Assembly: GCA_944321955.1 (NCBI GenBank)
Contig: CALUNG010000001.1
Location: forward strand, 62,001 to 126,000
DNA length: 64,000 nt
Reading direction: 5' to 3'
Source: an uncultured Alistipes sp.
GTDB lineage: Bacteria > Bacteroidota > Bacteroidia > Bacteroidales > Rikenellaceae
Positions 1 through 64,000 of the stretch are shown here, one piece after another. Positions within the stretch are counted from its first letter, which is position 1. Every line of letters begins with the position of its first letter. The notes beneath the pieces were generated by a model. It had not been told where the DNA came from and ran no database searches. It saw only the letters and a list, made by a program, of their open reading frames with translations. The translations under genes and the position numbers were made by a program.

Positions 1-654
1 GCTCTGGAAGAGCATGCGGCAGACATCGTGGACGGCACTGATCTGCTCGGGCGTGAAACCGCGGCGGTTCAGGCCTACCTTGTTCACGCCTGCATAACGC
101 GGCCCTTCGTTCGAGAGTATGATGTAGGGCGGTACATCCTGACCCACAAGGGCTCCTCCCTGTATCATGGCATGTGCGCCGATGCGCACCCACTGGTGTA
201 CGGCTGCATGGCCACCGAGAACTACCCAGTCGCCGACCTCGACTTCGCCGGCAAGCGAAATGCGGTTGGCGAAAACGCAGTGGCTGCCAACAACGTCGTC
301 GTGGGCAATGTGTACATAGGCCATCAGCAGGTTGTGGTCGCCGACAACCGTCTTGCCGCGCGAGGCTGTTCCGCGCGATATGGTTACATATTCGCGTATG
401 TCGTTGTAATCGCCGATTTCGGCCGTCGTGACCTCGCCGGCGAACTTCAGATCCTGCGGTATGCAGGCTATCGATGCGGCGGTGTGGATTTTGTTCCCCT
501 TGCCGATACGGGCTCCGTCATGGATGACGGCGCCGGGGCCTATCCAGCAGTCGTCGCCGATGACCACATCGCCGGCTATGTAGGCGAAGGGTTCGACCGT
601 GACGTTCTTGCCGATTTTGGCATTGGGGTGGATGTAGGCAAGATTGCTAATCAT
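1..654 (-). CDS. lpxA: Acyl-ACP--UDP-N-acetylglucosamine O-acyltransferase (partial, 3' end outside window)
   Basis: First step of lipid A synthesis: transfer of a 3-hydroxyacyl chain from ACP to UDP-GlcNAc in the cytoplasm. The visible 218 residues start MISNLAYIHPNAKIG and show left-handed beta-helix hexapeptide repeats such as IGDDCWIGPGAVI and IGDYNDIREYVTI. The LpxA region around the catalytic histidine (MAYVHIAHDDVVG) is present. The family is about 255-265 residues, so roughly 40 C-terminal residues lie beyond base 1. The ATG follows the lpxC-fabZ stop directly (TAAATG), so the two genes are translationally close and co-transcribed. The assignment is secure; only the truncation by the window edge limits it. 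Confidence 0.96.
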   Translation of the reverse strand, partial: MISNLAYIHPNAKIGKNVTVEPFAYIAGDVVIGDDCWIGPGAVIHDGARIGKGNKIHTAASIACIPQDLKFAGEVTTAEIGDYNDIREYVTISRGTASRGKTVVGDHNLLMAYVHIAHDDVVGSHCVFANRISLAGEVEVGDWVVLGGHAAVHQWVRIGAHAMIQGGALVGQDVPPYIILSNEGPRYAGVNKVGLNRRGFTPEQISAVHDVCRMLFQS

Positions 655-2061
655 TTATTCGTGTTTGTCTGGTTGTTGGTTTTTGACTATCTGCGCCATC
701 ATTGTGGCCTCGCATACGAGCTTGTCGCCGACGAAGGCTTTGCCCGAAGCTACGGCCAGCCCGTGGCGTATGGGTTCGGAGAAGTGTACCTCGAACTGGA
801 GCGTGTCGCCCGGCACGACCTTGTGCTTGAAACGTACGTCGTCTATGCGCAGGAAATATGTCGAATAGTTCTCTGGATCGGGTACCGTACCCAGTGCGAG
901 TATGCCGCTGCACTGTGCCATGGCCTCGACGATAAGCACGCCGGGCATGACCGGCTCGTGGGGGAAGTGGCCGGTGAAGAAGGGCTCGTTGAACGTTACG
1001 TTCTTGATGCCGGCTACCGACTCCTCGTCCAGATGGAATATGCGGTCGATGAGCAGGAACGGGAAACGGTGGGGCAGCATCGAGCGTATCTTGTTGATGT
1101 CGTAGAGCGGAGCCTTGCGGCAATCGTACTTGAAACGGGGCTTTTCGCCCTCGCGGCGGATTGTCGCGTGCATCTGCTTCATGAACTCCGTATTGGCGAA
1201 GTGTCCCGGACGCGTAGCCCATACGCGGCCCTTGATACGGCGTCCCAGCAGGGCGAAGTCGCCCAGAAGGTCGAGCAGCTTGTGACGGGCCAGTTCGTTG
1301 TTGGCTCTCAGCTCGAGGTTGTTGAGGTATCCGCCCGTAATCTTGATATCCTGCTTGTTGAAGATCTTCTTGAGGTGTTCGAGCTGCTCGTCCGATACGG
1401 GATTCTCGACTACCACGATGGCGTTGTCGAGGTCGCCGCCCTTGATGAGGTTCATCTTGAAGAGGGGCTCGAGTTCGTGCAGGAACACGAATGTACGGCA
1501 GGGTGCTATCTTGCCGGCATAGTCGTCGTTGGGATTGAGCGTGGCGTACTGGTTGCCGATGACCTTCGAGTTGTAGTCGACGTGTACCGACACCGAGAAG
1601 ACGTCGTCGGGGTAGATTATGATGGCAACTCCCTTTTCGGGGATGGTATATACCATCTTTTCGGTTACCTGGTAGTATTCGCGTTCGGCGTCCTGCTCGA
1701 CGAGGCCGGTCTCGATGATCTTTTCGGCGTACTCGCGTGCGGAGCCATCCATTATCGGGGTTTCCGGAGCGTCGATGTCTATGAGGGCATTGTCCACTCC
1801 GAGGGTCCAAAGTGCCGACATGACATGTTCTATCGTGCTGACCCTGGCTGTTCCGCGGGATATGGTCGTGCCGCGCGAAGTGTCGGTGACGAACTCGCAC
1901 AGCGCCGGAACCGTCGGCGTGCCTTCGAGATCCGTACGGCGGAACACGATGCCCGTGCCGACTTTCGCCGGATTGACCGTCATGTTGACGGCCAGGCCCG
2001 TATGCAGGCCCTTACCCGAGAATGATATTGGTGCTTTGAGTGTGTGTTGTTTTGATGACAT
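655..2061 (-). CDS. lpxC-fabZ: Bifunctional UDP-3-O-acyl-GlcNAc deacetylase / 3-hydroxyacyl-ACP dehydratase (LpxC-FabZ fusion)
   Basis: A 468-residue fusion typical of Bacteroidota. Residues 1 to about 305 are LpxC, the committed zinc-dependent deacetylase of lipid A synthesis. The zinc-site region is IEHVMSAL near residue 79, and further LpxC motifs are [20 protein letters not shown] and [11 protein letters not shown]. Residues from about 325 are FabZ, the fatty-acid dehydratase: [13 protein letters not shown] near 329, then [20 protein letters not shown] with the catalytic His near 365 and the Glu behind it. Fusing the enzymes places lipid A commitment and fatty-acid elongation, which share a 3-hydroxyacyl-ACP pool, on one polypeptide. 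It is followed without a gap by lpxA. lpxD is not next upstream, because the neighbouring gene is divergent. Confidence 0.97.
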
Positions 2062-2117
2062 TTCAGCCTTTAGTTAAAATTTGCGCGTAAAGATAGATAT
2101 TTTTATGCAAAATATAG

Positions 2118-2125
2118 TACTTTTG
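2118..2125 (+). promoter_or_regulatory. Bacteroidota -7 promoter element (TACTTTTG)
   Basis: An exact TAnnTTTG match about 20 bases before the GTG proposed as the start of the TonB-like gene. No clear TTTG -33 box is visible. Its position argues against the earlier TTG at 2135, which would leave almost no leader. Confidence 0.5.
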
Positions 2126-2146
2126 CTCGAATAATTGAGATTTGCC

Positions 2147-3040
2147 GTGGCAACAACCGAGCCGAAAAAAGAGAAAATACGCCGTGAAAAGGGAGTTGCG
2201 GATCTTCCTGGGAACCGTGCGGACGATGCCGTCGGGGGAGATGTACACCGCACGTCGGCTCCTGCGGGCGAGAGGCCGCGCAGACAGCGTCTGCACCTGC
2301 CGTTCGAGCAGAAGAAAACTGATGCCGGCGAATGGGCGTACGACCATCGTATCGGCCTGGCCGTGACCGTAATAGCGTATCTGATCATAGGTATCGTCTT
2401 TGTCGGCGGCAAGATTGTGGCCGGACGCAAGCCGTCGAGCTCGACTATCGTCGTGGATCTCAAGACTCTTGCCGAACTCGAGGCCGAACGCGACCGTCTG
2501 CAGCGTGAGGTTGAGCAGCGCAACCGCAGCCTCGACTGGAGCAGCGTGCGTAACAGAGCCTCCAACGAGAACGCCCTCAACGAGAATCTTGAGGACGACC
2601 GGGGCACCGATGCCGCGAAACTCAACGAGTCGGCCGAAGATGTCGAAAGACGCATGCGGGCCAACCGCGAAGCCTACGAAAAGGGTATGGCCGAGGCCCG
2701 TGCCATAGGCGAACGCCGTGAAGATGGGGACAAGGGCGGTGAGCATCGGTCGACGAAGGCCAAGGGCACGGTGACGGTCTCCTATGCCTTCAGCAATCCG
2801 GTGCGGCATCACCGCAGCCTGATAAAGCCTGCCTACAAGTGCGAGAGCGGCGGCGATGTCGAGGTGAGCATTACGGTAAACCGCAACGGAGAGGTCATAG
2901 CGGCGTCGGTCGTATCGGGCGGCGACGAGTGCATGCGCTCCACGGCCCTGAAGGCGGCGCGCGAGTCGCTGTTCGACATAAATCCTTCGGCTCCGGCACG
3001 CCAGACCGGAACAATCACCTACATCTTCATTCCGCAATAA
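2147..3040 (+). CDS. TonB-like protein with one membrane segment and a TonB-type C-terminal domain
   Basis: About 297 residues, counted from the GTG at 2147 (a TTG at 2135 is the alternative). The N-terminal 70 or so residues are basic and hydrophilic, an unusually long cytoplasmic part for a TonB. One membrane helix follows (GLAVTVIAYLIIGIVFVGG). Then comes a charged, probably coiled-coil stretch (LKTLAELEAERDRLQREVEQ). The last 90 residues resemble a TonB C-terminal domain (GGDVEVSITVNRNGEVIAAS ending GTITYIFIPQ) and parallel the TonB encoded at 21570. No ExbB/ExbD or receptor lies beside it. It may be an energy transducer or a related envelope-spanning protein; the partner is not visible. 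Divergent from the lpxC operon. Confidence 0.7.
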   Translation: MATTEPKKEKIRREKGVADLPGNRADDAVGGDVHRTSAPAGERPRRQRLHLPFEQKKTDAGEWAYDHRIGLAVTVIAYLIIGIVFVGGKIVAGRKPSSSTIVVDLKTLAELEAERDRLQREVEQRNRSLDWSSVRNRASNENALNENLEDDRGTDAAKLNESAEDVERRMRANREAYEKGMAEARAIGERREDGDKGGEHRSTKAKGTVTVSYAFSNPVRHHRSLIKPAYKCESGGDVEVSITVNRNGEVIAASVVSGGDECMRSTALKAARESLFDINPSAPARQTGTITYIFIPQ

Positions 3041-3155
3041 AGAGCATTTTTTCTCCTTCTGACAGGAGGCGTTTGCGAATAAAATCTTACCTTTGTGCGT
3101 TGCCGTCGCTTCATGTGCCGGCAGTACGTATTATTCTCAATGATTGGCCCGTACG

Positions 3156-3560
3156 ATGCGTAGATTTTGTCTGCTGTGTGCATTGCTCGTCTGCTTCGCT
3201 GCCCTGCTGCCGGATATATTGTCCGACGGTCGCGCTGCGACGGGACGCCGTGTGCGTACCGCAGACGAGGTTTCTGCCGTCACTGACGCCGAAAGATTCG
3301 CCTGCCAGCTCGGTTGCATGCATCGGTGCAACTCCGATCTGAGGTTGCCATCGACGCCAGTCGTCGACACGGCACGTCGTGTGGATGTGCAGTTCCGCCA
3401 GTTGTGGGGCTGCGACCGCCGCTCGCTTCGCTGTCGTGTGGCCCGCAATTTGCGCCCGACATACGACGAATATGCGCTCGACGGACCGGTATACAGACCT
3501 GGTGCCGGCGCACATGCCGCGGACTACTATGTCCGTACGTTGCGGCGGCTGATTATTTAG
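3156..3560 (+). CDS. Small secreted protein of unknown function, Arg- and Cys-rich
   Basis: I do not recognise a family. From the ATG at 3156 it encodes 134 residues. It begins with a clear signal peptide (MRRFCLLCALLVCFAALL), followed by a strongly basic mature part with five cysteines (CQLGC, HRC, WGC, LRC) and the ending RTLRRLII. An odd number of cysteines and many arginines are unusual for a folded periplasmic domain. A TTG four codons earlier (3144) is the other possible start. A -7-like TACCTTTG lies at 3088-3095. It stands alone, separated from its neighbours by short gaps. A real gene is likely but not certain. Confidence 0.5.
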   Translation: MRRFCLLCALLVCFAALLPDILSDGRAATGRRVRTADEVSAVTDAERFACQLGCMHRCNSDLRLPSTPVVDTARRVDVQFRQLWGCDRRSLRCRVARNLRPTYDEYALDGPVYRPGAGAHAADYYVRTLRRLII

Positions 3561-3659
3561 CGTACCTGCTACATTCTACTCCCCGACGGCATTCTCACGA
3601 TAAATGTGAATGCCGAAATACCGGTTTGTACAGGTTTAACGTTAAATAAAATCAGAATT

Positions 3660-4169
3660 GTGAATAAAACGATTATTTGCGAGGCTCTATATGCCTTGCC
3701 CGACAATATTGTAGTGAAACGTCGCAAGGGAATTGCGTTGCCCGTTATCGTGGCCGTGGTCGGTGTGGCAGTGTTGGTAGCCGTGGCTCTGTTGCCCGAC
3801 GGCACGCTCTCTTCGAGCCTGGCGTCCGTACTGGCCGTGGCCGGAGTGGCAGCGGCAGTCGGCGGCGTGGCAGTGACGATGGTGCGTCTTTTCGGAAAAG
3901 GCGGAGTGCCCTGTCTGCGCGACAGCGGCAAACCGCTCGAGGCTTCGGAGCTCTCGTTCGACAAGACCCAGTTGCGCGAAGTGCTCGACACGGTCGAACG
4001 TGGCGATATCGACGCCCTGTTCCGCATGAAGGAGTGCTCGGTGGCGTCGGTCGTGGTGGTGGTCTACCGCTCGCACGACGGCGCCTTCACGGCATGCCAG
4101 CCATTCGAGTATGCCGAACTCGAGTACCGTCCCCTGCGCGGTTTGAAGGTTTTTGAAAAAAATAGGTAA
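3660..4169 (+). CDS. Predicted two-helix inner-membrane protein of unknown function
   Basis: Starts most plausibly at the GTG at 3660 (MNKTIICEALYALPDNIVV); an in-frame GTG at 3606 would add 18 residues. After a basic KRRKG motif come two hydrophobic stretches rich in Val and Ala (IALPVIVAVVGVAVLVAVALL and a second near residue 60), a hairpin in the membrane. The soluble C-terminal part of about 85 residues contains FDKTQLREVLDTVERGDIDA. No catalytic motif is visible. The gene ends six bases before the antiporter gene, so the two are very likely co-transcribed, and it could be an accessory protein of that transporter; this is inference from position only. Confidence 0.65.
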   Translation: MNKTIICEALYALPDNIVVKRRKGIALPVIVAVVGVAVLVAVALLPDGTLSSSLASVLAVAGVAAAVGGVAVTMVRLFGKGGVPCLRDSGKPLEASELSFDKTQLREVLDTVERGDIDALFRMKECSVASVVVVVYRSHDGAFTACQPFEYAELEYRPLRGLKVFEKNR

Positions 4170-4175
4170 TACCGT

Positions 4176-5663
4176 ATGGTTGGCAGTGAGAATTTTCTGT
4201 TGGTAGGCGCCGTCCTGCTCATTATAGCCGTCTTGGCCGGAAAGGTTGCGTATCGTTTCGGCGCACCCGCCCTGTTATTGTTTCTCGGCGTCGGCATGTT
4301 GTTCGGATACAACTTCATATCGTTCAACTCGGCCGAGCTGACGCAGTTTATCGGAATGATCGCCCTCTGTATCATCCTCTTTTCGGGAGGTATGGATACA
4401 AAGTTCTCGGAGATCCGTCCGGTGATCGGTCCCGGCGTGCTTCTGGCAACGCTCGGCGTGATGATAACGGCACTGATCGTGGGGGCGTTCGTCTACTTCG
4501 TCTCACCGCTGCTTGGCCTTACCATTTCGTTCCCGCTGGCCCTGCTGTTGGCTTCGACGATGTCGTCGACCGACTCGGCTTCGGTCTTCTCCATCCTGAG
4601 AACCAAAAAACAGGGCCTGCGCGAGAACCTCCGTCCTCTGCTCGAGCTCGAAAGCGGAAGTAACGACCCGATGGCTTACATCATGACCATACTGCTTGTG
4701 GGCGTGCTCTCTGAAGGCAAGGCCGAAGTGTCGATCGGTGCCAGCATCGCTCTTTTCTTCGTGCAGATGATCGTCGGTGCTCTGCTGGGATACGCTTTCG
4801 GACGTGGAACGGTGTGGATAATCAACAAGATAAACATAGCAAATCCGTCACTCTATTCGGTGCTGCTGCTCGCGTCGGTCTTCCTGACATTCTCGTTCAC
4901 TTCGCTGGTCGAGGGCAACGGATATCTGGCCGTCTACATAGCCGGCCTCGTCGTCGGAAACCACAAACTCGTGCAGAAACGTACGATGACCGTCTTCTTC
5001 GACAGTTTCACGTGGCTGTGCCAGATCATCCTGTTCCTGACGCTGGGACTGCTCGTCAATCTCAAGGACCTGTTCGATTATCACGTCCTGATTCTGGGTT
5101 GCCTCATAGGCGGATTCATGATCCTCGTTGCGCGTCCCGTGGCCGTTATGCTCTGCCTGGCTCCGTTCCGCAAGTTTTCGTTCCGGGCTCGTGCATACGT
5201 GTCGTGGGTGGGCCTGCGAGGTGCCGTGCCGATTATCTTTGCCACATACCCGATCGTGGCGCATATCGAGGGTGCCGACATGCTCTTCGACATAGTCTTC
5301 TGCGTTACCATTATCTCGCTGCTGGTGCAGGGTACGACCGTGAGCGGCATGGCCAATCTGTTGGGGCTGGCTTACGAGGAGCGTGAATCGTCGTTCGGCG
5401 ATGCGCTGCAGGATCGCATGAAGTCGGCCTTTACCGAAGTGGAGGTCAACGACATCATGCTCGAGGGCGGCAACAAGCTCAGCGATATTAAGCTGCCGGA
5501 CAATACGCTCGTGGTGATGGTATGCCGTGACGGCGACTACTTCGTTCCGCGCGGTAATGCCGAACTCATGGCAGGCGACAAACTGCTGGTACTCTCGGAC
5601 CGCAACGAGGAGCTGCAGTCGCAGTACAAGGAGTTCGGTATCGACGAGGTGATGAATCTCTGA
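4176..5663 (+). CDS. Potassium/proton antiporter, CPA1/NhaP2 type with C-terminal RCK_C domain
   Basis: A 495-residue protein with about 12 membrane helices in residues 1-385 (MVGSENFLLVGAVLLIIAVL onward). It contains the CPA ion-site region SSTDSASVFSILR and LELESGSNDPMAYIMT. The last 80 residues (EVEVNDIMLEGGNKLSDIKL ... MAGDKLLVLSDRNEEL) form a TrkA-C/RCK_C regulatory domain. NhaP2/CvrA relatives exchange K+ (or Na+) for protons at the inner membrane and are gated by ligands bound to the soluble domain. It closes a short unit with the two-helix protein and is followed by a strong bidirectional terminator. The cation specificity cannot be read from sequence. Confidence 0.9.
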   Translation: MVGSENFLLVGAVLLIIAVLAGKVAYRFGAPALLLFLGVGMLFGYNFISFNSAELTQFIGMIALCIILFSGGMDTKFSEIRPVIGPGVLLATLGVMITALIVGAFVYFVSPLLGLTISFPLALLLASTMSSTDSASVFSILRTKKQGLRENLRPLLELESGSNDPMAYIMTILLVGVLSEGKAEVSIGASIALFFVQMIVGALLGYAFGRGTVWIINKINIANPSLYSVLLLASVFLTFSFTSLVEGNGYLAVYIAGLVVGNHKLVQKRTMTVFFDSFTWLCQIILFLTLGLLVNLKDLFDYHVLILGCLIGGFMILVARPVAVMLCLAPFRKFSFRARAYVSWVGLRGAVPIIFATYPIVAHIEGADMLFDIVFCVTIISLLVQGTTVSGMANLLGLAYEERESSFGDALQDRMKSAFTEVEVNDIMLEGGNKLSDIKLPDNTLVVMVCRDGDYFVPRGNAELMAGDKLLVLSDRNEELQSQYKEFGIDEVMNL

Positions 5664-5684
5664 TACGTACATGTATGAAACGGA

Positions 5685-5715
5685 GAGGGCCCGACTTGAT
5701 GCCGGGCCCTCTTTT
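5685..5715. terminator. Bidirectional intrinsic terminator between convergent genes
   Basis: A 9-bp perfect stem GAGGGCCCG/CGGGCCCTC with a 9-base loop, then TTTT. It lies between the antiporter gene and the minus-strand korB gene. Confidence 0.85.
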
Positions 5716-5734
5716 CGGTATGTTGTGACGACGT

Positions 5735-6766
5735 CTATTCTATGCGCCAGGTCTCGCCCGAACGCAGCAGGTCGTCCATGCACTTGATCTTGCTTGCAGC
5801 GCGTACTTCCTCTACCTGCTCGGCCACACGGCGGTCGTAGACCGTCGGATCGGCCACTGAACGTATTACGCCCAGAGCCACCGGATAGTCGGGATACTTC
5901 ATCGCGGCGAGCATCACGTGCAGGGTGGTGTCCTGCTCGTGGGCGTCGTGCGTAAGCACGTCGTCGAGCGTGTAGCCGTCCTGTCCTACGGTGACCACCT
6001 TGAGCTTCTTGTTCTCGAAGACGAGGCCCTTGTCGCGGTTGGCTCCGAAGAGCATCTTCTCGCCGTGGCGCAGGGTGATGGTGTGTTCGGCTCGCGTGGC
6101 CTTGTCGCCGGCGAACATGGCATGGGTCTTGTCATTGAATATGACGCAGTTCTGCAGGACTTCGGTCACCGACATGCCTTCGTGCTTGGCACCCTCGACA
6201 AGACACTCCTTGGTGAGCATTACCTCCATGTCGACCGAACGGGCGAAGAACGTTCCCTTGGCGCCGATGACCAGCTCGCCCGGATTGAACGGCTTTTCAA
6301 CCGTGCCGTAGGGCGATGTCTTGGTTATCTTGCCGAGTTTCGACGTGGGCGAGTACTGTCCCTTGGTCAGACCGTATATCTCGTTGTTGAAGAGTACGAC
6401 GTTGAGGTTGACGTTGCGTCGTATGGCATGTATGAAGTGGTTGCCGCCTATGGCGAGCGAGTCGCCGTCACCGGTCATTACCCATACGCTCAGGTCGGGG
6501 TTGGCTACCTTGACTCCCGTGGCCACGGCATTGGCGCGTCCGTGGATGGTGTGGAAGCCGAACGTCTTCATGTAGTAGATGAAACGCGACGAGCAGCCTA
6601 TGCCCGAGATGAATGTGAACTTGTTGTGCGGTATGTCGAGCGCGTCGGCCACTTCGGGCAGCGCACGCTGTACGGCGTTGAGTATGGCGTGGTCTCCGCA
6701 ACCGGGGCACCAGCGTACCTCCTGGTCGCTCTTGAAATCGGCGGGGGTATATTTGTATTCGGCCAT
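5735..6766 (-). CDS. korB: 2-oxoacid:ferredoxin oxidoreductase, beta subunit (KorB-like)
   Basis: The TPP-binding half of a 2-oxoglutarate (or related 2-oxoacid) : ferredoxin oxidoreductase, which makes acyl-CoA, CO2 and reduced ferredoxin in anaerobes. At 343 residues it has the family's usual length. It shows the cysteine motifs WCPGCGDHAIL and GIGCSSRF for the Fe-S cluster and the TPP/Mg motif GDGDSLAIGGNHF followed by NNEIYGLTKGQYSPTS. The start lies five bases after the korA stop, so both are translated from one transcript. No separate gamma or delta (ferredoxin) subunit is present. The substrate (2-oxoglutarate versus another 2-oxoacid) is inferred from overall resemblance. Confidence 0.93.
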   Translation of the reverse strand: MAEYKYTPADFKSDQEVRWCPGCGDHAILNAVQRALPEVADALDIPHNKFTFISGIGCSSRFIYYMKTFGFHTIHGRANAVATGVKVANPDLSVWVMTGDGDSLAIGGNHFIHAIRRNVNLNVVLFNNEIYGLTKGQYSPTSKLGKITKTSPYGTVEKPFNPGELVIGAKGTFFARSVDMEVMLTKECLVEGAKHEGMSVTEVLQNCVIFNDKTHAMFAGDKATRAEHTITLRHGEKMLFGANRDKGLVFENKKLKVVTVGQDGYTLDDVLTHDAHEQDTTLHVMLAAMKYPDYPVALGVIRSVADPTVYDRRVAEQVEEVRAASKIKCMDDLLRSGETWRIE

Positions 6767-6771
6767 CTTGC

Positions 6772-8613
6772 TTATTTCAATAAATCGTTAAACTTCTCTT
6801 TGAGTTCCACAACCGTGAAGGGCTGGCCTTCGCACTTGTTGAACTGCTCGAATTCGAATTCGCGGAAGTGCTGTCGCAGGTATCCGGCGAACTGACCTTC
6901 GTTCAGCTCGCATACCACGATGCGCTTGAATCCCTTGAATACGTCGGCCGTATTTGCCGGCAGCGGGTTGATGTAGTTGAAGTGGGCGAGCGATACGCTG
7001 TGTCCCTCTTCGCGCATCTGCTCGACGGCATTGTGGAGGTGTCCGCGCGTGCCGCCCCAACCGACTACCAGCAGGTCGCCTTCGTTGTCGCCGTATATCT
7101 CCTGAGGAGGTACGTCCTCGACAACCTTGGCCACCTTTGCAGCACGTGTGCGGACCATCAGCTGGTGGTTGGCCGGGTCGTGCGATATCGAACCGTAGAG
7201 CGAATGTTTTTCGAGGCCTCCGACACGGTGTTCGAGTCCGGCCTTGCCGGGGAATGCCCAGCCGCGGGCCAGACGTTCGTTGCGTGCGTATGGCATGAAT
7301 CCTCCTTCGGGTGCCTCGTCGACGATGGGCGGGACGATGGCGGGGTAGTCGCTCATCGAAGGTATGCGCCACGGTTCTGAACCGTTGGCTATGAATCCGT
7401 CGGTAAGCAGTATTACCGGCGTCATGTGCTCCATGGCGATCTTTGCGGCCGTGAATGCATAGTGGAAGCAGTCGCTCGGCGTAGATGCCGCGATCACTAC
7501 CAGCGGACACTCGCCGTTGCGGCCGTAGAGAGCCTGCTGCAGGTCGCTCTGCTCGGTCTTCGTCGGAAGACCTGTCGACGGGCCTCCGCGCTGTACGTCT
7601 ACCAGCACGAGCGGCAGTTCGGCCATCACGGCCAGTCCCAGAGCCTCGCTCTTGAGCGACAGGCCGGGACCCGATGTGGTCGTTACGGCAAGGTCGCCCG
7701 CAAAGGCGGCCCCGATCGACGTGCAGATGCCGGCGATCTCATCCTCGGCCTGTACCGTCTTTACGCCCAGATCCTTGCGCTTGGCAAGTTCCTCGAGAAT
7801 GACCGTGGCCGGAGTGATGGGGTACGATCCGCAGAAGAGCGGACGTCCGCTCTTCTCGCTGGCGGCACAGAATCCCCATGCCGTAGCGACGTTGCCGTTG
7901 ATCGAACGGTAGAGACCCTTCTCGAGTTTGGCGGGCGGAATATATGTGTTGGCGAACTGGTGCGTGTTGGCTGCGTAGTTGTATCCTGCCTCCATGGCCG
8001 TGATGTTGGCCTTGGCTATTTCGGGATTTTTCTTTGCGAATTTCGACGTGAGATAGACCTTGGCGTGGTCTTCGGGACGCTCGAACATGAAGAAACAGAT
8101 GCCCAGCGCAAACATGTTCTTGCACTTGACGACGCTCTTGTTGTCGAGATTGAAGCCGGCCAGTGCCTGACGTGTCATCGTTGTGATGTCCGGGACGACC
8201 ACGTTGTACTCCTCGAGTCCGAGTTCCTTGATGGGGGCGTCGGTGGCGAATCCGGCTCGTTTGATATGCTCTTCGGTGATGCTGTCGCCGTCGATGATGA
8301 CGGTAGCGCCCTTCTTGAGCCATTTGCGGTTGGCCTTGAGAGCCGCCGGGTTCATCGCTACAAGAACGTCGCAATAGTCGCCCGGATTCTCGATACGGCA
8401 TGACCCGAAATGTACCTGGAATCCCGATACTCCCGCAACGGTTCCCTGCGGGGCGCGGATTTCAGCCGGATAATCTGGAAATGTGGAGATGTCGTTGCCC
8501 ATGAGGGCCGAAGTGTCGGAAAACAGTGTTCCCGTAAGCTGCATTCCGTCGCCGGAGTCGCCCGAAAAGCGAATCACGACGTCTTTAGGCACGCTTGATT
8601 TCGTTGTGTCCAT
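6772..8613 (-). CDS. korA: 2-oxoacid:ferredoxin oxidoreductase, fused gamma-alpha subunit (KorA-like)
   Basis: A 613-residue subunit starting MDTTKSSVPKDVV; a longer reading with 15 extra residues is possible but lies over the promoter. Residues about 10-190 are the gamma domain (IRFSGDSGDGMQLTGTLF). From about 215 comes the pyrimidine-binding alpha domain (AEDEIAGICTSIGAAFAGD, TSGPGLSLKSEALGLAVMAE, VDVQRGGPSTGLPTKTEQSD). The C-terminal domain II contains EIYGDNEGDLLVVGWGGTRG. It partners the beta subunit encoded just downstream. A fused gamma-alpha chain is the common form of KorA. A TATATTTG -7 element lies at 8647-8654 on the same strand, about 35 bases before the start. Confidence 0.93.
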   Translation of the reverse strand: MDTTKSSVPKDVVIRFSGDSGDGMQLTGTLFSDTSALMGNDISTFPDYPAEIRAPQGTVAGVSGFQVHFGSCRIENPGDYCDVLVAMNPAALKANRKWLKKGATVIIDGDSITEEHIKRAGFATDAPIKELGLEEYNVVVPDITTMTRQALAGFNLDNKSVVKCKNMFALGICFFMFERPEDHAKVYLTSKFAKKNPEIAKANITAMEAGYNYAANTHQFANTYIPPAKLEKGLYRSINGNVATAWGFCAASEKSGRPLFCGSYPITPATVILEELAKRKDLGVKTVQAEDEIAGICTSIGAAFAGDLAVTTTSGPGLSLKSEALGLAVMAELPLVLVDVQRGGPSTGLPTKTEQSDLQQALYGRNGECPLVVIAASTPSDCFHYAFTAAKIAMEHMTPVILLTDGFIANGSEPWRIPSMSDYPAIVPPIVDEAPEGGFMPYARNERLARGWAFPGKAGLEHRVGGLEKHSLYGSISHDPANHQLMVRTRAAKVAKVVEDVPPQEIYGDNEGDLLVVGWGGTRGHLHNAVEQMREEGHSVSLAHFNYINPLPANTADVFKGFKRIVVCELNEGQFAGYLRQHFREFEFEQFNKCEGQPFTVVELKEKFNDLLK

Positions 8614-8646
8614 TTCAATCAGGATAGAGTGAGATTTATTCGTATG

Positions 8647-8654
8647 CAAATATA
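8647..8654 (-). promoter_or_regulatory. -7 promoter element for korAB
   Basis: CAAATATA on the plus strand, i.e. TATATTTG on the minus strand. No TTTG is seen 19-21 bases upstream, so the call rests on the -7 box and its position before korA. Confidence 0.5.
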
Positions 8655-8813
8655 ACATTAAATTCCTATGTTTTGCGCTTTTTGTTATATTTTTAACAGT
8701 AAAACCGTTGCATCTTTCGTATTGGTCTGAATAATAGTGTATTGTGTTTCTATATCATTGTGCTTTCGGACGAAAAAATGGATATAAAATATGCTTTTAT
8801 GAACATTTTGTCT

Positions 8814-8821
8814 TACATTTG
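8814..8821 (+). promoter_or_regulatory. -7 promoter element for the nitronate monooxygenase-like gene
   Basis: TACATTTG, an exact TAnnTTTG match, 38 bases before the ATG at 8859. The upstream part is AT-rich without a clear TTTG. Confidence 0.5.
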
Positions 8822-8858
8822 CCGGCGAGTTATCAATCCTTAAACAGAAATTTGCATT

Positions 8859-9959
8859 ATGAAATCATTGAAAATCGGAGACCTTCTCGCCCGTGTTCCC
8901 ATCGTTCAGGGCGGGATGGGCGTAGGCATATCGCTTTCGGGCCTTGCATCGGCCGTAGCGGAACAGGGCGGCATAGGCGTGATATCGTCGGCCGGTCTGG
9001 GCGTAATCTACAGCGAACGTCCGCACGACTACCGCGAAGCAAGCATACGCGGTCTGCACGAGGAGCTGCGCAAGGCTCGCGAAGCTACGAAAGGCATAAT
9101 CGGCGTAAACGTGATGGTGGCAATGTCCAATTTTGCTGACATGGTGCGCACGGCCATAGCCGAAAAGGCCGACATAATCTTTTCGGGTGCGGGGCTTCCG
9201 CTCAACCTGCCGTCGTTTCTGACCGAAGGTGCGCGGACAAAACTTGCACCCATCGTATCGTCGGCCCGTGCCGCCATGCTCCTTTGCCGCAAGTGGCTCT
9301 CCGAATACAACTACATTCCCGATGCGATTGTGGTCGAGGGCCCCAAGGCCGGCGGGCATCTCGGATACAAGGCCGATCAGATCGCCGACGAGCACTACTC
9401 GCTCGAGACTGTCGTTCCGCAGGTTGTCGAGGAGGTGAACCGTTTTGCAGCCGAGCACGACTGCCATATTCCGGTTATTGCCGGCGGCGGTATCTACACC
9501 GGCGAGGATATCTACAATATAATGTCGCTCGGGGCCGAGGGCGTGCAGATGGGGACGCGTTTCGTGACCACCGAGGAGTGCGATGCCGCTCCCGAGTTCA
9601 AGCAGAGCTATATCGATGCCCGCAAGGAGGATATCGAAATTATCGCGAGCCCCGTCGGTATGCCCGGCAGGGCCATCCACAACTCGTTCCTCGACCGTGT
9701 AAAGGCCGGACTGAGCCGTCCGAAGAGCTGTCCGTTCGACTGTATCAAGACTTGCGACGTCACGCACAGTCCCTATTGCATCATGCTGGCGCTCTACAAT
9801 GCGTTCCGCGGCAAATTGCGCAACGGATATGCCTTCTGCGGAGCGAATGCATGGCGTGCCGACCGAATAATGAGCGTGCGCGAACTTGTCGACACGCTCA
9901 AACGCGAATACGACAACTTCTCGCTGAAGCGCATGTTGTCCGGCCGCGCAGAAAAATAG
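8859..9959 (+). CDS. Nitronate monooxygenase / FabK-like FMN-dependent flavoprotein
   Basis: A 366-residue TIM-barrel FMN protein. Motifs: PIVQGGMGVGISLSGLASAV at the N terminus, IIFSGAGLPLNLPS, the barrel region VVEGPKAGGHLGY, and the phosphate-binding VIAGGGIYTGEDIY followed by GAEGVQMGTRF. The C-terminal part with CPFDCIKTCDVTHSPYC and the NGYAFCGANAWR motif matches a clostridial/Bacteroidota branch annotated as nitronate monooxygenase. That branch may instead reduce enoyl-ACP or detoxify nitronates; sequence alone does not decide. Monocistronic: it has its own -7 element and a terminator after the stop. Confidence 0.85.
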   Translation: MKSLKIGDLLARVPIVQGGMGVGISLSGLASAVAEQGGIGVISSAGLGVIYSERPHDYREASIRGLHEELRKAREATKGIIGVNVMVAMSNFADMVRTAIAEKADIIFSGAGLPLNLPSFLTEGARTKLAPIVSSARAAMLLCRKWLSEYNYIPDAIVVEGPKAGGHLGYKADQIADEHYSLETVVPQVVEEVNRFAAEHDCHIPVIAGGGIYTGEDIYNIMSLGAEGVQMGTRFVTTEECDAAPEFKQSYIDARKEDIEIIASPVGMPGRAIHNSFLDRVKAGLSRPKSCPFDCIKTCDVTHSPYCIMLALYNAFRGKLRNGYAFCGANAWRADRIMSVRELVDTLKREYDNFSLKRMLSGRAEK

Positions 9960-9989
9960 GCCTGCGCAACGTTTATCCATGTATGTTGA

Positions 9990-10019
9990 AAAGGGTGTCA
10001 GAAAAATCTGACACCCTTT
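9990..10019. terminator. Intrinsic terminator overlapping the end of the terminase gene
   Basis: A 12-bp perfect stem AAAGGGTGTCAG/CTGACACCCTTT with a 6-base loop AAAAAT. It terminates the flavoprotein gene from the left. On the minus strand it contains the last codons and stop of the terminase gene, so both convergent genes share it. Confidence 0.85.
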
Positions 10020-11455
10020 ATTCTCGGTGAATTGCGTCCCACGACCTCCTGTTCGGCGATGCCCGTCAGCACGTCCGGGGCATCGTGCCAGCGGTTCGAC
10101 CTGAACTTGCGCCGGTAAGTGACAAGATGCGAATGCAGTTCGGGCCACCGTTGTTTCCATCCGCGCGGGAAGCGTATGTTGTGGAGTACCGTAGCCGAGT
10201 TCGAGAGGATGCGGGCCTCCTTGTTGCCGCTCTGGTGGAACCAGCCTATGCGTACCGACGGCACGAGTTTCTGTACGGCCCGGGCGAAACCGCGTCCGCC
10301 GTTGTTGCTCTCGATCATGGCGGACCGGCTGCCGGCCCGTTCTATCATCTCGCCTACGAGAGTCTCGGTTACCTCCATGGCTTCGCGCGTATATACTACG
10401 TCGGTAATATAGATTACTCCGTCGGCATCCACCTCGTAACACATCGAGCAGAGATAGTCGTCGCCCGTGTCGGCCGTATCGGTGTAGTTCGATTTGCGAA
10501 CGATCTCCTGCGGCAGGGTGTCGTATTCGGCAAAGCCGTCGCCGTAAAGCAGCCCTTCGCGCGACGACGGGTGACCCTGATACATGCACTCGAAACGCAA
10601 TGGATCGAGCCTCCGCTTTTCGAGCAGCAGTTCGACGCTCTGCCGTTCGCTCCACAGGGCCTCTCCTATGATGCGTGGGTCGATACCGCATGGCGCTGTG
10701 GTCTTCAGCGCCTCGAAATTCAGGTAGACCCATTCGTCTCCTTCGAGCGAATCGAGGTCGCTCCATTCGCGCAACGTCACCACGGGCTCGCGTTTGGTAA
10801 GTTCGCCGATGAGGTCGTCTTCGTGCCAGCGGGTGAAGACTATCAGCTCGCTCGACGAGTTGTGCATGCGCGTGCGTACTACGGACGTGTACCACTCCCA
10901 GCAGTTCTCGCGCACGATGGGCGAGTTCGCCTCCATGGCATCCTTGTAGAGGTCGTCAAGTATGAAACAGTCCACGCGGTTGCCCGTGAGCGCACCTTCG
11001 CGCCCGACGGAGAGAACACCGCCCTGATGCCCGACGACCTCGAACTCATCGGCCGTACGTATGTACTCCGGCGGCTTTGACCCGCGCTTTATGGTGGTGT
11101 CGGGAAACATGGCACCGTACTCCACCGAGTCGATGATACGCTGTATGCGTCGGTTGAAACGCGAGGCGAGCGATGCCGAATACGAGGCTATGGCTATGTG
11201 CAGATCGGGATCGAGCCCGAGCATGTAGGCAGGAAGCAGGGTCGTGGCGCCGACGCTCTTGCCGTGCTGCGGCGGCATGGTGATCATCAGCTTGCGCACG
11301 TGTCCGACGGCGAACTTGTTGAGCAGCCTGTAATAGGTGCGGTGGAAGGGTTGCAGTTCGAGAAACGGATATGCCTCCGCGGCGAACTCCGCAAAAGGCA
11401 AATCCGACCCTGCGGCCGTACGGTCCGCAGGGATTTCGGGTTTGCGTTTTTTCAT
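9998..11455 (-). CDS. Phage-type terminase large subunit (ATPase plus nuclease), solitary
   Basis: A 485-residue TerL, the motor and nuclease that packages phage DNA. Walker A is PPQHGKS (61-67), Walker B FILDD (164-168), and the coupling-type motif VFTRWHEDD lies at 206-214. The RNase H-like nuclease domain follows, with YTDTADTGDDY (Asp 326), MIESNNGG (Glu 382) and HDAPDVLTG (Asp 458 and 461). Both active sites look intact and the length is normal. No portal, capsid, small terminase, integrase or lysis gene lies nearby. The only phage-like companions are the small gene at 11577-11861 and the divergent S24 repressor. It could be a prophage remnant or a domesticated cassette. Base composition resembles that of its neighbours. 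Confidence 0.9.
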   Translation of the reverse strand: MKKRKPEIPADRTAAGSDLPFAEFAAEAYPFLELQPFHRTYYRLLNKFAVGHVRKLMITMPPQHGKSVGATTLLPAYMLGLDPDLHIAIASYSASLASRFNRRIQRIIDSVEYGAMFPDTTIKRGSKPPEYIRTADEFEVVGHQGGVLSVGREGALTGNRVDCFILDDLYKDAMEANSPIVRENCWEWYTSVVRTRMHNSSSELIVFTRWHEDDLIGELTKREPVVTLREWSDLDSLEGDEWVYLNFEALKTTAPCGIDPRIIGEALWSERQSVELLLEKRRLDPLRFECMYQGHPSSREGLLYGDGFAEYDTLPQEIVRKSNYTDTADTGDDYLCSMCYEVDADGVIYITDVVYTREAMEVTETLVGEMIERAGSRSAMIESNNGGRGFARAVQKLVPSVRIGWFHQSGNKEARILSNSATVLHNIRFPRGWKQRWPELHSHLVTYRRKFRSNRWHDAPDVLTGIAEQEVVGRNSPRIKGVRFF

Positions 11456-11576
11456 GTTGTGTGATGTTTGAACTGTTTGCGGCCGTTTTCCGATGCGAAA
11501 GGCGGGTGCCGCGGTGTTGCGGACGGCGGCGGGAGCATCGTCCCGAGAAGTGAGGAGCCGTCGTCCTGCGAAGCGG

Positions 11577-11861
11577 TCAGCAGATGTACTCCTTGAGCAG
11601 TGCGAACGAAAAGTCGTTGAGCATTTCGCCTTCGTCCGAGGTGTGGAACTCCCACCAGACGGGAACCAGGTCGCTGATTGTGTCGTACGTGCCTTCGGGC
11701 ATGACGGTTTGCCGGCGATGGACGATCACGGAGACGGTCAGTCGGCACTCGACATCACCGAAACCGAATTCGATGCTGCCTGAAAAGTAGTTCTTCGTGC
11801 CGATGGCATCGCACAACCGGTCTGCTGTCTCTTCGTAAAGTTGTGGAGTTATTTCATACAT
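11577..11861 (-). CDS. Small protein of unknown function beside TerL
   Basis: A 94-residue protein starting MYEITPQLYEETADRLCDAI. Middle strands read GSIEFGFGDVECRLTVSVIVH and the end is LVPVWWEFHTSDEGEMLNDFSF. No named family is recognised; it looks like a compact alpha/beta fold. It lies 121 bases upstream of the terminase gene on the same strand and is divergent from the XRE/S24 repressor gene, so it is probably the first gene of a repressor-controlled transcript that includes terL. Its -7 element (TATCTTTG on the minus strand) sits at 11923-11930. The function may be phage-related, for example a small-terminase or accessory role, but nothing in the sequence proves that. Confidence 0.65.
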   Translation of the reverse strand: MYEITPQLYEETADRLCDAIGTKNYFSGSIEFGFGDVECRLTVSVIVHRRQTVMPEGTYDTISDLVPVWWEFHTSDEGEMLNDFSFALLKEYIC

Positions 11862-11886
11862 ATTCAGATATAAATTATTGAATGAT

Positions 11887-11917
11887 TTTGTAGTTTGAAA
11901 TAAATGCTTTAACTTTG
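11887..11917 (+). promoter_or_regulatory. Promoter of the XRE/S24 repressor gene
   Basis: TTTG (11887-11890), a 19-base spacer, then TAACTTTG (11910-11917): a full match to the Bacteroidota -33/-7 consensus, reading toward the repressor gene at 11998. Confidence 0.75.
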
Positions 11918-11922
11918 CACTA

Positions 11923-11930
11923 CAAAGATA
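11923..11930 (-). promoter_or_regulatory. -7 element of the leftward promoter (small gene and terL)
   Basis: CAAAGATA on the plus strand gives TATCTTTG on the minus strand. It faces and overlaps the rightward promoter: the two -7 boxes form an inverted repeat, so transcription in both directions from this point should be mutually exclusive. A -33 box for this one is not obvious. Confidence 0.5.
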
Positions 11931-11934
11931 GGTT

Positions 11935-11967
11935 CAATTTTTGAAAATTGTACTATTTTGTTCAAAA
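11935..11967. promoter_or_regulatory. Two palindromes, candidate repressor operators
   Basis: First site CAATTTTTGAAAATTG at 11935-11950, a perfect 7-bp inverted repeat with a 2-base centre. Second site TTTTGTTCAAAA at 11956-11967, a perfect 5-bp inverted repeat with a 2-base centre. Their centres are 19 bp apart, close to two helical turns. Both lie between the -7 boxes and the repressor ATG, as expected for autoregulatory operators. Binding is inferred, not shown. Confidence 0.55.
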
Positions 11968-11997
11968 ATTTAACATAGAAATAACTGATAGAACGCT

Positions 11998-12669
11998 ATG
12001 GAGAGTCGCGTAAAACTGATACGTAAGGCGCTGAGCATGACGCAGGAGCAACTGGCTCAGTATTTTGGAATAGGCAAGGCGGCGCTTTCGATGATCGAGA
12101 CCGGCAAGGCCGGACTCTCGTCGCGCAACAGGAACATTCTTGTTCAGGATTTGAACGTCAATCCCGAATGGCTCGACGGCGGCGAGGGTGAAATGTTCAA
12201 TGCCGAACCCGACCTGCAGGATTTCAGTCTGCGTACGGACCGTTCGCTGCCGATGCAGAGCGTGCCGCTCTATTCGATCGAGGGTACGGCGGGACTTGTG
12301 CCGCTGTTTGCCGATACGCGACAGTACAAGCCTGTGAACTTCATCCACATACCCAACCTTCCGAAGTGCGACGGGGCGATATATGTTGTCGGCGACTCGA
12401 TGTATCCGCTGCTCAAGAGTGGCGACATAGTACTCTACAAGCAGCTGCATGACATACGCGACATATTCTGGGGTGACATGTATCTGCTCTCGATCGACAT
12501 CGACGGTGAGGAGTACATCACGGTGAAGTATGTACAGAAGTCCGAACGCGAAGGGTATGTCAAGCTCGTGAGCCAGAACCCGCATCATGCCGACAAGGAT
12601 GTAGAGATGAGCCGGATACGTGCCATTGCTCTTGTCAAGGCGAGTATCCGCATGAACTCGATACGCTGA
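11998..12669 (+). CDS. XRE-family repressor with S24 (LexA/CI-type) autocleavage domain
   Basis: A 223-residue protein. Residues 1-60 are a helix-turn-helix of the XRE class (LIRKALSMTQEQLAQYFGIG, then KAALSMIETGKAGLS). From about 88 it is a peptidase S24 domain: a candidate cleavage bond Ala98-Gly99 in EGTAGLV, catalytic Ser134 in VGDSMYPLLKSGD and Lys177 in ITVKYV. All elements of a repressor that cleaves itself on RecA stimulation are present. It has a canonical promoter and two palindromes directly upstream, and is divergent from a small gene and terL, the arrangement of a phage lysogeny switch. A general stress or SOS-type regulator is the alternative. Confidence 0.9.
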   Translation: MESRVKLIRKALSMTQEQLAQYFGIGKAALSMIETGKAGLSSRNRNILVQDLNVNPEWLDGGEGEMFNAEPDLQDFSLRTDRSLPMQSVPLYSIEGTAGLVPLFADTRQYKPVNFIHIPNLPKCDGAIYVVGDSMYPLLKSGDIVLYKQLHDIRDIFWGDMYLLSIDIDGEEYITVKYVQKSEREGYVKLVSQNPHHADKDVEMSRIRAIALVKASIRMNSIR

Positions 12670-12708
12670 TTTTTGTGTCCGTATGGCGGATCTATGTCAT
12701 ATTTGTGA

Positions 12709-12716
12709 TATATTTG
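12709..12716 (+). promoter_or_regulatory. -7 promoter element for the lipoprotein at 12742
   Basis: TATATTTG, an exact TAnnTTTG match, 26 bases before the ATG. No -33 TTTG at the usual distance. Confidence 0.5.
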
Positions 12717-12741
12717 CGTCGATGTAATTTATTCCCCGAAC

Positions 12742-13314
12742 ATGAAGAGATTTTTATGGATTTTCGCTGCGCTGGCGGTTATGGCCTTCGCTGGCTGCAA
12801 CAAGGTCGAAGAGGTTAAGTGGTATGACGGTTTCGAGGACGGCGGCCCGTTCAGGGACGGCAACTTCGTGCGTTTCATCTATGTGGATGAGTACGGCAAT
12901 GACCTTATAGACCCGTCCGACCTGTCGACGCTGCCCGTGGCCAGCATCAGGTTGCTCGAATCGGCACCGGAACTGCCGGGCGATTACGATCCCGAGACCG
13001 GCTGGTATTGCGACGAACTCAACCAGGTCGTGTATAACGACTACAGGCAGCACTACGAATACTTTACGTGGGTTTACGGCGATTCCCGCCGCAGCGACTA
13101 CACCTTCTACGTCTATTTCAAGGGCCAGCCCGACCGTATGGACGTGCGCCACAAGTACGTCGACCAGCGTGACGATGACGGATACTATTACAGTACCGTG
13201 GTACAGTGGCAGGTGAACGGCGTTACGGTCTATCCGAACCGCTATTCGCAATGGTACACCTACGTCTATGTCTGCAAGTCGTCCGACGGGTCGACATCCG
13301 TGGAGATACACTGA
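12742..13314 (+). CDS. Predicted lipoprotein of unknown function
   Basis: 190 residues with a lipoprotein signal peptide (MKRFLWIFAALAVMAFAGC; lipobox AFAGC, Cys19). The mature part is very rich in Tyr and Asp (ETGWYCDELNQ, HYEYFTWVYGD, DDDGYYYSTVVQWQ) and looks like a beta-rich domain of about 170 residues. No family recognised; similar Tyr-rich lipoproteins of Bacteroidota sit on the periplasmic or outer face of the outer membrane. It lies 72 bases after the repressor gene but has its own -7 element, and a strong terminator follows, so it appears monocistronic. Confidence 0.75.
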   Translation: MKRFLWIFAALAVMAFAGCNKVEEVKWYDGFEDGGPFRDGNFVRFIYVDEYGNDLIDPSDLSTLPVASIRLLESAPELPGDYDPETGWYCDELNQVVYNDYRQHYEYFTWVYGDSRRSDYTFYVYFKGQPDRMDVRHKYVDQRDDDGYYYSTVVQWQVNGVTVYPNRYSQWYTYVYVCKSSDGSTSVEIH

Positions 13315-13336
13315 TCTGACAGGTCTTGCGATATGG

Positions 13337-13367
13337 AGCGCACGCGTCGATACGCGTGCGCTTTTTT
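13337..13367 (+). terminator. Intrinsic terminator
   Basis: An 11-bp perfect stem AGCGCACGCGT/ACGCGTGCGCT with a 4-base loop CGAT, followed by a run of T. It ends the lipoprotein transcript from 12742. Confidence 0.9.
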
Positions 13368-13404
13368 ATGCGGCGTCCGAATGGAAAATAATTATGTCCT
13401 CATG

Positions 13405-13436
13405 TTGCATCTCTTGAAAAATTTTCCTTATGTTTG
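13405..13436 (+). promoter_or_regulatory. Promoter for the lipoprotein at 13471
   Basis: TTG (13405-13407), a 21-base spacer, and TATGTTTG (13429-13436), giving a leader of about 30 bases. Confidence 0.6.
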
Positions 13437-13470
13437 CAGCGGTTAGTAACGCTTAAAACAACGTTGAAAA

Positions 13471-14616
13471 ATGAGAAACAAATTCATCACACTTTTGTCG
13501 CTTGCGACACTGTTCGCGTGCGTATCGTGCACGGACAACACGGATAACGGCGGCGACGGAACAGGCCCCGTATCCGAAGATTTCGAACGCGTGGCTTTCG
13601 ACTGCCTTACGATGGCGCAGTCGCTCGGTACTGATTTCGAGACGTTCGCAACTCAGAACGCCTCCTATGAGATTCCCGGTAAGTCTACGGCCGACAAGTT
13701 CGTCATGGGTGGTTATGTCGACTGGTACGGCAGTATCGTCGAGACATCACGCAGTGCAAATTCGGTCATGGAGATGCTGACGCTTACCATCGAGGTGGAC
13801 AAGGACGTTTATGGAAATGTGGGCAGCATCTGCGCCGTTCCCGACAACAGCAACGTCGACAAGTCTCTTTGGGAATACTATCTCGTGAACTACGAAAAGC
13901 TGAACATGGGTACATGGCTCGGCGCCAAGTATAACGTCACGGCCGATGACGGTAGCTCCGAAGGCGGCGTTTATCAGACCGTCGACGAGACGCTCAACGT
14001 AGTTGACGTGTACGACGTGGACAACCTGCTGGTATGTGCCGTATTCGGCGTGATCTCGGGAAAGGCATACGCTGTTCCGACTTTCGAGGGCGGCCGCTTC
14101 AAGGTGCAGCTTGTCAACAACTTCCTGCGTCTCGACTATTCGGCTCTCTATGAACTCGTGGGTGGCGACTATCAGGCCTTCGCCGCCGAGAACTATATTA
14201 TCGGCTCGAAGATGTCGCTGTGGGGAACATACTACTTCTACTGCGACTATGCACTTGATTTTGCAGGCTATGCATTCAACTGCGATGTAAACACCGACGA
14301 GGCTCAGACCGAGATCAAGAGCTTTGCCCTGACCCTCGACAGCAAGTATTCGACCGATGAGCAACTGGAGATCTGGAAACTCTATGCCGCCGGTGACGCA
14401 AGCCTTAAGCTCGGTGACTTCAAGGAGGCTTACACGAGCTCGTTCGGTACCAAGGGCGAGACGTTTGCTTCTGCTCAGGAGGTGCTCGATTATGTCGAGA
14501 CCAACGGACGTCCTGCCGGAGGATTCGATCCCGACATCGTCGTAGTCTACGGTACGGACAAGGCTTCGCTGACGATAACGCTCAAGTCGCTGTCGCTGAC
14601 GATGAAGATAGAATAG
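13471..14616 (+). CDS. Predicted lipoprotein of unknown function
   Basis: 381 residues with a lipoprotein signal peptide (MRNKFITLLSLATLFACVSC; Cys20), followed by an Asp/Asn/Gly-rich tether (TDNTDNGGDGTG) typical of surface or outer-membrane lipoproteins. The rest is soluble, with repeated aromatic beta-like stretches (GGYVDWYGSIVE, LWGTYYFYCDYALDFAGYAF). No enzyme motif and no named domain recognised. It has its own promoter and ends at a strong terminator shared with convergent tsaD, so it is a single-gene unit. Location in the envelope is well supported; function is unknown. Confidence 0.75.
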   Translation: MRNKFITLLSLATLFACVSCTDNTDNGGDGTGPVSEDFERVAFDCLTMAQSLGTDFETFATQNASYEIPGKSTADKFVMGGYVDWYGSIVETSRSANSVMEMLTLTIEVDKDVYGNVGSICAVPDNSNVDKSLWEYYLVNYEKLNMGTWLGAKYNVTADDGSSEGGVYQTVDETLNVVDVYDVDNLLVCAVFGVISGKAYAVPTFEGGRFKVQLVNNFLRLDYSALYELVGGDYQAFAAENYIIGSKMSLWGTYYFYCDYALDFAGYAFNCDVNTDEAQTEIKSFALTLDSKYSTDEQLEIWKLYAAGDASLKLGDFKEAYTSSFGTKGETFASAQEVLDYVETNGRPAGGFDPDIVVVYGTDKASLTITLKSLSLTMKIE

Positions 14617-14640
14617 AACGGTTTACACCTCTGCAAACGA

Positions 14641-14670
14641 AAAACCCGCCGACGCAGGTCGGCGGGTTTT
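14641..14670. terminator. Bidirectional intrinsic terminator between lipoprotein gene and tsaD
   Basis: A 13-bp perfect stem AAAACCCGCCGAC/GTCGGCGGGTTTT with a 4-base loop; A-run and T-run on opposite sides serve both strands. Confidence 0.9.
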
Positions 14671-14696
14671 CTCATTTCGTGACGTCGATGGCAGTG

Positions 14697-15725
14697 TCAG
14701 ATATCCATGTCTTCGATACGTGCCGTGGGGGTTACGTCGAGCGATGCGAATTCGCCCTTCATGTAGCGGTAGTAGCCCGCAAGAGCTATCATGGCTGCAT
14801 TGTCGGTAGTGAACTTGAATTCGGGCAGGAACGTGCGCCAGCCGCGTTTGCGCCCTTCGTTGACGATGCCGTTGCGCAGTCCCGAGTTTGCCGAGACTCC
14901 GCCCGCTATGGCAATATCCTTTATGCCGTACTCTTTCGATGCCTTGATGAGCTTGTCGAGCAGTATGTCGACGACGGTCTTCTGCAGCGAAGCGCAGAGG
15001 TCTGCCTTGTTTTGCTCGATGAAGTCGGGGTTTTCGGCCACTTCGTCGCGCAGCGTATAGAGGAACGAAGTCTTGAGGCCCGAGAACGAGTAGTCGAATC
15101 CGGCGACATGCGGCTTGGCAAAGTGGAATGCGTCGGGGTTGCCTTCCTTGGCGAGTTTGTCTATGACTGGACCTCCCGGATAGGGCAGCCCCATCACTTT
15201 GGCACACTTATCGAAGGCTTCACCTGCGGCGTCGTCGATCGTCGAGCCGACGATCTCCATGTCGTACGGCGACGACACCTTGACGATCTGCGAGTGGCCG
15301 CCGCTGACGAGCAGACACAGGAACGGGAATGACGGATGCGGCAACTCCCTGTCGGGCAGATCGATGAAGTGCGAAAGAATGTGTCCGCGAAGGTGGTTGA
15401 CGTCGACCATCGGGATGTTGTGCGAGATGGCGAGACCCTTGGCGAACGAGACTCCGACCATGAGCGAACCCAGCAGTCCGGGACCGCGCGTGAAGGCTAT
15501 GGCGTCGAGTTTGTCGGCCGTGATGCCGGCCTCCTTGAGAGCCGTGTCCACGACGGGGACGATATTCTGTTGATGGGCCCGCGAGGCCAGCTCGGGAATG
15601 ACGCCTCCGTATTTGACATGTACGGCCTGCGACGCAATGACGTTCGACAGCAGCGTGGTATTGCGGATGACGGCCGCCGAGGTGTCGTCGCATGACGATT
15701 CGATGCCTAAAATGGTTATGTCCAT
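14697..15725 (-). CDS. tsaD: tRNA N6-adenosine threonylcarbamoyltransferase
   Basis: Transfers the threonylcarbamoyl group to A37 of ANN-decoding tRNAs, with TsaB and TsaE as partners elsewhere. 342 residues, the normal length. Motifs: ILGIESSCDDTSAAVI at the N terminus, metal ligands in VDVNHLRGHILSHF, and the ASKHA phosphate motifs CLLVSGGHSQIV, DDAAGEAFDKCAKVMGLPYP and IAGGVSANSGLR. Divergent from tamB and convergent with the lipoprotein gene, so it is probably transcribed alone. The assignment is secure. Confidence 0.97.
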   Translation of the reverse strand: MDITILGIESSCDDTSAAVIRNTTLLSNVIASQAVHVKYGGVIPELASRAHQQNIVPVVDTALKEAGITADKLDAIAFTRGPGLLGSLMVGVSFAKGLAISHNIPMVDVNHLRGHILSHFIDLPDRELPHPSFPFLCLLVSGGHSQIVKVSSPYDMEIVGSTIDDAAGEAFDKCAKVMGLPYPGGPVIDKLAKEGNPDAFHFAKPHVAGFDYSFSGLKTSFLYTLRDEVAENPDFIEQNKADLCASLQKTVVDILLDKLIKASKEYGIKDIAIAGGVSANSGLRNGIVNEGRKRGWRTFLPEFKFTTDNAAMIALAGYYRYMKGEFASLDVTPTARIEDMDI

Positions 15726-15757
15726 GATACAGGGTTGAAAATTATCCGTTTTTTGGT

Positions 15758-15774
15758 AATACCCGAAGGGTATT
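15758..15774. repeat. Perfect 7-bp inverted repeat in the tsaD-tamB intergenic space
   Basis: AATACCC-GAA-GGGTATT. It sits between divergent tsaD and tamB and is followed on the plus strand by GCTCCGTTTTT. It could be a small hairpin or a protein-binding palindrome; nothing decides which. Confidence 0.45.
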
Positions 15775-15798
15775 GCTCCGTTTTTAACGAAATTTAAT

Positions 15799-15806
15799 TA
15801 ACTTTG
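15799..15806 (+). promoter_or_regulatory. -7 promoter element for tamB
   Basis: TAACTTTG, an exact TAnnTTTG match, 31 bases before the GTG start of tamB. The nearest upstream TTG is 23 bases away, slightly long. Confidence 0.5.
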
Positions 15807-15837
15807 TAAGTTATAATATAACTTAAATTCCGTACTT

Positions 15838-18800
15838 GTGCGCAAAGTTATAAAAATATTGGCAAAACTGTTATCGGCGGCCGTATTGTTGCTGATAATT
15901 TTACCGGTATCCGTATCGTTGCTGCTCGACATTCCTGCCGTGCAGAACTACATTGTGCACAGGGCCGCCGAATTTGCTTCGGCCAAACTCGAGACGCGCG
16001 TGAGCATCGACCGCGTCAATATCGGACTTTTGAACAAGATCAACGTTCATGGATTCTACGTTGAGGATTATCAACGCGATACGCTGCTGTATGTGGGCAG
16101 CCTGAGGGCCTACATTACCGGGTTCGGCTTTTTCGGCGACGGTCTAAATTTCAGTTACGGCAAGGCCGACAACGTGAAGCTGTACATGGTCGAGACTCCC
16201 GACAGCGTGATGAACATCAAGCAGGTCGTCGACCGTATCAGCAAAAAGGAGGGTAAGGGCAACTTCCGTCTGGTCATACGTCAGGTCGAGGTAAGCGATG
16301 TTGCGTTACGTATCGAACGCCTCGAACACCGCAATCCCGATTTCGGCGTCGACTACGGCAACATGTATCTGTACGACATGAACGGCAATGTCGACGACCT
16401 GACCATTGCGGGCAGTTCGGTTGCGGGCGATATCGAGCAGTTCTCGTTTACCGAGCGCAGCGGTTTCGTGGCCGAGGGGCTGACCGGCTCCTTCAGGGTG
16501 GACCGAGGCCTGATCGACCTGCGCAATCTCGACATTGCGACGTCGCGTTCGTCGGTGCATCTCGAAAAGCTGGTTCTGGCCGGCGGCGACTGGAGCGCAT
16601 ACAGGGATTTCGTCGACAATGTGCGTATCGACGCCGTGGTGCACAATACCGTGCTGTCGAGCGACGACGTAGGCTACTTCGCACCGCGCCTGCGCTCGTG
16701 GCATCTGCGCCTCGACGGACTTGAGATGAACATGACGGGACCCGTGTCGGACTTTACGGGTAATATCTCCGACGTGCGTATCGACGGAGTGGGGCGGTTG
16801 AGTGCCGGAGTGTCGGCTGCGGGCCTTCCCGATTTCCGCAATACCGATTTCAGCGTCGATCTCAGACATCTCAATCTGAATGTCGGTGAGCTCGAACGTC
16901 TGGCCGGGAATATCGCCGGCGTCGAACTGCCGCAACGCGTTCTCGATATCGTACGCCGCGCCGGCCGTCTCAGCCTGACAGGCAAATTCGCCGGCATACC
17001 TTCGTCGTTCCGTACGCACGGAACACTGTCGACGTCGGCCGGTGCCCTGAACTTCAATGCCGTGATGCGGCATGCCGACGGCAACCGCCGCTCGATAGGA
17101 GCCACGCTTGCCACGCGTTCGCTCGATCTGGGTACGCTGCTCGGTTTGCACAGTTTGGGAACGACGGGCTTCGTGATGGCAACAAACGGTATTTTCGGCG
17201 ACGGGCGGTACAGGCTGAACGTAAACGGTGACGTGACGGGTTTCACGTTCCAGGACTACTCGTACGAGCTTGTACGACTCGACGGACGCGTTGCCGACGG
17301 AGATGTGGATGCTTCGGTGGCTGTGCGTGACAGCAGTCTCGACTTCGACCTTAAGGCCGTTCTGGGTCTCGGTGCCGACAAGCCTACATACGACATGGTC
17401 ATGAATCTGCACAAGGCCGATCTTGCGGCCCTGCATGTGAACCGTCGCGACTCGATTTCGGTATTGTCGGCCGATATCGGACTGAGTGCATCGGGACGCA
17501 TTCCCGACGAACTGAGCGGGGAGCTGAGCGTGGCCGATGCCCGCTACCGGTACAACGACAGCGAACTGGTGTCTGAGTACATGTCGCTTACGATGCAGAG
17601 CAACGAGGACTTGCGTACCGTCAAGTTGAATTCGGACTTTGCCGAGGCCGTATTCGAGAGCCGCAACGACTACAGGGACGTGCTGGTGTACCTCAAGGAT
17701 GTTGTCGGACAACACATGCCGTTGCTCTATGAGGTTTACGGCCGCAACGAAACGCCGGCGACGGTAGCCGCATCGGAACACGGACGCGGACACGGTTTCT
17801 CGATGCTGTCGATTACGGCCAAAAACTTCAACCCTGTGGCCGATGCCATATCGAAAGGGTTGCAGGTAGCCGACAATTCACAGATACAGATGCTCATGGA
17901 CCCCGTTTGCAACAAGTTCATGATGAGGGCCCGTTCGGATTATATCGAACGTAACCGCATGCTGGCCACATCGCTCAATCTCAATGTGGTGAATCATACA
18001 GATACGCTCGACATGCGCCTGCGTGCCGGCGATCTCTATGTCGGGACGATGCATATGCCCGACCTGTCGTTGCGTTGCGGCCTTGCGGACAACCGTGCCG
18101 ATATCGAGGGGCGTTTCAACGATACCGTGCAGCAGTTCTCCGCCCACATTGACATGGGCGTGTTGCTGTCGAAGGACTCGGTGACCAACAACCGCAATAT
18201 CGACATACGTTTCGCCCCTTCGTATTTCCAGCGTAAGGCCAATCGCTGGGAGTTGTCGTCGGACCGCATATCGGCCGACTCGTCGCGGGTCGTGGTCGAC
18301 AACTTCACCATACGCAACGATCGTCAGGAGCTGCTTATCAACGGTGTGGCGTCGCGCAGCCGTAGCGATTCGCTGATGATGCGGCTCAACAACTTCGATT
18401 TGGCTCCTTTTGCGCAGATACTCCAGCGCATAGGCTATTCGGTCGAGGGTCGCACGAACGGATATGCTTCCGTAAAGTCGGCGCTCAAGGGGAGCGAGAT
18501 CGCGGCAAACATACGTCTCGACAGCGTCGAGATCAACTCCATACCGGTGCCGTCGCTCGAGTTCGACTCGCAATGGGACTTCGAACTCAACAGGGCAAGG
18601 TTCACTCTTGCCACGCAGGCCAAGCGCGATACCGTTGTGCGTGGATTCTACGCTCCGTCGCAGGTACGGTATTATGCCCGTTTACGAGCCGACAGCCTCG
18701 ATATGGCACTGCTCGATCCGGTTCTTACGGGTGTCGTCTCGGGTACTCACGGAACGGCGGCGGCGGATCTGGTGTTTACCGGCCAGCGACGCAATGCCGA

Positions 18801-20448
18801 CCTGAGAGGAGACATTGCCGTAAGCAATCTGAGCACGACGGTCGATTTCACGCAGGTGACATATACCGTTCCCAGGGCAGACATAAAGGTGCGCAACAAC
18901 CGTTTCGAGATCGATTCGGTGGCCGTATACGATTCGGAACGCAATCGCGGACAGCTGTCGTTCGAGTTGAGTCTCAACCATCTGTCCAATATCTCATACA
19001 GGCTCAACGTGCAGCCGCGCCGCATGCTGGTGCTCAATACCACCTCGCAGGACAACGACTACTTCTACGGCAAGGTCTACGCCAGCGGTGCGGCCACCAT
19101 CGTCGGCGACAAGAGCGGCGTGAACATGGATATCGTGGCCTCGACCGACAACAATACGCAGTTCTTCCTGCCGTTGTCGGGCAAGTCGGACGTCTCGACG
19201 GCCGACTTCGTGATATTCGAGCAGGCAAACAAGCCCGACACGACCAACTATCTGGTGCGCAAGAAGCTGATGTTCGAACGCCGCCAGCGACAGCGCTCGT
19301 CGTCATCGGGGCGCATGGATATCAATATGGCTCTGGACGTACGGCCCAATGCCATGTTCCAGCTGGTGATCGACCCGACCGTGGGCGACGTCATCAAGGG
19401 TCGCGGCGAGGGCGCGCTGAACCTGCACATAAATCCCAAGTCGAACGTCTTCGAGATGTACGGCGACTACAACATAACCGAAGGAAGTTATCTCTTCACG
19501 TTGCAGAACATCATCAACAAGAAGTTCATCATCGAGGAGGGCTCGTCCATACAGTGGACGGGCGAGCCGGTCGATGCGATACTCAACATCGATGCCGTCT
19601 ACAAGTTGAAGGCTTCACTGCAGCCGTTGTTGGCGGGCAGTGTTTCGTCGACGGTGTCGACGCGTGCCGTGCCCGTGGAGTGTATCATCAACCTGAGCGA
19701 CCGCCTGACAAAGCCGACAGTGACGTTCGATGTGGTTGTGCCGAACGCCGATCCCGACGTGCAGACCGTCGTGTCGAATGCGTTGAGTACGCCTGAAAGC
19801 CGCTCGCAGCAGTTCCTTTACCTGCTGGTTGCCAACAGTTTCATCTCGGAGGCCACGACCGGATCGTCGTCGAACATAGGCGTAACGGCTTCGGCAGCTA
19901 CCGGATTCGAGTTGCTGTCGAACCAGTTGAGCAACTGGCTTTCGGCCGACGATTACAACATCGTGATACGTTACCGCCCGAAGACCGACGTGGCGAGCGA
20001 CGAGGTCGATTTCGGCTTCTCGACCGAGCTGATCAACAACCGTCTGCTGCTGGAAGTCGAGGGAAACTATCTGGTCGACAAGACGATGGCCGTGAACAAC
20101 CAGACGTCGAACCTTATGGGCGAGGCTTACCTTACATGGCTTATAGACCGTGCCGGCAACCTGCGCCTGAAGGGGTTCACCCATACGATCGACCGATTCG
20201 ACGAGAACCAGGGTCTGCAGGAGACCGGTATCGGAATATACTACAAGGAGAGTTTCAACAATCTCAAGGATCTCAAGCAGCGTGTGAAGGACCGCTTTAC
20301 AAACCGTCGGCGCAGGGCGCGTCGCGAGGCACGCCGCGAGGCGCGTCTCGAAGCGAGCGAGCGCGACAGGCAGAATTTCGAGGATGACATGCTTCCGGCC
20401 GCGGATGATCCGCGTGAGAGTGTTGACGATGACATGACATATGATTGA
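15838..20448 (+). CDS. tamB: Translocation and assembly module / lipid-transfer AsmA-like protein TamB
   Basis: 1536 residues from a GTG start. One N-terminal membrane anchor (ILAKLLSAAVLLLIILPVSV) is followed by about 1,100 residues of repetitive beta strands (AsmA/TamB groove). The C terminus is a DUF490 domain (NIDAVYKLKASLQPLL, PTVTFDVVVPNADPDVQ, LSNQLSNWLSADDYNIVIRY), then a basic tail rich in RRRARREARREARLEA. TamB-family proteins bridge inner and outer membranes and carry phospholipid or assist outer-membrane protein assembly. No TamA/BamA-type gene is adjacent. It is followed after 26 bases by exbB, so tamB and a TonB energy system appear to share a transcript. Confidence 0.9.
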   Translation: MRKVIKILAKLLSAAVLLLIILPVSVSLLLDIPAVQNYIVHRAAEFASAKLETRVSIDRVNIGLLNKINVHGFYVEDYQRDTLLYVGSLRAYITGFGFFGDGLNFSYGKADNVKLYMVETPDSVMNIKQVVDRISKKEGKGNFRLVIRQVEVSDVALRIERLEHRNPDFGVDYGNMYLYDMNGNVDDLTIAGSSVAGDIEQFSFTERSGFVAEGLTGSFRVDRGLIDLRNLDIATSRSSVHLEKLVLAGGDWSAYRDFVDNVRIDAVVHNTVLSSDDVGYFAPRLRSWHLRLDGLEMNMTGPVSDFTGNISDVRIDGVGRLSAGVSAAGLPDFRNTDFSVDLRHLNLNVGELERLAGNIAGVELPQRVLDIVRRAGRLSLTGKFAGIPSSFRTHGTLSTSAGALNFNAVMRHADGNRRSIGATLATRSLDLGTLLGLHSLGTTGFVMATNGIFGDGRYRLNVNGDVTGFTFQDYSYELVRLDGRVADGDVDASVAVRDSSLDFDLKAVLGLGADKPTYDMVMNLHKADLAALHVNRRDSISVLSADIGLSASGRIPDELSGELSVADARYRYNDSELVSEYMSLTMQSNEDLRTVKLNSDFAEAVFESRNDYRDVLVYLKDVVGQHMPLLYEVYGRNETPATVAASEHGRGHGFSMLSITAKNFNPVADAISKGLQVADNSQIQMLMDPVCNKFMMRARSDYIERNRMLATSLNLNVVNHTDTLDMRLRAGDLYVGTMHMPDLSLRCGLADNRADIEGRFNDTVQQFSAHIDMGVLLSKDSVTNNRNIDIRFAPSYFQRKANRWELSSDRISADSSRVVVDNFTIRNDRQELLINGVASRSRSDSLMMRLNNFDLAPFAQILQRIGYSVEGRTNGYASVKSALKGSEIAANIRLDSVEINSIPVPSLEFDSQWDFELNRARFTLATQAKRDTVVRGFYAPSQVRYYARLRADSLDMALLDPVLTGVVSGTHGTAAADLVFTGQRRNADLRGDIAVSNLSTTVDFTQVTYTVPRADIKVRNNRFEIDSVAVYDSERNRGQLSFELSLNHLSNISYRLNVQPRRMLVLNTTSQDNDYFYGKVYASGAATIVGDKSGVNMDIVASTDNNTQFFLPLSGKSDVSTADFVIFEQANKPDTTNYLVRKKLMFERRQRQRSSSSGRMDINMALDVRPNAMFQLVIDPTVGDVIKGRGEGALNLHINPKSNVFEMYGDYNITEGSYLFTLQNIINKKFIIEEGSSIQWTGEPVDAILNIDAVYKLKASLQPLLAGSVSSTVSTRAVPVECIINLSDRLTKPTVTFDVVVPNADPDVQTVVSNALSTPESRSQQFLYLLVANSFISEATTGSSSNIGVTASAATGFELLSNQLSNWLSADDYNIVIRYRPKTDVASDEVDFGFSTELINNRLLLEVEGNYLVDKTMAVNNQTSNLMGEAYLTWLIDRAGNLRLKGFTHTIDRFDENQGLQETGIGIYYKESFNNLKDLKQRVKDRFTNRRRRARREARREARLEASERDRQNFEDDMLPAADDPRESVDDDMTYD

Positions 20449-20474
20449 AAACTCAAATAAATTCAAACAACATT

Positions 20475-21149
20475 ATGATTACATTATTGCAGGCTACCGA
20501 GGCTGTAGCCAATGAAGCGACCGAAATGGGTTTGTGGGAACTTTTCAACAAGGGCGGCTGGCTGATGTGGGTCTTGCTGCTGTTGGGCGGCTTGACGATA
20601 TTCATCTTCGTCGAGCGATTCATCGCCATACGCAAGGCGTCGGTCATGGACATGAACTTCATGAACCGTATACGCGACTACATCTATGACGGCAAGATCG
20701 ATTCGGCCGTGAACCTCTGCAAGAAGACCGATACGCCCATCGCCCGCATGGTAGAGAAGGGCATCGAGCGTCTGGGCCGTCCCATGAACGACGTGCAGAC
20801 TGCCATCGAAAACGTTGCCAATCTCGAGGTGTCGAAACTTGAAAACGGACTGCCGTTCCTGGCAACCATCGCCGGCGGTGCTCCGATGATCGGTTTCCTC
20901 GGTACGGTGCTCGGTATGGTGCAGACCTTCATGGACATGTCGGCTGCAGGCGGTACGGTGGACATGGCTCTGCTGTCGAGCGGTCTGTATGTGGCGATGG
21001 TGACCACCGTGGGCGGTCTGATCGTCGGCATCCCGGCATATTTCGGCTACAACTACCTTGTCGCACGTATCGAGAAACTCGTCTTCCGCATGGAGGCCAA
21101 CTCGATTGCGTTCATGGACATATTGAATCAACCCGTTCAAAAAAAATAG
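20475..21149 (+). CDS. exbB: MotA/TolQ/ExbB proton channel family protein
   Basis: 224 residues starting MITLLQATEAVANEATEMGL. Three membrane helices: WLMWVLLLLGGLTIFIFVE, then the pair around GLPFLATIAGGAPMIGFLGT and YVAMVTTVGGLIVGIPAYFG. The last two hold the conserved ExbB/TolQ helix motifs. With ExbD it forms the inner-membrane proton motor that energises TonB. The RBS-to-RBS distances to exbD (6 bases) and tonB (12 bases) show one operon. The TolQ versus ExbB distinction is not decidable from this alone; the TonB gene downstream favours ExbB. Confidence 0.93.
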   Translation: MITLLQATEAVANEATEMGLWELFNKGGWLMWVLLLLGGLTIFIFVERFIAIRKASVMDMNFMNRIRDYIYDGKIDSAVNLCKKTDTPIARMVEKGIERLGRPMNDVQTAIENVANLEVSKLENGLPFLATIAGGAPMIGFLGTVLGMVQTFMDMSAAGGTVDMALLSSGLYVAMVTTVGGLIVGIPAYFGYNYLVARIEKLVFRMEANSIAFMDILNQPVQKK

Positions 21150-21155
21150 CGCGAT

Positions 21156-21557
21156 ATGGCAATTAAACATGGTTCCAAGGTCGACAAGTCATTCTCGGCA
21201 TCGGCAATGACCGACCTTATGTTCCTGCTGTTGATATTCATGGTCATAGCCACGACGCTGATCAATCCCAATGCCCTGAAGCTGGCTCTGCCCAAGAGCG
21301 CTAACCAGCTCAAGGACAAGGCCGTGACCACGGTGTCGATACAGCAGAACGGGTCGTCGTACAAATACTATGTCGAGCTCGAACAGGTCGACGGCATCGA
21401 CGGTGTGGCGCGTGCACTGAAGGCCCGTCTGTCGGGTCAGGAGAACCCCACCGTGTCGCTGCATTGCGACAAGAGCGTGGCCATCGACGAGGTGGTCAAG
21501 GTGATGAATATCGCCAAGGACAACGATTACAAACTGATACTGGCTACACAGCCCTAA
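21156..21557 (+). CDS. exbD: ExbD/TolR family biopolymer transport protein
   Basis: 133 residues with the standard ExbD plan: a short cytoplasmic tail (MAIKHGSKVDKSFSASAM), one membrane helix carrying the proton-carrying Asp (TDLMFLLLIFMVIATTL), and a periplasmic domain of about 90 residues ending DNDYKLILATQP. Works with the ExbB-like channel encoded just upstream and the TonB encoded just downstream. The family is secure. Confidence 0.93.
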   Translation: MAIKHGSKVDKSFSASAMTDLMFLLLIFMVIATTLINPNALKLALPKSANQLKDKAVTTVSIQQNGSSYKYYVELEQVDGIDGVARALKARLSGQENPTVSLHCDKSVAIDEVVKVMNIAKDNDYKLILATQP

Positions 21558-21569
21558 AAGCAGCGCGAG

Positions 21570-22259
21570 ATGTATTATTACGACCCGAACGACAAAATGC
21601 CCGTCAGGGGGGCGGCCGTGGCGGCGGCACTCTATGTGCTGACGCTGGTATGCCTGTTCGTGTTCGTGTCGTTCGATTTCGGCCGCAACCGCTCGTCGGC
21701 GAGCGAAGAGATAATGGTCGAATTCGTCGAGCCTCCCGAGCCGACGCCTCCGCAGCCGAAGGTGACGGCTACCGAGGCACCGATGCACGAGGAGCTGTCG
21801 CCTGTCGAGAACGACCGGCAGGTGAGCGGTGCGGACGAACAGACACGTACGGTCAATCCCCGCGCCCTTTTCAAGATGAACAAGGGCGGCAGTGACGAAC
21901 CAGAGGATGTCGGCAACCCCAAGGCCCGTCAGGGTGAAACCGACGAGGCGAAAGGTCGCGGCGGCGGCCTCAATCCCGTTGGCAATGACCAGCTCGATAC
22001 GGGACTGCAGGGACGCGGACTTGTGGGTTCGCTGCCTCAGCCGACATACCCCGGAAACGAGAGCGGCAAGGTGGTGATACGTGTCACGATCGACAAGTCG
22101 GGACGTGTGACCAATGCCGTATACGAGCCCAAAGGTTCGACGACGTCGGACCCGGCGATGGTGAATGCCGCCATCGCTGCCGCACGGAAGGCGCTTTTTA
22201 CCGAAAGCCGCAGTTTCGTGGAGGGCGGTACCATAACATACAAATTCAATCTTAAATAG
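21570..22259 (+). CDS. tonB: Energy transducer TonB
   Basis: 229 residues. A short cytoplasmic N terminus and one helix (GAAVAAALYVLTLVCLFVFV) are followed by a Pro/Glu stretch (VEFVEPPEPTPPQPKVTATE) and a flexible region. A TonB C-terminal domain ends it (GKVVIRVTIDKSGRVTNAVY, then AAIAAARKALF and GTITYKFNLK). It passes energy from the ExbBD motor encoded upstream to outer-membrane receptors. The C-terminal domain is similar in plan to the protein at 2147-3040. Confidence 0.9.
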   Translation: MYYYDPNDKMPVRGAAVAAALYVLTLVCLFVFVSFDFGRNRSSASEEIMVEFVEPPEPTPPQPKVTATEAPMHEELSPVENDRQVSGADEQTRTVNPRALFKMNKGGSDEPEDVGNPKARQGETDEAKGRGGGLNPVGNDQLDTGLQGRGLVGSLPQPTYPGNESGKVVIRVTIDKSGRVTNAVYEPKGSTTSDPAMVNAAIAAARKALFTESRSFVEGGTITYKFNLK

Positions 22260-22266
22260 ATCCGAG

Positions 22267-22734
22267 ATGAGAACAGAACGCAAACCCCTTGCACTCCTGC
22301 TCATGACCCTCTTTTTTGCCGTTTCGGCGTACGCTCAGGCCCCGGAAGAGGGTGAGCCGAGCGACCGTGGCGACATGGAACTGATGAATAACGACTCGAT
22401 GGAGTGCGGATATGACGGTGCGCATATCATGTTTGTCAGGACGTCGCACGACTTCGGCGACATACGCCGCAACGGCGGCAACGTGACGGCCGAGTTCGAA
22501 TATGTGAACGATGGCAGCGAGCCGCTGGTCATCACACGCATAACGGTATCGTGTACCTGCATCAAGTTCGACTATTCGCGTCGTCCGCTTCCACCCGGAG
22601 GTCGGGCTGTCATAAAGCTGACGTACGAGCCGCACAAGGTCGAGCCGGGAACCTTCCACAAGGTGATACAGATTTACACCAATTCCGGGGGCGGAGTACG
22701 ATTGTTGACGCTTCAGGGCAATTCGATCGAATAA
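22267..22734 (+). CDS. DUF1573 domain protein, periplasmic
   Basis: 155 residues with a cleavable signal peptide (MRTERKPLALLLMTLFFAVSAYAQ) written here only in outline: the hydrophobic core is residues 8-20 and the predicted cut follows AYA. The mature part is a DUF1573-type immunoglobulin-like beta domain: TSHDFGDIRRNGGNVTAEFEY, VITRITVSCTCIKFDY and VIKLTYEP with the typical TC-C motif. Such proteins are common in Bacteroidota and of unknown role. It is the last gene of the tamB-exbB-exbD-tonB run (7 bases after tonB), suggesting a function at the outer membrane. Confidence 0.85.
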   Translation: MRTERKPLALLLMTLFFAVSAYAQAPEEGEPSDRGDMELMNNDSMECGYDGAHIMFVRTSHDFGDIRRNGGNVTAEFEYVNDGSEPLVITRITVSCTCIKFDYSRRPLPPGGRAVIKLTYEPHKVEPGTFHKVIQIYTNSGGGVRLLTLQGNSIE

Positions 22735-22867
22735 AAGCCGACATGCATTCGAGGCTCGCCGGTACGGCGGACTGAAAGACCTTTATTGTTCATATAGAAG
22801 TTGCCGGACATAAAGAGCATGCAGGTGTCTGTCGACCGTCTGTTGCGTCTATGGCCTTGATATGAAC

Positions 22868-22908
22868 AAACGAAGAGAGGAGATGTCCGACATCTCCTCT
22901 CTTCGTTT
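22868..22908. terminator. Long hairpin, probable bidirectional terminator
   Basis: AAACGAAGAGAGGAGATGTC pairs with its exact complement across a one-base centre, followed by T's on the plus strand. It lies in the 190-base gap between the convergent DUF1573 gene and the DUF4377-like gene. The rest of that gap (22735-22867) shows no gene. Confidence 0.8.
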
Positions 22909-22925
22909 TGGTGCGAATACGGCTT

Positions 22926-23282
22926 CTACATTACGGGTTTGTCTTCCAGTATCTCAAGAAGCCTGTATTTCACGTTGCCGGAATCGGCCGGAGGATTGGC
23001 AAGTGTCTTTTTCTCGACCTGCAGTACGTATTCGTGTCCGGCTTCATAGGTGAAGCCGCTGATGCCGCCGAATACGAGGTTTGTGTAGGTGTCGGCGCCC
23101 TCTTCCTTGACGAGCATGCACTCAACGGGACGGTCGCTTCCCCATGGCGTGAAGGTGCCGGTCTCTGCCGAAACGTACATCTTGACCGTTTCGATTTTGT
23201 CCTTTTCGGCTTTGTCGCAGCCGACGAGGCCGACTGCACACAGCAGCGCTATTGCCAGTGCCGCAAGTTTTGCTGTCTTCAT
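22926..23282 (-). CDS. DUF4377-like small lipoprotein
   Basis: 118 residues with a lipoprotein signal peptide (MKTAKLAALAIALLCAVGLVGC written as residues 1-22; lipobox LVGC). The mature domain has CMLVKEEG, FGGISGFTYEAGHEYVLQVEK and KYRLLEILEDKPVM, the pattern I associate with DUF4377 domains found alone or with META domains. Function unknown; probably on the outer membrane. No promoter-like TAnnTTTG lies before it. It begins 24 bases downstream of the terminator hairpin of the peptide transporter gene, so it may depend on read-through. Confidence 0.75.
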   Translation of the reverse strand: MKTAKLAALAIALLCAVGLVGCDKAEKDKIETVKMYVSAETGTFTPWGSDRPVECMLVKEEGADTYTNLVFGGISGFTYEAGHEYVLQVEKKTLANPPADSGNVKYRLLEILEDKPVM

Positions 23283-23305
23283 ATTGTATATTGTGGTGAT
23301 GTCGA

Positions 23306-23337
23306 AAAAACGGCCGGCAACGTTACCGGCCGTTTTT
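23306..23337 (-). terminator. Intrinsic terminator of the POT transporter gene
   Basis: A 12-bp stem AAAAACGGCCGG/CCGGCCGTTTTT with an 8-base loop; on the minus strand the stem runs into TTTTTT. It also lies just ahead of the DUF4377-like gene, so it may set its read-through level. Confidence 0.85.
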
Positions 23338-23352
23338 CATGACGGTTTATTG

Positions 23353-24921
23353 TTATTTGGTTACCTTTTCGAGCCACTTTACCATAGCCAGCATCACGAA
23401 CATCGATATGAGGCAAACGGCAAGGAATACCGTCCAGCACTGCCATATCGGAATCTTGTTGTACATGAGCGGGCCGACCCACAGCATCAGGTTGCCGACG
23501 GCCGTAGCTCCGAGCCAGAGGCCCTGGCAGAGACCCTGCAGGTGCTTGGGTGCCACCTTCGATACGAACGACAGTCCGAGCGGCGAGATGAAGAGCTCGG
23601 CGACGGTCAGGAAGAAGTAGAGTACGATGAGTACCCACGGACCTGCCATCAGCGCTTCGCGGTCGGCGATGGGCAGCTCCTTGAAGTCGGTTGCCGAGGG
23701 GTATCCCTGTATGTACGAGTATGCCGCAAGGAAGAGATATGCCATACCGGCGATAGCCATGCCTATGGCGATCTTCTTGGGTGTGGATATTACCTTTCCG
23801 CGACGAGCCATGGCGCCGAATATGAACATGATGATCGGTGTGAGGACTATTACGAAGAACGGGTTGATTGCCTGCCATATCTCGGGCGGGATCACCGACG
23901 AGTTGACGAAGTCGCGTGCGAAGAACGACAGCGACGCGCCGTTCTGGTGGAACGAGAACCAGAAGAAGATAACGATACCCAGTACGGCGAAGAGGGCGTA
24001 CATGCGCTGGCGGATCTCGGCCGCTGCAGCCTTACGCTCTTCGGGGGTGTACTCGACTGTGGCGGTCTCGACCTTCTTGCCCGGGGTCGGGAAGCGGCGT
24101 TTGGTGCTGAGGAAGATGATCAGCGATATGAGCATGGCGGCTACCGACGCGATGAACGAGAAGTGGATACCCGTATTGAATACGTCGAGGTAGTTTGCGC
24201 AGAAGGCACCCATCTGGTCGGCAGCGACGCCTGCGCCGTTGGTTACCTGCGTGGCCAGTTCGTTGAGGTTCTGGAGCTGGTCGCCCGTGAGGCCGTTGTT
24301 GTCGAGATAGTCGTGGCAGAGGGCCGGAAGCTGGGCATTGTATGCCAGATTGTGGGCCTTGAGCCACCAGCTGCGCAGCAGCGGGGCGATGAAGGGAGCC
24401 AGTACGCCGCCTATGTTGATGAACACGTAGAAGATCTGGAATCCCGAGTCACGTTTTGCCTTTGCCTGCTTGAGAGCCTCTTCGCCGTGCTTGGCGGCTT
24501 CGGCCTCGAAGTTGTCGTACATCTGGCCGACGATGGCCTGGAGGTTGCCCTTGAACAGACCGTTGCCGAATGCGATCACGAAGAGCGCAAAGCATGTGAG
24601 CGGAAGCAGCCATACGATATTGCCCTGTGTCGAGAGTATGGGGATCGACAGTATGGCATATCCCGTGGCCATGGTGATGAGGCCGGCCATGATTGTGCCC
24701 TTGTAGTTCTGGGTCTTGTCGGCGATCCATCCGCCCACGAGGCTCAAGACATAGATGCCCGCATAGAAAAACGAGTAGATGAGAGTTCCTTTTTCCTCGC
24801 TCAGACCGAATTTCGAGCAGAGGAAGAGTGCCAGCACGGCGTTCATAATATAGTAGCCGAATCGCTCGCCCATATTACTCAATGCCGCAGCCAGCAGACC
24901 TTTGGGGTGTCCTTTGATCAT
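23353..24921 (-). CDS. POT/PTR-family proton-coupled oligopeptide transporter
   Basis: 522 residues, 14 or so membrane helices, in the length range of bacterial POT transporters. N-terminal signature NMGERFGYYIMNAVLALFL; then GGWIADKTQNYKG in the helix 2-3 loop and GLFKGNLQAIVGQMYD. A long insertion rich in Ala/Gln (NGLTGDQLQNLNELATQVTNG) lies mid-protein. The usual ExxERF motif has Asn in place of the first Glu (NMGERF), which I recall from other Bacteroidales members. It imports di- and tripeptides with protons. A -7 element lies upstream, divergent from glgB, and a terminator follows. Confidence 0.92.
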   Translation of the reverse strand: MIKGHPKGLLAAALSNMGERFGYYIMNAVLALFLCSKFGLSEEKGTLIYSFFYAGIYVLSLVGGWIADKTQNYKGTIMAGLITMATGYAILSIPILSTQGNIVWLLPLTCFALFVIAFGNGLFKGNLQAIVGQMYDNFEAEAAKHGEEALKQAKAKRDSGFQIFYVFINIGGVLAPFIAPLLRSWWLKAHNLAYNAQLPALCHDYLDNNGLTGDQLQNLNELATQVTNGAGVAADQMGAFCANYLDVFNTGIHFSFIASVAAMLISLIIFLSTKRRFPTPGKKVETATVEYTPEERKAAAAEIRQRMYALFAVLGIVIFFWFSFHQNGASLSFFARDFVNSSVIPPEIWQAINPFFVIVLTPIIMFIFGAMARRGKVISTPKKIAIGMAIAGMAYLFLAAYSYIQGYPSATDFKELPIADREALMAGPWVLIVLYFFLTVAELFISPLGLSFVSKVAPKHLQGLCQGLWLGATAVGNLMLWVGPLMYNKIPIWQCWTVFLAVCLISMFVMLAMVKWLEKVTK

Positions 24922-24952
24922 TGTTTTCGATGTTTAGAATTATCAATATTCG

Positions 24953-24980
24953 CAAATATAGGAAAAAAATCGTATATTTG
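24953..24980. promoter_or_regulatory. Back-to-back -7 elements of the POT and glgB genes
   Basis: TATATTTG on the minus strand (24953-24960, toward the transporter gene) and TATATTTG on the plus strand (24973-24980, toward glgB), 12 bases apart. Clear -33 boxes are not seen for either. Confidence 0.55.
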
Positions 24981-25000
24981 TTTAAACAACGACTACTGTT

Positions 25001-27034
25001 ATGGCAAGTGACAAGCATTTCGATCTGGCCGTCGTCGAACATGACGAGTGGCTGCAGCCGGTGGCCGAGCAGATGAACCGTCGCCACGGCGATTATCTGA
25101 GAGTGATGGGTGAGATTGAGCGCTCGTCGGGAACGATCGTCGATTTTGCCAACGGCTATCGTTATTTCGGCTGGCAGCGCGATGACGACCTTGCTGGCTG
25201 GTGGTTCCGCGAGTGGCTGCCCGAAGCGCAGGACGTCTACATCTTCGGCGACTTCAACGGCTGGCAACGCACGCAGCTGCGTCTGGACAAGGCGCGCGAC
25301 GGCGTGTGGAGTGCCTTCTTCCCTGATGCAATGTACGAAGACCGGCTGACGCACGGCTCGCTCTACAAGATCCATGTGCACGGCGCCAACGGCTGGCACG
25401 ACCGCATACCGGCATACGCCACGCGCGTGGTGCAGGATGACCAGACCAAAAACTTCACGGCACAGTTCTGGGCGCCGCAGCCTTTCGAGTGGCACGACGA
25501 AGGGTTCGACCCGTCGTCTGTCGGTTCGCTGCTGATATACGAGGCGCATGTGGGTATGGCGCAGGAGCGCGAAGGGGTAGGTACCTATGTCGAGTTTGCG
25601 GACAAGATACTGCCAGTGATCAAGGCCGACGGTTACAATGCGGTGCAGCTCATGGCCATTGCCGAACATCCATATTACGGGTCGTTCGGCTATCACGTGT
25701 CGAGTTTCTTTGCTCCGTCGTCGCGTTTCGGTACGCCCGAGGAGCTGAAATATCTCATCGACAAGGCTCATTCGCTCGGGCTTGTTGTGATCATGGACCT
25801 CGTGCATGCCCATTATGTCAGGAACCTGAACGAGGGAATAAACGAACTCGACGGCTCGGACCATCTCTATTCCAAACCCGGCGAGGCCGGATATCAGAAA
25901 TATTGGGATTCGATGACCTTCGACTACGGCAAGGGAGGCGTACGCCATTTCCTGCTTTCGAACGTGAAGTACTGGCTCGATCTCTTCCATTTCGACGGAT
26001 ACCGTTTCGACGGCGTCACCTCGATGATATATTACCACCACGGCTACGAACCTATGGGCTCGCGCGAATCGTTCTTCGGTCCGGGCGTCAACGGCGATGC
26101 CCTGACATACCTGACGCTTGCCAACCGTCTCGTGCACGATTTCCGTCCGTTGGCCGTAACCATCGCCGAGGATGTCAGCGGCATGCCGGCCATGTGTTCG
26201 CCTGTTGATGATGGCGGCGTCGGGTTCGACTATCGTCTCGGCATGGCCATACCGGATTTCTGGATAAAGGAGTTGAAGGATGTCCCCGACGAGGATTGGA
26301 ATATCTGGGAGATGTGGTCCGTCATGACAAACCGCCTGCCGTCGGTCAAGACCGTGGCCTATGCCGAATCGCACGATCAGGCGCTTGTTGGCGACAAGAC
26401 AATAGCCTTCAGGCTTATGGACAAGGAGATGTACTTCTCGATGAACCGCGATTCGCAGAATCTGATCATCGACCGCGGAATAGCCCTGCACAAGATGATA
26501 AGGCTGATGACCATAACAACCGGAGGCGAAGCCTATCTCAACTTCATGGGCAACGAGTTCGGTCATCCCGAGTGGATCGACTTCCCGCGCGAGGGCAACG
26601 GCTGGAGCTATGCACATGCCCGCCGCATGTGGTCGCTTTCGACCAACAAACTGCTGCGGTACAGCTACCTCGGCGACTTCGACAAGGCCATGATCGCTCT
26701 CGTGCGCCGTTACGGCATATTGAGCGACGGTTATCCCTACAACCTGCAGATGGACGAGCCGAACAAGACGATGGTCTTTTCGCACGGAGACCTGCTGTTA
26801 GTTTTCAACTGGCATCCGTCGGCCTCGATTCCCGACTATGCGCTGCGGGTGCAGGCTCCCGGCAAGTTCGTTCTTGAGCTGTCGACCGACGAGACGCGTT
26901 TCGGCGGTCAGGGGCGCGAGGACCCCAAGGTCGAGCACTTCTCGTATCCATGCGAAGTGGACGGCGAAATACGCCACTTCATACAAATATATAATATATC
27001 GCGTACGGCCATGGTCTTCCGTCGCAAGGAGTAA
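25001..27034 (+). CDS. glgB: 1,4-alpha-glucan branching enzyme (GH13, GlgB type)
   Basis: 677 residues. An N-terminal CBM48-like domain (WWFREWLPEAQDVYIFGDFN) precedes the GH13 barrel. The barrel shows IYEAHVGMAQEREGVGTYVE, VIMDLVHAH, the nucleophile Asp near 337 in GYRFDGVTSM, the acid/base Glu near 390 in TIAEDVSG and the third Asp near 459 in YAESHDQALVG. A C-terminal beta domain ends FIQIYNISRTAMVFRRKE. It makes alpha-1,6 branches in glycogen. The eukaryote-like architecture (motif GNEFGHPEWIDFPREGNGWS) is the type common in Bacteroidota. Monocistronic, with its own -7 element and terminator. Confidence 0.92.
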   Translation: MASDKHFDLAVVEHDEWLQPVAEQMNRRHGDYLRVMGEIERSSGTIVDFANGYRYFGWQRDDDLAGWWFREWLPEAQDVYIFGDFNGWQRTQLRLDKARDGVWSAFFPDAMYEDRLTHGSLYKIHVHGANGWHDRIPAYATRVVQDDQTKNFTAQFWAPQPFEWHDEGFDPSSVGSLLIYEAHVGMAQEREGVGTYVEFADKILPVIKADGYNAVQLMAIAEHPYYGSFGYHVSSFFAPSSRFGTPEELKYLIDKAHSLGLVVIMDLVHAHYVRNLNEGINELDGSDHLYSKPGEAGYQKYWDSMTFDYGKGGVRHFLLSNVKYWLDLFHFDGYRFDGVTSMIYYHHGYEPMGSRESFFGPGVNGDALTYLTLANRLVHDFRPLAVTIAEDVSGMPAMCSPVDDGGVGFDYRLGMAIPDFWIKELKDVPDEDWNIWEMWSVMTNRLPSVKTVAYAESHDQALVGDKTIAFRLMDKEMYFSMNRDSQNLIIDRGIALHKMIRLMTITTGGEAYLNFMGNEFGHPEWIDFPREGNGWSYAHARRMWSLSTNKLLRYSYLGDFDKAMIALVRRYGILSDGYPYNLQMDEPNKTMVFSHGDLLLVFNWHPSASIPDYALRVQAPGKFVLELSTDETRFGGQGREDPKVEHFSYPCEVDGEIRHFIQIYNISRTAMVFRRKE

Positions 27035-27057
27035 CATGTGTCTGAGCAATTGCGTGT

Positions 27058-27092
27058 CCGGTGAAGCAACAGTCTTCACCGGGCATCTTTTT
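27058..27092 (+). terminator. Intrinsic terminator of glgB
   Basis: A 9-bp perfect stem CCGGTGAAG/CTTCACCGG with a 7-base loop, followed by CATCTTTTT. The remaining gap to 27221 shows no gene. Confidence 0.85.
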
Positions 27093-27221
27093 ATGCTTAC
27101 GCAACCGGAAAAGCAATGTTCTAAAGGTCGAATATGCATGTATTTACGGGTCGTTTCACCGGGCAATTTGACCGATTGGGCGGTTTGCCTCTTCAAAAAC
27201 TCGCAAAAACCGAAAACTTTT

Positions 27222-27252
27222 TTTGTGTTTAGAGTTTTTGTGCATATATTTG
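27222..27252 (+). promoter_or_regulatory. Promoter of the TetR-RND efflux operon
   Basis: TTTG (27222-27225), a 19-base spacer, TATATTTG (27245-27252), 21 bases before the ATG at 27274. A full consensus match. Confidence 0.75.
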
Positions 27253-27273
27253 CACTCGGATTTAAGGCAGGTT

Positions 27274-27915
27274 ATGACTCAGCGAGACTATATTATCGAG
27301 CGTACGACGCAAATGTTTGTTAACCAGGGCATAAAGTCCGTGAGAATGGACGATGTCGCTCAGACGCTTGGCGTTTCCAAGCGAACGTTGTACGAAATGT
27401 TCGGCGACAAGGAGGAACTCATTTACCTCTGCATGTCGAAATATCTTCGGGATCAGCACAAATCAGTCCTTGATATTTCGAAGTATACGCAAAACAAGTT
27501 GGAGGCAGTATTGGTCGGATTTATTGAAATGACACAATATTCCGAGAACAATAATCGTCTGATGAGTAATCTGATGCGGTTTTATCCTTCGGTATTCGAA
27601 CGTCTGCACTCGGATGTCAACGGTGACGGTACCCGACGATTGAGGCAGTCTATACAGGAGTGTGTGGATGAAGGTCTTCTCGACGGCAACTTCAATATCG
27701 ATCTGGCCATTACGCTGTTGTATTACACGGCCATGGGAGTTGTCGTTCGTCGTGATGTAGCCTTTCCGGCCGGAGTTTCGGTGCGTGATGCCTTCATGCA
27801 TGTTGTGATCTGCTTCTTTCGCGGTATAGCGACGGAGAAGGGGTTGCACGTGATAGATGAGTTTTTCCGCAGCAATAAGTTCCGTGAACTTGAAATTCAG
27901 ATAAGTAAAAAATAA
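27274..27915 (+). CDS. TetR/AcrR-family transcriptional regulator
   Basis: 213 residues from the ATG at 27274 (MTQRDYIIERTTQMFVNQGI). The helix-turn-helix spans about residues 25-50 (SVRMDDVAQTLGVSKRTLYE, then MFGDKEELIYLC). The C-terminal ligand domain is all-helical. It is the first gene of the efflux operon, 27 bases before tolC, so it probably represses the pump from the consensus promoter just upstream and responds to a pump substrate. The start was chosen because the longer reading overlaps the promoter. Confidence 0.9.
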   Translation: MTQRDYIIERTTQMFVNQGIKSVRMDDVAQTLGVSKRTLYEMFGDKEELIYLCMSKYLRDQHKSVLDISKYTQNKLEAVLVGFIEMTQYSENNNRLMSNLMRFYPSVFERLHSDVNGDGTRRLRQSIQECVDEGLLDGNFNIDLAITLLYYTAMGVVVRRDVAFPAGVSVRDAFMHVVICFFRGIATEKGLHVIDEFFRSNKFRELEIQISKK

Positions 27916-27942
27916 AACAGAGTTAGAGATTTTTTTCTGAGT

Positions 27943-29259
27943 ATGAAACGACTATTTTTAACGATCGGCATGTTCCTGCTGGGCCTTTCCACGGTCGGAG
28001 CGCAGACGGTAGAGCTGACGCTCGAGCAGGCTTTGGAGATCGCCCTGAGCGAAAACCCGACAATCAAGATCGCCGACCAGGAGATTGAAATCAAGCGTTA
28101 TGCCAAGCAGGGCACCTACGCAAGTCTCTATCCACAGCTCGATGCATCGGCACAGTACCAGCGAGTGCTGGCCAAGCAGACCATGAGCATGGACTTCGGA
28201 GGTGAACCGCAGACTATCAAGGTCGGTTCCGACAACTCGTTCAACGGCGGACTTACGGCTTCGATGCCGATAGTCAATGCCCAGCTGTGGGCCAACCTGA
28301 AGGTGTCGGCACTCGATGTCGAGCTGGCCGTAGAGCAGGCACGCTCCTCGCGCGAGGATATGGTCGAGCAGGTTACACAGGCCTATTATTCGGCTCTGCT
28401 TGCCAAGGAGTCGCTGATCGTCTACAAGCGTGTCTACGACAATGCCGTAGAGAACAACAAGAACGTCAGAATGAAGTATGACGTTGGTTCGACTTCGGAG
28501 TACGACCTCATCACCTCGAACGTTACGGTGCAGAACGCCATTCCGAACCTTATCGAGGCCGAGAACAGCGTGACGCTTACCCTATGGCAGCTCAAGGCGC
28601 TGTTGGGTGTCGACCTGCAGATGGATATCGCCGTAGTCGGTTCGCTCATGGATTACGAATCGGTGATGAAGGAGGCCTACGACATGTCGCAGCTCGACCT
28701 CGCAGACAACTCGACGATGAAACAGTTGGACATTCAGGAACAGATGCTGCAGAAGGCTCTGAAAATAACCAAACTCGCAAACGTACCGACGCTCTCGATA
28801 AACGCCGCATATCTTTACACGGCTCTCGGCGATGACGGACGTTTCTTCAAGAGCAGCGCATGGAATCCCTATTCGTATGCGGGATTGCAGCTGAGCATTC
28901 CGATATTCGCCGGCAACGCCAAGCGTGCGGCTACGCGTCAGGCCCGTCTCGACCTGTCCAACCTGCAGCTGCAGCGCGAGGACACCGAACGTCAGCTGCG
29001 TGTATCGATCATACAGTATCTCAACAACATGCAGACCGGCGTAAAGCAGTACAACTCGGCATCGGCAACGGTGGCGCAGGCACAGCGCGGTTACGATATC
29101 GCCGTGAAACGCTATGAGATAGGCGACGGTACGCTGGTGGAGATAGACAACTCGCAGCTTGCGCTGACACAGGCCGAGCTGAGCCGCAACCAGTCGATAT
29201 ACAACTTCCTTGTGGCGAAGATCTCGCTTGACAAGATTCTCGGAAACGTCGAATTCTAA
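27943..29259 (+). CDS. TolC-family outer-membrane efflux protein
   Basis: 438 residues with a signal peptide (MKRLFLTIGMFLLGLSTVGA, cut before QTVELTLEQ). Two TolC/OEP repeats follow: LEQALEIALSENPTIKIAD near the start and a second set from about 240, with long coiled helices (LQLQREDTERQLRVSIIQYL). It forms the trimeric outer-membrane duct of the tripartite pump. The substrate is unknown. Genes are spaced 27 bases on both sides, so it is co-transcribed with tetR and the adaptor. Confidence 0.93.
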   Translation: MKRLFLTIGMFLLGLSTVGAQTVELTLEQALEIALSENPTIKIADQEIEIKRYAKQGTYASLYPQLDASAQYQRVLAKQTMSMDFGGEPQTIKVGSDNSFNGGLTASMPIVNAQLWANLKVSALDVELAVEQARSSREDMVEQVTQAYYSALLAKESLIVYKRVYDNAVENNKNVRMKYDVGSTSEYDLITSNVTVQNAIPNLIEAENSVTLTLWQLKALLGVDLQMDIAVVGSLMDYESVMKEAYDMSQLDLADNSTMKQLDIQEQMLQKALKITKLANVPTLSINAAYLYTALGDDGRFFKSSAWNPYSYAGLQLSIPIFAGNAKRAATRQARLDLSNLQLQREDTERQLRVSIIQYLNNMQTGVKQYNSASATVAQAQRGYDIAVKRYEIGDGTLVEIDNSQLALTQAELSRNQSIYNFLVAKISLDKILGNVEF

Positions 29260-29286
29260 AAAAACAAAAAATATTTATACGCAATT

Positions 29287-30306
29287 ATGGAAAGAGTTTT
29301 GAAATCACTGCTTATCGTGTGTGTAGCAGCAGGTGTGACAGCTTGCTCCGGAGAGAAAAAGAAGGCCGCCGAGGAGGTCGAGTCCCTTCCGCAGGTTACG
29401 GTTCAGACGGTATCACGCCGTCCGGTCGTACAGCAGACTGTATTTACCGGTACGGTCGAGGCCTATGTCGTAAACAACATCGCTCCGCAGCAGACCCGTC
29501 GTATTCAGGAGATACTTGTCGACGTCGGCGATCGCGTCAAGGCCGGTCAGGTACTCGTGAAACTCGATACCTCGGATCTCGTGCAGGCCGAAGCTCAGCT
29601 TGAGAATGCCAAACTCGAATACGATCGCGCCGAGGAGCTCTACAATTTCGGCGGTACCTCGAAGTCGGACCGCGATGCCCGCAAGCTGACATACGACGTT
29701 GCCAAGTCGACATACGACAACCTCGTGGAGAATACGACCCTCGTATCTCCGGTCGACGGCTTCGTCTCGGCACGCAATTACGATAACGGCGACATGTCGG
29801 GCGCCAATCCGGTACTGGTCGTGGAGCAGGTCCGTCCCGTAAAGATCATGATCAACGTTTCGGAGAGCCTCTTTTCGAAGGTTAAGCTCGGTATGAAGGT
29901 CTACATCACGCTCGATTCTTACGGCGAGGAGATCTTCGAGGGCAAGGTTACCCGCATAGCGCCCACGATCGACAACTCGACACGTACGTTCCAGGTAGAG
30001 ATATCGATCGAGAACCGCGACGAGCGCGTACGTCCGGGCATGTTCGCACGCGTGACGATGCCTTACGGCGTAGCCGACAATGTGGTTATTCCCGACCGTT
30101 CGGTCAACAAGCTGATGGGCTCGGGCGACCGTTACGTCTATATCTACAATCCGGCCGACAGTACGGTCCGTTACAGCAAGGTGGAACTCGGTCGCCGCAT
30201 GGATACCGAATATGAGGTACTGTCGGGCGTTGAGGACAAGGATCAGGTCGTTGTACTCGGCCAGACCGCCCTTACGAATGGAGCAAAGGTGGAACTTAAC
30301 AAATAG
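29287..30306 (+). CDS. RND efflux periplasmic adaptor (membrane fusion) protein
   Basis: 339 residues. The signal is of lipoprotein type (MERVLKSLLIVCVAAGVTAC; Cys20). A barrel-sandwich lipoyl half follows (FTGTVEAYVVNNIAPQQTRRI, VDVGDRVKAGQVLVKLDTSD), then a short coiled hairpin, the second lipoyl half (TLVSPVDGFVSARNYDNGD), a beta-barrel and a membrane-proximal domain (NRDERVRPGMFARVTM). It links the RND permease to the TolC-type duct. Located five bases before the permease gene. Confidence 0.93.
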   Translation: MERVLKSLLIVCVAAGVTACSGEKKKAAEEVESLPQVTVQTVSRRPVVQQTVFTGTVEAYVVNNIAPQQTRRIQEILVDVGDRVKAGQVLVKLDTSDLVQAEAQLENAKLEYDRAEELYNFGGTSKSDRDARKLTYDVAKSTYDNLVENTTLVSPVDGFVSARNYDNGDMSGANPVLVVEQVRPVKIMINVSESLFSKVKLGMKVYITLDSYGEEIFEGKVTRIAPTIDNSTRTFQVEISIENRDERVRPGMFARVTMPYGVADNVVIPDRSVNKLMGSGDRYVYIYNPADSTVRYSKVELGRRMDTEYEVLSGVEDKDQVVVLGQTALTNGAKVELNK

Positions 30307-30311
30307 AAGCA

Positions 30312-33300
30312 ATGAATATTTACAAGAGTGCGGTCAATAGCCCGATAACGACGATTCTGGTATTCGTTGCTATCGCAGTATTCGGCGTGTTCTCTCTGGT
30401 CAAGCTGCCTATCGACCTGATGCCGTATATCGAGACCACGCGAATCATGGTCATTACGGCATATCCGGGTGCCAGTGCCGTGGATATCGAGGAGAATGTC
30501 ACCAAACCGTTGGAGAACAGCCTGAACAGTGTCGATGACCTGAAGCACATAACCTCCAACTCGAAAGAGAACATATCGGTCGTAACGCTCGAGTTCGAGT
30601 ACGGTACCGATATCGAGGTTGCCACGGCAAACATACGAGACAAGCTCGACGTAGCCATCAACAGTCTGCCGGATGATGTCGATACTCCTATCATTTTCAA
30701 GTTCAGTACCGACGATATCCCCATCATGCTGATGTCGATCAAGGCCAACGAGAGCTGGAGCGGTCTCTACAAGATCATCGACGACCGTGTTTCGACGCCT
30801 CTGGCCCGTGTGAAGGGTGTAGGTACCGTGTCGGTTCAGGGTATTCCCGAGCGACAGATACAGATCTACTGCGACCCCTACAAGATGGAGGCTTACGGTG
30901 TCTCGATCGAGGGTATCGCCCAAGTCATAGCCAACGAGAACCGTTCGATCCCGGCCGGTTCGATGGATGTCGGCTCGAACACATATACGCTGCGTGTCGA
31001 TCAGGAGTTCGACAATGCCGACGAGATGCTGGACATAGTTATCGGTACGCACAACGGCGCAAACATCTATCTGCGCGATGTGGCTACCGTGACCGATACC
31101 CAGGAGGAGCGTACGCAGGAGTCGTTCAACAACGGCCAGCGCAGCGGTCTTATGGTCGTTCAGAAGCAGACCGGCGCAAACTCGGTGCTTATCTCGCGCA
31201 AGGTCAAGGAGAAACTCGAGGAGATTCGCCCGACATTGCCTTCGGACGTTACGATCGAGCCTTTCATCGATACATCCGACAACATTCTCGATACGGCATC
31301 GTCGTTGCTCGATACGATCCTCACGACATTCGTCGTGGTGATGTTCGTGGTGATGATGCTGCTGGGACGTTGGCGAGCGATGATTATCATCATATTGACA
31401 ATCCCGATCTCGATGCTCTCGGCGCTGATATACCTGCTCATGACGGGCAATACGCTCAACATCATTACGATGAGCTCGTTGTCGATCTCTATCGGTATGG
31501 TGGTCGATAACGCCATAGTGGTGTTGGAGAACATTACGAGCCATGTCGACCGCGGTTCGCGCGTAAAGCAGGCCTCGATCTTTGCAACCAAGGAGATGGG
31601 CGTCTCGATCATCGCGTCGACACTTACGACCGTGGCCGTGTTCCTGCCTCTGACCATGATCGACGGTATGGCCGGTGTGCTCTTCAAGCCTATGGGTTGG
31701 ATGGTGACCATCACGCTGACCGTCTCGATGGCTGCGGCATTGACCTTTACGCCGGTGCTCTGTTCTCTCATCATGAAGCAGCACCCCAAGAAGTCGTCGC
31801 TGCAGAAATATGTCGATGCCGGCATGGACTGGCTGGGTGACAAATACAAGACTGCGCTCAACTGGTCGATACATCACCGCAAGACTTTCCTTACCGGAGC
31901 ATTGCTTCTGTTCGTGGGTGTCATGGTGGGTATCGGACCGCGTATCAAGTCCGAATTCTTCCCCACGCAGGATAACGCCCGTATATCGATAACCGTGAAG
32001 TTGCCTGTGGGAACGCGTCAGGAGATCACCCGCGATCTGGCCCTGCGTATCGACAAGCAGTTCCGCGAAAAGTATCCCGAAATCGAGACTGTCGGTCTGA
32101 CCGAAGGTGTGGCCGACTCGGACAATACGTTTGCCGCAATTCAGGACAACGGTACGCACTACATATCGCTCAACGTATCGCTCGTGAAGAAGACCGAACG
32201 TAAGCGTTCGCTGACCGAGATCTGCGACCTTATGCGTGAGGATTTGGCTCAATATCCCGAAATACGAACCTTCGAGGTTATCGAATCGGGATCGAAGGGC
32301 GGTGCAACCGGACAGTCGTCGGTCGATGTCGAACTGTACGGATACGACCTGGCCGAGACCGACCGCATTGCCAACCAGATCAAGGAGATCATGCTCGGGG
32401 TCGAGGGTTGTACCGAGGTTGTTATTTCGCGTGACGAGTATACACCCGAATATCAGGTTGTATTCGACCGCGAGAAACTGGCGATGAACGGATTGAATGT
32501 TGCAACCGCTGCTACGTACCTGCGTAACCGTGTCAACGGTAATGTCGCTTCGTACTACCGCGAGGACGGTGAGGAGTACGACATACTCGTCCGCTACCAG
32601 AAGAAGTTTCGCGAGTCGCTCGAGGAGATCGAGAACATCACGCTCTACAATACGGCTACGGGCGAACCCGTCAAGGTCCGCGACGTGGGTACCGTAATCG
32701 AGACCGAAACGCCTCCTACGATCGAACGTAAGGACCGTTCGCGTTACGTGACCATCTCGGGATCCGTGGGACACGGATACGCCATGTCGCAGATCATCGA
32801 GGGTACGGTTGCCGGTATCAACAAGCTCGACCTGCCGGCAGGTATTACCTGGGGTCTCGGCGGTACCTACGAGGACCAGCAGGATACCTTCAGCGACCTA
32901 TTCCTGCTCATGGCTCTGATGATCATCCTCGTGTTCGTGATCATGGCTTCGCAGTTCGAGTCGTTGTCCTATCCGTTCGTGATCATGTTCTCACTGCCGT
33001 TCGCGCTGGTCGGCTCGCTGATCGGACTATGGCTGACGGATACGCCTCTGGGTGTGATGGGACTGTTGGGTGTGCTGATGCTTATCGGTATCGTGGTTAA
33101 CAACGGTATCGTGCTTGTGGACTACACGCGTCTTTGCGTCGGTCGAGGCATGCCTATCTATGATGCCGTGGTTTACGGCGGTCGTTCGCGTCTGCGTCCT
33201 ATTCTGATGACCACGCTGACCACCGTATTCGGTATGGTGCCTATGGCCGTCGGCAACGGCGTGGGTGCCGAGATGTGGAACTCGCTCGGTATGACCGTGG

Positions 33301-33419
33301 CATGGGGTCTGTCGTTCTCGACGCTTATCACGCTGTTCCTGATTCCGGTGCTCTTCACATGGCTCGCTTTGCGCCATGAGCGCCGCCAAGCTAAAAAACT
33401 TGCACAAACTAACGAATAA
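30312..33419 (+). CDS. RND-family efflux permease (HAE1-type)
   Basis: 1035 residues with the RND plan of 12 membrane helices and two large periplasmic loops. The first helix is ITTILVFVAIAVFGVFSL; helix 4 contains the proton-relay stretch SIGMVVDNAIVVLENI (Asp-Asn variant of GxxxDD); the helix 11 region is GIVVNNGIVLVDYTRL. The porter-domain strings YPGASAVDIEENVTKPLEN and AVFLPLTMIDGMAG are typical. Drugs, bile salts or other amphiphiles are likely substrates, but the sequence does not say which. The last codons run to four bases before the PG0541-type gene. Confidence 0.95.
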   Translation: MNIYKSAVNSPITTILVFVAIAVFGVFSLVKLPIDLMPYIETTRIMVITAYPGASAVDIEENVTKPLENSLNSVDDLKHITSNSKENISVVTLEFEYGTDIEVATANIRDKLDVAINSLPDDVDTPIIFKFSTDDIPIMLMSIKANESWSGLYKIIDDRVSTPLARVKGVGTVSVQGIPERQIQIYCDPYKMEAYGVSIEGIAQVIANENRSIPAGSMDVGSNTYTLRVDQEFDNADEMLDIVIGTHNGANIYLRDVATVTDTQEERTQESFNNGQRSGLMVVQKQTGANSVLISRKVKEKLEEIRPTLPSDVTIEPFIDTSDNILDTASSLLDTILTTFVVVMFVVMMLLGRWRAMIIIILTIPISMLSALIYLLMTGNTLNIITMSSLSISIGMVVDNAIVVLENITSHVDRGSRVKQASIFATKEMGVSIIASTLTTVAVFLPLTMIDGMAGVLFKPMGWMVTITLTVSMAAALTFTPVLCSLIMKQHPKKSSLQKYVDAGMDWLGDKYKTALNWSIHHRKTFLTGALLLFVGVMVGIGPRIKSEFFPTQDNARISITVKLPVGTRQEITRDLALRIDKQFREKYPEIETVGLTEGVADSDNTFAAIQDNGTHYISLNVSLVKKTERKRSLTEICDLMREDLAQYPEIRTFEVIESGSKGGATGQSSVDVELYGYDLAETDRIANQIKEIMLGVEGCTEVVISRDEYTPEYQVVFDREKLAMNGLNVATAATYLRNRVNGNVASYYREDGEEYDILVRYQKKFRESLEEIENITLYNTATGEPVKVRDVGTVIETETPPTIERKDRSRYVTISGSVGHGYAMSQIIEGTVAGINKLDLPAGITWGLGGTYEDQQDTFSDLFLLMALMIILVFVIMASQFESLSYPFVIMFSLPFALVGSLIGLWLTDTPLGVMGLLGVLMLIGIVVNNGIVLVDYTRLCVGRGMPIYDAVVYGGRSRLRPILMTTLTTVFGMVPMAVGNGVGAEMWNSLGMTVAWGLSFSTLITLFLIPVLFTWLALRHERRQAKKLAQTNE

Positions 33420-33423
33420 GAGT

Positions 33424-33717
33424 ATGAAAGCTATATTTCTGGCCTGCAATCAGGCTCTGTATGACGAGGTGCTGCAGGAGATGACCAAACTCGGCCTGCG
33501 TGGATATACTTCATGGGACGAGGTCGTGGGCTGCGGCATGAAGGACGGTGAACCTCACTTGGGCGACTATGTGTGGCCTACGCTCAACTCGGCCATCATA
33601 ACGATGGCCGAGGATGACAAGGCCGACAAGCTCATGGAGGCCGTCCGCAAGATCGACGAGGAGAACCCGCAGCTGGGTCTGCGTGCTTTCTGGTGGCAGA
33701 TTGGCGGAACGTTCTGA
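33424..33717 (+). CDS. PG0541-family transporter-associated small protein
   Basis: 97 residues starting MKAIFLACNQALYDEVLQEM. It resembles the family named after PG0541 that sits behind RND permeases in Bacteroidota: a small ferredoxin-like alpha/beta fold with TSWDEVVGCGMKDGEPHLGD and a Trp-rich end (AFWWQIGGTF). The plan resembles PII/CutA-like regulators. It follows the permease gene by four bases and ends the operon. Role is unproven; regulation or assembly of the pump is inferred from position. Confidence 0.85.
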   Translation: MKAIFLACNQALYDEVLQEMTKLGLRGYTSWDEVVGCGMKDGEPHLGDYVWPTLNSAIITMAEDDKADKLMEAVRKIDEENPQLGLRAFWWQIGGTF

Positions 33718-33820
33718 TCTCAGTCTGCCGTCATGACGGTTTGCGGGCGACTTCTTCGGGGGTCGCCCGCAATGTTTTTATCGATGGGGTGCCGTACAGT
33801 TTTCGCCGGTACTGCAAAAA

Positions 33821-33860
33821 GAGAGACGCATGCTATTCGGCATGCGTCTCTCTTTTTTTT
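33821..33860. terminator. Strong intrinsic terminator after the efflux operon
   Basis: A 13-bp perfect stem GAGAGACGCATGC/GCATGCGTCTCTC with a 6-base loop, then eight T's; A's precede it, so it also serves the convergent exchanger gene. The rest of 33718-33820 holds no gene. Confidence 0.92.
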
Positions 33861-33873
33861 GATTGGTACCGTA

Positions 33874-34827
33874 TCAGAACTCCACGAGCAGGAATGCGAA
33901 GTAGCAGGCAATGATGCAGATGGCGCACGGTACACGTACGGCCCAGCCGCGGAACTTGAGCATCGGTACCGTAAACAGTGTAGCCGCCGTTCCGAAGATC
34001 AGCAGCTTGACGACGTTTGCATCGGCATAGTCATATACCGACTGGCGGAAGCTGATGATGTCGGCGATGCAGAGCACCAGAAAGTTGAACAGGTTGCTGC
34101 CCACAATGTTCCCTACGGCAATGTCGTAGTTCCTGATGCGGAAGAGGGCTATTGTCGAGGCCACCTCTGGCAGCGATGTGGCCACGCCGAGGAATATGGC
34201 TCCGGCCAGTCCGACACCGAGGTTGTATCGTTGCGCGATGTCGTCGGTGATGTACGTCAGTACGATACTCAGTCCGATTATGGCTATGCTGGCGATGATG
34301 AAGCGTACGATTATCTGGTTGAGGCTTAGCCCGACCTCCTCCTGCGCATCTTCATCGGGAGCTTCCGTTTCGCCCGACAGGTGTCTTACGGCAAGAGCAT
34401 AGATCACGATGAATATGAATGTGATGATGTTTACCGAGAGTATGTCGATGTCGAGTACGCCTGTGAAGTCGAGCAGCATTACGCCGTATATGGCTATCAG
34501 ATAGAGTGCTACGATCACGTTTCCGCGTGCAATAGGCACGTTGCGGAAACTGCGTATCGACAACAGCGCCAGTGTCGACAGCATGGCGATATTGAAGAGG
34601 TCGCTGCCGAGGATATTTCCGATGCAGAGGGCGGGCTTGTGCAGGAAGACCGTTGCCGAAAGGCTCGTGAAGAGTTCGGGCAACGATGTTACGGCCGAGA
34701 GCAGTACGCCGCCCAGAAAGGCTCCGGAGAGCTTCGTTGTCTTGTCTATCAGGTCGATGTAGTGCGAGGCCTTGATCGATGCGAATACGACAAGCGAGGC
34801 CACGACGATATATTCGAGCAGAAGCAT
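33874..34827 (-). CDS. Calcium/sodium antiporter (CaCA family, YrbG-like)
   Basis: 317 residues, about 10 membrane helices, in two inverted halves. The alpha-1 repeat is SAVTSLPELFTSLSA followed by GNILGSDLFNIAM. The alpha-2 repeat is GVATSLPEVASTIALF followed by GNIVGSNLFNFLVL. The acidic cytoplasmic loop between them (SGETEAPDEDAQEE) is typical. It extrudes Ca2+ in exchange for Na+ or H+; ion specificity is not resolved. Co-transcribed with the MazG-like gene, 10 bases upstream on the minus strand. Confidence 0.92.
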   Translation of the reverse strand: MLLLEYIVVASLVVFASIKASHYIDLIDKTTKLSGAFLGGVLLSAVTSLPELFTSLSATVFLHKPALCIGNILGSDLFNIAMLSTLALLSIRSFRNVPIARGNVIVALYLIAIYGVMLLDFTGVLDIDILSVNIITFIFIVIYALAVRHLSGETEAPDEDAQEEVGLSLNQIIVRFIIASIAIIGLSIVLTYITDDIAQRYNLGVGLAGAIFLGVATSLPEVASTIALFRIRNYDIAVGNIVGSNLFNFLVLCIADIISFRQSVYDYADANVVKLLIFGTAATLFTVPMLKFRGWAVRVPCAICIIACYFAFLLVEF

Positions 34828-34837
34828 TGCCTACGGA

Positions 34838-35242
34838 TTATTTCTCTGCTTTTTTGGCAGCTATCACGCCGTCGATATAGGCCTTGATTTTGGGCGCAGG
34901 GTCTTCCCACGTGTCTGGTTTGATGACCTTCCCGTCCTTTGGGTTGTAGTGCGGCTTGCCGTCGGGCCACAGTTTGGCCATGTTGGCCTTCTGCACTATG
35001 TCGAACAGCTCGTCGGCCTCGAGACCCATCTCGACCAGCGTACCGAGTGCAAAGTACATGAGGTCGATCATTGCGTCGGCCTGTTCGTATATCGAATCGG
35101 CCACGAGAAATTCGGCAACCTCCTCGTTCATCCATTTACCGCGGCTCAGGGCTCTCTTGCGGTCGATCATGCGTGGCGACGGGGCCACGGGATGCCCGAA
35201 CTTTTCGTGAAATTCGCGGACATCGTTCCACTCCTTTTTCAT
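34838..35242 (-). CDS. MazG/PRA-PH-like all-alpha NTP pyrophosphohydrolase
   Basis: 134 residues. The metal-binding pattern of all-alpha NTP-PPases is visible: WMNEEVAEFLVADSIYEQAD then AMIDLMYFALGTLVEMGL, giving ExxE and later Asp ligands. The end LWPDGKPHYNPKDGKVIKPD resembles COG4696-type proteins. It probably hydrolyses a nucleotide triphosphate or related metabolite as housecleaning; the substrate is not identifiable. A -7 element TATCTTTG lies at 35277-35284 on the minus strand. It leads the two-gene unit with the exchanger. Confidence 0.8.
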   Translation of the reverse strand: MKKEWNDVREFHEKFGHPVAPSPRMIDRKRALSRGKWMNEEVAEFLVADSIYEQADAMIDLMYFALGTLVEMGLEADELFDIVQKANMAKLWPDGKPHYNPKDGKVIKPDTWEDPAPKIKAYIDGVIAAKKAEK

Positions 35243-35276
35243 AATTGCTGATGATGTTACGTTGTTATACGAAATG

Positions 35277-35284
35277 CAAAGATA
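35277..35284 (-). promoter_or_regulatory. -7 promoter element of the MazG-like/exchanger unit
   Basis: CAAAGATA on the plus strand, i.e. TATCTTTG on the minus strand, 34 bases before the start codon. No -33 box at the expected distance. Confidence 0.45.
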
Positions 35285-35414
35285 ACGAAAAAATTTCGAG
35301 AGATCGGCTTCGATGCAATTTCATGGAGCATGTATGCGTTCTTTGTGCCGGAATGTTGCCTTAAAACGACTGACGGCATCAAGGGCTTATTTCATCGATT
35401 GATGATATTTGCGT

Positions 35415-35422
35415 ATATTTGT
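35415..35422 (+). promoter_or_regulatory. -7 promoter element of glmS
   Basis: TATATTTG, an exact TAnnTTTG match, 46 bases before the glmS ATG. Confidence 0.5.
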
Positions 35423-35468
35423 CGAATGAAAATCCGGGAATATGCCGGATACGTTAATTTGTTCATAT

Positions 35469-37316
35469 ATGTGTGGAATAGTAGGATACATAGGCCGGCG
35501 TCAGGCCTATCCGATATTGATAGGGGGACTTCACAGACTAGAGTATCGCGGTTATGACAGTGCGGGCGTTGCGCTGATAGGCGACGACGGTGCGCTCAAT
35601 GTCTACAAGACACGCGGTAAGGTCGAGGCTCTGGAGCACTTCGCTGCATCGAAGGACTTGAGCGGATGCGTCGGCATAGCCCATACGCGCTGGGCAACGC
35701 ACGGAGAACCGAATGACGTGAATGCCCACCCCCACGTGTCGCAATCGGGTGACATAGCCATCATACACAACGGCACGATCGAGAACTATCACGTTCTGAA
35801 GGAGGCTTTGCTTGCGCACGGATACTCGTTCCGCAGTGAAACCGATACCGAGGTTCTCGTGCAGCTGATCGATTATATCGGACAGACGAACGGCTGTTCG
35901 CTTTTCGAGGCTGTGCAGGAGGCTACCCGCCAGATTGTCGGGGCTTACGCCATAGCCGTTATCGACCGCAAGGAGCCCGATCGCATAGTTGCGGCGCGTC
36001 GCAGCAGCCCTCTTGTGATCGGTATCGGCGACGGAGAGTATTTTCTTGCTTCGGACGCCACTCCCATAGTTGAATATACCGACAGGGTCGTGTATCTCAA
36101 CGATGACGAGATTGCGGTGCTCGAATGCGGCAAACCGTTGCACGTGGTCAACACCAAGGCCAATGCCGAGTCCAGGATAGACATACAACGTCTAAAGATG
36201 AGCATATCGGAGCTGGAGAAGGGAGGGTATCCCCACTTCATGCTCAAGGAGATATTCGAGCAACCCAAAACCGTCGGCGACTGTATCAGCGGGCGGGTCG
36301 CTGCCGACGGCCGCAGCGTCGTGTTGTCTGGTCTCGTCGAGAACCGGGAGCGTTTCATGGCGGCCGGGCGCATCATTATTGTGGCGTGCGGTACATCGTG
36401 GCACGCCGGCCTGATAGGCAAGCAGCTGATCGAGGAGTTCTGCCGCATACCGGTGGACGTGGAGTATGCCAGCGAGTTCCGTTACCGTAATCCGGTGGTG
36501 CATCCCGACGACATACTGATCGCCATATCGCAATCGGGCGAAACGGCCGATACGCTTGCGGCCCTCGAACTCGCCAAGTCGAAAGGCGCATTCGTATTCG
36601 GCATCTGCAATGTGGTGGGGGCGTCGATACCACGTGCCACCGATTCGGGTTGCTACATACACGTGGGTCCCGAGATAGGTGTGGCGTCGACCAAGGCGTT
36701 TACGGGTCAGGTTACCGTTCTGGCCATGATGGCGCTGGCTCTCGGCCGCATGAAGGGGACGGTCGACGACGACAAGTTCACACGTGTGGCATGTCAGCTG
36801 CGCGACATGCCGTCGCTGATATCCAAAGTTCTGAAACTCGACGGACGCATACGCGAACTATCGAAGATCTTCACCTATGCCCACAACTTCCTCTATCTGG
36901 GACGCGGATACAACTATCCGACGGCTCTCGAAGGGGCATTGAAACTCAAGGAGATCTCCTATATCCATGCCGAGGGCTATCCGGCCGCAGAGATGAAACA
37001 CGGCCCCATCGCCCTTATCGACAACGAGATGCCGACGGTAGTGATAGCCACCGCCGACAGCATATACGACAAGACCGTCAGCAACATACAGCAGGTCAAG
37101 GCCCGCGGCGGCCGGGTTATGGCCATAGTCACCGAGGGCGATACCACGGCTTCGGAGATTGCCGACTACGCCATCGAGATTCCCGAGGTGTGCGAATGCC
37201 TGTCGCCGCTTCTGACGTCGATTCCGCTGCAGTTGCTGGCCTATTACATAGCCGTAAACAAGGGGCGTGACGTCGATCAGCCCCGCAATCTTGCAAAATC
37301 AGTAACGGTAGAGTAG
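35469..37316 (+). CDS. glmS: Glutamine--fructose-6-phosphate aminotransferase (isomerizing)
   Basis: 615 residues beginning MCGIVGYIGRRQ. The Cys after the initiator Met is the glutaminase nucleophile, which fixes this start rather than the longer reading. The N-terminal half is the Ntn glutaminase (GLHRLEYRGYDSAG, HTRWATHGEP). The C-terminal half has two SIS domains (ACGTSWHAGLIGKQLIEEF, AISQSGETADTLAAL) and the C-tail NKGRDVDQPRNLAKSVTVE. It makes glucosamine-6-phosphate, the entry to peptidoglycan and lipid A. engB follows after two bases. No ribozyme-type leader was recognised. Confidence 0.97.
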   Translation: MCGIVGYIGRRQAYPILIGGLHRLEYRGYDSAGVALIGDDGALNVYKTRGKVEALEHFAASKDLSGCVGIAHTRWATHGEPNDVNAHPHVSQSGDIAIIHNGTIENYHVLKEALLAHGYSFRSETDTEVLVQLIDYIGQTNGCSLFEAVQEATRQIVGAYAIAVIDRKEPDRIVAARRSSPLVIGIGDGEYFLASDATPIVEYTDRVVYLNDDEIAVLECGKPLHVVNTKANAESRIDIQRLKMSISELEKGGYPHFMLKEIFEQPKTVGDCISGRVAADGRSVVLSGLVENRERFMAAGRIIIVACGTSWHAGLIGKQLIEEFCRIPVDVEYASEFRYRNPVVHPDDILIAISQSGETADTLAALELAKSKGAFVFGICNVVGASIPRATDSGCYIHVGPEIGVASTKAFTGQVTVLAMMALALGRMKGTVDDDKFTRVACQLRDMPSLISKVLKLDGRIRELSKIFTYAHNFLYLGRGYNYPTALEGALKLKEISYIHAEGYPAAEMKHGPIALIDNEMPTVVIATADSIYDKTVSNIQQVKARGGRVMAIVTEGDTTASEIADYAIEIPEVCECLSPLLTSIPLQLLAYYIAVNKGRDVDQPRNLAKSVTVE

Positions 37317-37318
37317 CC

Positions 37319-37918
37319 ATGAACCCGATCCGAAAGGCCGAATTCAAATGCAGTTCCGGGCGCATATCGCAGGTGCCCAAGGACAATTTGCCCGACATAG
37401 CATTCATCGGGCGCAGCAATGTGGGCAAATCGTCGCTCATAAACATGCTAACGGGCCGCAAGGGACTTGCCAAGGTCTCGGGAACGCCCGGCAAGACGCG
37501 GCTTATAAACCACTTCCTGATAGATGACGAGTGGTATCTCGTCGACCTGCCCGGATACGGATACGCCCGTACCTCGAAGAGCATGCGCGACGAGTTCTCG
37601 ACCATCATCACCGACTACGTGCTGCGGTGCGAAAGGATGCATCTGCTCATGGTGCTGGTCGACGCGCGGCTCGAACCTCAGCGCATAGATCTTCGCTTCA
37701 TCGAGATGCTCGGCATGAACGGCATACCTTTCGCCATAGTCTTCACCAAATGCGACAAACTCTCGGCGGCGCAGCTTGCACGCAGCGTCGACCGTTATCG
37801 CCGTACGCTCGCCGGGCAGTGGGAGACTCTGCCCGACATGTTCATGACATCGAGCAGTGACGGACGCGGTCGCGATGAAATTCTGGAGTATATTCGGAAA
37901 AGTTTCACAAATTGTTAA
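37319..37918 (+). CDS. engB: Ribosome biogenesis GTP-binding protein EngB (YihA/YsxC)
   Basis: 199 residues, the normal size. G1 is GRSNVGKSSL, G3 is DLPGYGYARTS and G4 is TKCD (FTKCDKLS), which identify the TRAFAC GTPase. It acts in late assembly of the large ribosomal subunit. It starts two bases after the glmS stop, so they are co-transcribed. The assignment is secure. Confidence 0.96.
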   Translation: MNPIRKAEFKCSSGRISQVPKDNLPDIAFIGRSNVGKSSLINMLTGRKGLAKVSGTPGKTRLINHFLIDDEWYLVDLPGYGYARTSKSMRDEFSTIITDYVLRCERMHLLMVLVDARLEPQRIDLRFIEMLGMNGIPFAIVFTKCDKLSAAQLARSVDRYRRTLAGQWETLPDMFMTSSSDGRGRDEILEYIRKSFTNC

Positions 37919-37960
37919 AAAAATCGTAACGCGGCCACCGGTTTTTACATATATATGATG

Positions 37961-37968
37961 TATCTTTG
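37961..37968 (+). promoter_or_regulatory. -7 promoter element of prs
   Basis: TATCTTTG, an exact TAnnTTTG match, 23 bases before the prs ATG. Upstream is TTTTT rather than TTTG at about the -33 position. Confidence 0.55.
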
Positions 37969-37991
37969 CCATACCTAAATCACACGACGCA

Positions 37992-38933
37992 ATGGCTATT
38001 CATAAAATCAAATTCTTCTCTGGCCGCGCATCACGTTATCTGGCCGAAAAAATCGTCGAAAGTTACGGTACGACACTCGGAAAGAGCGAAGTGTTGCAAT
38101 TCAGCGACGGCGAGTTCCAACCCAGTTTCAACGAGTCCATACGCGGATGCACCGTATTCATCATCCAGTCGACCTTTCCGCCTACGGACAACCTTATGGA
38201 GCTGCTGATGATGATCGATGCGGCACGCCGTGCTTCGGCATACAAGGTTATCGCCGTAATGCCCTATTTCGGGTGGGCCCGTCAGGACCGCAAGGACCGT
38301 CCGCGTGTACCGATTGCCGCCAAGCTAGTTGCCAACATGCTCGAGGCGGCAGGTGTCGACCGTGTCATGACGATGGATATCCATGCCGATCAGATTCAGG
38401 GCTTCTTCGATGTTCCGGTCGACGGCCTCTATGCCAGCGGCATATTCATTCCCTACATCAAGGGACTCGGCATCGAGGATCTTTCGATAGCTGCTCCCGA
38501 TATGGGTGGAGCCAAGCGTGCCGGCACATACGCAAAGCTGCTTCAGACGCCTATCATCATTTCGCACAAGGAGCGTGCAAAGGCCAATGTTGTCGGCAGC
38601 ATGACAGCCATAGGCGAAGTCGAGGGCCGCAACATCATCATTGTCGACGACATGATCGATACGGCAGGTACGATCTGCATGGCAGCCAACATGCTCATGG
38701 AGCGTGGCGCAAAGAGCGTCCGTGCCGCAATTACGCACCCCGTGCTGTCGGGTCAGGCCTATGAGCGTATCAACGACAGTGCTCTGGAGGAGGTAATCGT
38801 GACGGATACCATTCCGCTCAATCCCGAGAAGGACCTTCACAAGTTCACGGTGCTCTCCGTCGCCGACATCTTTGCCGATGTCATCGAGCGCGTACACAAC
38901 TACAAGGAGATTTCGTCGCTCTTCTTCAAATAG
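37992..38933 (+). CDS. prs: Ribose-phosphate pyrophosphokinase
   Basis: 313 residues, class I PRPP synthase. Motifs: FSDGEFQPSFNESIRGCTVF, the catalytic flap region with PYFGWARQDRKDRPR, and the PRPP loop IIIVDDMIDTAGTICMAANM. It makes PRPP from ribose-5-phosphate and ATP for nucleotide, His and Trp synthesis. Own -7 element upstream and a terminator after the stop, so probably monocistronic. Confidence 0.97.
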   Translation: MAIHKIKFFSGRASRYLAEKIVESYGTTLGKSEVLQFSDGEFQPSFNESIRGCTVFIIQSTFPPTDNLMELLMMIDAARRASAYKVIAVMPYFGWARQDRKDRPRVPIAAKLVANMLEAAGVDRVMTMDIHADQIQGFFDVPVDGLYASGIFIPYIKGLGIEDLSIAAPDMGGAKRAGTYAKLLQTPIIISHKERAKANVVGSMTAIGEVEGRNIIIVDDMIDTAGTICMAANMLMERGAKSVRAAITHPVLSGQAYERINDSALEEVIVTDTIPLNPEKDLHKFTVLSVADIFADVIERVHNYKEISSLFFK

Positions 38934-38950
38934 AGCGTCGCCATACATGA

Positions 38951-38988
38951 AACAAGGCCGATACCCGTACAGGTGTCGGCCTTGTTTA
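38951..38988. terminator. Intrinsic terminator between prs and convergent SDR gene
   Basis: AACAAGGCCGA pairs with TCGGCCTTGTT; the stem extends through a G-T wobble and three further pairs to a 6-base loop, and is followed by T's on the plus strand. Confidence 0.85.
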
Positions 38989-39002
38989 TAATAATGCGCA
39001 GA

Positions 39003-39818
39003 TTACTTTAGAGGGCTGTCCGGTTCGCGCGACATCACCAGATAGAACATCTTGTCGAGGAATGCCGGTGCGAACTTCTTGACAAAGTGCGTCGCACGTC
39101 CTTCGATCTCCATGAGACAAAGACGTTTGCGTTTGAGAATACCCTTTTCGACAATCTCGGCCACGCGCTCCGCCGTCATCATCTTCGACTCTTCGCGCGG
39201 GGTGGCTCCCTGCTGCGAACCGTCGGCCACGAGCGCCGAGAAGCGGACGTTCGATGCGGTGAATCCCGGGCAGGCGATCATTACGTGAAGCCCCTTCTTC
39301 AGGTTCTCGATACGTACGGTCTCGAGAAATCCCGTCATTGCGAACTTCGATGCCGAATAACCCGTACGGCCGGGCAGTCCGTGAATACCCGCTACCGACG
39401 ATATGCCGACCAGCGATCCGTGCGATGCCTGGAGATAGGGCAGCGCGAACTTCGTGCAGTTTACCGTTCCCCAGAAGTTTACGTCCATCAGTCGGTGCAG
39501 CACCTTCAGTTCGACGTCGTCGAAGAGTGCGCGCATCGACAGTCCGGCGTTGCAGATCAGCACGTCGATTCCGCCGTATGTCTTTACGGTCGTATCGATG
39601 AGGTTTTTGCAGTCCTCTTCGCTTACCACATCCACCACGCAATATGATGCCTCGCCGCCCTTGGCGCGTATTTCGTCCACTATTTTTTTAAGCTTGTCTT
39701 CGCTTCGTGCGCAGAGCATCACTTTGGCCCCGTGCGATGCATAGAGTCGGGCCATGGCTTCGCCTATGCCCGACGATGCTCCGGTCACGATTATGACCTT
39801 GTCTTTCAAACTTTTCAT
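39003..39818 (-). CDS. Short-chain dehydrogenase/reductase (SDR) family protein
   Basis: 271 residues, classical SDR. Cofactor motif VTGASSGIGEAMARLY near residue 11, CNAGLSMRALFDD, and the catalytic ISSVAGIHG plus YSASKFAM (Tyr-x-x-x-Lys). The C-terminal extension with RATHFVKKFAPAFLDKMFYL is longer than in minimal SDRs and may touch the membrane. It probably uses NADP(H) on an unknown carbonyl or alcohol. It is the last gene of the minus-strand unit with the MBL hydrolase (start only two bases beyond that gene's stop). Confidence 0.88.
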   Translation of the reverse strand: MKSLKDKVIIVTGASSGIGEAMARLYASHGAKVMLCARSEDKLKKIVDEIRAKGGEASYCVVDVVSEEDCKNLIDTTVKTYGGIDVLICNAGLSMRALFDDVELKVLHRLMDVNFWGTVNCTKFALPYLQASHGSLVGISSVAGIHGLPGRTGYSASKFAMTGFLETVRIENLKKGLHVMIACPGFTASNVRFSALVADGSQQGATPREESKMMTAERVAEIVEKGILKRKRLCLMEIEGRATHFVKKFAPAFLDKMFYLVMSREPDSPLK

Positions 39819-39820
39819 AT

Positions 39821-40600
39821 TCAGTCTTTTACCGTTACTTTCAATCCGTCGTAAGCGAACCTCACCCCTTCGGGAACCAATCCGCCGATCTCGGCATGGA
39901 GGCCTATCTCGTGCGACATGTGCGTCAGGTATGCTTCGCGCGGCGCAACCTCGCGTATCAGCTCCAGAGCTTCGGCCACGTTGAAGTGCGAGTCGTGCGG
40001 CGTGAACCGCAGCGCATTGACCACCAGCACGTCTACGCCCCGTATCTTGTCGACCTCGGCGGGCTCGATGTGCTTGAAGTCGGTCAGGTAGGCCAGACGT
40101 CCGATACGGTATCCCGTAACATCGAAGCGCGAATGCCTGCCCGATACCGGCACGATCTCATGGCCGGCTACCGTGAACGGGCGCGTCACGTCGATCTCGT
40201 ACAGTTCGATCTCCGGTACTCCGCGGTATTTGTCCGTGGCGAAGGCGTAGTCGAAGTTCTTGCGTACGATGCCGGCGGTGTGAGGCGTGGCGTAGATGTT
40301 CACGCGGTGTATGACCGGATAGTCCACGAAGTTCAGTGCGCGTACGTCGTCTATTCCGGCGATATGGTCGTTGTGCTCGTGCGTGAGCAGTATGGCATCG
40401 AGATGCGAGACGCCTTCGCGCAGCATCTGCTGTCGGAAGTCGGGCCCGGCATCGATCACGACCCGGAAATCGTCGGCTTCGACCATCGCGGACGTTCGCA
40501 GTCGATTGTCGCGCGGATCGGTCGATGTGCATACCTTGCATCGGCAACCTATGACAGGCACACCCTGCGATGTGCCTGTTCCGAAGAAAGTGATTTTCAT
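39821..40600 (-). CDS. MBL-fold metal-dependent hydrolase (PhnP/RNase Z-like)
   Basis: 259 residues starting MKITFFGTGTSQGVP. A Cys pair (CRCKVC) lies near residue 18, as in PhnP-like enzymes that bind an extra zinc. The metal motif is LTHEHNDHIAGIDDV, followed by the later ligands in SGRHSRFDV, LTDFKH and THMSHEIGLH. Relatives hydrolyse cyclic phosphodiesters; the exact substrate is unknown. It lies 61 bases after the split LysO genes and two bases before the SDR gene, all on one strand. Confidence 0.85.
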   Translation of the reverse strand: MKITFFGTGTSQGVPVIGCRCKVCTSTDPRDNRLRTSAMVEADDFRVVIDAGPDFRQQMLREGVSHLDAILLTHEHNDHIAGIDDVRALNFVDYPVIHRVNIYATPHTAGIVRKNFDYAFATDKYRGVPEIELYEIDVTRPFTVAGHEIVPVSGRHSRFDVTGYRIGRLAYLTDFKHIEPAEVDKIRGVDVLVVNALRFTPHDSHFNVAEALELIREVAPREAYLTHMSHEIGLHAEIGGLVPEGVRFAYDGLKVTVKD

Positions 40601-40661
40601 ACGGCAAAGATACTCTTTTTTCGGTACGGGTGCGACGCTCCGCATCAAAAAAGCGCGCCGC

Positions 40662-41291
40662 TCAGCAGAATGCGCCTATAAGCATCGGGACGCTCACCTC
40701 GAGCGCTATGCCGTGGAACAGGGCTTGCGGTATTACCTGCCTGTCGCCGGCGCAGCGTACGATCATCGGCAGGCATACGTCCATCGAGTTGATGCCTGCG
40801 ACCGATATTGCGGCCATGCCCCCACCGACCTTCGAGAAGAGTGGCAGGAACATTATGGCCACCATTTCGCGGACGATGTTTGCGAGCAGGGCCACCGTTG
40901 CCAGTTCGGTGGCGGCTTCGGGACCGGCCGTTACACTCTTGAGGTCGGCTATGAGTACCGACGAGAGCGAATAGTACCCGAAACCGCTGCCTACGGCCAG
41001 GCAGTCGGCCAGCGACCGTCCCGAAAAGAGCAGCACGCCCGCTGCCGAGAAGAGCAGCGATCCGATGACCGTGCACAGCGGAAGCAGCAGTTTGGGATTG
41101 AAACCGTGTGCCATGGTACGCAGATCGTCGCCGGCACCGAGTCCCATGCCGGCCATAAATACGAGTAAGGAGAGCAACACCATCGGCAGATCGTGCGATA
41201 ACAGCCATGACGGCACCATGTTTCCGGCGCCGAGGACGAGACCCGTTGCGAATGCTGCGAATACCGGCAGAGATTCTTTTATTGCGTTCAT
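40662..41291 (-). CDS. LysO-type (DUF340) exporter, C-terminal part
   Basis: 209 residues, six or so membrane helices. Conserved strings are MAGMGLGAGDDLRTM, GSGFGYYSLSSVLIADL and GGGMAAISVAGINSMDVCLPMI. LysO of enterobacteria exports lysine and toxic lysine analogues as a single protein of about 300 residues. Here it is two proteins of 93 and 209 residues with the same combined length. The ATG overlaps the stop of the first gene (ATGA), so translation is coupled. Such split forms occur in Bacteroidota, so it is likely functional rather than a broken gene. Confidence 0.82.
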   Translation of the reverse strand: MNAIKESLPVFAAFATGLVLGAGNMVPSWLLSHDLPMVLLSLLVFMAGMGLGAGDDLRTMAHGFNPKLLLPLCTVIGSLLFSAAGVLLFSGRSLADCLAVGSGFGYYSLSSVLIADLKSVTAGPEAATELATVALLANIVREMVAIMFLPLFSKVGGGMAAISVAGINSMDVCLPMIVRCAGDRQVIPQALFHGIALEVSVPMLIGAFC

Positions 41292-41569
41292 CGCGCACCT
41301 CCTTTACCGTTGAAGAAGAGGTGCCGTGCCATGCCGACGGCGAAAAGGCTTCCGGCAACACCCAGCAGGGCGAATATGGCGGCCTGCGCGCCGAATCGCG
41401 ACAGCGAACCGATCAGTTCGCCGTTTGCCCCGATCGAGGCTCCGAATACGAAGAGCAGCGCTACCACCGCAATGCGTGTTGCCTGTCCTGTGAATTTTAC
41501 AAGTCTGGTGCGGCGGAGGAGATATCCTGCGCCGATTCCTGCCATGAGGAAGAACAATATGCGGAACAT
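41288..41569 (-). CDS. LysO-type exporter, N-terminal part
   Basis: 93 residues starting MFRILFFLMAGIGAGYLLRR; three membrane helices including VVALLFVFGASIGANGEL and QAAIFALLGVAGSLFAVGMA. It matches the N-terminal third of LysO-type (DUF340) exporters. It overlaps the second gene by four bases (ATGA). A longer reading up to 41611 is possible but lies in the structured leader. Lysine as substrate is inferred from the family. Confidence 0.78.
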   Translation of the reverse strand: MFRILFFLMAGIGAGYLLRRTRLVKFTGQATRIAVVALLFVFGASIGANGELIGSLSRFGAQAAIFALLGVAGSLFAVGMARHLFFNGKGGAR

Positions 41570-41897
41570 GTTTTCTGACGTTTTTGTGCCGCCACGCACG
41601 GCGCCATGCATACGCGTGTTTATTCGCGACGCAGTGCAGGCGACGGTTTTACATTAAATTATTGTAGATGGATGGGCCTCTGTGAGGCATCTCCGCCGTA
41701 GCATGTGCCGGCATTGATCGCCATACGCACATGTCGAACCGCTGAATGCGGCCGGCGGCATGTGTAGTCAGATGAATCCGCTGAACCAGTGGACATGGAC
41801 GAGCGTGAAGGCACGTGCAACCACACACCTTGCTCCGAAATAGATATGTCCACCCGAAAATCTCATGTTCTCTTTTCGTTAATGTCGTTCGACGGCG
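41570..41897 (-). ncRNA. Candidate structured leader or small RNA upstream of the lysO-type genes
   Basis: About 330 bases without a convincing protein gene, downstream of a full-consensus promoter. On the minus strand, GTGGACAT (41853-41846) is perfectly complementary to ATGTCCAC (41796-41789), enclosing a 49-base loop. A compact hairpin with stem GCCTC/GAGGC lies at 41671-41691. A CACATG/CATGTG pair and a GCCGGC-rich section lie between. A 32-codon reading frame (41866-41768, MRFSGGHIYFGARC...) is present and could be a leader peptide or chance. I could not match it to the lysine, cobalamin, TPP or FMN riboswitch, RNase P or tmRNA. Nothing else is seen in this 300-plus-base gap. Confidence 0.4.
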
Positions 41898-41929
41898 CAA
41901 ATATAGCGTTCCGGCGCGGAATATCCAAA
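41898..41929 (-). promoter_or_regulatory. Full-consensus promoter for the leader/lysO unit
   Basis: On the minus strand: TTTG (41929-41926), a 20-base spacer, TATATTTG (41905-41898). Transcription is expected to start near 41890, giving a leader of about 320 bases before the first lysO-type start codon. Confidence 0.75.
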
Positions 41930-41947
41930 TTCGTCACGCCGGAACGC
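41906..41947. repeat. Perfect 11-bp inverted repeat around the -33 box
   Basis: GCGTTCCGGCG (41906-41916) and CGCCGGAACGC (41937-41947), separated by 20 bases that contain the -33 TTTG. Arm centres are 31 bp apart, three helical turns. The layout suits a dimeric regulator; a hairpin behind rnhA is the alternative, but no T-run follows. Confidence 0.7.
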
Positions 41948-42016
41948 AATGCAGGCACAAATCGTGCCATGTTTTCATATCGGTAGCAGTCTTCCGGTAG
42001 AGAAGACGTTGAGTTA

Positions 42017-42478
42017 TCAGACCTGTTCAGGAGTGTAGCCGGTGTCCTCCAGCAGCTTGCTGCCGTTTGCCGCCGCTACGGCCAGCTGGTCGCAACGGTT
42101 GTTCTCGACGGTCGAGGCGTGTCCCTTGACCCACACGAACCGCACGTGGTGACGGCGGTAGATACGCAGGAAACGTTGCCACAGGTCGGGATTCTTCTTG
42201 CCGGCAAACCGTTTCTTCTCCCAGCCGAAGACCCAATGCTGGTTGACGGCATCGACCACGTATTTCGAGTCCGAATAGATCGTCACGTCGTTGCCGTCCT
42301 GTTTGAGGGCTTCGAGAGCCACGCATACGGCCATGAGTTCCATGCGGTTGTTGGTCGTGAGCCGGTATCCGGCCGAGAGCTCCTTGCGGAACGGGCCCGA
42401 CAGCAACACTATACCGTAACCGCCGGCTCCCGGATTGCCGAGAGCCGACCCGTCGGTATATATCGTTATCTGTGCCAC
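42017..42478 (-). CDS. rnhA: Ribonuclease HI
   Basis: 153 residues, the standard size. Active-site carboxylates are visible in IYTDGSALGNPGAGGYG, MELMAVCVALEAL and IYSDSKYVVDAV, and the later HASTVENNRCDQLA. It removes RNA from RNA-DNA hybrids. It starts ten bases after the valS stop on the same strand, so both are likely co-transcribed. Confidence 0.95.
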   Translation of the reverse strand: MAQITIYTDGSALGNPGAGGYGIVLLSGPFRKELSAGYRLTTNNRMELMAVCVALEALKQDGNDVTIYSDSKYVVDAVNQHWVFGWEKKRFAGKKNPDLWQRFLRIYRRHHVRFVWVKGHASTVENNRCDQLAVAAANGSKLLEDTGYTPEQV

Positions 42479-42487
42479 CGCGTTACC

Positions 42488-45112
<2,625 letters not shown>

Positions 45113-45189
45113 ATGTGTTGTGTGTTATGTTCGTTTAAGCGTGCAAAATTACAAAATTATGCTGAATATGTCTCGATATGAACCGATTT

Positions 45190-46224
45190 TTATGCCAGAT
45201 GTATTCCTGCCCGGCTGCATTCCTCGATCATTTCGGGGCTCCATATCGAGCTTTGTATCTCTCCGATGTGTGCCTTCCGCAGCAGATACATGCACAGGCG
45301 CGACTGTCCGATGCCGCCGCCGACGGTCAACGGAAGTTCTCCGTCGAGCAGCATGCGGTGGAACATCATCGTGGCCTTGTGCTCCTCGCCGCGCAGATGC
45401 AGCTGACGTCTCAGGGCATCGGCATCGACACGTATGCCCATGCTCGAGACCTCGAAAGCCATCTCAAGAACCGGATTCCACAACAGTATGTCGCCGTTGA
45501 GGCCACAGTATCCCTCCTCGTTGGGTGAGCTCCAGTCGTCGTAGTCGGCGGCGCGTCCGTCATGCGGCTTTCCGTCCGAAAGATTGCCTCCGATACCGAT
45601 GACGAAGACTGCCCCGTATTTGCGTGTTATCTCGTTCTCGCGCTGTTTGGGCGTAAGTCCGGGGTAGAGGTCGAGAAGCTGCTGCGAGTGGATGAAGAAT
45701 ATCTCTTCGGGCAGTTGCGGAACCAGTTGCGGAAACTCGACGTAGAGTTTGTTCTCGGTCACCTTGATCGACTCGTAGATGCGGCGCACGGTCTTCTTCA
45801 GAAAGGCTATGTTGCGCTGCTCGGGACGGATCACCTGCTCCCAGTCCCATTGGTCGACATAGATCGAATGGATGTTGTCGATCTCCTCTTCGGGACGCAG
45901 TGCGTTCATGTCGGTGTAGATTCCGCGGCCCGGAGCAGTATGCATCATGGCCAGCTTCCACCGTTTCCATTTGGCCAGCGAGTGTACCACCTCGGCAGTC
46001 GCGCCGCCGAGGCTCTTCACCGGAAAGGTTACGGCGTGTTCCGATCCGTTGAGGTCGTCGTTGAGGCCCGTCTCCTTCATGACGGCTATCGGGGCCGTTA
46101 CGCGAAGCAGCGCCAGTTGCGCCGACAGGTTGTTCTGGAACATGTCCTTGACCTGTTTTATGGCTTTTTCGGTGCTTTCGCAGTCGGGTATCGGATTTGC
46201 GTAGTTGTCGGGAAGTATCAACAT
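45190..46224 (-). CDS. asnA: Aspartate--ammonia ligase
   Basis: 344 residues from the ATG at 46224 (MLILPDNYANPIPDCESTEK); a longer reading would run over the promoter. Class II synthetase-like fold. Motifs: TFPVKSLGGATAEVVHSLAKW, HTAPGRGIYTDMNALRPEEE, SIYVDQWDWEQVI and LTVGGGIGQSRLCMYLLRKAHIGE. It makes asparagine from aspartate, ammonia and ATP. The -7 element TACATTTG lies at 46251-46258 on the minus strand. It is divergent from lon. Confidence 0.95.
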   Translation of the reverse strand: MLILPDNYANPIPDCESTEKAIKQVKDMFQNNLSAQLALLRVTAPIAVMKETGLNDDLNGSEHAVTFPVKSLGGATAEVVHSLAKWKRWKLAMMHTAPGRGIYTDMNALRPEEEIDNIHSIYVDQWDWEQVIRPEQRNIAFLKKTVRRIYESIKVTENKLYVEFPQLVPQLPEEIFFIHSQQLLDLYPGLTPKQRENEITRKYGAVFVIGIGGNLSDGKPHDGRAADYDDWSSPNEEGYCGLNGDILLWNPVLEMAFEVSSMGIRVDADALRRQLHLRGEEHKATMMFHRMLLDGELPLTVGGGIGQSRLCMYLLRKAHIGEIQSSIWSPEMIEECSRAGIHLA

Positions 46225-46250
46225 TGTCGTAATATTTGTCAAGTTTCCGA

Positions 46251-46258
46251 CAAATGTA
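46251..46258 (-). promoter_or_regulatory. -7 promoter element of asnA
   Basis: CAAATGTA on the plus strand, i.e. TACATTTG on the minus strand, 27 bases before the start; a TTG follows 22 bases further upstream (46283-46281). Confidence 0.55.
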
Positions 46259-46375
46259 CGTATTTTTGTGTGAAATTCGGCAATGTCGGCTCGCGATGGC
46301 ATTCTGCATGGCATTTCACGGGTGTGCGCGTACAAGATTTTAACTGTTATGTAATATAGTTCCGGCAAAAAACGT

Positions 46376-46383
46376 TATCTTTG
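46376..46383 (+). promoter_or_regulatory. -7 promoter element of the lon-kds operon
   Basis: TATCTTTG, an exact TAnnTTTG match, 25 bases before the lon ATG. No heat-shock-type operator (for example CIRCE) was recognised beside it. Confidence 0.55.
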
Positions 46384-46407
46384 CAAATTAAACGGAAAGG
46401 ACAATAT

Positions 46408-48849
46408 ATGGCAAAAAAACACAATAACGACAACATAGACCTTATCGATGACCTTAACATGCTGCCCGACATTATGGACGGCAAGCATCAGGTCATCCCC
46501 ATCATGACCGGCGGCGACGAACCCGTCGAGGATGTCAAGGTGCCCGAGGTGCTGCCCATACTGACGCTCCGCAGTTCGGTGCTCTTTCCGGGATCGATAA
46601 CTCCCATCACGGTTGGCCGCGAGCGGAGCATCAATCTCGTGCGCAGCGTCAACTCCGAAAACGGCATGCTCGGTGCCGTTCTTCAGCGTAACGGTGCTGT
46701 CGAGGAGCCGACGCCCGACGACATGTACAAGGTCGGCACGGCGGCCCAGATACTGAAGATTCTCGAGATGCCCAACGGCAACCTGACGGTCATACTGCGC
46801 GGTCTGAGCAAGATCGAGGTGGGCGAGTACGTCTCGCTCGAGCCCTACTTCAAGGCTCGCGTTACCACCCTCTACGACAGCGAACCGGGTACCAAGAGCG
46901 TCGAGTTCGATGCCCTTGTGGATTCGATACGCGACGTGGCGCTCAACATCATCAACATATCTCCGGCAATGCCCAAGGAGGCGGCCTTCGCCATCAAGAA
47001 CATTGATTCGAAGCGCGGCATCGTGAACTTCATCTGTACCAACATGGAGCTTTCGGATGAGGATCGCCAGTCGCTGCTCGAGGCTCCGGGTCTGCTGGCG
47101 CGTTCGCGCAAGCTGCTCGAGATCCTCATACGCGAACAGCAGCTTTCCGAACTCAAGAATACCATTCAGGAGAAGGTTAAGCAGGAGATCGACCGTCAGC
47201 AGCGCGACTACTACCTGCAGCAGCAGATGCGTACCATACAGGACGAGCTGGGTGACGGCGAGGATGCCGAGATAGCCTCCATGCGCGAGGCCGCGGCCAA
47301 GAAGAACTGGCCCAAGGAGGTCGGCGAACGTTTCGAGAAGGAGTTGCAGAAGGTTGAGCGGCTCAATCCGGCCGTGGCCGAATATTCGGTTCAGATGACC
47401 TACCTGCAGGTACTGCTCGAACTGCCGTGGAACGATACCACGAAGGACAACCTCGACCTCGAACAGGCCCGCAAACAGCTTAACGATGACCATTTCGGTC
47501 TGGACGAAGTCAAGGAGCGTATTCTCGAACATCTGGCCGTGATAAAGCTAAAGGGCGACCTCAAGTCCCCGATACTCTGCCTTTACGGTCCTCCGGGAGT
47601 GGGCAAGACGTCGCTCGGAAAGTCGGTTGCTACGGCTTTGGGGCGCAAGTTCGGACGCATATCGCTGGGCGGTCTGCACGATGAAGCCGAGATACGCGGT
47701 CACCGCCGTACCTATATCGGAGCCATGCCGGGACGTGTCATCGAGACCATCAAGCGTTGCGGTTCGTCGAATCCGGTGATCATCCTCGACGAGGTCGACA
47801 AGATCACGGTAAGCAACCACGGCGATCCTGCCAGTGCGCTGCTCGAGGTGCTCGACCCCGAACAGAATACCACCTTCCACGACAACTACATCGACATGGA
47901 GTATGACCTGTCGAAGGTGCTCTTCATAGCCACGGCCAACAACGTCGGCAACATCAATCCGGCGCTGCGCGACCGTATGGAGCTGATAAACATCTCGGGA
48001 TACATACTCGAGGACAAGGTTCAGATAGCCATCCATCACCTTCTGCCCAAGCAGTGCAAGGCTCACGGGCTCAAGGAGAGCGAACTGATTCTGACGCCGG
48101 CCATAGTCGAGAAGATCATCTCGGAGTATACGCGTGAGTCGGGTGTACGTTCGCTCGACAAGCACATAGCCAAACTGGCCCGTGCCCGTGCCAAGAACAT
48201 AGCCTTCGACGAGGCTTATACGCCCGAACTGACGGCCGAAGATATCGAGAAGATTCTTGGCAAGCCGCGTTTCCTCAAGGAGGAGTACGAGATCAAGGAC
48301 ATGATAGGAGTGGTTACCGGACTGGCATGGACCGAGGTCGGCGGCGACATCCTCTACATCGAGTCGCTGCTCACGCCCGGCAAGGGCAAGGTCAGCCTGA
48401 CGGGTAATCTTGGCGACGTGATGAAGGAGTCGGCGACCATAGCCCACGAGTGGGTCATGGCACACCATGCGGAGTTGGGTATCGACGTGGAGATGTTCGA
48501 GAAGAACGACCTCAATATACATGTTCCCGAGGGTGCGATACCGAAGGACGGCCCGTCGGCCGGCATCACGATGATCACGTCGATCGTGTCGACATATACG
48601 GGACGCAAGGTGCGCGAGCGTATAGCCATGACCGGCGAGACGACGCTTCGCGGCCGTGTATTGCCCGTGGGAGGAGTAAAGGAGAAGATTCTGGCCGCCA
48701 AGCGTGCCGGTATCACCGACATCATCCTCTCGGAGGAGAACCGCAAGGATATCGAGGAGGTAAAGCAGGAGTATCTTGCCGGCCTGACGTTCCACTATGT
48801 CAATACCAACGATGAGGTGCTTGCACTTGCCCTCGAACCCAAAGAGTAG
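46408..48849 (+). CDS. lon: ATP-dependent protease La (Lon)
   Basis: 813 residues from the ATG at 46408, preceded by GGAAAGGA. The N-terminal substrate domain ([20 protein letters not shown]) and a coiled-coil middle ([20 protein letters not shown]) precede the AAA+ module. Walker A is [20 protein letters not shown] and Walker B is [11 protein letters not shown]. The serine-lysine protease domain has [11 protein letters not shown] (catalytic Ser) and [15 protein letters not shown] (Lys). It degrades misfolded and regulatory proteins. kdsB starts four bases after its stop, so protease and Kdo genes share an operon. Confidence 0.97.
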
Positions 48850-48853
48850 AACC

Positions 48854-49606
48854 ATGAAGTTTATCGCGATCATCCCGGCCCGATACGCATCGACGCGTTT
48901 CCCGGGCAAACCGTTGGCCGTATTGGGCGGCAAGATGGTTATAGAACGTGTCTACGAGCAGGTATCCGGCGTCTTGGACGACGTCGTGGTGGCAACGGAC
49001 GACGAACGCATACGCCGTGCCGTGGAGTCTTTCGGCGGCAAGGCCGAAATGACCTCTCCCGACCACCGCAGCGGCACGGACCGCTGCTACGAGGCTTACT
49101 GCAAGCATGGCGGCGCGTATGATGTGGTCATCAACGTACAGGGCGACGAGCCGTTTATCCAGGCTTCGCAGATCGAGACGGTCATGCGTTGCTTCGATAA
49201 CCCCGGAACCGATATCGCCACTCTGGTCAAGCCGTTTTCGCCGAACGACCCTCTGTCGGCCCTCGAGAACCCTAACTCGCCGAAGGTGGTTGTCGACCGG
49301 GAGATGCATGCGCTGTACTTTTCGCGGTCGGTTATTCCGTATCTGCGCGGCGTGGATCGCTCGGAGTGGCTCCGAAAGCATACCTTCTACAAACATATCG
49401 GAATGTATGCGTTCCGCGCCGATGTGCTGCGCGAAGTGACTTCGCTGCCGCAATCGTCGCTCGAGTTGGCCGAGTCGCTCGAGCAGCTTCGCTGGCTCGA
49501 AAACGGATACAGAATCGGTGTCGGTATCTCCGACGTAGAGACAATAGGAATAGATACCCCAGAGGACCTGGCGCGTGCCGAGGCATTCCTTGCGGGTCGC
49601 AAATAA
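48854..49606 (+). CDS. kdsB: 3-deoxy-manno-octulosonate cytidylyltransferase (CMP-Kdo synthetase)
   Basis: 250 residues. Nucleotide-binding signature [20 protein letters not shown], then [32 protein letters not shown] and [11 protein letters not shown]. It activates Kdo as CMP-Kdo for the inner core of LPS. The start at 48854 is four bases after the lon stop. Part of lon-kdsB-kdsA-kdsD. Confidence 0.96.
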
Positions 49607-49622
49607 AAACAGAGAGCAGTTT

Positions 49623-50369
49623 ATGAAATTCATAGCCGGACCATGTGTCATCGAATCGGCCGGGTTGCTCGATGAGGTTGCTGAACGCCTTGTTGCAATC
49701 AACCGCCGTCTGGGTACCGATATCATCTTCAAGGCCTCGTTCGACAAGGCCAACCGTACATCCATTGCGTCGTACCGTGGCGTGGGTCTCGAACGAGGTT
49801 TGCAGAAGCTTGCCGACGTGCGGGCGAAATGGGGCCTGAAGATATTGACGGACATACACGAGTCGTGGCAGGCCGAACCGGTTGGTGAGGTTGTGGACGT
49901 TATCCAGATACCGGCTTTTTTGTGCCGGCAGACCGATCTTGTCGTCGCTGCCGCACGTACGGGCAAGACGGTGAATATCAAGAAGGCGCAGTTCCTGTCT
50001 GGCGCAGACATGCGCTATCCCTATGAAAAGGCGCGTCAGGCCGGGGCTGTAGACGTATGGTTGACCGAACGCGGAAATTCGTTCGGATACAACAATCTGG
50101 TCGTCGATTTTCGCAATATTCCCGACATGCTGAAGATCGCCCCGACGGTCATAATGGACTGTACGCATTCGGTACAGCGTCCCGGAGCTGCCGGCGGCAA
50201 GACCGGCGGCAACCGCGAATTCGTTCCGGCCATGGCTCTTGCGGCGAAGGCATTCGGCGCGAACGGATACTTCTTCGAAGTGCATCCCGACCCGGACAAG
50301 GCCTTGAGCGATGGCCCGAACATGCTCGAACTCGACAAGTTGGAAACCGTAATCGAATCATTGATATGA
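49623..50369 (+). CDS. kdsA: 3-deoxy-8-phosphooctulonate synthase
   Basis: 248 residues starting MKFIAGPCVIESAG. The barrel motifs are IFKASFDKANRTSI, LTDIHESWQAEPVGEVVDVI, the KKAQFLSGADM string, CTHSVQRPGAAGGKTGGNRE and EVHPDPDKALSDGPN. It condenses arabinose-5-phosphate with PEP to Kdo-8-phosphate. The N terminus is shorter than in E. coli, as in other Bacteroidota. Its stop overlaps the next start (ATGA), so kdsA and kdsD are coupled: the product of the second enzyme feeds the first. Confidence 0.96.
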   Translation: MKFIAGPCVIESAGLLDEVAERLVAINRRLGTDIIFKASFDKANRTSIASYRGVGLERGLQKLADVRAKWGLKILTDIHESWQAEPVGEVVDVIQIPAFLCRQTDLVVAAARTGKTVNIKKAQFLSGADMRYPYEKARQAGAVDVWLTERGNSFGYNNLVVDFRNIPDMLKIAPTVIMDCTHSVQRPGAAGGKTGGNREFVPAMALAAKAFGANGYFFEVHPDPDKALSDGPNMLELDKLETVIESLI

Positions 50370-51337
50370 TGAATGAAGAACAACGTGAAAACGTACTCGA
50401 TGTAGCCCGCAAGGCCATACATACCGAAGCGCTTGCGCTCAAGCATCTCGAACATTCGCTCGGTGACGAGTTTGTCGATGCCGTCGAGCTGATACTCGCA
50501 AGCAAGGGTAAACTGATTGTCACGGGCATGGGCAAGTCGGGACTTGTGGGACGCAAGGTGGCGGCGACGCTGGCAAGTACCGGTACGCCGAGTTTTTTTC
50601 TGCATCCGGGCGAGGCCTTTCATGGAGATCTGGGTATGATCTCGAAGGATGACGTTATCCTTGCGCTGTCGTACTCGGGCGAGACTGACGAGATACTGAA
50701 GATCGTACCGTTCATACACGACAACGGCAACCGGCTTATAGCCATGACCGGCAATCCGGAATCGACGCTGGCCAAGAATGCCGACCTGCATCTGGATGTC
50801 GCCGTCAAGCATGAGGCCTGCATACTTCATCTGGCACCTACAACATCGACGACCGCACAGATAGCCATGGGCGATGCTTTGGCCGTTGCACTGATGAAGG
50901 AGCGCGGATTTACGAGCGTCGATTTTGCACGTCTGCATCCGGGAGGAAGTCTCGGACGTCGCCTGCTGATGACGGTCGGCAACGTCATGCGCAAGAACGA
51001 TCTGCCGGTTGTCTCGGCCGACTGTTCGGCCAAGGACATGATCCATGCCGTAAGCCGTGGCGGATTGGGCCTGATCGTTATCTGCGGAGAGGACGACAAG
51101 GTCAAGGGTATCGTTACGGACGGTGACATACGTCGTGCGATGGAGAGCCGTCAGGCCGATTTCTTCAAGATCCGGGCCGCCGACATAGCTACACCGCGTC
51201 CACGCACCATTCATCCATACGAGAAGCTCATAGCGGCCGAGAAGCTGATGACACGCCACAAGGTCAACTCCCTGTTGGTAGTTGATGACGATGACCGCCT
51301 TGTCGGAGTGATACAGATCTACGATATCAAGCTCTGA
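50366..51337 (+). CDS. kdsD: Arabinose-5-phosphate isomerase (KpsF/GutQ/KdsD family)
   Basis: 323 residues from the ATG at 50366; a second ATG follows directly at 50369. The N-terminal SIS domain has VTGMGKSGLVGRKVAATLAS, ALSYSGETDEILKIV and HLAPTTSTTAQIAMGDALA. Two C-terminal CBS domains follow (RKNDLPVVSADCSAKDMIHA, GIVTDGDIRRAMESR, and VNSLLVVDDDDRLVGVIQIYD). It converts ribulose-5-phosphate to arabinose-5-phosphate for Kdo synthesis. The CBS pair may bind an allosteric ligand. Last gene of the lon-kds operon, followed by two terminators. Confidence 0.95.
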   Translation: MMNEEQRENVLDVARKAIHTEALALKHLEHSLGDEFVDAVELILASKGKLIVTGMGKSGLVGRKVAATLASTGTPSFFLHPGEAFHGDLGMISKDDVILALSYSGETDEILKIVPFIHDNGNRLIAMTGNPESTLAKNADLHLDVAVKHEACILHLAPTTSTTAQIAMGDALAVALMKERGFTSVDFARLHPGGSLGRRLLMTVGNVMRKNDLPVVSADCSAKDMIHAVSRGGLGLIVICGEDDKVKGIVTDGDIRRAMESRQADFFKIRAADIATPRPRTIHPYEKLIAAEKLMTRHKVNSLLVVDDDDRLVGVIQIYDIKL

Positions 51338-51363
51338 CAGGTTTGCCATTCTGAAAGTAAAAG

Positions 51364-51405
51364 CGGACACCCTGATTTATGCAAGATCGGGGTGTCCGAC
51401 TTTTT
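51364..51405 (+). terminator. Intrinsic terminator of the lon-kds operon
   Basis: A 9-bp perfect stem CGGACACCC/GGGTGTCCG, extended by a wobble and further pairs, with TTTTT after it. Confidence 0.85.
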
Positions 51406-51447
51406 CGGATAGACTGATCCGACGCGATCCGTCAACGCTGCATTGTA

Positions 51448-51483
51448 AAAAAAGCAGGCTGCCGTAAGGTCGCCTGCTTTTTT
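51448..51483. terminator. Second, bidirectional terminator before the DUF2807 gene
   Basis: A 12-bp perfect stem AAAAAAGCAGGC/GCCTGCTTTTTT with a 12-base loop. It serves the minus-strand DUF2807 gene and backs up the lon-kds terminator. Confidence 0.88.
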
Positions 51484-51494
51484 AGGTATGGATG

Positions 51495-52154
51495 TTACTC
51501 CTCTTTTGTCGTTGTGGAGCCTCCGGTGTTGTTGACGTTCAGGATTGAGGGAGTTCCCTTGTACGATATGTTCGAACCGCCGGAATTTTCGCCTGTCAGC
51601 GACTGCGTGACGGTTATCTCGAGTTTGCTGCCGCCGGTGTTCACGACCTCGGCATTTCCGACCGTAAGCCCGTATCCGTAGAAGACGGATCCTCCCGAAC
51701 ACTCTATTCCGGCCGAGGCACATTCACCCGAGAAGGTGGCCTGCGAACCGCCCGAAACGTTGAATTCCGCCTCCGGAAGAGACAGTTGTCCTTCGGTGTA
51801 TATCCGTGCACCGCCCGAAGCGGTAAAGTCACGGTATTGGCTCAGCGAGGCTTCGATCGTTACGTCGAGATTTTTGAAACGTTTCGCATTTACGGTGAAT
51901 GTCACCTTGTCGGCGGTCGTTTCGGCCTTTATGTATGGTTGTACGTTGCCGTGGGTTATTATGACGGCTTCGCCTGCGGGAACATCATCGGTCAGAACGA
52001 GTGTTATGCCGTCGCCAGTCTCGATACGGTCTATGCTGCCCGATACTTCCATCCAGCGATTGACGATCTCGCCTTCGGGCTCCAGCCACTCCGAGCATGA
52101 TATCATAGCGAGTGCACATGTAATGACGGCCCCAAACAATAGATACTTTTTCAT
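51495..52154 (-). CDS. DUF2807 (head GIN domain) lipoprotein
   Basis: 219 residues with a lipoprotein signal peptide (MKKYLLFGAVITCALAMISC; Cys20). The mature part is a right-handed beta-helix-like DUF2807/GIN domain made of short Gly-Gly-Ser strands (SGGARIYTEGQL, VSGGSQATFSGECASAGIEC, NTGGSKLEITV, NSGGSNISYKG, NTGGSTTTKEE). Such proteins are abundant on Bacteroidota cell surfaces; the role is unknown, possibly adhesion or polysaccharide binding. A TACATTTG -7 element lies at 52175-52182 on the same strand. Monocistronic, with a terminator after it. Confidence 0.88.
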   Translation of the reverse strand: MKKYLLFGAVITCALAMISCSEWLEPEGEIVNRWMEVSGSIDRIETGDGITLVLTDDVPAGEAVIITHGNVQPYIKAETTADKVTFTVNAKRFKNLDVTIEASLSQYRDFTASGGARIYTEGQLSLPEAEFNVSGGSQATFSGECASAGIECSGGSVFYGYGLTVGNAEVVNTGGSKLEITVTQSLTGENSGGSNISYKGTPSILNVNNTGGSTTTKEE

Positions 52155-52174
52155 CTCATGATATTTTTACGCCG

Positions 52175-52182
52175 CAAATGTA
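52175..52182 (-). promoter_or_regulatory. -7 promoter element of the DUF2807 gene
   Basis: CAAATGTA on the plus strand, TACATTTG on the minus strand, 20 bases before the start. No -33 TTTG at the usual distance. Confidence 0.45.
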
Positions 52183-52316
52183 GCATATAAGTTACAATGT
52201 TGTTCATCATGTATCGATATTGTTCATTCGGCCACGGAATGGCTGAGCAGTCAAGCATTATGCGTAGATAGAACATCCGCCGCGAAGGGCTGCAAGGTGG
52301 GGTATGTATGATAAAA

Positions 52317-52343
52317 CAAAAAACCGATGGCGTTGACCATCGG
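52317..52343 (-). terminator. Intrinsic terminator of tRNA-Lys
   Basis: On the minus strand CCGATGG/CCATCGG, a 7-bp stem with a 6-base loop, running into TTTTTTGTTTT. Confidence 0.85.
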
Positions 52344-52350
52344 CTTTCCG

Positions 52351-52423
52351 TACCTCCTCAGGGGCTCGAACCCTGGACCCCAACATTAAGAGTGTCGTGC
52401 TCTACCAACTGAGCTAAAGAGGC
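52351..52423 (-). tRNA. tRNA-Lys (anticodon CTT)
   Basis: A full cloverleaf of 73 bases can be folded by eye. The acceptor GCCTCTT pairs with AGGAGGT with two wobbles. The D arm is GCTC...GAGC. The anticodon stem CGACA/TGTTG closes the loop CTCTTAA, giving anticodon CTT. The T arm CAGGG/CCCTG carries TTCGAGC. The discriminator is A and CCA is not encoded. It decodes AAG. A full-consensus promoter lies at 52435-52465 and a terminator directly after the gene, so it is a single-gene unit. Confidence 0.95.
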
Positions 52424-52434
52424 GATTGCGAGTG

Positions 52435-52465
52435 CAAAGATAGATATCTTTTGTTATTCTGCAAA
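52435..52465 (-). promoter_or_regulatory. Full-consensus promoter of tRNA-Lys
   Basis: On the minus strand: TTTG (52465-52462), a 19-base spacer, TATCTTTG (52442-52435), 12 bases before the mature 5' end. Confidence 0.8.
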
Positions 52466-52499
52466 GAAACTCGTAAAAATTTTTTGTAATTTTTTATTT

Positions 52500-53813
52500 T
52501 TATCTGTTCGGGGCGTTCGTCAGGCCTATCCGGTCGTTGTTCCATTCGCCGTTGGCACCGACGTATATTATCGGCCTGAAGTGTTCCAACCCTTTGAGCA
52601 GCAGATAGCTTTCGTACAGGTTTATGCCGTTTGTGCGTCCGTTCCCGAGCGAAAAGGCCACCACCGAGGCGTGCGACTTCGATGTGTGGTACATTTCGAG
52701 CGTGCGGACGAGATACTCCTGCTGCCATGCGGGGTCGTTGCTGGGATTGCCGCCGCGTTTGATCGATTCGGACCCCTTGGAGGTATCGACGGCCGCCTGC
52801 GGTATGGCATACAGACCTGCGGCATCGCAGTTGGCGTAGAACGATTGAGGCGCTTCGCCTGCGGCGAACGTTACGGCGTTGTATTTTTCGCTCTTGAGTC
52901 CGGCGAGCTCAGATGCCGTTGTCGTCGGATCGACCTGCTTTACATATAGAGTGGTCTCCTGTCCGTTGATCAAGAGTTTGCCGTCATGGTGCGATACGGC
53001 TCTCAGACCGACGGGCACCACTATGTTTTCGGTATAGCGGCCTTCGGTCATGTTGCGTATCACGAGCCGTGCGAGTACCGGATTATCGGCGCTCCAAAGC
53101 CATTTGCGCGGTATTATGGTCGAAAACTTAACGGTATCTTCGCCGCGCATGTCGAGCGTCATCTCCCTGTGTCCGTATGCCAGTCTGGTGGTGTCGGGGG
53201 CGACGAGTTCATAGTATATGCGAGTACTTTTCGGGTTGAGGGCGTCGGTCTTTACCACGATTCCGATTTCGGCGATGCCGTCGCCGTTGTCGTTGAGTCG
53301 GGTCGAGAGGTCGATGTCACGCACGCGTATTGTCGGTTGCGAGATGATTTCGGCCTTGCCGAGCCATACTATTCCCGATTCGAGCAGTGCTGATGCGTCG
53401 TTCTGTGCCGGGAATGTTACGGTCACTCTGTTTACTCCCTGTTTCGATTTTTTGGTAAGGTTGAATTCGGTCTGTACCGTGCCGTTGCCGGTATATCCGA
53501 CTTCCGTTCCGTTGGCCGTTACAGAATATCCGCCCGAGGCACAGTCGATTCTCAACAGTACCTGCCGGTTGAGCCATGCTGCGGGGTAGACGTAGTCGGC
53601 CGAGAAACTGATGCTCCCGTCCTTTTCGTCGCGCTGCCACTCGGTGATCGGAACGATATATCGTGACGCTCCGTCGGCGGCCGCTGCCGCTTCGTCTACC
53701 GAAGCATACGGACGTATCGACGAGCGTGGCTGTTCGCAGCCTTCGCACGGACGGTTCTGCGCCATGGCGCCTGATACTGTCAAAAGAAATATGGCTATAA
53801 GTGCGGTCTTCAT
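52500..53813 (-). CDS. GH2-like secreted protein without the catalytic acid/base Glu (predicted pseudoenzyme)
   Basis: 437 residues with a signal peptide (MKTALIAIFLLTVSGAMAQ). It follows the order of a family 2 glycoside hydrolase: sugar-binding jelly roll (residues about 30-155), Ig-like domain (about 160-260), then the first part of the TIM barrel (LLINGQETTLYVKQVDPTTT onward). Near residue 390 the beta-galactosidase motif SLGNES reads FSLGNGRTNG: the acid/base Glu is Gly. The chain stops before the region that would carry the nucleophile. A normal GH2 enzyme is 600 residues or more. It probably binds rather than cuts a glycan. A frameshift could not be found. Confidence 0.75.
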   Translation of the reverse strand: MKTALIAIFLLTVSGAMAQNRPCEGCEQPRSSIRPYASVDEAAAAADGASRYIVPITEWQRDEKDGSISFSADYVYPAAWLNRQVLLRIDCASGGYSVTANGTEVGYTGNGTVQTEFNLTKKSKQGVNRVTVTFPAQNDASALLESGIVWLGKAEIISQPTIRVRDIDLSTRLNDNGDGIAEIGIVVKTDALNPKSTRIYYELVAPDTTRLAYGHREMTLDMRGEDTVKFSTIIPRKWLWSADNPVLARLVIRNMTEGRYTENIVVPVGLRAVSHHDGKLLINGQETTLYVKQVDPTTTASELAGLKSEKYNAVTFAAGEAPQSFYANCDAAGLYAIPQAAVDTSKGSESIKRGGNPSNDPAWQQEYLVRTLEMYHTSKSHASVVAFSLGNGRTNGINLYESYLLLKGLEHFRPIIYVGANGEWNNDRIGLTNAPNR

Positions 53814-53821
53814 AATTTTTG

Positions 53822-53829
53822 TACCTTTG
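53822..53829 (+). promoter_or_regulatory. -7 promoter element of the HsdR-N-like gene
   Basis: TACCTTTG, an exact TAnnTTTG match, 34 bases before the ATG at 53864. Confidence 0.45.
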
Positions 53830-53863
53830 TCGGGTAAAGATAGTAATTTTTCCGCAATAGCGC

Positions 53864-54307
53864 ATGTCCCACTCGCACGAACTCAATTTTCCGCCCGTCG
53901 ATCTGCATCGCATCGAGCGTGACGGCCGTACATACATACCCGACACCGTACGTGGCGGGTATATCGTACTTACACCCGAGGAGCTGGTACGCAGGCACGC
54001 CATTGCATATCTGACGGGGTATTGCGGCGTTGAGTTGCGGACGCTGATGACCGAATATCCGGTCGATCTCAACGGTACGCAGCAACGGGCCGATATCGTA
54101 GTCTCCGATACGTCGGGGCATCCCGTGATTCTGGTCGAGTGCAAGGCTCCCGACGTGAAGATTACGGGCGAGGTCTTTGCGCAGGCCGTACGGTACAACA
54201 GTGTCCTGCAGGCCCGCTACATCATCCTTACCAACGGAATGAAACACTATTGTTTCGAGCGTACGGCCGAAGGCTACGCCCGCATGAACGGTTTTCCTCA
54301 TCTGTAA
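53864..54307 (+). CDS. Stand-alone type I restriction HsdR N-terminal domain protein (PD-(D/E)XK nuclease-like)
   Basis: 147 residues made of a single domain of the HSDR_N type. The core shows RADIVVSDTSGHPVILVECKAP, that is Asp ... Glu-x-Lys of a PD-(D/E)XK nuclease, followed by the conserved Gln/Arg-containing helix EVFAQAVRYNSVLQARYIIL and NGMKHYCFE. No helicase part, HsdM or HsdS gene is nearby, so it is not a restriction system. Small proteins of this type occur singly in many Bacteroidota; the role is unknown, perhaps DNA repair or defence. It has its own -7 element and is flanked by divergent and convergent genes. Confidence 0.85.
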   Translation: MSHSHELNFPPVDLHRIERDGRTYIPDTVRGGYIVLTPEELVRRHAIAYLTGYCGVELRTLMTEYPVDLNGTQQRADIVVSDTSGHPVILVECKAPDVKITGEVFAQAVRYNSVLQARYIILTNGMKHYCFERTAEGYARMNGFPHL

Positions 54308-54400
54308 TAGGCGTCGCCCAATCCCTGCGTATACTGAATCCGGGATAGAATGCATGCGCATTCATGACAACCGCCTGTCGACACCCGTCTCGGCGACCGG

Positions 54401-55144
54401 TCAGATTGTCGGGTATTGCCTTGCTATGTATGTCTGGAATGCCTCCTTGTAGTTTTCTCCTATGGGCACGTACTCGTTGTTGTTGAGGAAAATCCTTCCG
54501 CGGGCATATCCCGTGACGCATTTCAGGTTTACGATGTAGGAGCGGTGCACCCTCATGAATGAATCAGAAGGCAACGTAGTCTCCATGTTCTTTATGCGGA
54601 ACAGGGTCATGATAGTCGAGCCGTCGGCGAGGTGCAGACGGACGTACTCGCCGTTGCTTTCGATGTATATGATTTCGCTTATCCTGATCAGCGAGACCTT
54701 GTGGTCGGCGCGTATCGAAATGTGTTCGCGATCGTTTCCTGCCGGCTCGGCTTCGCTGTCCGATGGTATCCCCGTCCGGTTGTTGATCAGCTCGTAGAGC
54801 GAATAGGCCTTGTTTGCCGAACGGCTGAAGTCGGCAAAGCTGAATGGCTTGAGCAGATAGTCTATTGCGTCGAGCTTGAAACCTTCGATGGCATACTCGG
54901 AGTATGCCGTGGTGAAGATCACCATGGGCCGTTGCGTCAGCGAACGGACGAAGTCGGTACCCGTAAGGTCCGGCATGTTTATGTCGACGAATATCAGATC
55001 CGTCTTCTCGGTGGCGAGATAGTGTTGCGCGTCGATTGCACTCGAGAATTCGCCTGTAAGATCCAGAAAGGGTATTTTCGATATGTATCCCCGTATCTGC
55101 ATGAGCGCCAGCGGCTCGTCGTCGATAGTTATGCACTTGATCAT
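54401..55144 (-). CDS. LytTR-family response regulator
   Basis: 247 residues. Receiver domain 1-120: CITIDDEPLAL, phospho-acceptor Asp in LIFVDINMPDLTG, TTAYSEYAIEGF and the Lys in LLKPFSF. DNA-binding LytTR domain about 140-245: ISIRADHKVSLIRISEIIYI, ESNGEYVRLHL, FMRVHRSYIVNLKCV and IPIGENYKEAF (here VPIGENYKE). Its ATG overlaps the stop of the kinase gene (ATGA), so both are made together. The targets are not visible. Confidence 0.93.
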   Translation of the reverse strand: MIKCITIDDEPLALMQIRGYISKIPFLDLTGEFSSAIDAQHYLATEKTDLIFVDINMPDLTGTDFVRSLTQRPMVIFTTAYSEYAIEGFKLDAIDYLLKPFSFADFSRSANKAYSLYELINNRTGIPSDSEAEPAGNDREHISIRADHKVSLIRISEIIYIESNGEYVRLHLADGSTIMTLFRIKNMETTLPSDSFMRVHRSYIVNLKCVTGYARGRIFLNNNEYVPIGENYKEAFQTYIARQYPTI

Positions 55145-56211
55145 TTTGCGATCGGGATTGTAAGGTTTATACTGTATTGTTTCGGGTCGGAGTCGTCGAT
55201 GACGAGTCTGTACTCCTTGCCGTATATCAGGTCGAGCCGTTTCGTGACGTTGTCGAGGCCGATACCGGCCTTGTCGCTCTTTTTCGACGGGTTGCGCGAA
55301 TTTACGACCGAACAGTGTACGTTTTTCGCGTCGCAGGTGACGTCTATGCGAATGAACGATCTGGTGTTGTAGCTTATGCCGTGCTTGAATGCGTTCTCGA
55401 CGAAGACGATGAACAGCAGCGGCGGGATGAAGATGTGCGAGGTGTTCGATTTGGGGTAGTTGAACTCGATATCGACGTTGCCCGTATACCTTATTCGCAT
55501 CAGGTTGATGTAGTTCGATACGAACTGCAGCTCGTTCTGCAGTGAAATGCTCTGCGAACCGGAGTCGTAGAGCACGTATCGCATCATCTTCGACAGCTCG
55601 ATGACGCTCTCCTTTGCACATTCGGTGTCGATGTCGATGAGGGCGTGTATGTTGTTGAGCGTGTTCATGAAGAAGTGGGGGTTGATCTGGTATTTCAGAT
55701 AATCCATTTCGGCCTGAAGGTTCTGGCGTTTCATCACTTCGATCTTCCGTTCGTCGGACATGGACTTGAATATCATTTTCACGCCGTCGTTCGTGCCTAT
55801 CATGAACAGCCCCAGCAACATGTTCCAGTACCATTGCAGGTCGGTAAGCGAAGCGTGGCGGCGCTGTATGTATTCGGAGACATCCAGCGCGAACAGTTTG
55901 CCTTCGATGAACCGTTCGTAGAGATCGACGCCGGCAAATATGACGGCCAGCAGTACTATGTTGGCGAATATGTACCACAGATACCGGCGCTTGAGCAGCA
56001 GCATCGGCGCAAGCAGTATGTTGTGGATGAGAAATATGATGAAGTACGGGGCTATCTTGCACCATGCGATTATGATTCCGTCGAGATTGACATGTTCTTC
56101 GGCCATCAGTTTCGAGTTGAGGATCGGCACGAGGAACACGACGGTCCACACCATCGCATAGAGGATGTTTTCGGTAATGATCTGTTTCTTGTCGAGTTTA
56201 GCGGCGGCCAT
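55141..56211 (-). CDS. LytS/YehU-type sensor histidine kinase
   Basis: 356 residues. The N-terminal half has four membrane helices (ILYAMVWTVVFLVPIL, APYFIIFLIHNILLAPMLLL, YIFANIVLLAVIFAGV, WNMLLGLFMIGTN) and no large sensor domain. The His_kinase domain has the phospho-accepting His in YQINPHFFMNTLNNIH, the N-box IVFVENAFKHGI and the G-box DKAGIGLDNVTKRL. It signals to the LytTR regulator encoded next. It lies about 50 bases after the acyl-CoA ligase gene on the same strand, which suggests a link to membrane lipid status; that is inference. Confidence 0.92.
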   Translation of the reverse strand: MAAAKLDKKQIITENILYAMVWTVVFLVPILNSKLMAEEHVNLDGIIIAWCKIAPYFIIFLIHNILLAPMLLLKRRYLWYIFANIVLLAVIFAGVDLYERFIEGKLFALDVSEYIQRRHASLTDLQWYWNMLLGLFMIGTNDGVKMIFKSMSDERKIEVMKRQNLQAEMDYLKYQINPHFFMNTLNNIHALIDIDTECAKESVIELSKMMRYVLYDSGSQSISLQNELQFVSNYINLMRIRYTGNVDIEFNYPKSNTSHIFIPPLLFIVFVENAFKHGISYNTRSFIRIDVTCDAKNVHCSVVNSRNPSKKSDKAGIGLDNVTKRLDLIYGKEYRLVIDDSDPKQYSINLTIPIAK

Positions 56212-56230
56212 GTCGTCACTGTTTCAAGAT

Positions 56231-56258
56231 CGAGGGAGGCGTTTTTGCGCCTCCCTCG
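56231..56258 (-). repeat. Perfect 11-bp stem-loop between acyl-CoA ligase and kinase genes
   Basis: CGAGGGAGGCG/CGCCTCCCTCG with a 6-base loop. No T-run follows on the minus strand, so it may be an RNA-stabilising or partial-termination element rather than a full terminator. Confidence 0.65.
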
Positions 56259-56264
56259 CCGGTT

Positions 56265-57959
56265 TTACAATTTGAGGAGCGATACGTCGTAGAGGTAGCG
56301 CTTGATGCTTCGCTTCGGGGTCTTTTCGAACTCGGTCGGGTAGATCGTTATGTTCGAGACCTGTTCGTATGAAGCCAGCAGCGGATTGAGCTGCTTGAGG
56401 TTTTCGGCCATGATGGCCGGCAGCTGCGACTTGTCGACGCCCTCCTTTTCGGCCTGTTCGTAGTCGGGAACCACCAGAGCATGCAGCTTGCCGTTGTTCT
56501 CGATGATGAGCGATTCGAGTACGAGATACATGTTGTTGAGTTTGTCCTCGATCTCCTCGGGGTAGATGTTCTGTCCGCTGCCCGTGAGGATCATCGTTTT
56601 CGAGCGGCCGCGGATGTATATCGTACCGTCGGGGTCCATCGTACCCATGTCGCCGGTATGGAGCCAGCCGTCGGGCTGGAGTACGGCCTTGGTGTCGGCT
56701 TCGTTCTTGTAGTATCCGAGCATGACGTTCTCGCCGCGTACCAGGATCTCGCCGGCGACGTTCTGCGGATCTGGCGAGTCGATACGGGCCTCGAGATATC
56801 CCTTGATGTATTTTCCGCACGAACCTGGCTTGAACTCATGGTCGGGTGCGAAACTGATCAACGGGGCGCATTCGGTCATGCCGTATCCGATGGTTATCGG
56901 GAAGTTGATCTTCATGAGGAATGATTCGGTCTCGTTGTTCATGGGAGCTCCGCCGACTATGAACAGCTTGACGTTTCCGCCGAAGGCGTTCATCAGTTTG
57001 GTTCGTATCGATGAATATATTGCCGTATTGAGCAACGGAATCTTCATGGCGATGCTTACGGGGCCCTTTTCGAGAGCCGGGAGCACCTGTTTGCGGTATA
57101 CCTTTTCAAGTATCAGCGGCACGCAGCAGACGATTGTCGGTTTGACGAACTGCATCGCCTCGATCAATATCTTTGGCGAAGGAATTTTGCCGAGGAGTGT
57201 TATGTGTCCGCCGGCGGCCAGCGGTGTCAGGAAGTCGAAGGCACATCCGTAAGCGTGTGCCAGCGGCAGGAACGAGAGTGTACGTACTCCCTTGCCGAAG
57301 TAGAGTTCGCCGTTTCGGTTCACGGCGCTCATTGCGAACTCGACGTTTGCCGTAAGGTTGTTGACCGTCAGCATTACGCCTTTCGAGTGTCCGGTCGTAC
57401 CCGAGGTATAGTTGAGCAGAATAACCTGATCGTTAGGTATGTCGGCATACTTGATGTCGGTGATTCTGAATCCGTTGGGGTATTTTGCCCGGTAGTTCTT
57501 CGTGATGTTCTCGACGAAACGTCCCAATACTTTCCCTTCGCGTTCGAAGATCACGTGGAAGTCGGTCAGCGAGAAGACGGCCTCGATATGCGGAATCTGG
57601 TCCTCTTCGATAACATCCCAATATGTGTCGCCGAGAAACAGCAGGCGGCTTTCGGAATGGTTTATTATGTGGATTATGTCGTTGGGGTTGAAATCCTGCA
57701 GTATCGGAACGATACAGGCGCCGTATGTGATCGTGGCGATATAAGTAAGGCACCAGCGCGGATTGTTTCGGCCTATGAGGGCGATCTTGTCGCCTCTCTT
57801 GATATGAGCCTTCTTGAACAGCAGATGTATTTTGGCTATTTCCTTCGCCATCTCGTAGTACGAGAATGTTTCGTTCTTGAAATAGTCGGTAAGAGCAGAC
57901 ATCTCGCGGTTTTCGCGGAAGCTGTTCTCGTACATTTTTATAAGGTTTGCCTTGAGCAT
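56265..57959 (-). CDS. AMP-binding long-chain acyl-CoA (or acyl-ACP) ligase
   Basis: 564 residues, ANL superfamily. P-loop LLNYTSGTTGHSKGVMLTVN, A5-type GYGMTECAPLIS, the Asp of A7 in WLHTGDMGTMDPDGTIYIRG and the hinge RSKTMILTGSGQNIYPEEIE. The C-terminal Lys in FEKTPKRSIKRYLY completes adenylate chemistry. It activates fatty acids for phospholipid synthesis or degradation; the acceptor (CoA or ACP) is not decided. It lies 49 bases after plsY on the same strand, so acyl activation and phospholipid assembly are co-expressed. Confidence 0.9.
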   Translation of the reverse strand: MLKANLIKMYENSFRENREMSALTDYFKNETFSYYEMAKEIAKIHLLFKKAHIKRGDKIALIGRNNPRWCLTYIATITYGACIVPILQDFNPNDIIHIINHSESRLLFLGDTYWDVIEEDQIPHIEAVFSLTDFHVIFEREGKVLGRFVENITKNYRAKYPNGFRITDIKYADIPNDQVILLNYTSGTTGHSKGVMLTVNNLTANVEFAMSAVNRNGELYFGKGVRTLSFLPLAHAYGCAFDFLTPLAAGGHITLLGKIPSPKILIEAMQFVKPTIVCCVPLILEKVYRKQVLPALEKGPVSIAMKIPLLNTAIYSSIRTKLMNAFGGNVKLFIVGGAPMNNETESFLMKINFPITIGYGMTECAPLISFAPDHEFKPGSCGKYIKGYLEARIDSPDPQNVAGEILVRGENVMLGYYKNEADTKAVLQPDGWLHTGDMGTMDPDGTIYIRGRSKTMILTGSGQNIYPEEIEDKLNNMYLVLESLIIENNGKLHALVVPDYEQAEKEGVDKSQLPAIMAENLKQLNPLLASYEQVSNITIYPTEFEKTPKRSIKRYLYDVSLLKL

Positions 57960-58008
57960 AGTTGTTTATGTTATGGGCCACGACGGGTGGGGTACCCGTC
58001 TGAACCGG

Positions 58009-58701
58009 TTATTTCGTGGTTTTGTCGTCTCCGGATTTCCTGCGTGGTTTCCAGAGATATATTTTCGATTCGGTGCCGTTTTTCAGACGTTCGATATTCT
58101 TACGGTGAGTCCACAGCAGCAACAGTGCCACAACGATCGAAAATATGATAAAGGAGACGGACGTGTCGCCGAAACGCTTGTATGCGCTGCCCGAGAATAT
58201 TCCCACGAGTATCGGGAAACAGCATCCGGCGGTCATCGAGGCGAGCGACACGTAGTGCGATACCATGAAGACGATGAACCATATACCGAAGCAGAGCAGT
58301 GTAATTTCGGGGTTTATTCCTGTGACGGCGCCGACGAGCGTTGCCACGCCCTTGCCGCCCTTGAAGTTTGCGAATACGGGGAAGATGTGTCCGAGGACGA
58401 CGGCGGCCGTGGCAATTATCTTGAGGTTGATGAGCCATGCCTGCGAGATGTTTTCGTCGTATTTCATGAGCGAGATGATCGTCACGGCGACGAAACCCTT
58501 GATGAAGTCTATTGCGAATACTGGCAGGGCGGCTCTTTTGCCGAGGACTCGGAGCATGTTGGTGGTTCCGGCGTTTTTGCTGCCGTGTTCACGGATGTCT
58601 ATGCCGTAATAACGTTTACCGATCCATACGGCACTGGGTATGGAGCCGAGCAGATAGGCGATAATGATCATCGTTACCGCACAATAATATGTAATAATCA
58701 T
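58009..58701 (-). CDS. plsY: Acyl-phosphate--glycerol-3-phosphate acyltransferase
   Basis: 230 residues, about seven membrane helices. Motif 1 AYLLGSIPSAVWIGK, motif GSKNAGTTNMLRVLGKRAAL, then VLGHIFPVFANFKGGKGVATL with the phosphate-binding KGGKGVAT loop. It acylates glycerol-3-phosphate at position 1 from acyl-phosphate made by PlsX (elsewhere). The start at 58701 (MIITYYC) is preferred; Met 11 at 58671 is an alternative closer to other PlsY proteins. A consensus promoter lies about 115 bases upstream. Confidence 0.95.
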   Translation of the reverse strand: MIITYYCAVTMIIIAYLLGSIPSAVWIGKRYYGIDIREHGSKNAGTTNMLRVLGKRAALPVFAIDFIKGFVAVTIISLMKYDENISQAWLINLKIIATAAVVLGHIFPVFANFKGGKGVATLVGAVTGINPEITLLCFGIWFIVFMVSHYVSLASMTAGCCFPILVGIFSGSAYKRFGDTSVSFIIFSIVVALLLLWTHRKNIERLKNGTESKIYLWKPRRKSGDDKTTK

Positions 58702-58815
58702 ATGTTCAGCGTTTACTGTTTACAGTCGACCGCTCTGACGAAACCGCATCGGCCGAGACTGGTTTCCACAAGCGTCCGACGTAAAAAGCGGCATTCGTAC
58801 CGTGCAGATCTACGG

Positions 58816-58848
58816 CAAAGATAATAAAAAAATCGGCTTTGCTTCAAA
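58816..58848 (-). promoter_or_regulatory. Full-consensus promoter of the plsY operon
   Basis: On the minus strand: TTTG (58848-58845), a 21-base spacer, TATCTTTG (58823-58816). It implies a leader of about 105 bases before plsY. Confidence 0.7.
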
Positions 58849-58895
58849 AAGCTAAAAAAAGTGGGCTGACCGGGGGATGATTTGACGGATTGTAT

Positions 58896-58903
58896 TATCT
58901 TTG
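58896..58903 (+). promoter_or_regulatory. -7 promoter element of the yitT-miaB run
   Basis: TATCTTTG, an exact TAnnTTTG match, 33 bases before the ATG at 58937. No -33 TTTG at 19-21 bases. Confidence 0.5.
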
Positions 58904-58936
58904 TAACCTGATACAGATTTTAATAATTATAGGTGT

Positions 58937-59929
58937 ATGCAACTCAGAAAGATATTTGAACCCGTATTTTCGTTTCGCTGGTGGATGTCGTGGATATCCA
59001 TTTTTTGTGGATGTGCCATCATGGCTGCAGGATTTGTCTTCTTCATCAACCCCTACAACATCGTTCCCGGCGGAGTCTACGGAGCAAGTATCGTGCTGCA
59101 CAATCTGTTTCCGTCGATACAGGTCGGAACGTTCGGTTACATGCTCGACGGTCCGCTGATGGTCCTGGCTGTTCTCCTTTTCGGCAAGGGCTTCGGCGCA
59201 CGCACCATCATAGCGGCGATGACCACGCCGGGTATCATGAACATCATGTCGCGGCTGGCCTATCCGACGCAGGAGGCCCTTGAGTCTCTTGATCCGTCGC
59301 AGTTGCTGGGCGGCCGCATCGATCTTTCGAACGACCTGATGCTGACGACCATCATCGGCGCCGTGCTGATAGGCATAGGCGTCGGCCTTGTGGTCCGCAA
59401 CCAGGCTACTACGGGCGGTACCGACATCGTGGCGATGATCCTGCAGAAATATGCCCACATCAATTTCTCGAAGGGCGTACTCATAGCCGATTCGATGGTA
59501 GTGCTTTCGGGACTGCTGGTCATAGGTTTCGGACTTGGCACCGGAGAAGGTGAAGGCGAGGGATGGCTGCTGTCGCTCTATTCGCTTATCGCCATCTACG
59601 TCGCTTCGCGCGTGATAGCCTATGTCATCGACGGAGCGTCGTACGACAAGCTTATCTTCATCGTGAGCGATACCCATCAGGAGGAACTGCGCCGTTACAT
59701 CACGCACGATCTGGACCGCAGCGCCACCTATATCAAGGCCCGCGGCATGTACACGGGTGAGGACAAGGAGATGATCTTCCTTGTGGTCAGCCGCAAGGAG
59801 GTGTCGCTCGTGCAGCACATGGTCAAGGATATCGATCCCAAGGCCTTCATGGTTGTAACCGACGCCTACGATACCTTCGGCGAAGGTTTCAAGCCGCTGC
59901 CCGACAAGGACGATCTGCAGGCGGCGTAG
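58937..59929 (+). CDS. YitT-family membrane protein (DUF161 with DUF2179 domain)
   Basis: 330 residues. Five or six membrane helices in residues 15-235 (SWISIFCGCAIMAAGFVFFI, PGGVYGASIVLHNLFPS, GTFGYMLDGPLMVLAVLLFG). Then a soluble DUF2179 domain (LIFIVSDTHQEELRRYITH, ATYIKARGMYTGEDKEMIFL, KDIDPKAFMVVTDAYDTFG). YitT proteins are widespread membrane proteins of unsettled function; the soluble domain resembles ACT/PII-like sensors. First gene of the plus-strand run; miaB starts about 22 bases after its stop. Confidence 0.9.
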   Translation: MQLRKIFEPVFSFRWWMSWISIFCGCAIMAAGFVFFINPYNIVPGGVYGASIVLHNLFPSIQVGTFGYMLDGPLMVLAVLLFGKGFGARTIIAAMTTPGIMNIMSRLAYPTQEALESLDPSQLLGGRIDLSNDLMLTTIIGAVLIGIGVGLVVRNQATTGGTDIVAMILQKYAHINFSKGVLIADSMVVLSGLLVIGFGLGTGEGEGEGWLLSLYSLIAIYVASRVIAYVIDGASYDKLIFIVSDTHQEELRRYITHDLDRSATYIKARGMYTGEDKEMIFLVVSRKEVSLVQHMVKDIDPKAFMVVTDAYDTFGEGFKPLPDKDDLQAA

Positions 59930-59951
59930 TTTAACGCAAAATGTTTCAGTT

Positions 59952-61307
59952 TTGGATTTGAATTTGAAAAATACGTTGCGTCCGTTGCAAGGCGACGGTC
60001 GCAAACTCTTTATCGAGACATATGGTTGCCAGATGAACGTGGGCGACAGTGAGATTGTGGTGTCGATCATGCAGGACGAGGGGTATTTCCATACCGACAG
60101 GCTCGAAGATGCCGACATCGTGCTGATCAACACCTGCTCGATACGCGACAATGCCGAGCAGCGCATCTGGGGACGTCTCAATGAGCTGCGACGCTATCGC
60201 AAGCGCAAGCCTTCGCTTATCGTAGGTGTCATAGGTTGCATGGCCGAGCGCTTGAAGGAGCAGCTCATCGAGTCGGAGTACGGGGTCGACATAGTCGCGG
60301 GCCCGGACTCGTACCGCGACCTTCCGCATCTTGTCCGCGAGGCCGAGGCCGGCGGAAAGGGCATCAACGTGATGCTTTCGCGCGAGGAGACCTACGCCGA
60401 GGTCTCGCCCGTAAGGCTCGACCGCAACGGCGTCAGCGCCTTCGTGTCGATCATGCGCGGCTGCAACAACTACTGTTCGTATTGCGTGGTTCCCTATACG
60501 CGAGGCGTCGAGCGGAGCCGCGATCCCCAAACCATACTCTCGGAAGTACGCACGTTGCTCGACAACGGCTACCGCGAGGTTACGCTGTTGGGCCAGAACG
60601 TCAATTCGTACCGATACGGTGACGTGGGCTTTCCGGAGCTCATGGGCCTTGTGGCCGATTTGTCGCCTCTGTTGAGGGTCCGGTTCGCCACGTCGCATCC
60701 CAAGGACATGAGCGACCGCCTGCTGGAGGTGATGGCTTCGCGCCCGAACATATGCCGGTGCATACATCTTCCGGCACAGTCGGGATCTACGGTCATGCTC
60801 GAGAAGATGAACCGCAAATATACTCGCGAGTGGTACCTCGATCGCATAGCGGCCATACGCCGCTACATGCCCGACTGTGCCATCACGACCGACATCATAG
60901 CCGGGTTCTGCGGCGAGACCGAGGCCGACCACGAAGCGACGCTGTCGCTGATGCGCGAGGTGGGGTACGAGTTCGCCTACATGTTCAAGTATTCGGAGCG
61001 TCCGGGGACCTTTGCGCAGCGCCACATGAAGGACGATGTCCCGGATGAAGTGAAGACGGCGCGTCTGTCGCAGATCATCGAGCTGCAGAACGAACTGTCG
61101 GCGGCGAGCAACCGTCGCGATGTCGGCCACGAGTTCGAGATACTGGTCGAGGGCGTCTCCAAGCGCAGCGATGCGCAGCTTTTCGGCCGCACGTCTCAGA
61201 ACAAGGTCGTGGTCTTCGACCGCGGCGATCACCGTATCGGCGAATACGTGAAGGTGCGGGTGACGGATTGTTCGTCGGCCACGCTTATGGGAGAGGCGAT
61301 AGAATAA
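59952..61307 (+). CDS. miaB: tRNA-2-methylthio-N6-dimethylallyladenosine synthase
   Basis: 451 residues if read from the TTG at 59952; no in-frame ATG precedes the conserved part, and TTGs at 59958 and 59964 are alternatives. The N-terminal UPF0004 domain has its three Cys (IETYGCQMN, INTCSIRDNA, IGCMAER). The radical-SAM cluster is RGCNNYCSYCVVPYTRG. The C-terminal TRAM domain contains FEILVEGVSKRSDAQLFGRT. It adds methylthio groups to i6A37 of tRNAs. A TTG start may lower translation; it is a minor oddity. Confidence 0.95.
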   Translation: MDLNLKNTLRPLQGDGRKLFIETYGCQMNVGDSEIVVSIMQDEGYFHTDRLEDADIVLINTCSIRDNAEQRIWGRLNELRRYRKRKPSLIVGVIGCMAERLKEQLIESEYGVDIVAGPDSYRDLPHLVREAEAGGKGINVMLSREETYAEVSPVRLDRNGVSAFVSIMRGCNNYCSYCVVPYTRGVERSRDPQTILSEVRTLLDNGYREVTLLGQNVNSYRYGDVGFPELMGLVADLSPLLRVRFATSHPKDMSDRLLEVMASRPNICRCIHLPAQSGSTVMLEKMNRKYTREWYLDRIAAIRRYMPDCAITTDIIAGFCGETEADHEATLSLMREVGYEFAYMFKYSERPGTFAQRHMKDDVPDEVKTARLSQIIELQNELSAASNRRDVGHEFEILVEGVSKRSDAQLFGRTSQNKVVVFDRGDHRIGEYVKVRVTDCSSATLMGEAIE

Positions 61308-61345
61308 TTTTGAATCGAAAGAATAAAAACGAAGAGATATAAAAA

Positions 61346-62446
<1,101 letters not shown>

Positions 62447-62465
62447 CATATAAAACACGGGAGTT

Positions 62466-63197
62466 ATGAAAAATCTTTGGAAGTTCGTCATCATCGGTGC
62501 CGCCATCGTATTGGCGGCTGCGGTTCTGGGTTATGCCTACACCTACAAGTACCGCTGTCAGAACACGGTAACGGTAACGGGACTCGGCGAGACGGAGTTC
62601 ACGTCTGATTTCATCGTGTGGGGCGGGTCGCTTCAGGTCGAGTCGCCAGACGCCATTACGGGCTATGCCAAGATCGAGGCCGACCGCAAGAAGGTCATGG
62701 ACTACATTACCTCGAAGGGTATCGATCCGTCGTCGGTCGTATTCCAGTTCGTCAACGTCTACAAGGAGACCGAACCGGTCTACAATGCACAGGGCAACTA
62801 TGCCGGTTCGCGGTTCAAGTGCTACAATCTGAGCCAGTCGTTCACCATCGAGTCCAAGGAGGTCGACAAGGTCGAGAACATCTCGCGCGAGATATCGTCG
62901 CTGATAGCCAAGGGGGTGTCGATCGATGCGCAGATGCCGTCATATTACTATACGGGGCTCGACAACGTGAAGCTGTCGCTCATAGAGAAGGCATCGGCCG
63001 ATGCGTTGGCGCGTGCCCGCAACATCGTTGACAATGCGGGAGCGCGTTTGGGCAAGGTTATGTCGGCGCGTCTGGGGGTATTCCAGATTACGGGTGCCAA
63101 CACCAATGAGGAGTTTTCGGCTGGAGGCTCGTTCAACACGTCTAACCGCAACAAGAAGGCACGGGTAACGATCCGTGTGGAGTACAGGGTAAAATAG
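62466..63197 (+). CDS. SIMPL (DUF541) domain protein
   Basis: 243 residues. A single N-terminal membrane helix (FVIIGAAIVLAAAVLGYAYT) anchors a SIMPL/DUF541 domain in the periplasm: VTVTGLGETEFTSDFIVWG, SQSFTIESKEVDKVENISRE, SSLIAKGVSIDAQMPSYYY and ALARARNIVDNAGARLGKVM. Such proteins are common and of unknown function, some linked to oxidative stress. It lies 19 bases after ychF and 16 before gltX, so it is co-transcribed. Confidence 0.88.
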   Translation: MKNLWKFVIIGAAIVLAAAVLGYAYTYKYRCQNTVTVTGLGETEFTSDFIVWGGSLQVESPDAITGYAKIEADRKKVMDYITSKGIDPSSVVFQFVNVYKETEPVYNAQGNYAGSRFKCYNLSQSFTIESKEVDKVENISREISSLIAKGVSIDAQMPSYYYTGLDNVKLSLIEKASADALARARNIVDNAGARLGKVMSARLGVFQITGANTNEEFSAGGSFNTSNRNKKARVTIRVEYRVK

Positions 63198-63213
63198 CAA
63201 AAAACGATAATTC

Positions 63214-64000
63214 ATGAACAGACCAGTAAGGGTGCGCTTTGCACCCAGTCCCACCGGCCCGCTGCACATAGGCGGCGTGCGCACGGCACTTTACAACTAT
63301 CTTTTCGCCCGCCACAACGGCGGCAAGATGATTCTGCGTATCGAGGATACCGATTCGCAGCGATTCGTCCCCGGAGCCGAGGAGTACATAATCGAGTCGC
63401 TCCGCTGGTGCGGTATCGAGATCGACGAGGGTGTCGGTGTAGGCGGCCCTCATGCACCGTATCGTCAGAGCGAACGTCGCGAAATATACCTGAAGTATGC
63501 CCTTCAGCTTGTCGAGAACGGCTGGGCCTATTATGCTTTCGATACTCCGGCAGAGCTCGACGCCATCCGCAAGGAGTACGAACAGCGCGGCGAAACCTTC
63601 GCCTACAACTACGCCGTGCGCGAGAAGTTGCCCACGTCGCTGTCGTTGCCGCAGGAGGAGGTACGTGCGCGTATCGACCGTGGCGACCAGTGGGTCATAC
63701 GATTCAAAATGCCGGAGAACGAGACCGTGAAGATGCACGATCTTATCCGCGGCGACGTAGAGGTCAACACCTCGACGCTCGACGACAAGGTGCTCTACAA
63801 GTCGGTCGATGCGCTTCCGACATACCACCTTGCCAATATCGTGGATGATCATCTGATGGAGATATCGCACGTGATACGCGGTGAGGAGTGGCTGCCGTCG
63901 CTGCCGCTGCACTACCTGCTTTACAGGGCTTTCGGCTGGGAGGATTCGCAACCCGAGTTTGCGCACCTGCCTCTGCTGCTGAAGCCTACGGGCGGCGGCA
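63214..64000 (+). CDS. gltX: Glutamate--tRNA ligase (partial, 3' end outside window)
   Basis: The first 262 residues of a class I synthetase. HIGH motif [20 protein letters not shown], then [20 protein letters not shown], the tRNA-binding region [14 protein letters not shown], and [20 protein letters not shown]. The KMSKS motif and anticodon domain lie beyond base 64000. GltX charges tRNA-Glu (family about 500 residues), so roughly half is visible. It starts 16 bases after the SIMPL gene. Confidence 0.95.

Follow-up and report, generated by a model that had tools for sequence, protein, structure and literature searches.

Divergent terminase and repressor genes at one locus

We analysed a 64,000-nt stretch of DNA from an uncultured Alistipes sp., hereafter the window. 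Positions 9998–12669 hold three genes, which we refer to as the cassette: terL, an upstream gene that we call O94, and a repressor gene that diverges from both (Table 1). The first-pass annotation had reported these three genes at these positions, and both the ORFs and the family matches agree. TerL matched the PHROG terminase large subunit (E = 1.5e-84) and Pfam Terminase_6N above the cut-off, the latter being the only such match in the 2.06 Mb genome; a sequence search of solved structures with TerL returned nothing useful. The role names that we give to the TerL motifs, Walker A and nuclease acids, are presumed. All 17 TerL residues checked were invariant across 36 aligned rows, three of which are prophage copies; the alignment excludes one truncated copy and the copy of genome G008, in which ~84 residues including D326 are replaced by ~31 others.

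Table 1 Features of the cassette and its intergenic region (window positions, or residue numbers where stated)
Feature	Position	Strand	Basis or remark
terL, terminase large subunit, 485 aa	9998..11455	-	ORF and family matches
TerL motif PPQHGKS, presumed Walker A	residues 61-67		read from the sequence
TerL DD; presumed nuclease acids D326/D329/D333, E382, D458/D461	residues 167-168 (DD); others as numbered		read from the sequence
O94, acidic 94-aa protein	11577..11861	-	ORF upstream of terL
Repressor promoter: TTG, 19 bp, TAACTTTG	11888..11917	+	putative; Bacteroidetes-type -33/-7 boxes, read from the sequence
-7 box TATCTTTG of the O94-terL operon	11923..11930	-	putative; back to back with that of the repressor
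Palindrome TTCAATTTTTGAA, probable operator	11933..11945	.	beside the O94-terL -7 box; read from the sequence
Second operator-like half site TTCAAAAATTTAA	11961..11973	.	less conserved
XRE/S24 repressor, 223 aa	11998..12669	+	ORF and family matches; divergent from O94-terL

The repressor matched Peptidase_S24 and HTH_3, both above the Pfam cut-off, and its Ala98-Gly99, Ser134 and Lys177 were invariant in 34/34 aligned sequences. By analogy with LexA and CI, we take Ala98-Gly99 to be the cleavage site and Ser134/Lys177 to be the catalytic dyad. As predicted from its sequence, the protein combines an HTH, an S24 domain, an Ala-Gly site and a Ser/Lys dyad, as LexA/CI-type repressors do.

O94 was likewise rightly described as belonging to no recognised family, since Pfam, PHROG, NCBIfam and PADLOC gave no match at the limits used. 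The family has a median pI of 4.4, and the predicted fold is a helix, three long strands and a helix (pLDDT 96), for which a structural search gave no match at E ≤ 0.001. A homologue is present in phage contig MT837081.1; searches of viral contigs and plasmids were otherwise unproductive. O94 occupies the position of the small-terminase gene in a related prophage, and our guess is that it might be a packaging or DNA-end accessory. An anti-phage role, one of the functions first suggested for the cassette, found no support, since neither TerL nor O94 matched a known defence protein family in PADLOC, and we rejected a defence island on the same ground; gene transfer, another of the suggested functions, is the best fit. 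The repressor matched four PADLOC models (HTH_VI, RmrA twice and Control_protein) over its HTH, with a best E-value of 7.7e-7.

Both promoters are read against a Bacteroidetes-type consensus that we assume. Across 35 intergenic regions, the columns of the repressor -7 box are 89–100% identical. The TTCAAnnnTTGAA columns of the palindrome are 71–97% conserved in 35 sequences. The palindrome at 11933–11945 is the sole exact match in the 2.06 Mb genome; however, the reversed control pattern occurs at 2 sites, so that uniqueness alone is weak evidence for an operator.

To the left of the cassette are a nitronate monooxygenase-family gene and a 2-oxoacid:ferredoxin oxidoreductase (Pfam). To the right are two ORFs with no family match, read as lipoproteins, and then an ORF read by eye as tsaD. 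Lack of integrase and replication genes is a trait of gene transfer agents (GTAs); the survey of neighbouring genes that bears on it combined reading by eye with clustering over windows of ≤20 kb, and Pfam was applied to the flanks of the cassette in the window. The first-pass annotation held that there were no other phage genes, which is true of this neighbourhood, and that base composition is like that of the neighbours, which we confirm (GC 53.7–59.5% in the three cassette genes vs 57.7–58.4% in three neighbours).

Distribution, descent and constraint

Of 37 genomes of the same genus, 36 yielded TerL, one of them (G009) solely as a prophage copy, and the O94 gene was found in 166/180 Alistipes species and in 56/81 Rikenellaceae genomes; most of the genomes compared are MAGs. 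Alistipes sp. An66, A. montrealensis kh20 and Alistipes sp. Marseille-P5061 are among the carriers of the cassette; An66 has, in addition, a separate HK97-type prophage. The cassette is a core locus of Alistipes and of Rikenellaceae. Nor is its arrangement confined to this genome: among the best 80 loci of a scan of named genomes, 77 show the complete trio, likewise divergently arranged, and the remaining three are interrupted by contig ends. As in the window, korA or tsaD is close by in 18 of the 34 Alistipes cassettes fetched. In 13 of 16 loci terL and tsaD are on opposite strands, and the three same-strand loci belong to the window's genome and the two genomes closest to it, so one inversion suffices to explain them; we rejected the idea that the cassette flips.

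For the eight closest pairs of TerL sequences, dN/dS is 0.07–0.24, indicating purifying selection and bearing out the expectation that TerL is constrained. The terminases of the family form one clade (96/99). Together with the distribution above and with distances that follow those of housekeeping genes (n = 9), this shows vertical transmission with the host genome as one clade apart from phages, a GTA trait, although the clade does enclose one prophage TerL, that of G009. Family-wide retention, this selection, the invariant active-site residues and the recurrent neighbours argue for domestication, as had been suggested from the sequence of the window.

A second, structural locus

The cassette is not solitary, as first thought, in its own genome. 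On a different contig is an HK97-type portal gene, and with it are kept the other genes of a ~10 kb cluster encoding a ClpP-type head protease, an HK97-fold capsid, a DUF6712 adaptor, a holin and an endolysin; we therefore rejected a solitary domesticated terminase, and for the genome as a whole the claim of no other phage genes fails. The portal was detected at E ≤ 0.001 in 23/24 Alistipes and in 0/14 genomes of other families, and above the Pfam cut-off in 13 of the 38 genomes searched. Two other candidate partners, the Pfam HK97 capsid (matches in 5/38 genomes) and the SPP1 portal (1/38), were rejected. Gene order in the cluster is conserved across 20 fetched loci, within the limits set by contigs and gene calls; in GC-rich loci (e.g. 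L263, L268 and L277) the gene caller picked wrong strands, and the genes were recovered by tblastn. A structural model of the capsid gave 329 HK97-fold shell matches at E ≤ 0.001, and among the 50 listed all are capsids or encapsulins, including a native GTA particle. Capsid, portal, protease and terminase are structural genes of tailed-phage origin, as in GTAs. The capsid protein evolves faster than two housekeeping genes (median pN/pS 0.50 vs 0.18 and 0.19). In IMG/VR the structural cluster is classed among viruses.

Other proteins of the cluster have homologues in the tail region of prophages. Among them p10, p7 and the hub-like p0 are retained genus-wide, and their prophage counterparts adjoin the tape measure; they have no family match, and their tail role is our reading. 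A single-protein search found no tape-measure homologue in 23/24 Alistipes and no tail tube was identified, which places the tail, and delivery of DNA, in doubt.

Among 81 genomes of the family, O94 and the portal were both present in 53 and both absent in 12, with O94 alone in 3 and the portal alone in 13 (Fisher p 2e-5, computed without correction for kinship). Genera g183, g185 and g194 are among those in which the element is absent. Ten of the 13 portal-only genomes belong to genera g181 and g187, where terL lies ≤~1 kb from head genes in 4/4 fetched loci, one of which has the protease after the adaptor. In g26 and g182, O94 and the portal are 7–17 kb apart in 7 of the 17 genomes with both, and not near each other in the other 10. 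For genus g192, terL was not located in the 20–60 kb fetched around two portals. Like a GTA, the element has dispersed genes, which lie on two contigs in the window's genome and so bar it from packaging itself in one piece, although terL and head genes are together in g181 and g187.

It is very unlikely, in our view, that two unrelated domestications took place, with terL serving alone in DNA processing or defence and the capsid cluster in a separate role. The two loci of the window's genome do lie on separate contigs and have separate promoters: the structural cluster there has a promoter of its own and no operator-like site at the level of the cassette (best score 9.7; weakest cassette 12.8). 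Across cluster leaders, operator-like sites were found in 5/25. In addition, Alistipes G390 (99% complete) has an intact cassette with no portal match. TerL–portal distances correlate at 0.63 (20 Alistipes), no more strongly than those of TerL or portal with housekeeping genes (0.68–0.90, n = 9), so this correlation reflects shared descent rather than linkage. However, the joined loci of g181 and g187, the nearby loci in 7/17 genomes of g26 and g182, the joint absences, the lack of a PADLOC match for TerL or O94, and one prophage lineage that carries relatives of both loci all speak against two unrelated domestications.

Prophage relatives, gene transfer agents and a proposed mechanism

True prophages with a related TerL occur in G006, G009 and G014. 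Prophage G006:C31 (L053, L283) has the order TerL, p10, p7, hub-like, tape measure, p12, protease, capsid, p8, portal, adaptor, the p10 match being weak (15.6 bits), and is the sole such run among 37 genomes of the genus. Its head and tail-region genes are in the same order as those of the family element, with identities of 51–59% for TerL, 46–53% for the portal and 41–50% for the capsid. In contrast, it has a small terminase and a tape measure, neither of which was seen in the element, and the holin and endolysin profiles of the element had no match in its surroundings (32 kb before it, 20 kb after). In this prophage and in phage contig L323, the hub-like gene and the protease are separated by the tape-measure gene, which is absent from that interval in the family cluster. 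The best TerL among isolated phages is that of the Bacteroides phage B40-8 group (~48% identity); in 24 kb of B40-8 it is the sole match to the profiles of the element, and the portal and head PHROGs differ, so we rejected B40-8 as a direct source.

Given that every recognised part is of phage descent and that such prophages exist, the cassette might be an ordinary prophage or its remnant. We regard this as extremely improbable. A prophage would be sporadically present with its full gene set at one site; instead, there are two loci among host genes, of host-like composition, in one clade under purifying selection, and the distribution (166/180 species; same layout in 77/80 best loci) led us to reject a remnant. 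Nor did the fetched relatives have a full prophage at the site of the cassette, although terL does adjoin head genes in g181 and g187.

The likely reading, in our view, is that a domesticated phage of the Rikenellaceae works as a GTA-like element, vertically inherited and split over two loci, with the cassette supplying packaging and switch. The repressor would bind TTCAAnnnTTGAA and keep both O94-terL and its own gene off. Upon DNA damage, activated RecA would cause the repressor to cut itself at Ala-Gly, and TerL would appear and dock on the portal of procapsids that the second locus supplies. With O94 in place of a phage small terminase, TerL would package chromosomal DNA without choice of site, and holin and endolysin would release the particles. 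Gut Alistipes may thus package their own DNA in phage-like particles. Opinion is evenly balanced on the further proposal that a functional GTA was ancestral to most Rikenellaceae, its terminase gated by an SOS-type self-cleaving repressor and its small terminase and tape measure lost; conversion from phage to GTA would have involved replacement of the small terminase, in place, by O94. In such a GTA, capsid production may follow a different cue, with DNA damage setting the time at which chromosomal DNA is packaged.

An unlikely alternative to delivery is that the particles, like those of PBSX, package host DNA without delivering it, and act as a lysis weapon or have some other effect that selection favours. 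The tape measure missing from both cluster and search, yet present in the related prophage and L323, fits this reading, and PBSX itself is described as packaging DNA that it does not inject (PMC12946183, accessible text). On the other hand, p10, p7 and hub-like p0, homologues of the neighbours of the prophage tape measure, are kept throughout the genus, and an unlinked tail gene could have been missed.

Our literature search found no GTA for Bacteroidota, and if functional, the GTA-like element would be the first, within that literature, with an identified gene set in this phylum. Alistipes is a common gut genus, and a family-wide element would, if our reading is true, give Bacteroidota an inherited route of gene exchange after DNA damage. 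RcGTA-like elements differ in having Alphaproteobacteria as hosts, TerL inside the main cluster, and other regulators, with no known S24 repressor on the terminase. They (Rhodogtaviriformidae) resemble the Alistipes element in having domesticated tailed-phage head and packaging genes and one TerL clade, as far as the available text of the reports goes (PMC7947584, PMC9662315). BhGTA (formerly VSH-1) of Brachyspira, also a gut bacterium, has a single conserved terL outside the structural cluster and apart from phage TerLs, its role being unproven there too; it differs in phylum, and the accessible part of the report mentions no S24 repressor cassette (PMC9662315). Faecalibacterium FpGTA belongs to a human-gut commensal and is GTA-like with capsid and lysis genes at two loci, whereas its host is of the Bacillota, it is podovirus-like, and TerL is with portal and capsid (PMC12946183, accessible text). 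From what these reports describe, particles and transfer have been demonstrated for BhGTA (PMC9662315), and particles and packaged DNA for FpGTA (PMC12946183), whereas the Alistipes element is described here from its genes. The same 2026 gut survey, in its accessible part, places GTA-like packaging mainly in Bacillota and describes lateral transduction for Bacteroidales (PMC12946183). The apparently lone terminase would be explained as a detached packaging locus, as has been proposed for Brachyspira. The prophage, the joined arrangement of two genera, the arrangement of two further genera in which the loci are sometimes near, and the split one of Alistipes may record the stepwise domestication of a phage.

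Conservation of the cassette and its active sites

The first-pass annotation had described an isolated terminase-repressor cassette, and the locus is both real and unusual: a terminase large subunit gene (terL), a gene for an unmatched 94-residue protein (O94) and a divergent S24 repressor gene all lie where it had placed them. At the limits used, no family in Pfam, PHROGs, NCBIfam or PADLOC matches O94. The flanking genes that have a Pfam match are host genes, and the terminase family has a single match across the cassette's own genome.

Genes of the cassette in the window
Gene	Position	Strand	Basis
terL, terminase large subunit	9998-11455	-	PHROG E 1.5e-84; Pfam Terminase_6N and NCBIfam TIGR01630 over cut-off
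O94	11577-11861	-	ORF call
Repressor, XRE-type helix-turn-helix + Peptidase_S24	11998-12669	+	Pfam

The cassette in the window (9998-12669) is inverted with respect to its korA and tsaD-like flanks relative to 13 of the 16 loci with tsaD, an orientation that this genome shares with its two nearest relatives, G026 and G002.

TerL was present in 36/37 genomes of the same genus and, marginally, in 1/24 genomes of other families. Among 37 TerL loci that we fetched, tblastn detected the repressor in 34 and O94 in 33; a profile recovered one more O94, in genome G003. Three TerL loci (L053, L055 and L059) look like prophages, and genome G009 therefore has a prophage copy of TerL only. The best 80 of 398 relatives kept from a scan of named genomes were titled Alistipes, Rikenellaceae or, in two cases, Bacteroidales; 77 of these 80 loci carry the complete trio in the divergent layout, and the remaining 3 end at contig edges. 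O94 was found in 166/180 Alistipes species (66/70 among the better genomes) and in 56/81 genomes of the family, representing 14/22 genera. An order-wide draw of 295 genomes gave four O94 matches: our own, two from a sister genus and one that was marginal and partial. The repressor profile matched 18/247 order genomes (E ≤ 1e-20), and TerL and O94 were absent from ten fetched other-family loci matching that profile. A further 17 cassette loci, all but one from other genera, were inspected: 16 show the full three-gene set in the same divergent arrangement, and locus L246 (genome G465) has terL and O94, with no detectable repressor beside them. We conclude that the cassette is a core locus.

Consistent with the earlier description of intact active sites, all 17 TerL residues checked are invariant in an alignment of 36 sequences, which includes three prophage copies and omits the G008 copy and a truncated one. 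In the repressor, the Ala-Gly pair and the Ser and Lys residues are likewise invariant in 34 sequences. In the eight closest pairs, dN/dS for TerL (a set that takes in prophage copies), the repressor and O94 was 0.07-0.24, 0.04-0.14 and 0.14-0.57, respectively. Across all pairs, their median pN/pS values were 0.31, 0.20 and 0.59; the portal had 0.31 and the capsid protein 0.50, and the two housekeeping genes used for comparison had 0.18 and 0.19. All these figures are rough, because synonymous sites are near saturation. In the G008 TerL (L327 1678-2949(-)), the residues around 237-321 (~84, including the first nuclease acid) are swapped for ~31 others; this genome has the structural cluster described below.

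O94 is acidic (median pI 4.4) and is predicted to fold as a helix, three strands and a helix (pLDDT 96); the model had no match at E ≤ 0.001 among PDB or viral models. A homologue in the uncultured faecal phage contig MT837081.1 (L239 5126-5413(+)) has, as read by eye, a YqaJ-type nuclease gene on one side and RecT on the other. Two prophage-like loci, L243 and L247, also contain relatives, and so does L245, where the gene lies close to small and large terminase genes from a different family. A role for O94 in DNA ends or packaging is our guess.

A second locus of structural genes

An HK97-type portal (PF04860, E ≤ 0.001) was found in 23/24 Alistipes genomes, including our own (contig 24), and in 0/14 genomes of other families; 13 of the 38 genomes searched had matches over Pfam's cut-off. 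Strong extra matches in G007, G011, G014 and G023, on contigs that also carry Pfam capsid matches, look like ordinary prophages. We fetched 20 weaker-match loci, whose common gene order is p10, p7, p0, p12, ClpP-type protease, capsid, p8, portal, DUF6712 adaptor, holin and endolysin-like; some genes were unseen by the caller or lost at contig ends, and six loci were rechecked by tblastn. PHROG and Pfam matches identify the portal (E 4.8e-18), the head maturation protease (4e-38), the holin and the endolysin. The p0 protein, about 785 aa long and with no family match, was read as a baseplate hub. The sequence-family match of the capsid gene is to a virion structural protein (4.8e-6), and its predicted model (mean pLDDT 71) matches HK97-fold shells, 329 of them at E ≤ 0.001; the 50 listed are all capsids or encapsulins, including the native GTA particle 6tb9. 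Our own genome's copy of the cluster has frames that stay open across their profile matches. Eight short 'viral' contigs in IMG/VR (L313-L320; 4.4-12.9 kb) bear the cluster with 64-75% portal identity, so the element has been filed as a virus. Genome G390, a 99% complete Alistipes, has an intact cassette (L325 6071-8904) without a portal match.

The portal was present in 66 of the 81 family genomes: 53 have both portal and O94, 12 neither, three O94 only and 13 portal only (Fisher p 2e-5, kinship ignored). Seven of the 13 portal-only genomes belong to genus g181 and three to g187. In four loci fetched from these two genera, terL is no more than about 1 kb from head genes and O94 is absent; three of these loci run terL, protease, capsid, portal, adaptor, and the fourth (L298) has the protease after the adaptor. 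In genera g26 and g182, 17 genomes have both O94 and portal. The distance between the two is 7-17 kb in seven of these genomes, with host genes in between in the near loci inspected; in the other 10 the genes are farther apart or on separate contigs. Distances in TerL are correlated with those in the portal (r 0.63 across 20 Alistipes and 0.71 across 32 family genomes; 0/2000 permutations as high). However, the correlation of each with tsaD and korA is as strong (r 0.68-0.90, n 9), so the TerL-portal correlation reflects vertical descent of both genes rather than linkage. We conclude that the cassette, previously taken to be solitary, is half of a split element.

Relation to phages and predicted function

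A prophage in the Alistipes genome G006 carries, in one run, TerL, p10 (weak), p7, a hub-like gene, a tape measure, p12, protease, capsid, p8, portal and adaptor, following the gene order of the family cluster. Its small-terminase gene immediately precedes terL, a position held in the cassette by O94. Phage contig L323 has the protease, capsid, p8, a portal about 46% identical, adaptor and holin. In a 62-row TerL tree, all 43 family TerLs form one clade (96/99), outside which fall Bacteroides phage B40-8, the G006 and G014 prophages and sampled IMG/VR phages. Identity alone would not show this clade, since family members are as little as 46% identical to each other and the G006 prophage shares 51-59% identity with them. 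The G009 prophage TerL (L055 / L285, G009:C231) falls inside the clade; this may be a phage that has regained terL.

That the split element is a domesticated phage is well supported. Both the G006 prophage and L323 have a tape-measure gene between the hub-like gene and the protease; the family cluster has none there, and in 23/24 Alistipes no homologue turned up elsewhere in a single-protein search. Together with the small terminase missing at the cassette, this fits a phage converted into a non-specific packager. The missing tape measure also puts the tail, and hence delivery, in doubt, and the main rival is a PBSX-like outcome. A working gene transfer agent is our strong prediction for the split element. 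Of the earlier suggestions, a domesticated module for gene transfer fits, whereas a locus standing alone does not. GTA viriforms are treated in PMC9662315, and PMC7947584 and PMC11841831 were also drawn on; one cited GTA paper does not name Alistipes in its main text. The literature searched, mostly without subscription papers and preprints, contained no recognised GTA genes in Bacteroidota or Alistipes.

Predicted control of the two loci

The Bacteroidetes-type -7 box has the consensus TAnnTTTG. Two such boxes, back to back, are conserved in the repressor-O94 intergenic region of 35 sequences, as is a palindrome, TTCAAnnnTTGAA, adjoining the O94-terL box. The exact palindrome has a single site in our own genome (window 11933-11945); a reversed control pattern has two, so uniqueness alone is no statistical proof. 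By analogy with LexA and CI, the S24 protein would bind the palindrome and be cleaved after DNA damage.

The structural cluster has its own promoter, seen in 20/25 leaders as TTGAC and then TAT[AC]TTTG, about 16-17 bp after TTGACAA. In 5/25 cluster leaders (L267, L273, L274, L291 and L294) there are operator-like sites that score at least as high as the cassettes' weakest operator, as against at most two leaders in 60 base shuffles; the leader in our own genome has no site at that level. These sites suggest that the repressor may, in some species, also act on the structural cluster. A DnaA-box-like motif, TTATC[ACG]ACA, occurs 23 times in the 25 leaders of 450 bases each (for example in L263, upstream of 15449(-)), with at most three occurrences in 300 base shuffles; its density in the leaders is 2.0 per kb, compared with 0.09 per kb over the remainder of the loci.
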